Of a stretch of 20,145 nt of DNA, positions 1 through 20,145 are shown one piece after another. The translations under genes were made by a program, and so were the position numbers. The DNA comes from a virus. The stretch lies in the IMG/VR virus record IMGVR_UViG_3300046465_000025, positions 1 to 20,145 of that record, one strand, 5' to 3'. The notes under the pieces are model-generated. The model ran no database searches, was not told where the DNA came from, and saw nothing but the letters and a program-made list of their open reading frames with translations. Each line of letters opens with the position of its first letter. The first letter of the stretch is position 1.

Positions 1-1
1 G

Positions 2-1474
2 GACTTCCAAGAAGAGTTGATTAGGAAGTTTCATAAAAGCAGATTCAACATTGCAAAACTACCACGACAGACTGGTAAGTCTACTACTGTTGTGTCTTAT
101 CTTTTACACTATCTCATTTTTAACGATAGTGTTAACGTAGGTATTCTAGCAAACAAAGCATCAACAGCGCGAGATCTTTTAGCAAGATTAGCTACAGCAT
201 ATGAGAATCTACCTAAGTGGATTCAGCAGGGCGTGGTAGTATGGAACAAAGGTAACATCGAGTTAGAGAATGGCAGTAAAATATTGGCAGCTTCTACATC
301 TGCATCTGCTGTCCGAGGCATGTCGTTTAACATCATCTTTCTCGACGAGTTCGCTTTCGTCCCAAATCACATTGCTGACTCGTTCTTTGCCTCTGTTTAT
401 CCTACTATTACTTCTGGTAAATCAACGAAAGTAATTATCATTTCTACCCCACAGGGTATGAACCATTTCTATAAGATGTGGACAGATGCTGTTAATGGTA
501 GAAACGACTACACATATCATGAAGTCCACTGGTCACAGGTTCCTGGAAGGGACGCTAAGTGGAAAGAAGAAACTATTAAGAACACATCTCAGCGTCAGTT
601 CACGCAAGAATTTGAGTGTGAATTTCTGGGATCAGTTGACACGTTGATTTCTGCTGCTAAGCTTAGAGCTCTAACATTTGAAACTCCGATACATCAAAAT
701 AAAGGATTGGACATATATGAGAAACCAAAGGACAAGTCTGAATATCTTCTTACTGTTGATGTTAGCCGCGGTGTTGGGGGAGACTATTCTGCTTTTATTG
801 TATTCGACATTACAACAGTTCCCTACCGCATAGTAGCAAAATATAGAAACAACGAAATTAAAGCAATGTTGTTTCCAAATATTATTAATGATGTTGCTAG
901 ATCATATAACAATGCTTGGGCAATGATTGAAGTCAATGACATTGGAGATCAGGTAGCATCTATTTTAAACTTTGATTTAGAATATCCTAACGTTCTAATG
1001 TGTGCTATGAGAGGACGTGCTGGTCAAATTGTTGGACAGGGATTCTCAGGTAACAAGACACAGTTAGGCGTTAAGATGAGTGTCACTGTCAAGAAAATTG
1101 GTTGTGCTAACCTCAAGCAAATTGTTGAGGACGATAAACTATTATTCAATGACTACGAAATTATATCAGAACTTACTACGTTCATCCAAAAGAAACAATC
1201 TTTTGAAGCTGACGAAGGTTTCCATGATGACCTAGTAATGTGTATGGTTATCTTTGCTTGGTTAGTTCAGCAAGAATACTTTAAAGAATTAACAGACAAT
1301 GATATCCGAAAAAGAATTTATGATGATCAAAAAAATCAAATTGAACAAGACATGGCACCGTTTGGATTCATTACTACTGGACTAGAAGGTGATGAAGGAT
1401 TCGTAGAAGAAGGATCTGTTTGGGAATACGGCGACAAACAAGAAGACGTTAGTTATATGTGGGATTACAGATAA
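2..1474 (+). CDS. 17: Terminase large subunit gp17 (5'-partial)
   Basis: This is the ATPase and nuclease motor that packages DNA into the prohead through the gp20 portal and cuts the concatemer. The frame is open to the left edge (it reads DFQEEL before the first TTG at 17), so the true start lies upstream. About 490 codons are present; T4 gp17 has 610 residues, so perhaps 100 or so N-terminal residues are missing. Visible motifs: Walker A AKLPRQTGKST close to the edge, Walker B IIFLDEFAF, coupling motif ISTPQG, then the RNase H-like nuclease domain with the acidic residues of LLTVDVSRGVGGDYS, the AMIEVND segment and the HDDLVM motif near the C-terminus. All key acidic residues appear intact and there is no frameshift. 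Its TAA overlaps the next ATG by one base. The family call is secure; only the 5' end is unknown. Confidence 0.97.
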   Translation, partial: DFQEELIRKFHKSRFNIAKLPRQTGKSTTVVSYLLHYLIFNDSVNVGILANKASTARDLLARLATAYENLPKWIQQGVVVWNKGNIELENGSKILAASTSASAVRGMSFNIIFLDEFAFVPNHIADSFFASVYPTITSGKSTKVIIISTPQGMNHFYKMWTDAVNGRNDYTYHEVHWSQVPGRDAKWKEETIKNTSQRQFTQEFECEFLGSVDTLISAAKLRALTFETPIHQNKGLDIYEKPKDKSEYLLTVDVSRGVGGDYSAFIVFDITTVPYRIVAKYRNNEIKAMLFPNIINDVARSYNNAWAMIEVNDIGDQVASILNFDLEYPNVLMCAMRGRAGQIVGQGFSGNKTQLGVKMSVTVKKIGCANLKQIVEDDKLLFNDYEIISELTTFIQKKQSFEADEGFHDDLVMCMVIFAWLVQQEYFKELTDNDIRKRIYDDQKNQIEQDMAPFGFITTGLEGDEGFVEEGSVWEYGDKQEDVSYMWDYR

Positions 1475-1701
1475 TGGATTTAGATGATCAATTTAAACTT
1501 GAACATCTACTCCTGAAAGAAAGGAAATGTAGGACATGCCATAAAACTAAAAGTTTGTTGGATGATTATTATTTGATAAGAAGGATACGTGGAGATCTAC
1601 CGTCTTCATACTCATATGAATGCAAAGATTGCACAATAGAACGAGTGCTTAAATCTAGGCAAAAAGGTAGACCTATAAAAAATGACTATCCAGACTGGTA
1701 G
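1474..1701 (+). CDS. Small zinc-finger protein, function unknown
   Basis: A 75-aa basic protein. I chose the ATG at 1474, which overlaps the gp17 stop (TAATG), over an in-frame GTG at 1459. Four cysteines form two knuckles, C19-x2-C22 (CRTC) and C50-x2-C53 (CKDC), 27 residues apart. A positively charged tail follows (VLKSRQKGRPIKN). This spacing resembles the zinc-binding half of phage HNH and endonuclease VII-type proteins, but no H-N-H catalytic residues are visible. It may be only a zinc ribbon that binds nucleic acid, or a remnant. Its place between gp17 and gp18 suggests late expression by read-through from upstream. No function is assigned. Confidence 0.75.
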   Translation: MDLDDQFKLEHLLLKERKCRTCHKTKSLLDDYYLIRRIRGDLPSSYSYECKDCTIERVLKSRQKGRPIKNDYPDW

Positions 1702-1741
1702 TATGTTCATGCAGTGTTTCCCCACTTAAGAAGTTCAAAAA

Positions 1742-1749
1742 TCTAAATA
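1742..1749 (+). promoter_or_regulatory. T4-type late promoter for gp18, inside a palindrome
   Basis: TCTAAATA matches the T4 late -10 element (TATAAATA) in its TAAATA core and lies 37 bases before the gp18 ATG. It is embedded in a perfect 8-bp inverted repeat (AATCTAAA at 1740-1747, TTTAGATT at 1752-1759) around a TAGT centre. The rest of the 85-base gap carries only the gp18 ribosome binding site, AAGGAG at 1775-1780. Confidence 0.6.
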
Positions 1750-1786
1750 GTTTTAGATTAAATTTGGACATACCAAGGAGAAAAAC

Positions 1787-3721
1787 ATGGCAAGTCAAGT
1801 CTCGCCTGGAATTATCATTAGAGAGCGTGACCTTACCAATGCTGTCGTGACTGGTGTTCAGCAAATTCGTGCTGCTCACGTATCAACCTTCGCTAAAGGA
1901 CCCGTTGGTGAAATTGTTAATATCAATTCACAAAAGGAACTAGTATCTGTTTTCGGTGAACCATCAGACGCTAACGCTGAAGACTGGATGGTTTCTAACG
2001 AATTCCTCAATTACGGTGGTCGCCTAGCGGTCGTCCGTGCTGACACAGGAGTTCTTAATGCAACCACTGGAGTCGCAGGAATCAAAATCAAAACAATTGC
2101 TGATTGGGACGCAGGCGCAGGCACAGGTGAAACCTTTGCTGCACGATCTGCAGGTTCTTTCGGCAACGGTCTCATGGGCGTTTTGGTTGATAGTGGTGCT
2201 GACTATATCGTCACCCTAGCATCTAACCCCGCAAACGTAACAGTCGCTGTTGGCGATGCTGTAGCATTTAGCGGTGGAATTACTGGTGTAGTTGTTAGTG
2301 GCACATGGGAAGCACTGGTAATCACTACATCAGGCACCATTACAACCTCAAGCACATTCACAGATGGTGGCAACACCATTGCACTATCTGCAGTTAAAGA
2401 CTGGTATCTTAATACAGAAATCGGTTCCACTGGAATCAGACTTTCTGCAATTGGTCCTCGTCCTGGAACTTCTGAGTTCGCAGCTGCTAATGGAGTTACT
2501 GGTGATGAAATTCACTTTGCTGTAATCGATACTAGCGGAGCACTTACAGGAACTGCTAACACTATTGTTGAGAGACTTACATATCTTTCAAAACTAAGTG
2601 ATGGCAAAAGTTCTGAACTTGCTAACATCTACTACAAGACCATTATCAACGAACAGTCTTCTTATCTGTTCCATGGTACTGATATTAGTACCGATGCAAA
2701 CATGACTGGTAATGCATGGGGATCTGCTTCCTCGGCAACTACTGGTGCCTTTGCAAGATCTGGTGCATTCAGCGATCAGTTGGAGCATGGTGCTGATGAT
2801 TATGCATACGATTCTGGTGAGTTTGGCGCAGGCATGGATCTGTTCCTAGACACAGAAGAAACTGAAATTGATTTCGTTCTCATGGGTGGTTCGCTTTCAA
2901 CTGAAACCGAAACTAAAGCAAAAGCAACTAAAGTAGTTGCAATTGCTGCTAGCAGAAAAGATGCAATCGCATTTGTTTCTCCACACAAAGGCAATCAGGT
3001 TGTTGCTACTGGTAATGCTGCACTTACTTCTAGTCAGCAGAAAGAAAATACTCTGGCATTCTTCAGTGGAATGACATCTACTTCATACGCTGTTCTCGAC
3101 AGTGGTTACAAGTACATGTATGACCGTTGGAATGACAAGTACCGTTACATTCCTTGCAATGGCGACGTTGCTGGTTTGTGTGTTTCTACATCTGCTTCTT
3201 TGGATGATTGGTATTCCCCCGCTGGTCTTAACCGTGGTGGTATTCTCAACGCTGTTAAACTTGCTTACAATCCTAACAAGGCAGACCGCGATGAGTTGTA
3301 TCAAGCACGTATCAACCCAATCACATCCCTAAGAGGACAAGGCATCACCTTGTTTGGTGATAAGACTGCACTTTCATCTCCTTCCGCATTCGATCGTATC
3401 AATGTACGTCGTCTGTTTATCAACCTTGAGAAGAGAGCTCGCAGACTTGCTGAAGGCGTTCTGTTTGAACAGAATGATGCTACTACAAGAGCTGGTTTCA
3501 GCAGCGCACTTAATGCTTACCTTTCTGAGGTTCAGGCACGTAGAGGCGTTACTGACTACCTAGTTGTTTGTGACGAGTCAAACAACACTGCGGACGTTGT
3601 GGATCGCAACGAATTTGTTGCTGAAGTTTATGTAAAACCAACACGTTCTATTAACTACATCACAGTTACATTCACTGCTACGAAGACTGGAGTTAACTTC
3701 TCCGAAGTCGTAGGTCGCTGA
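1787..3721 (+). CDS. 18: Contractile tail sheath protein gp18
   Basis: This 644-aa protein is the tail sheath subunit that polymerises around the gp19 tube and contracts during infection; T4 gp18 has 659 residues. The N-terminus MASQVSPGIIIRERDLTN is the usual sheath opening. The segment that follows (STFAKGPVGEIVNINSQKEL, then NYGGRLAVVRAD) is the conserved first domain of myovirus sheaths. The middle (roughly residues 100-330) is rich in G, T, A and S, as expected for the variable surface domains. The C-terminal domain is conserved (NPITSLRGQGITLFGDKT, then RINVRRLFINLEKR). A strong AAGGAG sits 7 bases before the ATG. Gp19 follows after 42 bases. It has its own late promoter, which fits very high late expression. 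Confidence 0.97.
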   Translation: MASQVSPGIIIRERDLTNAVVTGVQQIRAAHVSTFAKGPVGEIVNINSQKELVSVFGEPSDANAEDWMVSNEFLNYGGRLAVVRADTGVLNATTGVAGIKIKTIADWDAGAGTGETFAARSAGSFGNGLMGVLVDSGADYIVTLASNPANVTVAVGDAVAFSGGITGVVVSGTWEALVITTSGTITTSSTFTDGGNTIALSAVKDWYLNTEIGSTGIRLSAIGPRPGTSEFAAANGVTGDEIHFAVIDTSGALTGTANTIVERLTYLSKLSDGKSSELANIYYKTIINEQSSYLFHGTDISTDANMTGNAWGSASSATTGAFARSGAFSDQLEHGADDYAYDSGEFGAGMDLFLDTEETEIDFVLMGGSLSTETETKAKATKVVAIAASRKDAIAFVSPHKGNQVVATGNAALTSSQQKENTLAFFSGMTSTSYAVLDSGYKYMYDRWNDKYRYIPCNGDVAGLCVSTSASLDDWYSPAGLNRGGILNAVKLAYNPNKADRDELYQARINPITSLRGQGITLFGDKTALSSPSAFDRINVRRLFINLEKRARRLAEGVLFEQNDATTRAGFSSALNAYLSEVQARRGVTDYLVVCDESNNTADVVDRNEFVAEVYVKPTRSINYITVTFTATKTGVNFSEVVGR

Positions 3722-3733
3722 TTTCGATTCTTT

Positions 3734-3741
3734 CATAAACA
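3734..3741 (+). promoter_or_regulatory. Weak late-promoter-like element before gp19
   Basis: CATAAACA lies 22 bases before the gp19 ATG, where the other structural genes carry NNTAAATA. It departs from the core at the seventh base, so it is either a weak late promoter or chance. Gp19 could also be read through from the gp18 promoter, since no terminator separates them. Confidence 0.25.
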
Positions 3742-3763
3742 TCCAAGAGGTTAAAAGAAAACA

Positions 3764-4378
3764 ATGGCAACTAAACTTAGTACATTTATTGAGGATATTG
3801 GGCAAGGCGTAAAGCCCAATATGTTTATCGTTGATATCGTATTCCCCACCGAAGTTTCTGGTGCGGATGGCGATGCTGATATGATCAACTTGCTCTGCAA
3901 ATCTGCTGCTCTTCCTGCATCCAATCTGGGTGTAATCGAAGTTCCTTTCCGTGGAAGAACAGTCAAGATTGCTGGTGATCGCACGTTCGATACATGGACC
4001 GCAACCTTTGTCAACGACAAAGAAATGAAGATCCGTGGTTACTTCGAGCAGTGGTTGGAGCAAATCAACACCCACGAAACTAACAGCGCACCGCTGTTTA
4101 CACCTAAGCTTTCTGATGGTTATGCACGTAACCTGAAGGTTAAGCAACTTGAGAAGAATGCTTCCGAGTCTGGTAGTGTTCTTAGAGAGTACGAACTGTT
4201 CTACGGTTTCCCAACTAACGTTTCTCAAATTGATCTTGCTTATGACAGCAATGATCAGATCGAAGAATTCACAGTTGAGTTCCAGTATTCTTACTGGAAA
4301 GTTAACAGTGGTACTACACAGAACGGTGTAAGTGGCATCAAGCAAGGTGTTGGCGATTCACGCCTGATTCAGAACTGA
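3764..4378 (+). CDS. 19: Tail tube protein gp19
   Basis: This is the subunit of the inner tail tube through which DNA passes; the protein has 204 residues against 163 in T4. The tube-family pattern is clear: an N-terminal strand (PNMFIVDIVFP), then LCKSAALPASNLGVIEVPFRGRTVKIAGDRTFDT, read here as two adjacent blocks, the second ending in the strand WTATFVNDKEMKIR, then the helix GYFEQWLEQIN. The C-terminal half supplies the last strands (YELFYGFPTNVSQIDL, FTVEFQYSYW). A further protein of the same apparent fold is encoded at 10175. The position directly after the sheath gene is the standard T4-like arrangement. The start is preceded by AAGAGG at about 3745-3750. Confidence 0.95.
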   Translation: MATKLSTFIEDIGQGVKPNMFIVDIVFPTEVSGADGDADMINLLCKSAALPASNLGVIEVPFRGRTVKIAGDRTFDTWTATFVNDKEMKIRGYFEQWLEQINTHETNSAPLFTPKLSDGYARNLKVKQLEKNASESGSVLREYELFYGFPTNVSQIDLAYDSNDQIEEFTVEFQYSYWKVNSGTTQNGVSGIKQGVGDSRLIQN

Positions 4379-4384
4379 TAAATA
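4377..4384 (+). promoter_or_regulatory. T4-type late promoter for gp20
   Basis: GATAAATA overlaps the gp19 TGA stop and lies 27 bases before the gp20 ATG. It differs from the T4 late consensus only at the first base. Confidence 0.65.
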
Positions 4385-4411
4385 GATCTAGGAATAGGTT
4401 TATTTTAACTG

Positions 4412-6094
4412 ATGAGTCAACTATTTGGTTTTATTATTAATCAGAAGGAGGAGCAGAAAGGTCAGTCCCCTGTTCCTCCTAATAATGATGCTTCTGTATC
4501 CACTGTAGCAGGTGGATATTTTGGTACGTATGTTGATCAATCAGGTGGGCAGAATTCAAGAAACGAATACGAACTCATTCGCAGATATCGTGACATGTCA
4601 CTCCACCCAGAAGTGGATTCGGCAATCGATGAAATTGTGAATGAGTTTGTTGTTAATGATGGAGATGACAAACCAATTGAAATTAACTTAGCAAATCTTG
4701 AAGTTGGTGCAGGTGTAAAGACAAAGATCCGCAAAGAATTTGAACAGATTCTTCGCATGATGGATTTCAATACTAATGGTCATGAGATCATTCGTAATTG
4801 GTATGTGGATGGTAGAGCACACTATCACAAAGTAATTGATCTTGAGAATCCTAGAAAAGGTATTCTAGAATTGAGATATATTGATTCACTCAAGATTAGA
4901 AAAGTTAGACACAAATTAAAAGATACTAATCCCGACAAAAAAGAAGCAGAAAAAGGTTCTGCTTTGCAGTATGACTACGGCGATTATATCGAATTTTATA
5001 TTTACAATCCCAAAGGATTTGCTGGCAACCTTCCTGCAGTTACTGGTTCGATGGACTGGACTAACCAAGAAGGTATCAAGATTGCGTCGGATGCTATTTC
5101 GCAATCTACATCAGGTCTTATGGATCTGAATAAAAAGATGAACTTGAGTTTCCTACACAAGGCAATCAAGTCACTTAATCAATTAAGAATGATTGAAGAT
5201 AGTCTAGTTATCTACAGACTATCACGCGCACCAGAACGTAGAATCTTTTACATTGACGTTGGTAATCTTCCCAAGGTAAAAGCAGAGCAGTATCTACGTG
5301 ATGTCATGGCACGTTATCGTAACAAACTTGTATACGATGGTCAGACTGGCGAGATCCGTGATGACAAAAAGCATATGAGTATGCTCGAAGATTTCTGGTT
5401 GCCTCGCCGTGAAGGTGGTCGTGGTACAGAAATCACAACTCTACCTGGTGGTCAGAATCTAGGTGAACTCAAGGACGTTGAGTATTTTAAAAAGAAACTA
5501 TACAATTCTCTAAACCTACCACCTTCACGTCTTACAGATGATAACAAGGCATTCAACCTTGGTAAGTCTACAGAAATTCTACGCGATGAACTTAAGTTCA
5601 CCAAATTTATTGGTCGTCTGCGTAAGCGTTTTTCTCAGTTGTTCCATGATATTATTAAGACTCAATTGATTCTTAAAGGTATCATCACTCCTGAAGATTG
5701 GGATGATATGGAGGAGCATATTCAATATGACTTCTTGTTTGACAATCATTTCCAGGAACTAAAAGAACAAGAAATGCAGATGCAACGCATTGCTCTTGCT
5801 ACTCAGATGGATCCTTTCGTTGGTAAATATTTCTCTACAGAATATATCAGAAAGAAAGTTCTCATGCAAACCGAGAACGAATTCAAAGAAATTGGTAAGC
5901 AAATTCAATCTGATATTGATGCTGGTCTTGCTATTGATCCAGTACAAGTCAACATGCTTACAGACCTAGAGCAACAGAACCAAGCGTTTGCTCCTGAGTT
6001 GCAATCTGCGGAAGCTGATGCTGCTGCAGAAAGAGAAATGAAGAAACTATCTGCGGCACCTAAACCGCAACCAAATTCTTCTTCGTCTAAATAA
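4412..6094 (+). CDS. 20: Portal vertex protein gp20
   Basis: This 560-aa protein forms the dodecameric portal at one capsid vertex. It starts head assembly, is the channel for gp17-driven packaging, and later joins the tail; T4 gp20 has 524 residues. Recognisable T4-family segments are NEYELIRRYRDMSLHPEVDS (residues about 50-70), followed by AIDEIVNEFVVND, then the NWYVDGRAHYHKVID block, SFLHKAIKSLNQLRMIEDSL, then YRLSRAPERRIFYIDVGNLP, and the tunnel region near NLPPSRLTDDNKAFNLGKST. The last ~40 residues are Q-, A- and E-rich with a KPQPNSSSSK tail, probably disordered. Gp20 is the classic diversity marker of cyanomyoviruses. It begins 33 bases after gp19. Confidence 0.97.
   Translation: MSQLFGFIINQKEEQKGQSPVPPNNDASVSTVAGGYFGTYVDQSGGQNSRNEYELIRRYRDMSLHPEVDSAIDEIVNEFVVNDGDDKPIEINLANLEVGAGVKTKIRKEFEQILRMMDFNTNGHEIIRNWYVDGRAHYHKVIDLENPRKGILELRYIDSLKIRKVRHKLKDTNPDKKEAEKGSALQYDYGDYIEFYIYNPKGFAGNLPAVTGSMDWTNQEGIKIASDAISQSTSGLMDLNKKMNLSFLHKAIKSLNQLRMIEDSLVIYRLSRAPERRIFYIDVGNLPKVKAEQYLRDVMARYRNKLVYDGQTGEIRDDKKHMSMLEDFWLPRREGGRGTEITTLPGGQNLGELKDVEYFKKKLYNSLNLPPSRLTDDNKAFNLGKSTEILRDELKFTKFIGRLRKRFSQLFHDIIKTQLILKGIITPEDWDDMEEHIQYDFLFDNHFQELKEQEMQMQRIALATQMDPFVGKYFSTEYIRKKVLMQTENEFKEIGKQIQSDIDAGLAIDPVQVNMLTDLEQQNQAFAPELQSAEADAAAEREMKKLSAAPKPQPNSSSSK
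6086..6093 (+). promoter_or_regulatory. Probable late promoter before the gp67-like gene and gp21
   Basis: TCTAAATA, the same octamer as before gp18, overlaps the gp20 stop codon and lies 25 bases before the ATG at 6119. Its first bases are Ser and Lys codons of gp20, so coincidence is possible. GTTAAATA at 6103-6110 is a second, closer candidate. Confidence 0.4.
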
Positions 6095-6118
6095 TCATAT
6101 AAGTTAAATATATATCAT

Positions 6119-6301
6119 ATGGATTCTGAAGTATTGAACATCATTAATATGATTTCGGATAAGAAACGTGCGGATGCATTAGAAAAAATTGATGACATCC
6201 TATACGCTAAAGCATCCCAATCACTTGGCGACTATAAAAAAACAGTTGCAAATACTTTTTTTGATGAACCTACCGAAGTCGAAACACCCACAGAAGAATG
6301 A
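6119..6301 (+). CDS. Small prohead core protein, gp67-like (tentative)
   Basis: A 60-aa acidic protein: helical N-terminus (VLNIINMISDKKRADALEKI), a central block DDILYAKASQSLGDYKKTVA, and an acidic tail (DEPTEVETPTEE). Its position between portal and protease, its size, and the pattern of a charged helix then an acidic tail match T4 gp67 (about 80 aa), an internal core protein needed for prohead shape and cut up by gp21. The tail overlaps gp21 by an ATGA stop/start junction, suggesting coupled translation. Sequence similarity to T4 gp67 itself is weak by eye, so the name rests mostly on synteny. T4 also has gp68 here; no second small gene is present. Confidence 0.6.
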   Translation: MDSEVLNIINMISDKKRADALEKIDDILYAKASQSLGDYKKTVANTFFDEPTEVETPTEE

Positions 6302-6945
6302 AACTAATTACAGAAAACATCGAAGAAGTTCAAGTTCTTGCGGAAGAAAAAGATGGTAAGAAGCACCTTTACATCGAAGGTGTCTTTTTACAATCCGAAA
6401 TAAAAAACCGCAATGGTAGGATCTACCCTTTCTCTGTATTGGAGAAGGAAGTAGGTCGTTACAATGAGGAGTACGTCCAACCAGGTCGTGCTCTGGGTGA
6501 ACTTGGTCATCCTGATGGTCCCACTGTCAATCTTGATAGGGTGTCTCATCGTATTATGTCTCTCAAAGCAGAAGGCACTAATTTCATTGGTAAAGCAAGA
6601 ATCCTAGATACACCAATGGGTGCTATCGCAAAAAACCTTCTTGAGGAAGGCGTCAAACTTGGCGTTTCTTCTAGAGGCATGGGAAGTATCGACCGACAGG
6701 AAGGTGCTTCTTATGTTATGGATGATTTTATGTTGGCAACTGCTGCCGACATTGTAGCAGATCCTTCTGCACCTGATGCATTCGTTAATGGAATCATGGA
6801 AGGAAAGGAGTGGGTCTGGGACAACGGTATCCTCAAAGAGAAAGCAATCGCTGAGATGAAGCATTCGATTGATACCGCATCATCCAAAATCGAACTAGAA
6901 GAAAAGACTCTCAAAGCATTTGAGCGTTTACTCTCTGGTCTCTAA
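6298..6945 (+). CDS. 21: Prohead core scaffold and protease gp21
   Basis: This 215-aa serine protease is carried inside the prohead. It cleaves scaffold, core and capsid proteins after L/I-x-E sites, then itself; T4 gp21 has 212 residues. Motifs fit the herpesvirus-like prohead protease fold: GELGHPDGP with candidate catalytic His71, and the block KLGVSSRGMGS with candidate nucleophile Ser124 or Ser125. MDDFMLATAADIVADPSAPD (residues 141-160) is the conserved region after the nucleophile. The N-terminus NIEEVQVLAEEKDGKKHLYI, followed by EGVFLQSEIKNRNGRIYP, is also family-like. The start ATG overlaps the preceding stop (ATGA). The C-terminal helix (about 183-213) is highly charged. Confidence 0.95.
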   Translation: MKLITENIEEVQVLAEEKDGKKHLYIEGVFLQSEIKNRNGRIYPFSVLEKEVGRYNEEYVQPGRALGELGHPDGPTVNLDRVSHRIMSLKAEGTNFIGKARILDTPMGAIAKNLLEEGVKLGVSSRGMGSIDRQEGASYVMDDFMLATAADIVADPSAPDAFVNGIMEGKEWVWDNGILKEKAIAEMKHSIDTASSKIELEEKTLKAFERLLSGL

Positions 6946-6956
6946 TTTACTAAATT

Positions 6957-6964
6957 AATAAATA
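6957..6964 (+). promoter_or_regulatory. T4-type late promoter for gp22
   Basis: AATAAATA lies in an AT-rich 55-base gap, 36 bases before the gp22 ATG. It carries the TAAATA core at the spacing seen for gp18 and gp23. A GAGG ribosome binding site follows at about 6989. Confidence 0.6.
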
Positions 6965-7000
6965 AACATAGAATAATTAACGAACATCGAGGAAACTCTA

Positions 7001-8185
7001 ATGTCAGATATGCTTAACGAAAAGTTTGAGGAGTTTGCTAGTGAGCACGCTGCGGTTCTCTCCGAGGCAGGACAAGATCCTATGCCTACTGTGACCGCGG
7101 CTGTGCTTCCTGGTGACGCTGCTGCTTCAGGTCAATCACAAACAGCAGTAAATGCTAACGCTGCTGCTGGTGAAGGTGCTTCAGGTCATGCAGCGCCGCT
7201 GCAACCTAGCATTGCTATTGGTCAAACTGCACCTACAGAAATCAATGGTGTAACCACCACACCTCATGAACATGATGAGGATGGCGAGGAGAATCCTGGT
7301 GCTAAGGCAGCAGCTCCTATCGGCAGTGGTGTCAGTGGCGAACCTAATCGTGGCGCTAGCAACACCGATCTTCCTAATGGAACCGCACCTAAGTTTGGCG
7401 CGGAAATTGCTTATGGCACCAAGGAAGGTGGTAACGTAACGTACCCAATCGCTCCCAAATTTGAGGAAGTCGATATGAGTGCCGACGTTGCTGCACTGAC
7501 AGAAGGTAGTGACCTATCCGAAGATTTTGCTGCTAAAGCAAAAACAATTTTTGAAGCTGCTGTACGTTCCAAACTCACCGAAGAGTGGGCAAAACTGGAA
7601 GAGCAGTATGCTGCACAACTAGCAGAGCAAGTCGAAGCTTCTAAAGCAGAACTTGCCGAAGAAGTTAATGGCACCATTAACTACGCTGTCACCAAGTGGC
7701 TTGAGGAAAATCAAGTTGCTGTTGATCGCGGTATCAAAAATGAGATCACCGAAGACTTCATCGTTGGTCTTAAGAACCTCTTTGAGGAGCACTATATTAA
7801 TATCCCTGATGAGAAAGTTGACGTTCTCGAAGGTGTAACTGAAGATCTTTGTAAGATGGAAGCGCGTCTTGACGAACAGGTTAAGCGCAATATTGAACTT
7901 CAAAATCGTCTTAATGAGTCTGCAAGAAAAATCATCGTGAAAGAAATTTCCGAAGGTCTTGCTGACACTCAGAAAGAAAAGTTGGCATCTCTTGCCGAAG
8001 GTGTAGACTTCACCACTGATGAAGAATTCTCTAAGAAAGTAAGAACTATTAAGGAATCTTACTTTACTAAGGAGTCTGTAATCAAGGCAGAAGTTGCTGA
8101 TGAAACCCCAGTAGAAGGTAGCGCAGATGATGTTTCGCCTGCAATGGCGCAATACATTAACGCTATGAACCGCTGGAATCAGTGA
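7001..8185 (+). CDS. 22: Major prohead scaffold (core) protein gp22
   Basis: This 394-aa protein forms the assembly core on which gp23 polymerises, and is destroyed by gp21 during maturation. T4 gp22 is much shorter (269 aa). Layout: residues 1-22 hold two possible gp21 sites (LNE at 5-7, LSE at 20-22). About 23-150 are a low-complexity A/G/P/T stretch with an unusual TPHEHDEDGEE patch. About 155-365 are strongly helical and charged (AAKAKTIFEAAVRSKLTEEW, later EDLCKMEARLDEQVKRNIEL, read as parts of longer helices), the part that resembles T4 gp22. The tail AMAQYINAMNRWNQ is typical of cyanophage gp22. Position between gp21 and gp23 is canonical. The long N-terminal insert could be a scaffold extension or a dispensable linker. 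Confidence 0.93.
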   Translation: MSDMLNEKFEEFASEHAAVLSEAGQDPMPTVTAAVLPGDAAASGQSQTAVNANAAAGEGASGHAAPLQPSIAIGQTAPTEINGVTTTPHEHDEDGEENPGAKAAAPIGSGVSGEPNRGASNTDLPNGTAPKFGAEIAYGTKEGGNVTYPIAPKFEEVDMSADVAALTEGSDLSEDFAAKAKTIFEAAVRSKLTEEWAKLEEQYAAQLAEQVEASKAELAEEVNGTINYAVTKWLEENQVAVDRGIKNEITEDFIVGLKNLFEEHYINIPDEKVDVLEGVTEDLCKMEARLDEQVKRNIELQNRLNESARKIIVKEISEGLADTQKEKLASLAEGVDFTTDEEFSKKVRTIKESYFTKESVIKAEVADETPVEGSADDVSPAMAQYINAMNRWNQ

Positions 8186-8188
8186 TTC

Positions 8189-8196
8189 ACTAAATA
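8189..8196 (+). promoter_or_regulatory. T4-type late promoter for gp23
   Basis: ACTAAATA lies 38 bases before the gp23 ATG in a 49-base gap. The TAAATA core and spacing match the gp18 and gp22 elements. A CGGAGA ribosome binding site precedes the ATG. Confidence 0.6.
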
Positions 8197-8234
8197 ATTT
8201 TATCCACAATTCCTAACATTTAATCGGAGACCCA

Positions 8235-9641
8235 ATGTTTAACGCAGAACATCTCCAGGAAAAGTGGTCACCTGTTCTCAATAACGAAGCAGCAAGTCCT
8301 ATTGCTGATCGTTACAAGAAGGCAGTGACCTCCGTCCTCCTGGAAAACCAAGAACGCTTCCTACGCGAAGAGCGTGGAATGCTTAACGAAGTTTCAGTTA
8401 ACAGCCTTGGCGCTGGTACTGTTTCTCCTGCTGGATCCGCTCTCGGATCTGCTAACACCGCTGGACTTGCAGGTTTCGACCCTGTACTGATCAGTCTTGT
8501 TCGCCGTGCAATGCCTAACTTGATGGCATATGACATCTGTGGCGTTCAACCCATGAGTGGTCCTACTGGACTTATCTTCGCAATGCGTTCACGCTACGAG
8601 AACCAAGCTGGCGAAGAAGCATTGTTCAACGAGCCTGACACTGGATTCACTGGTGGTTATGACGCTACAACTGGCGCATACACCCCTAGAACTGGCGCTG
8701 GCGTCGGTGGCGATTCTGAAGGTAACAACCCTGCACTTCTCAACGATTCCTCACCTGGAACCTACGAGACAGGCAGCAAGATGCCTCGCGAAGACCTGGA
8801 GCGCATGGGCGAATCTGGTCGTCTGTTCCGCGAAATGTCATTCAGCATTGAGAAGACTTCTGTGACTGCACAGTCCAGAGCTTTGAAAGCAGAATACACC
8901 CTGGAACTGGCACAAGACCTTAAGGCAATTCATGGTCTTGATGCTGAGCAAGAACTTGCTAACATCCTGACTAGTGAAGTTCTCGCAGAAATCAACCGTG
9001 AGGTTGTACGTCGCGTATATACCGTCGCTAAGAAAGGTGCTCAGAACAACGTTGCTAACGCTGGTATCTTTGACCTTGACGTTGACAGCAATGGTCGTTG
9101 GTCCGTTGAGAAATTCAAGGGTCTTCTGTTCCAAATTGAGCGCGATGCTAACGCAATTGCTCAAGAGACTCGTCGTGGCAAAGGCAACTTCCTCATCTGT
9201 TCTGCAGACGTTGCAAGTGCTCTAGCAATGGCAGGCGTACTTGACTACTCCTCTGGTCTTTCTGGTGCTGGTGGTCCTTCCATCGGTGAAGTCGATGATA
9301 CTGGCAACCTTAGCGTTGGTACTATCAATGGTCGCATTAAGGTCTATGTTGATCCTTATGCTGCTAACCTCAGCGACAAGCACTACTATGTCATGGGTTA
9401 CAAAGGTACTTCACCTTATGACGCAGGTCTATTCTACTGCCCATATGTACCCCTCCAGATGGTTCGCTCGATCGATCCTAACACCTTCCAGCCTAAGATT
9501 GGCTTCAAGACACGTTACGGCATGGTCAGCAATCCTTTCGTCACAACTAACGGAACCTACAACGGCACCCCTGACGGTGAGTCTCTCACTGCCAACGCCA
9601 ACATGTACTACCGTCGCGTCCAGGTAACGAACCTGATGTGA
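8235..9641 (+). CDS. 23: Major capsid protein gp23
   Basis: This 468-aa protein is the HK97-fold hexamer subunit of the head shell (T4: 521 aa). The N-terminal segment (MFNAEHLQEKWSPVLN onward) is helical and is expected to be removed by gp21. The best site is LNE at residues 50-52 (cut after Glu52, near base 8390), leaving about 416 residues. Conserved blocks include RRAMPNLMAYDICGVQPMSG followed by PTGLIFAMRSRYENQ, SFSIEKTSVTAQSRALKAEY, then TLELAQDLKAIHGLDAEQEL, and the C-terminal KIGFKTRYGMVSNPF. Codon use is more GC-rich than in the neighbouring small genes, as in gp18, which fits high expression. No gp24-like vertex paralogue follows in this window. Confidence 0.97.
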   Translation: MFNAEHLQEKWSPVLNNEAASPIADRYKKAVTSVLLENQERFLREERGMLNEVSVNSLGAGTVSPAGSALGSANTAGLAGFDPVLISLVRRAMPNLMAYDICGVQPMSGPTGLIFAMRSRYENQAGEEALFNEPDTGFTGGYDATTGAYTPRTGAGVGGDSEGNNPALLNDSSPGTYETGSKMPREDLERMGESGRLFREMSFSIEKTSVTAQSRALKAEYTLELAQDLKAIHGLDAEQELANILTSEVLAEINREVVRRVYTVAKKGAQNNVANAGIFDLDVDSNGRWSVEKFKGLLFQIERDANAIAQETRRGKGNFLICSADVASALAMAGVLDYSSGLSGAGGPSIGEVDDTGNLSVGTINGRIKVYVDPYAANLSDKHYYVMGYKGTSPYDAGLFYCPYVPLQMVRSIDPNTFQPKIGFKTRYGMVSNPFVTTNGTYNGTPDGESLTANANMYYRRVQVTNLM

Positions 9642-9643
9642 TC

Positions 9644-9662
9644 CAGTTGTAACATACAATTG
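9644..9662 (+). other. Small hairpin directly after the gp23 stop
   Basis: CAGTTGT (9644-9650) can pair with ACAATTG (9656-9662) across a 5-base loop, with one G-U pair. It has no T-run of its own and sits two bases before the terminator stem, so an RNA-stabilising role is possible but unproven. Confidence 0.35.
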
Positions 9663-9664
9663 TC

Positions 9665-9692
9665 AGGGACCTCTCACAGGGGTCCCTTTTTT
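9665..9692 (+). terminator. Rho-independent terminator after gp23
   Basis: A perfect 7-bp stem, AGGGACC (9665-9671) with GGTCCCT (9681-9687), and a 9-base loop run into a T6 tract at 9687-9692. It closes the head and tail transcript 24 bases after the gp23 stop. The stem sequence recurs in the gp46 terminator. Confidence 0.9.
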
Positions 9693-9700
9693 ATTAAATA
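9693..9700 (+). promoter_or_regulatory. Possible late promoter after the gp23 terminator
   Basis: ATTAAATA follows the T-run of the gp23 terminator immediately and lies 21 bases before the ATG at 9722. It keeps the TAAATA core but is the weakest positional match, so it could be incidental AT-rich sequence. Confidence 0.4.
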
Positions 9701-9721
9701 GGTGTATGATGAAAATGACCT

Positions 9722-9889
9722 ATGCCTAGAAGCACAATGTTGAAAACGGATATGCTGGCAAGACTATATAAATTGAAGACGGAACTCTACGAAAACGAGC
9801 AGCATGTGTCCAAGACTGGACAGTGGCAGGATGGTGCTCATTATGCCTATAATAAGGTACTTGATATTTTACAAGAATACAGACAATGA
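9722..9889 (+). CDS. Hypothetical protein, 55 aa
   Basis: A short gene starting MPRSTMLKTDMLARLYKLKT and ending LDILQEYRQ. An in-frame TGA at 9716-9718 rules out an earlier start. It is predicted helical, with the motif KTGQWQDGAHYAYNKVLDIL that looks like a small conserved cyanophage domain. Its TGA overlaps the next ATG (ATGA), good evidence for a translated, coupled gene. I recognise no function. It probably starts a late transcript running into the genes behind it. Confidence 0.7.
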   Translation: MPRSTMLKTDMLARLYKLKTELYENEQHVSKTGQWQDGAHYAYNKVLDILQEYRQ

Positions 9890-10146
9890 AAGATCTAGAT
9901 TTTATTGATGACTTGATTGAGAATGACTGGAGACTATCACCCAAAAGATTTGAATACCGCAAAATGATTTTGGGTAGTATGATTCGTCAGGGAGTAAGTA
10001 TTAAATCACATGTGTATGAATTTTGTGATCATGCAATTAGTCAAGGGTATGGAGAATCATACGTACACTTGAGTACAGAAAGCATTGAAAAAGCAGATAC
10101 CTTCTTACAAAACCGCTACAAAGAATGGACTGACCACGTACTATAA
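9886..10146 (+). CDS. Hypothetical protein, 86 aa
   Basis: An acidic, mostly helical protein starting MKDLDFIDDLIENDWRLSPK and ending RYKEWTDHVL. There are no membrane segments and no recognisable motif beyond two cysteine-free helical halves around a single FCDH. The start overlaps the upstream stop by four bases. Its stop codon lies inside the TATAAATA late promoter of the next gene. Location after gp23 and before the tail and recombination genes is consistent with a small cyanophage core-region gene of unknown role. Confidence 0.7.
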   Translation: MKDLDFIDDLIENDWRLSPKRFEYRKMILGSMIRQGVSIKSHVYEFCDHAISQGYGESYVHLSTESIEKADTFLQNRYKEWTDHVL

Positions 10147-10149
10147 ATA
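10142..10149 (+). promoter_or_regulatory. Perfect T4-type late promoter TATAAATA
   Basis: This exact match to the T4 late -10 consensus lies 25 bases before the ATG at 10175 and overlaps the stop of the previous gene. It should drive the tube-like gene and, by read-through, uvsY, uvsW and the 133-aa gene. Confidence 0.8.
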
Positions 10150-10174
10150 GTATTGCTTGGGATGCTGACATACT

Positions 10175-10681
10175 ATGCCTGCTAATTGGTATAAAGAACA
10201 ACCTGTAAACCGCAACTATCTATCTCCTCTAGGATTCCAACTTAAATTGGAATTGTTTGAGGGGGTGGATTTTTTCTGTCAGTCGATAAATCTCCCAGAG
10301 ATTAATATGCCTGTTACAGAAGTACCTACAAGGTTTAGATCTTTTCCTGTAACACCTGGTGGTGGAGTAACCTATGGAGATTTTAACCTTCAATTTATTA
10401 TTGATGAGGAGATGGTTAATTACAAATCCATTCATAATTGGATTAGAAAAAATGGTGGAGCAGAAGGTCACTCTAGCGATGAAGTAGAATTTTCGGCAGG
10501 ACAACTTCATGTCACTACTTCTAACTTCAACATCAATCACATTATTGATTTTGAAAGATTGATGCCTGTCAACTTAACTGGGATGACATTTGATGCTACG
10601 CAAACTGATCAAGATTATTTCACAGCACAAGTAATTTTTAAGTATACTAACTTTACTATCCGAGACAAAAACTTTAAATGA
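10175..10681 (+). CDS. Tail-tube-fold protein (gp19/gp54-like), probable tail assembly protein
   Basis: A 168-aa protein whose pattern follows gp19: a first strand (FQLKLELFEG), then FFCQSINLPEINMPVTEVPT, RFRSFPVTPGGGVTYGDFNL, the strand QFIIDEEMVNYKSIHNWIRK, and a final strand VIFKYTNFTIRD. Compare gp19 LCKSAALPASNLGVIEVPFR and FVNDKEMKIRGYFEQWL. This suggests the tube/Hcp-like fold, as in T4 gp19, gp48 and gp54, and so a role in tube initiation, completion or stabilisation. I recall related cyanophage maps labelling the gene at this locus gp3 (tail completion), but the visible resemblance is to the tube family, so I leave the symbol empty. A late promoter and ATGA coupling to uvsY support late expression. 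Confidence 0.7.
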   Translation: MPANWYKEQPVNRNYLSPLGFQLKLELFEGVDFFCQSINLPEINMPVTEVPTRFRSFPVTPGGGVTYGDFNLQFIIDEEMVNYKSIHNWIRKNGGAEGHSSDEVEFSAGQLHVTTSNFNINHIIDFERLMPVNLTGMTFDATQTDQDYFTAQVIFKYTNFTIRDKNFK

Positions 10682-11151
10682 ATTTTGAAAAACTACATCA
10701 TAAATTTGAAAAAATTAAAGAACAATGGGCAGAAGATAGTTACGTAGAACATGAGTTTAAAAACAAACAGTATGTAACTGATCTAGGAAAAATCTCTATG
10801 GAGATTCCTTTTCAACATAACAAATATTTAAATTACTACAGCGATCTTTCGCAAATCAAAACTTCATTAGAATTTGAGTCACGCAAATTACTCCGAGAGA
10901 AACGTGAGTACTATGGTGGTGAAGCAGATGCTAAAACATATGCAGAGAAACCTTTCGGGAGTCATATAAAAACTGCTGATAAAATGAGAGTGTACATTGA
11001 ATCAGATGATGACCTCATTAACGTAGAAGCAAAAATTAGATACATAGATCAAATCTTATTTTTCCTCGAACATGTTCTTAAGATGATTTCTCAAAGAAAT
11101 TTTCATGTAAAGAATGCAATTGAATGGGAAAAGTTTATTAATGGAAACTAA
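10678..11151 (+). CDS. uvsY: Recombination mediator UvsY
   Basis: This 157-aa protein helps load the UvsX recombinase on gp32-covered single-stranded DNA in recombination-dependent replication; T4 UvsY has 137 residues. T4-like features are the basic block SRKLLREKREYYGGEADAKT (matching T4 KARLDYYSGRGD), the ESDDDLINVEAKIRYIDQIL stretch (T4 LSADKDVLKVDTSLQYWGIL), and the C-terminal helix MISQRNFHVKNAIEWEKFI (T4 ...IKSRGFAIKHIQDMRAF). The start overlaps the tube-like gene by ATGA and the stop overlaps uvsW by one base, so the three are translationally linked. UvsX is not in this window. Confidence 0.9.
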   Translation: MNFEKLHHKFEKIKEQWAEDSYVEHEFKNKQYVTDLGKISMEIPFQHNKYLNYYSDLSQIKTSLEFESRKLLREKREYYGGEADAKTYAEKPFGSHIKTADKMRVYIESDDDLINVEAKIRYIDQILFFLEHVLKMISQRNFHVKNAIEWEKFINGN

Positions 11152-12614
11152 TGTCAGACATTGTTATTAAAAAGAAGAATGAGGTTTACGCCATTATCGT
11201 TGCGGAACCTCATGTTCATCATGAGTTGTCGGATTACTTCTCATTTGAATTACCAGAAGCAAAGTTTTTAAAAAGTCAACCGAGGTTTAGATATTGGGAT
11301 GGAATGATTCATTTGTATTCTCCTGGCACTGGAGAATTATATGTCGGTCTTATAAAGCATTTAAAAGTTTGGGCAGCAGAAAGGAAGTACTCTATTTTAT
11401 TTGAAAAAAATGAATGGTATGGTGATGTAGAAGAATCAAATGCTCTAGTGTCCCCTGCAGGCGTTGCAGCGTACATGAAGACCATATGTAAGTACAAACC
11501 CAGAGACTACCAGTACATGACGGTCTACAAGGCACTGAAGGACAATAGGGGTTTATTCTTATCACCTACTGGTTCAGGCAAATCATTAATGATCTATAGT
11601 ATTGTTAGATACTATGTCGCGACAGGTAAAAAAATACTATTGATTGTTCCTACTACATCTCTAGTAGAACAGATGGTAAAAGATTTTAAAGACTATGGAT
11701 GGAACGCTGAAGATTATTGTCACACCATTTATTCAGGCAAAGATAAGAATACTGATAAACCAGTTGTCATTTCTACCTGGCAATCAATCTATAAATTTCC
11801 CAAAAGATACTTCGATGACATTGACTGTGTTATCGGTGATGAAGCACATCTATTTAAGTCAAAGAGTCTGACAGGCATCATGACCAAGTTACACAACGCT
11901 AAGTATCGCTTTGGGTTCACAGGTACATTAGATGGTAGCAAGACTCACAAGTGGGTGTTAGAAGGTCTCTTCGGGGCGTGTGAGAAAGTCACCAAGACAG
12001 ATGACCTAATCAAGAAAGGATACCTTTCTAATTTTAGAATTAAAATTCTAATCTGTAAACATGAGTATCAATATTTTGAAGACTACCATTCTGAAATGGA
12101 GTACCTTGTTACATGTAAAAAAAGAAACAACCTCATCAAAAATCTAGTTAGTGATATTGATGGTAATACTCTAGTTCTTTTTAACTATGTGGAAAAGCAT
12201 GGGGAACCATTGTATGAAATGATAAATAATACAGTAGAAGAAAACCGAAAGGTCTTTTTCGTTCACGGTTCAGTTGATGTAGATGACCGTGAGGAAGTCA
12301 GGAGAATTGCAGAACAAGAACACAACGCTGTAATTATTGCTTCATATGGTACGTTTAGTACAGGTATTAATATTAAACGATTACACAACATTATCTTTGC
12401 CTCACCTAGTAAATCACGTGTTCGTAACCTCCAATCAATTGGACGTGTACTGAGAAAGGGTGATGATAAAGACATTGCTACGCTTTATGATATCGCTGAT
12501 GATATCTCATCCAATACAAGATCTAACTATACATTAAGACATCTCGCAGAGAGAGTTAAGATCTATCAGGAAGAAAACTTTAAATATGAAAAAATTAAAA
12601 TTAATTTGCGCTAA
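11151..12614 (+). CDS. uvsW: DNA/RNA helicase UvsW
   Basis: This 487-aa superfamily 2 helicase (T4: about 500 aa) unwinds R-loops and branched DNA. It moves replication from origin-primed to recombination-primed initiation late in infection. The N-terminal ~100 residues match the T4 UvsW substrate domain (PRFRYWDGMIHLYSPGTGEL). The helicase core follows: Q-motif-like KPRDYQ near 116-121, Walker A SPTGSGKS at 138-145, motif Ia IVPTTSLVEQM, DEAH at 230-233, motif III FTGTLDG, motif V FSTGINIKRLHN and motif VI QSIGRVLRKG near 427-436. All catalytic motifs are intact. It is coupled by one-base overlaps on both sides. Confidence 0.96.
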   Translation: MSDIVIKKKNEVYAIIVAEPHVHHELSDYFSFELPEAKFLKSQPRFRYWDGMIHLYSPGTGELYVGLIKHLKVWAAERKYSILFEKNEWYGDVEESNALVSPAGVAAYMKTICKYKPRDYQYMTVYKALKDNRGLFLSPTGSGKSLMIYSIVRYYVATGKKILLIVPTTSLVEQMVKDFKDYGWNAEDYCHTIYSGKDKNTDKPVVISTWQSIYKFPKRYFDDIDCVIGDEAHLFKSKSLTGIMTKLHNAKYRFGFTGTLDGSKTHKWVLEGLFGACEKVTKTDDLIKKGYLSNFRIKILICKHEYQYFEDYHSEMEYLVTCKKRNNLIKNLVSDIDGNTLVLFNYVEKHGEPLYEMINNTVEENRKVFFVHGSVDVDDREEVRRIAEQEHNAVIIASYGTFSTGINIKRLHNIIFASPSKSRVRNLQSIGRVLRKGDDKDIATLYDIADDISSNTRSNYTLRHLAERVKIYQEENFKYEKIKINLR

Positions 12615-13015
12615 TGGAAGAAGAATTTTACTCAACAATAAAGTTAAAGTCAGGTGAAGAAATTATCGCTAAGGTTTGTTACCTTAGAGAAGAAGATTCT
12701 TTACTGATCGAGAAACCTTTACTAGTTGAAAGTCACATCTCTAAAAAATATGGTAAGAAAGTTGATGGGTTCATTTTAAAAGAATGGATGAAAGCAACAT
12801 ATGAAGATATCTTTATTATTCGTATGGAGCAGATCATCACACTTACTGAAGTAGATGAACGTATTAAAGATTTTTATGTTAGTAACACTGAGTCTGGTGA
12901 CTATCTAGGATCAGATGACATCTCAGTCAAACCAAGGAAACTCAAGAACAACGGATACGTTGGTTCAGTAGAAGATATGAAGAAGTCTCTAGAGTCTTTA
13001 TTTAAAAGAAGCTAA
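12614..13015 (+). CDS. Conserved phage protein with possible Sm-like N-terminus
   Basis: A 133-aa protein coupled to uvsW by a one-base overlap. Residues 5-40 read like an Sm1 motif (YSTIKLKSGEEIIAKVCYLR, then DSLLIEKPLLVES): a strand, the K-S/T-G-E turn, a strand, then a strand ending in a P-L segment. Residues 45-80 could supply the remaining strands (FIIRMEQIITLTEV). The C-terminal 45 residues are charged, with a basic KPRKLKNNG and a final helix. If correct it is a small beta-barrel that may bind RNA or oligomerise. The call is by pattern only; the Sm2 motif is not clear, and another SH3-like barrel is equally possible. No specific function is known to me. Confidence 0.65.
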   Translation: MEEEFYSTIKLKSGEEIIAKVCYLREEDSLLIEKPLLVESHISKKYGKKVDGFILKEWMKATYEDIFIIRMEQIITLTEVDERIKDFYVSNTESGDYLGSDDISVKPRKLKNNGYVGSVEDMKKSLESLFKRS

Positions 13016-13069
13016 TAGATACTATAACCTTTGAACCCTTACAGAGTTATTGTACTGGGTTTCTGAGGT

Positions 13070-13088
13070 TTTGTCAAGCCTTGACAAA
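13070..13088 (+). repeat. Perfect 19-bp palindrome over the gp55 promoter -35 box
   Basis: TTTGTCAAG (13070-13078), one central C, then CTTGACAAA (13080-13088). The right arm contains the TTGACA -35 hexamer of the gp55 promoter, so the left arm carries the same hexamer on the opposite strand. There is no T-run, so it is not an intrinsic terminator. It looks like an operator for a dimeric regulator, or a duplicated -35 element. Confidence 0.75.
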
Positions 13089-13109
13089 CAGAGTCGTATA
13101 GTGTATACT
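13081..13109 (+). promoter_or_regulatory. Consensus sigma70 promoter for gp55
   Basis: TTGACA at 13081-13086, a 17-base spacer, and TATACT at 13104-13109 lie 22 bases before the gp55 ATG. This is the best sigma70 match in the window and should be read by unmodified host polymerase early in infection. The 116-base gap (13016-13131) holds otherwise only a weak AACCC/GGGTT inverted repeat at 13034-13061. Confidence 0.85.
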
Positions 13110-13131
13110 AATCAAAGGACATACAATCAAT

Positions 13132-13626
13132 ATGACAAGAACCAAAAATAAAGAATACTATGTAAACAACAAAGAGTTTCTTGCTGCGATTGTAGATTAT
13201 CGTCAGAAAGTTTTTATTGCCAAAGAAAAAGGTACTGCTAAACCTAGAGTACCAAATTATATTGGCGAATGTTTTCTGAAGATCGCTACACACTTGTCAT
13301 ATAAACCAAATTTTGTCAACTACATGTTCCGTGAGGACATGATCTGTGATGGTATTGAAAACTGTCTGCAGTATATTGATAATTTTGATCCAGAAAAAAG
13401 TTCCAATCCATTTGCTTACTTCACTCAGATCATTTACTATGCTTTCCTGAGACGCATCCAGAAAGAGAAGAAGCAACTAGAAATCAAAGGTAAGATTCTA
13501 GAAAGATCTGGTCACCAAGAAGTCATGTATACAGAAAAATATGATGGTGACATGGCAGGAATGAATATGTCTTACTCAGACATGGGTAGTATCAAAGAAA
13601 ACATTGAGACAAGAATGAACCGATGA
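13132..13626 (+). CDS. 55: Late-transcription sigma factor gp55
   Basis: This 164-aa protein is the divergent sigma factor that directs host RNA polymerase to TATAAATA late promoters (T4: 185 aa). It acts with the gp45 clamp and gp33 in T4. The family signature is the region-2-like core at about 70-115, reading ICDGIENCLQYIDNFDPEKS, then SNPFAYFTQIIYYAFLRRIQ and a lysine-rich KEKKQLEIKGK. The upstream part (PNYIGECFLKIATHLSYKPN) is also conserved in cyanophage gp55. The C-terminus lacks a clear T4-like sliding-clamp-binding tail by eye. It has its own consensus sigma70 promoter, as expected for a gene needed before late transcription. The stop overlaps the next ATG (ATGA). Confidence 0.95.
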   Translation: MTRTKNKEYYVNNKEFLAAIVDYRQKVFIAKEKGTAKPRVPNYIGECFLKIATHLSYKPNFVNYMFREDMICDGIENCLQYIDNFDPEKSSNPFAYFTQIIYYAFLRRIQKEKKQLEIKGKILERSGHQEVMYTEKYDGDMAGMNMSYSDMGSIKENIETRMNR

Positions 13627-13847
13627 AAGAACCAATTACAGTCGAAGACTACAAACTAGTCTCGGATGAATTCTTTGCCAAGTATAATTACGTGGTAGAT
13701 CGTTTGGGTCCAGCACCTAAGGCAGAAGATGTATTGAAAGTTATGGAAGCACTATCAGGTTCCGTAATGAAAGAACGAGCAACCAACAAAGTGGGACCTT
13801 TTGGATTTTATAAAAATGGAAAAGAAAAAGACAACGCTAGCGACTAG
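13623..13847 (+). CDS. Hypothetical protein, 74 aa
   Basis: A small protein starting MKEPITVEDYKLVSDEFFAK, ATGA-coupled to gp55. It is mostly helical, with a middle PAPKAEDVLKVMEALSGSVM and a polar tail GPFGFYKNGKEKDNASD. No known motif is recognised. Its last 32 bases overlap the start of the next gene in another frame. Its place directly behind gp55 might hint at a role linked to transcription, but nothing in the sequence shows this. Confidence 0.75.
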   Translation: MKEPITVEDYKLVSDEFFAKYNYVVDRLGPAPKAEDVLKVMEALSGSVMKERATNKVGPFGFYKNGKEKDNASD

Positions 13848-14103
13848 TCTAGGATCTAATTTTACTATCGAAAAAAATATTCCTGAAGATGTAGTTTGGA
13901 TCGACGATGCTTTCTATGTCAAGAAAACTATGTTCGGTCTCTATACCAGTGTATTGAAAGAACCTCTTGGTGCTAACTTTCTTACTGGAGCTACCGAGGA
14001 AGGAATCATTACCATGACTAGATGGCATCTCAAGTGTTTGCAAGACGGTACGCTTGATGATTACACCTTCGTTACCTCTGCTGCTATGGGTGTTAAACTG
14101 TGA
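13816..14103 (+). CDS. Hypothetical protein, 95 aa
   Basis: I chose the ATG at 13816 (MEKKKTTLATSLGSNF); a TTG at 13801 would add only five residues and lie deeper inside the previous gene. The protein has beta-rich stretches (DVVWIDDAFYVKKTMFGLYT) followed by a threonine-rich part (TEEGIITMTRWHLKCLQDGT) and a hydrophobic end, AAMGVKL. No signal peptide or catalytic motif is seen. It overlaps the previous gene by 32 bases and its TGA overlaps the GTG start of gp47. I do not recognise it; it is likely a small conserved cyanophage gene. Confidence 0.7.
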   Translation: MEKKKTTLATSLGSNFTIEKNIPEDVVWIDDAFYVKKTMFGLYTSVLKEPLGANFLTGATEEGIITMTRWHLKCLQDGTLDDYTFVTSAAMGVKL

Positions 14104-15149
14104 CGGTTGCTTTAATTACTGATCAACATCTAGATGGACGTAAAGGATCACTAGCATTCTGGGAATACTTTCAAAAATTTTATGATGATGTATTCTTTCC
14201 CACGCTAGAAAAGAAAAAAATTAAAGAAATTATTGATCTAGGCGATACATTTGATAATCGCAAATCAATTGATTACAATACTTGGGGTAGAGTTAAGTCA
14301 AATTACTTTGATCGTCTACAAGACATGGGCATTAAGGTGCATATGATTCTTGGTAATCATTGTGTATACTACAAGAATACCAATAAGATTAACTCACCTG
14401 AACTTTTGTTGAATGAGTATGATAATATACAAATCTATTCTGAGATTGATACTGTTACTATTGAGGGTACGCCAGTATGTTTTGTCCCTTGGATCAATAG
14501 AGAAAACCAAACAGAAACTTTATCCCACCTACAAAATACAAATGCCAAGATCGTCATGGGACATCTTGAACTCACAGGGTTTGAAGTAACCCCTGGAATG
14601 AAAATGGATCATGGTATGGATCCTCAAATTTTTAAAAAGTTTAAGCAAGTATTTTCAGGACACTTTCATCACAAATCAACTAAGGGTAATATCACATACC
14701 TAGGTAACCCCTACCAGATGTTCTGGAATGATTATAAAGATGTTCGTGGGTTTCATCTATACGAACCTAGTTCAAACAAATGTCGTATGGTTAAAAATCC
14801 ATATGAAATATTTGATAAGATATTTTATAACGACATCAAAAACGATTACACTAAATTTGACACCAGTCAATACTCAAACAAATATATCAAATTAGTTGTC
14901 GAAGAAAAAACAGATTACCATATGTTTGATACGGTAATTGATCGCCTACAAGATTCTGGTATTCATGATTTAAAAATTGTGGAAACATTAATTGAAGATG
15001 ATCTTTCTGAAATTGATGACAACTTAGAAGTCAAAGATACTATGACTTTGCTTGCGGAATATATTGATGAGGTGGAAATGACCGTAAACAAATCAGACTT
15101 GAAGAACCTTATGAAATCTCTATATATTGAAAGCTGCGAAGTTTCCTAA
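14100..15149 (+). CDS. 47: Recombination endonuclease subunit gp47 (Mre11/SbcD-like)
   Basis: This 349-aa calcineurin-like phosphoesterase (T4: 339 aa) forms, with gp46, the Mre11-Rad50-type complex that resects DNA ends for recombination-dependent replication. Metal-binding motifs are in order: D8-x-H10 (ITDQHLDG), G48-D49-x-x-D52 (DLGDTFDNR), G85-N86-H87 (GNHC), GH at 154-155 (MGHLELTGFE), and G187-H188-x-H190 (SGHFHH). The GNH motif is followed by Cys88 where GNHD or GNHE is usual. The start is GTG at 14100, overlapping the previous TGA (GTGA), and the reading begins MTVALITDQH directly at the first strand. The C-terminal 100 residues are acidic and would contact gp46. The TAA overlaps the next ATG by one base. 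Confidence 0.95.
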   Translation: MTVALITDQHLDGRKGSLAFWEYFQKFYDDVFFPTLEKKKIKEIIDLGDTFDNRKSIDYNTWGRVKSNYFDRLQDMGIKVHMILGNHCVYYKNTNKINSPELLLNEYDNIQIYSEIDTVTIEGTPVCFVPWINRENQTETLSHLQNTNAKIVMGHLELTGFEVTPGMKMDHGMDPQIFKKFKQVFSGHFHHKSTKGNITYLGNPYQMFWNDYKDVRGFHLYEPSSNKCRMVKNPYEIFDKIFYNDIKNDYTKFDTSQYSNKYIKLVVEEKTDYHMFDTVIDRLQDSGIHDLKIVETLIEDDLSEIDDNLEVKDTMTLLAEYIDEVEMTVNKSDLKNLMKSLYIESCEVS

Positions 15150-15418
15150 TGTATATTCTGACACTTCAGGTAGATTCGACAGGAGTATTCTCATTGCTTG
15201 ATGAAGCAGGTGAGCAAATCATTCCTGTCTTCGAGCAAGAAGATGACGCAAGAAGATATTTCTATATGCTCGCAGATCAAACTGAATCTGATGTTCCTCT
15301 CAACATTGTGGAGATAGAAAAAAATATATTTGTTGATGCATGCACTGACAGAGAGCAAAAGTATGCTATAATAACCCCAGACGACCTGCTCATACCGCCA
15401 GATAATGTAGTTCTATGA
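15149..15418 (+). CDS. DUF3110-like small protein
   Basis: An 89-aa acidic protein lodged between gp47 and gp46, with stop/start overlaps on both sides (TAATG and ATGA). Its pattern resembles DUF3110, a family of about 100 residues common in cyanobacteria: a first strand (MYILTLQVDSTGVFSL), the core PVFEQEDDARRYFYMLADQT (family: MFE-EDDA-RYA-LLEAQ), an EIE segment, a single Cys, and a late PP pair (LLIPPDN). The function of DUF3110 is not known to me. The family call is by eye. A probable promoter for gp46 lies within its last 75 bases. Host-derived origin is possible. Confidence 0.6.
   Translation: MYILTLQVDSTGVFSLLDEAGEQIIPVFEQEDDARRYFYMLADQTESDVPLNIVEIEKNIFVDACTDREQKYAIITPDDLLIPPDNVVL
15345..15372 (+). 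promoter_or_regulatory. Probable internal sigma70 promoter for gp46
   Basis: CTGACA at 15345-15350, a 16-base spacer, and TATAAT at 15367-15372 with an extended -10 (TGC just before it). It lies inside the preceding gene, 42 bases before the gp46 ATG. The -10 is a perfect consensus. Confidence 0.55.
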
Positions 15419-17145
15419 TCATCTTTAAAAAGATTCGATGGAAGAATTTCCTCTCTACGGGGAACAATTTCACCGAAGTTGATATTGCCTCTAACAAGAC
15501 AAATTTAATTGTAGGTGAAAATGGAGCAGGAAAGTCTACTATCTTGGATGCCCTAACATTTTCTTTGTTTGGAAAACCATTCCGAAAGATTAATAAACCG
15601 ATGCTAGTCAATAGCATTAACGAAAAAGATTGTTTAACTGAGATTGAATTTAGTATCGGTAGAAATAATTTTAAAGTAGTGCGAGGTATCAAACCAAACA
15701 TCTTTGAAATCTATTGCAATGATCAAGTATGGAATCAAGAGAGCACAGTAGTAGATCAACAAAAAAACCTTGAGCAGAACGTGCTTAAGATGAACTATAA
15801 ATCATTCACTCAAATTGTTGTATTAGGTTCATCAACGTTCGTTCCATTCATGCGTTTACCTGTTGTTCAACGCCGTGAAATTATTGAAGATATTTTGGAT
15901 ATCCAAATCTTCTCTACAATGAATGTCCTACTAAAGGATAAAATTCGTGAGAACAATAATGAACTTAGAGAATTTGATTACCAATTAGACATTCTAAAAG
16001 AAAAGATTGAGATCCAAAAGTCTTATCTTCTTGACCTTGATAATAAAAACAAGGCAGACATTGTAAAGAAACAAGAAAAGATTCAAGATCTTTTGGAAGA
16101 TGAAAATAAAAGTCATCTTTCAATTGAACAGTTTAATCTTTTAAATGAAGAACTTAACAAAGATATAGAAAAGTTTTCAAAATCTTCAGGAAAACTTAAA
16201 CAACTTAACACTTATCTTATTAAGTTGAGTTCTAAATTAAGTACATGTAAAAAAGAACATAAATTTTTTGAAGACAATCATGTATGTCCTACATGTACTC
16301 AAGAACTTTCTGAGCAATTTCGTGAAGATAAGATCTCATCTGGAAAGAATAAACTAGATGAGTTGACTCTAGGATATAATGAAATCCTTGCTGCTATTGG
16401 TGAGGAGGAAGTTCGTTTCAATAAATGGAATGAATCTTCTACACAAATTACCAATAACAATAATAAGATCTCTCAATTTAATTTTTCAATTAATCAAATT
16501 CACAAATCAATTAGTGAAGTTGAGCGAGAGATCAAAGAACTAGAGTCTGGTGGCGGGGACAAGAAAGAAGCATACTCTAAGTTGCAGTCGCAGGTAAATG
16601 AGAAGAAAGAACTTTCATCTAACTTATCTGAATCTAAAAAAGATAAAGACACACTTAGTGTTGCTTCTCAACTCCTAAAAGATAATGGCATCAAGAGTAG
16701 AATCATTAAAAAGTATTTGCCTGTAATGAATAAACTGATTAATCAGTATCTTCAAGGCATGGACTTTTATGTAAACTTTACTCTCGATGAAAACTTTGAG
16801 GAAACTATCAAGTCTAGATTTAGAGATCAATTTTGTTATGCATCATTTAGCGAAGGTGAGAAAGCAAGAATTGATATCGCACTTCTATTGACTTGGAGAT
16901 CAGTTGCAAAATTGAAGAACAGTGTTGATACTAATCTTTTAATACTGGATGAAATTTTTGATGGATCACTTGACCAAACAGGATCATCTGATCTTGGATG
17001 GATCTTGCGAAACTTTGATGATACAAATAGAGTCTTTGTTATTTCCCATAAAGAAAGTATGAACGACAAGTACGAAAGAACACTCAACGTAGAGAAAGTC
17101 AAGAACTTCTCTGTGATCCGAGAGACAGTTTCGGAACTGGACTAA
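15415..17145 (+). CDS. 46: Recombination endonuclease subunit gp46 (Rad50/SbcC-like)
   Basis: This 576-aa SMC-like ATPase is the partner of gp47 (T4 gp46: 560 aa). The N-terminal ATPase half carries Walker A GENGAGKST at residues 34-42 and the Q-loop region ending in a MNYKSFTQIVVLGSSTF block. Two long coiled-coil arms (about 170-280 and 300-430; rich in K, E, L, N) flank a zinc hook, CPTC at 291-294. The C-terminal half has the signature FSEGEKARIDIALLL (S479), Walker B LLILDEIFDGSLD (D512, E513) and the H-loop VFVISHKES. All motifs are intact. The start overlaps the DUF3110-like gene by ATGA. A terminator stem begins within its stop codon. Confidence 0.96.
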   Translation: MIIFKKIRWKNFLSTGNNFTEVDIASNKTNLIVGENGAGKSTILDALTFSLFGKPFRKINKPMLVNSINEKDCLTEIEFSIGRNNFKVVRGIKPNIFEIYCNDQVWNQESTVVDQQKNLEQNVLKMNYKSFTQIVVLGSSTFVPFMRLPVVQRREIIEDILDIQIFSTMNVLLKDKIRENNNELREFDYQLDILKEKIEIQKSYLLDLDNKNKADIVKKQEKIQDLLEDENKSHLSIEQFNLLNEELNKDIEKFSKSSGKLKQLNTYLIKLSSKLSTCKKEHKFFEDNHVCPTCTQELSEQFREDKISSGKNKLDELTLGYNEILAAIGEEEVRFNKWNESSTQITNNNNKISQFNFSINQIHKSISEVEREIKELESGGGDKKEAYSKLQSQVNEKKELSSNLSESKKDKDTLSVASQLLKDNGIKSRIIKKYLPVMNKLINQYLQGMDFYVNFTLDENFEETIKSRFRDQFCYASFSEGEKARIDIALLLTWRSVAKLKNSVDTNLLILDEIFDGSLDQTGSSDLGWILRNFDDTNRVFVISHKESMNDKYERTLNVEKVKNFSVIRETVSELD

Positions 17146-17168
17146 GGGACCTAACGGTCCCTTTTTTT
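17144..17168 (+). terminator. Rho-independent terminator overlapping the gp46 stop
   Basis: A perfect 8-bp stem, AAGGGACC (17144-17151) with GGTCCCTT (17156-17163), a TAAC tetraloop and a T7 tract (17162-17168). It starts at the second base of the gp46 TAA (17143-17145). The inner 7 bp equal those of the gp23 terminator. Confidence 0.92.
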
Positions 17169-17173
17169 GTGTG

Positions 17174-17179
17174 TATACT
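17174..17179 (+). promoter_or_regulatory. -10-only promoter for the VWA gene
   Basis: TATACT lies five bases after the terminator T-run and 23 bases before the ATG at 17203. The place for a -35 box is taken up by the terminator stem and no TTGACA-like hexamer is present. The 10-mer GTGTATACTA is identical to that of the gp55 promoter. Confidence 0.5.
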
Positions 17180-17202
17180 ATGTTCATCGACAGGACGCCA
17201 CC

Positions 17203-19287
17203 ATGCAAAATCAAGAAATCAAAGGCAACCTTGCTAAACTGCTTGCTACTGAGAACCTGCTTGTAGAGCATCGCAAGGTCAGTACTGCTAGTTTTGATGT
17301 TGATGGTCGTGTCCTTACACTACCTAAATGGGACAAAGCATCCAGCACAGTGTATGACTTGTTAGTTGGTCATGAAGTTGGACATGCTCTGTACACTCCT
17401 GTATGGAAAGGTTTTGATTGCCCTAAAGATTATGTAAACGTAACTGAGGATGCACGTATTGAAAAACTTATGAAGCGTAGATATCCTGGATTACGTAAAT
17501 CTTTTTACAATGGATATGCCGAACTACATGACAGCGACTTCTTTGGAATTGATGGAGAAGACCTCAATACATTTAAATTAATTGATCGTGTTAACCTCTA
17601 CTTTAAAATTGGTTTCAATTCAATTGATATTGAATTTACTCCAGAAGAAAAAGTATTAGTAGACGAAACTGAAGATACTGAAACGTTTGAGCAAGCAGTT
17701 GCTGTAGCAGAAAAACTTTGGGCACTTGCTAAAGAACAGCAGAAAGAACTTGAGAGTCTTGCAAATGTTCCTCAGTCTGGTGGAGATGGTGGTGGAACAA
17801 CATCAGAAATGAAGAGTGATGAAACAGGTTCTGATAAGATGACTCATGAAGAAATGTTGGAAGAAGCAGAGCGTAGAGAAAGTGAGAATGATGCTTCCCC
17901 ATCTGGTGGTGACATCAATACTTCAGATACTCAACAAAACTTTGATGACTCAACTGCAGACTTGAATAGCGAAGGTTATTCTAGTTCCAGTGTATATGTT
18001 AATATTCCACGTGTTGATCCTTCCAACTATATTGTTGATTGGAATGTAATTCACGATTGGATTGCTTCCAATGCTGATAAAGATGAAGATTCAGATACCT
18101 ACTATGACCATGTAGACAATTTGTATCGTGAATTTAAAAATTCTATTACCAAAGAAGTAAGTTATTTGGTAAAGGAATTTGAATGTAAAAAAGCAGCAGA
18201 CTCTTACGCCAGAGCACAAACCTCACGCACTGGTGTGTTAGCAACAGATCGCCTTCACACATACATGTACAATGAAGATCTATTCAAGAAAGTAACTATC
18301 ATACCTGAGGGAAAGAATCATGGTATGCTTTTCTTGCTTGATTGGTCAGGGTCTATGGCACATGAAATGCTGGCTACTATCAAGCAACTAATTCTTCTTA
18401 CTAATTTCTGTAAAAAAGTTGGCATTCCATTTGAGGTATATGCTTTTACTAATGAATGGATCGTAGCAGAACGTGCTATAAATTGTGTTAACTATTCAGT
18501 GGACTACGAGAAACCTACTGAAGGAACTATGACGGTCAGCAAAGATTACTTCAGACTGATGAATATTATTTCGTCTCGTTCTTCCACTAAACAATATGAT
18601 ATTCAATGTAAGAATATTTTTAGAGAAGTGTATGGCATGCTTTATTACTGTGCGTACAATCCCACACCTGGAATGGGACTATCAGGAACACCTTTGAATG
18701 AAGCTATTGTAGTGATGTCATCAGTTGTTTCTAAATTCAAAAAACAGACTGGATGCCAAAAGGTAAATCTTTGCGTCCTTACTGATGGTGAAGCATGTAT
18801 GTCATCCTATGGTGCTCGCATGTATCAAACGGCATACGATACTGAGACGATTCGTTCAAAACGTATCGATAGTTATAATGTGATCTTACGTGACACCACT
18901 ACAGGTATGGTTTACAAAAAGAACCAGGAGTATACTAATGTTCTTATTCAGAATCTCAAAGATCGTAACCCTGGTTGCAATGTCCTTGGGTTTCGTTACA
19001 TAGGATCTGGTGGACTTTCTAATTTCTATAACAGTTACTGTAGCGGTGGTAAGTTTGATCTTGTTCAAAAACAATGGAAGAAAGAAAAATCCGCTATACT
19101 CCCAGACCCCATTGCCTTCAGTTCCCTCTATGTAATTTCATGTAAAACTATTGAGATCGATGAAAACGTAATGGATGTCACGCCTGGAGCATCTAAAGTC
19201 GCAGTTAAGTCAGCATTGAACAAGATGCTGAACAAGAAAAAATCCAGCAAAAAAATCCTTAGTTCGTTCATTAAACACGTTTCTTGA
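17203..19287 (+). CDS. VWA-domain protein with HEVGH metallopeptidase-like motif (CobT-like)
   Basis: A 694-aa protein; I start at ATG 17203, because the in-frame TTG at 17167 lies in the terminator. Residues 1-165 contain GHEVGHALYTP (HEVGH at 57-61) followed by NVTEDARIEKLMKRRYPG, where Glu82 could be a third zinc ligand. About 190-260 is an acidic, glycine- and serine-rich linker. About 370-560 is a VWA domain with a complete MIDAS: D380-x-S382-x-S384 (LLDWSGSM), T496 in LSGTPLNEA and D528 in VLTDGE. The same layout of acidic linker plus VWA occurs in CobT, the cobaltochelatase subunit that pairs with the AAA+ CobS, and a CobS-like gene lies next but one. The HEVGH region may be a true peptidase domain or a structural remnant. 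Cytoplasmic; no signal peptide. Confidence 0.85.
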   Translation: MQNQEIKGNLAKLLATENLLVEHRKVSTASFDVDGRVLTLPKWDKASSTVYDLLVGHEVGHALYTPVWKGFDCPKDYVNVTEDARIEKLMKRRYPGLRKSFYNGYAELHDSDFFGIDGEDLNTFKLIDRVNLYFKIGFNSIDIEFTPEEKVLVDETEDTETFEQAVAVAEKLWALAKEQQKELESLANVPQSGGDGGGTTSEMKSDETGSDKMTHEEMLEEAERRESENDASPSGGDINTSDTQQNFDDSTADLNSEGYSSSSVYVNIPRVDPSNYIVDWNVIHDWIASNADKDEDSDTYYDHVDNLYREFKNSITKEVSYLVKEFECKKAADSYARAQTSRTGVLATDRLHTYMYNEDLFKKVTIIPEGKNHGMLFLLDWSGSMAHEMLATIKQLILLTNFCKKVGIPFEVYAFTNEWIVAERAINCVNYSVDYEKPTEGTMTVSKDYFRLMNIISSRSSTKQYDIQCKNIFREVYGMLYYCAYNPTPGMGLSGTPLNEAIVVMSSVVSKFKKQTGCQKVNLCVLTDGEACMSSYGARMYQTAYDTETIRSKRIDSYNVILRDTTTGMVYKKNQEYTNVLIQNLKDRNPGCNVLGFRYIGSGGLSNFYNSYCSGGKFDLVQKQWKKEKSAILPDPIAFSSLYVISCKTIEIDENVMDVTPGASKVAVKSALNKMLNKKKSSKKILSSFIKHVS

Positions 19288-19312
19288 CTTTACGGACTAT
19301 ATACTGTATAAT
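19284..19312 (+). promoter_or_regulatory. Sigma70-type promoter for the 171-aa gene
   Basis: TTGACT at 19284-19289, a 17-base spacer, and a perfect TATAAT at 19307-19312. The -35 overlaps the stop of the VWA gene. The ATG at 19338 follows 25 bases after the -10. Confidence 0.75.
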
Positions 19313-19337
19313 TATACCAATCACGGACATCCTCAAA

Positions 19338-19853
19338 ATGAGCAACACAATCTCTAACATCCTCAAAGAAACAAACAAAGACTTTTCAACTACAAAGAAA
19401 AAAAAGCAGACCTACATGAGAATTGTTACCGAAGCTTTGGATTCTCAAGTGAGAAGAAATGATGAGTCAGTAAAACTGATGGGTGTTACTGATTTAGTCC
19501 AGAGAGACTACGGTGGTTACCTTTTGAGCATTACCAAAATGTATTCTCTAGAACAAGGTGTAGTTAAAAAGCGCATTCAGGATAACATTTCTGATTGGTT
19601 CTGTTCCCATAAAGATGACAAAGTATTTAACAAGTACAGAGCAAAACTTCCCATGCTTTTTAAAACAGAATCTTCTGTAGGTGATGTGCCAGAAGTAGAA
19701 CCAGTAGTGGAGCAAGTTGTGGAACCAGTAGTGGAGCAAGCAACTGTTTCTCCGTATGCTGCTGATATTAATTTTGTTGCTGAACTAAAAGCAATGGGTG
19801 TCACTTCTTACAAGTCAGATCCATCGTCAAACAAACTAGAGATCCAGTTCTAG
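19338..19853 (+). CDS. Hypothetical protein, 171 aa, between VWA and CobS-like genes
   Basis: I start at the ATG at 19338 (MSNTISNILKETNKDFSTTK), downstream of the promoter; the frame extends up to a TTG at 19284 inside that promoter, which is not credible. The N-terminal ~115 residues are helical and basic (KKKKQTYMRIVTEALDSQVR, later YLLSITKMYSLEQGVVKKRI). A low-complexity linker of two EPVVEQ repeats follows (about 121-134). A short C-terminal module, FVAELKAMGVTSYKSDPSSN then KLEIQF, ends it. No catalytic motif is visible. Its own promoter and terminator make it a single-gene unit. Its position suggests a possible adaptor or substrate of the VWA/AAA+ pair, which is inference only. Confidence 0.75.
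   Translation: MSNTISNILKETNKDFSTTKKKKQTYMRIVTEALDSQVRRNDESVKLMGVTDLVQRDYGGYLLSITKMYSLEQGVVKKRIQDNISDWFCSHKDDKVFNKYRAKLPMLFKTESSVGDVPEVEPVVEQVVEPVVEQATVSPYAADINFVAELKAMGVTSYKSDPSSNKLEIQF
19698..19740 (+). repeat. Two direct copies of a 19-base repeat, period 24
   Basis: GAACCAGTAGTGGAGCAAG occurs at 19698-19716 and again at 19722-19740, exact in both copies. It is in frame (period eight codons) and encodes the repeated EPVVEQ linker of the 171-aa protein. The exact base identity implies a recent duplication. Confidence 0.9.
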
Positions 19854-19865
19854 AACTGCACACTG

Positions 19866-19888
19866 ACCTCCCTCACGGGGGGTTTTTT
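19866..19888 (+). terminator. Rho-independent terminator after the 171-aa gene
   Basis: ACCTCCC (19866-19872) pairs with GGGGGGT (19877-19883, one G-T pair) around a TCAC loop, followed by a T6 tract at 19883-19888. It lies 12 bases after the gene's stop codon. Confidence 0.9.
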
Positions 19889-19892
19889 AGTA

Positions 19893-19898
19893 TATAAT
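19893..19898 (+). promoter_or_regulatory. -10-only promoter for the CobS-like gene
   Basis: A perfect TATAAT lies four bases after a terminator T-run and 23 bases before the ATG at 19922. No -35 hexamer is present at 16-18 bases upstream, where the terminator stem lies. The layout copies that before the VWA gene. Confidence 0.5.
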
Positions 19899-19921
19899 AA
19901 CTACATCAACACAAGGCACCG

Positions 19922-20145
19922 ATGAAGTCCGAACTTACTACAGACCAAATCGTTTCTTATCTTTCTGAAACTTATGGTAGTGACATCACGGCAGATCAAA
20001 TTCGTTCTGCCGCAACACATTTCAATGTTTCTTACCCCACTGCAGTCAAGCGCATGTTGCAGTACAAGTCTGGGTATGGCACTTGGAGTCTGACTGTTCA
20101 AGAAAAACTTGAAAAAACTTATGAGGCTCCTTCAGCACCTGAAGA
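19922..20145 (+). CDS. cobS: CobS-like AAA+ ATPase, N-terminal fragment (3'-partial)
   Basis: The frame runs open to the right edge (74 complete codons). It begins MKSELTTDQIVSYLSETYGS and contains ITADQIRSAATHFNVSYPTA, then VKRMLQYKSGYGTWSLTVQE, and a linker EAPSAPE. The middle reads like a small helical DNA-binding or adaptor module. From memory this N-terminus is that of the cyanophage gene annotated cobS, named after the AAA+ subunit of aerobic cobaltochelatase (cobalt insertion in vitamin B12 synthesis). The ATPase motifs lie beyond the window, so the call depends on recognising the N-terminus and on the CobT-like neighbour. The phage gene may not act in B12 synthesis. It has its own -10 promoter behind a terminator. 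Confidence 0.65.
   Translation, partial: MKSELTTDQIVSYLSETYGSDITADQIRSAATHFNVSYPTAVKRMLQYKSGYGTWSLTVQEKLEKTYEAPSAPE

Follow-up and report, generated by a model that had tools for sequence, protein, structure and literature searches.

Evidence for a zincin-VWA protein and a CobS-like AAA+ ATPase of T4-like cyanophages as a candidate remodeling protease

We lean towards the view that two genes at the end of the viral DNA analyzed here (the window, a stretch of 20,145 nt) encode a MoxR-class AAA+ motor (358 aa) and a VWA co-chaperone with its own zinc metallopeptidase domain, which would together act as a replication-phase remodeling protease. Four observations favor this reading over a B12 chelatase: the predicted zincin fold, an intact MIDAS, an AAA+ gene next door and the lack of CobN. 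The original prediction drew the same distinction, and that core is supported; its proposals of an adaptor, of Glu82 as the most likely third zinc ligand and of a phage-specific system are not. Translation confirms its starting observation that HEVGH and a complete MIDAS lie on one 694-aa protein, two genes ahead of a CobS-like AAA+ start. Peptidase activity, zinc binding and a complex of the pair are predicted. The relevant features are:

17203..19287, + strand: zincin-VWA protein, 694 aa, a viral CobT-like protein (ORF and translation; PHROG 459 'peptidase', phrog_459 E 1.9e-249)
17203..17736, + strand: N-terminal zincin-like metallopeptidase domain, residues 1-178 (AlphaFold2 pLDDT 88.7, pTM 0.83; fold matches)
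17371..17385, + strand: HEVGH, predicted zinc-binding motif, residues 57-61 (80/80 first-round relatives)
17443..17463, + strand: TEDARIE helix, residues 81-87, with E82 and D83 (column counts; profile match to the cellular CobT helix, E 2.4e-6)
18313..19146, + strand: VWA domain, about residues 371-648 (fold matches to NorD and the MDN1 MIDAS domain)
18340..18354, + strand: MIDAS DxSxS (D380, S382, S384), invariant in alignments of relatives
18688-18690, + strand: T496, completing the MIDAS
18784-18786, + strand: D528, completing the MIDAS
19922..20145, + strand: first part of the CobS-like MoxR-class AAA+ gene, which the contig end truncates (phrog_249)

The zincin-VWA ORF starts with the ATG at 17203 and ends at 19287; an alternative TTG start at 17167 gives a longer ORF with 12 additional residues that are unnecessary for the zincin-VWA protein. 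There are 463 phage records with such a protein. A Pfam search yielded noise alone (Peptidase_M41, E 0.12), so membership is argued via PHROGs, profiles and fold, and a sequence-based profile search of the PDB found no true relative. The HEVGH motif occurs in all 80 first-round relatives, which were retrieved by peptide patterns without HEVGH. H57, E58, H61, E82 and D83 are invariant, together with the five MIDAS residues, in 20 proteins with identity down to 29%, and residues 54-87 are enriched for invariant columns (13/63, hypergeometric p 1.7e-6). Given this conservation and enrichment, the HEVGH and MIDAS motifs are not due to chance.

What does the N-terminal domain resemble? It was modeled alone; VWA matches had filled the fold-match list of the full-length model. 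The top 19 matches among solved structures are without exception zinc metallopeptidases (19/19), including ZMPSTE24 (Z 7.8, the best), selecase (6.8), ArdC (6.4), PprI (6.0) and Wss1 (4.7), which points to a zincin fold in a predicted model with all Z-scores below 8. Residues 57-61 lie within helix 48-64 of the model. The M48/minigluzincin zincins (ZMPSTE24, selecase, jannalysin), ArdC, PprI/IrrE and Wss1 share the fold and the HExxH helix with the phage domain; none matches it in sequence, and, unlike in the phage protein, the matched chains carry no VWA fusion. There are two conserved downstream candidates for a third zinc ligand, E82 and D83, of which the original prediction preferred Glu82. 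It is D83, however, that covaries with HExxH: in the alignment columns, 227/230 HExxH-bearing proteins have D83, which is nearly absent among 137 proteins without HExxH, whereas 135 of these 137 retain E82. Because Asp83, not Glu82, vanishes along with HExxH, Asp83 is probably the better candidate. E58 is invariant in the HExxH-bearing proteins (230/230, a set sorted by that motif). The covariation singles out H57, E58 and D83 as informative residues for the peptidase question.

The second domain has a predicted VWA fold and an intact MIDAS (DxSxS/T/D), as in a VWA co-chaperone. Its joint-best structural matches are NorD and the MIDAS domain of midasin (MDN1), with Z 14.1 each, both of them components of MoxR-class AAA+ systems. 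Midasin is one chain with six AAA+ modules. NorQ-NorD and midasin share the VWA fold and MIDAS arrangement with the phage pair, and their AAA+ parts are sequence relatives; unlike the phage protein, they have no matched peptidase domain. Midasin was rejected as the closest AAA+ relative: its E of 6e-48 sums several repeats, and the best single repeat shown scores ~40 bits versus 69 for CobS.

The CobS-like ORF runs for 74 aa in the window before the contig ends. A full version of 358 aa (AAA_5, E 1.1e-18) is found at positions 5281-6357 of a second contig, L001, which also encodes a VWA protein with 100% identity to that of the window. This AAA_5/MoxR-class gene adjoins the zincin-VWA gene at every testable T4-like locus (149/149), and the two genes have equal numbers of cyanophage records (365/61/24). 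The expectation that the two genes always co-occur holds within the T4-like family, where they are never apart, but not beyond it, since no VWA partner is annotated within 6 kb of the distant CobS-like AAA+ genes in staphylococcal phage K and Acinetobacter phage Bestia (for phage K, a motif check agrees).

How consistently is the putative active site kept? HExxH is present in 210/210 viral relatives with a readable N-terminus, namely 154/154 T4-like, 31/31 pelagiphage-type and 25/25 SSU5-like proteins; a scan in which VGHEVGH could serve as a pattern supplied 74 of the T4-like proteins and none of the other sets. The motif is therefore never lost in the T4-like/pelagiphage family, as the original prediction required, but it is lost in three remoter lineages that keep the VWA domain: nickie-like phages (SEIAK, SEISK), Stenotrophomonas phage ANB28 (REVST) and one Acinetobacter plasmid (QEVAK). 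It is also missing from cellular CobT (0/80 in one set and 1/49 in another, that one on a mobile element), where the VWA domain and the neighboring helix are kept. Given these losses, the active site is separable from AAA+/VWA function, and some relatives can do without the peptidase site. It appears that cellular CobT is a relative from which the protease site has been lost. An IncHI2 conjugative plasmid and an integrase-bearing element each carry a similar AAA+/HExxH-VWA module, which speaks against a phage-specific system. Tentatively, and with considerable doubt, the ancestral form could be a replication-phase AAA+ metalloprotease of mobile elements, common to tailed phages and conjugative plasmids, and cellular CobST would descend from it, having lost the zincin site on recruitment to cobalt insertion.

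How might the pair work? An assembled AAA+ ring would couple to the VWA domain, and the metal of the MIDAS would grip an acidic residue belonging either to the target or to the ring. ATP hydrolysis would remodel the target, and the zincin domain (H57, E58, H61 and probably D83) would cut it or, less likely, only bind it. Production of the machine may fall in the early/middle phase, with a protein of replication, of recombination or of the host as its target. The neighbors of the pair are gp47/46 and gp45/44 or, in other lineages, ligase, DnaE, primase or DNA polymerase; several non-T4 lineages have one gene order, ligase-CobT-CobS-DnaE, so these lineages are not all independent. The late-like motif [AC]TAAATA precedes six genes in the structural region of the window. 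Upstream of the VWA gene it is found in 2/172 relatives and upstream of CobS in 2/169, which equals background, and a −10-like hexamer lies ahead of CobS in 141/169, where chance would give about 20%. These patterns suggest early/middle-phase production. The neighborhood and promoter arguments are indirect and, like the zincin Z-scores below 8, they limit the protease reading. Literature searches, mostly outside subscription journals, turned up no experiments with the phage pair.

The same setting bears on the proposal of Iyer et al. 2021 (PMC7824862), who described a MoxR AAA+/metallopeptidase-vWA pair in group 2.2 jumbo phages and assigned it to virion assembly. Compared by description, the domain plan is the same, with a metallopeptidase domain at the N-terminus of a vWA cochaperone that is encoded beside a MoxR AAA+ gene, and a MoxR-vWA pair is reportedly required for the tails of Acidianus two-tailed virus. 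In contrast to the jumbo-phage system, the pair studied here belongs to the core genes of T4-like cyanophages and pelagiphages of ordinary size. An assembly chaperone that also processes structural proteins is unlikely here because the pair lies in a replication/recombination module and lacks late-promoter motifs. In the passages covered, published virion proteomes describe no such protein; the weight of this is limited, as S-CREM2 has no cobS.

Among the auxiliary metabolic genes of T4-like cyanophages, cobS is classed as core, and its presence is read as viral control of B12 and nucleotide supply. Could the pair then be a chelatase helper? Liu et al. 2021 (PMC8651126) proposed that viral CobST hijacks host CobN, boosting B12 for nucleotide synthesis, and called the 'peptidase' label a mistake. 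There is true homology behind this proposal: CobS-CobT (CobNST) also combines an AAA_5 motor with a large VWA protein, the ExxRxE helix of its CobT aligns with the phage TEDARIE, and CobS in the PDB matches the phage AAA+ protein in sequence (E 4e-18). However, the window protein has no match to TIGR01651 (CobT; equivalog cut-off 759.05 bits), and the full phage AAA+ protein scores 63.5 bits against TIGR01650 (CobS), below the cut-off of 558.55, whereas a Sphingomonas pair used as positive control passes both (CobT 838.8, CobS 599.4 bits). Cellular CobT, which partners CobN, lacks HExxH and D83, and the viral proteins keep both. As the original prediction anticipated, CobN is missing on the phage side: CobN (PF02514) is absent from seven relatives, possibly fragmentary genomes, two of which are ~193 kb, and occurs in just 2/50,697 phage records, neither a cyanophage. 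The CobN family was detected in a cyanobacterial control, as a host partner would require, but not in an E. coli control, and both E. coli and Salmonella have phages and plasmids that carry pairs of this kind. The cobaltochelatase CobT structures found by sequence (9uka to 9ukh, 21vu) are absent among the listed fold matches. We consider a chelatase helper quite unlikely, and in the published conflict between a mistaken peptidase annotation and a metallopeptidase-vWA-MoxR machine the present data favor the latter. If the pair is a protein-remodeling protease, the B12 reading does not hold for two marine viral genes that are very abundant. The cobST genes of haloarchaeal viruses are known here from the literature only.

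It is very improbable that the pair is a metal-insertion or maturation factor like NorQ-NorD, opening a phage or host metalloenzyme (e.g., ribonucleotide reductase), with the HExxH domain doing no more than carrying or orienting the metal. NorD is a joint-best VWA match, and CbbQ/NorQ are among the AAA+ sequence relatives, but the NorD chains matched the VWA part only. A purely metal-holding site would not need the catalytic E58, so its invariance weakens this reading; that set is motif-sorted, with no T4-like, pelagiphage-type or SSU5-like relative dropping out. A counter-defence protease of mobile elements, which would act at an early stage of infection or transfer to disable a defence or restriction protein of the host, would fit the ArdC antirestriction fold match, the plasmid-borne modules and the absent late-promoter motif, but is the least credible given no defence-family match (PADLOC), replication genes as neighbors and a near-universal core status in T4-like cyanophages that is unusual for counter-defence genes.

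Between the zincin-VWA and CobS-like genes sits a 171-aa gene, which the original prediction proposed to encode an adaptor. Its product is unconserved, appearing in only 4/50,697 phage records, and on this distribution it is probably outside the machine. The gene and the local signals near the pair are:

17144..17163, + strand: predicted terminator-like hairpin in the interval between gp46 and the zincin-VWA gene
19284..19312, + strand: sigma-70-type promoter-like site TTGACT-17-TATAAT ahead of the 171-aa gene (consensus match only, 11/12)
19338..19853, + strand: 171-aa protein, ATG start, poorly conserved (weak phrog_18622)

The window, a virus record of 20,145 bases, belongs to a T4-like phage with relatives among marine cyanophages. 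Its gene order runs from structural genes through UvsW, gp55, gp47 and gp46 to three genes of interest:

17203-19287 (+), gene for the 694-aa zincin-VWA protein
19338-19853, gene for the 171-aa protein
19922 to the window edge, first 74 codons of the CobS-like AAA+ gene

Contig L001, a compared sequence, encodes the 694-aa protein at 100% identity and a complete 358-aa AAA+ protein, and continues into sliding clamp and clamp loader genes, assigned from its similarity to the annotated relative Sf-CH3. We lean modestly towards reading the pair as a remodelling machine of the AAA+/VWA type that acts in the replication phase and whose zincin peptidase is active. The machine concept is already known, since a MoxR AAA+ partnered by a vWA protein that has a metallopeptidase at its N-terminus was described for group 2.2 jumbo phages (Iyer et al. 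2021, PMC7824862). What is new here is a test between that view and the view that the "peptidase" label is an error (Liu et al. 2021, PMC8651126), together with HExxH/D83 covariation, the probable site loss in cellular CobT, and promoter and context evidence.

Is the peptidase site real? The co-occurrence of HEVGH and a MIDAS in one protein, the starting point of the original prediction, is real and conserved: a first scan, run without this motif among its search patterns, found HEVGH (57-61) in 80/80 relatives, and H57, E58, H61, E82 and D83 are invariant, together with all five MIDAS residues, in 20 proteins with identity as low as 29%. Residues 54-87 are enriched for invariant columns (13/63, p 1.7e-6). 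Wherever the N-terminus could be read, HExxH is there: 154/154 T4-like proteins have it (74 of them from a scan with VGHEVGH as one of two patterns), as do 31/31 pelagiphage-type and 25/25 SSU5-like proteins. The N-terminal 178 residues have a predicted structure (pLDDT 88.7, pTM 0.83) for which the first 19 rows of a structural search are all zinc metallopeptidases; zincin matches include ZMPSTE24 (Z 7.8), selecase, ArdC, jannalysin, PprI, BepA, BlaR1, Wss1 and kin. Although Z < 8 alone would be weak, the predicted zincin fold is convincing because the matches are uniformly zincins and HExxH lies in the expected helix. Peptidase activity is putative. The VWA part best matches the NorQ-bound NorD VWA domain and the midasin MIDAS domain (Z 14.1 each), and a MoxR-VWA-like mode of action is well supported for the pair. 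Glu82 had been suggested as third ligand. In the alignment, D83 occurs in 227/230 HExxH-bearing proteins and is nearly absent from the non-HExxH group, whereas E82 is retained in 135/137 of the latter. Because D83 goes with HExxH and E82 stays without it, D83 appears the better candidate; the role of E82 looks structural.

Are these genes simply CobS and CobT? The phage proteins fail NCBI cut-offs for both alike. The lack of CobN, remarked on earlier for the window, extends to the seven relatives searched, and CobN occurs in 2/50,697 phage records. The pair is present in E. coli and Salmonella phages and on one E. coli plasmid, and no CobN family member was found in an E. coli control genome. 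Separately, Pseudomonas phage Y13 (OQ572414.1 16274-19960), a 67-kb record without annotation, has a near-complete CobN homologue (51% identity) that could be a genuine phage gene or host sequence. A phage-family profile reaches cellular CobT with E 2.4e-6 over the TEDARIE helix, aligned to DAVETARIEALG. SSU5-type proteins form a bridge between the two groups: they retain HEVAH and hit both Pfam CobT (E 2.1e-37) and, over the HExxH region, the phage "peptidase" family (E 1.3e-5). HExxH is absent from cellular CobT in 80/80 sphingomonad and 48/49 other alphaproteobacterial proteins; the single exception neighbours an integrase, DUF3987, DUF3150 and an AAA+ gene, and therefore belongs to a mobile element. 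An unrooted VWA tree with some long branches places cellular CobT with HEAGH-bearing Cobavirinae/CRP-810 proteins (support 96/94), a grouping that fits site loss in CobT. IncHI2 conjugative plasmid pGD27-37 (L384:3049-7693) encodes an AAA+ protein and DUF3150 alongside a VWA protein that contains HEAGH and FDDVQME; an alphaproteobacterial mobile element (L383) has a similar three-gene module. In Roseobacter phage CRP-810 and phage T5S1 (L327:1827-3680, L331:950-2545), the CobS-like gene lies upstream of the CobT-like gene and its product, at ~530-620 aa, far exceeds the cyanophage form.

The expectation that the two genes always co-occur holds within the T4-like family: they adjoin in 149/149 testable loci, with the AAA+ gene ≤250 bp downstream in 99 and a slight reading-frame overlap in 14 more. 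Cyanophage record counts by group name are identical for the two. It may not extend to the distant CobS-like AAA+ genes of staphylococcal phage K and Acinetobacter phage Bestia, where no VWA neighbour is annotated in the stretch around the gene.

When is the pair used? Iyer et al. proposed virion assembly for the jumbo-phage pair; here, the signals look early/middle instead. Late-like [AC]TAAATA motifs at 1743, 4378, 6087, 6958, 8190 and 10143 of the window (all + strand) stand 32-45 bases upstream of six structural-region genes, with zero such sites on the - strand and none upstream of the pair. In relatives the motif is at background level, upstream of 2/172 VWA genes and 2/169 CobS genes, whereas 141/169 CobS genes have a -10-like hexamer upstream, against ~20% expected. 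These motif counts point to early/middle expression, away from virion assembly. T4-like phages carry the pair between gp46/47 and clamp genes, and other lineages near DNA ligase, DnaE, primase or DNA polymerase; in Gordonia, Tsukamurella and DSL-LC01 phages all neighbours are hypothetical.

Is HExxH ever lost while the VWA domain is kept? No loss was found among T4-like proteins with a readable N-terminus, but HExxH is missing from VWA-retaining proteins of nickie-like Pseudomonas phages, Stenotrophomonas phage ANB28 and one Acinetobacter plasmid (a related plasmid retains HEVAH). Some lineages can thus dispense with the peptidase site and keep AAA+/VWA function. The two domains need not share a protein either: unannotated Pseudoalteromonas phage XG4 (L089:5902-8159) has a zincin (HEVSH...EDIRIE) in one ORF and a VWA-like protein (DFSWS) in the ORF beside it.
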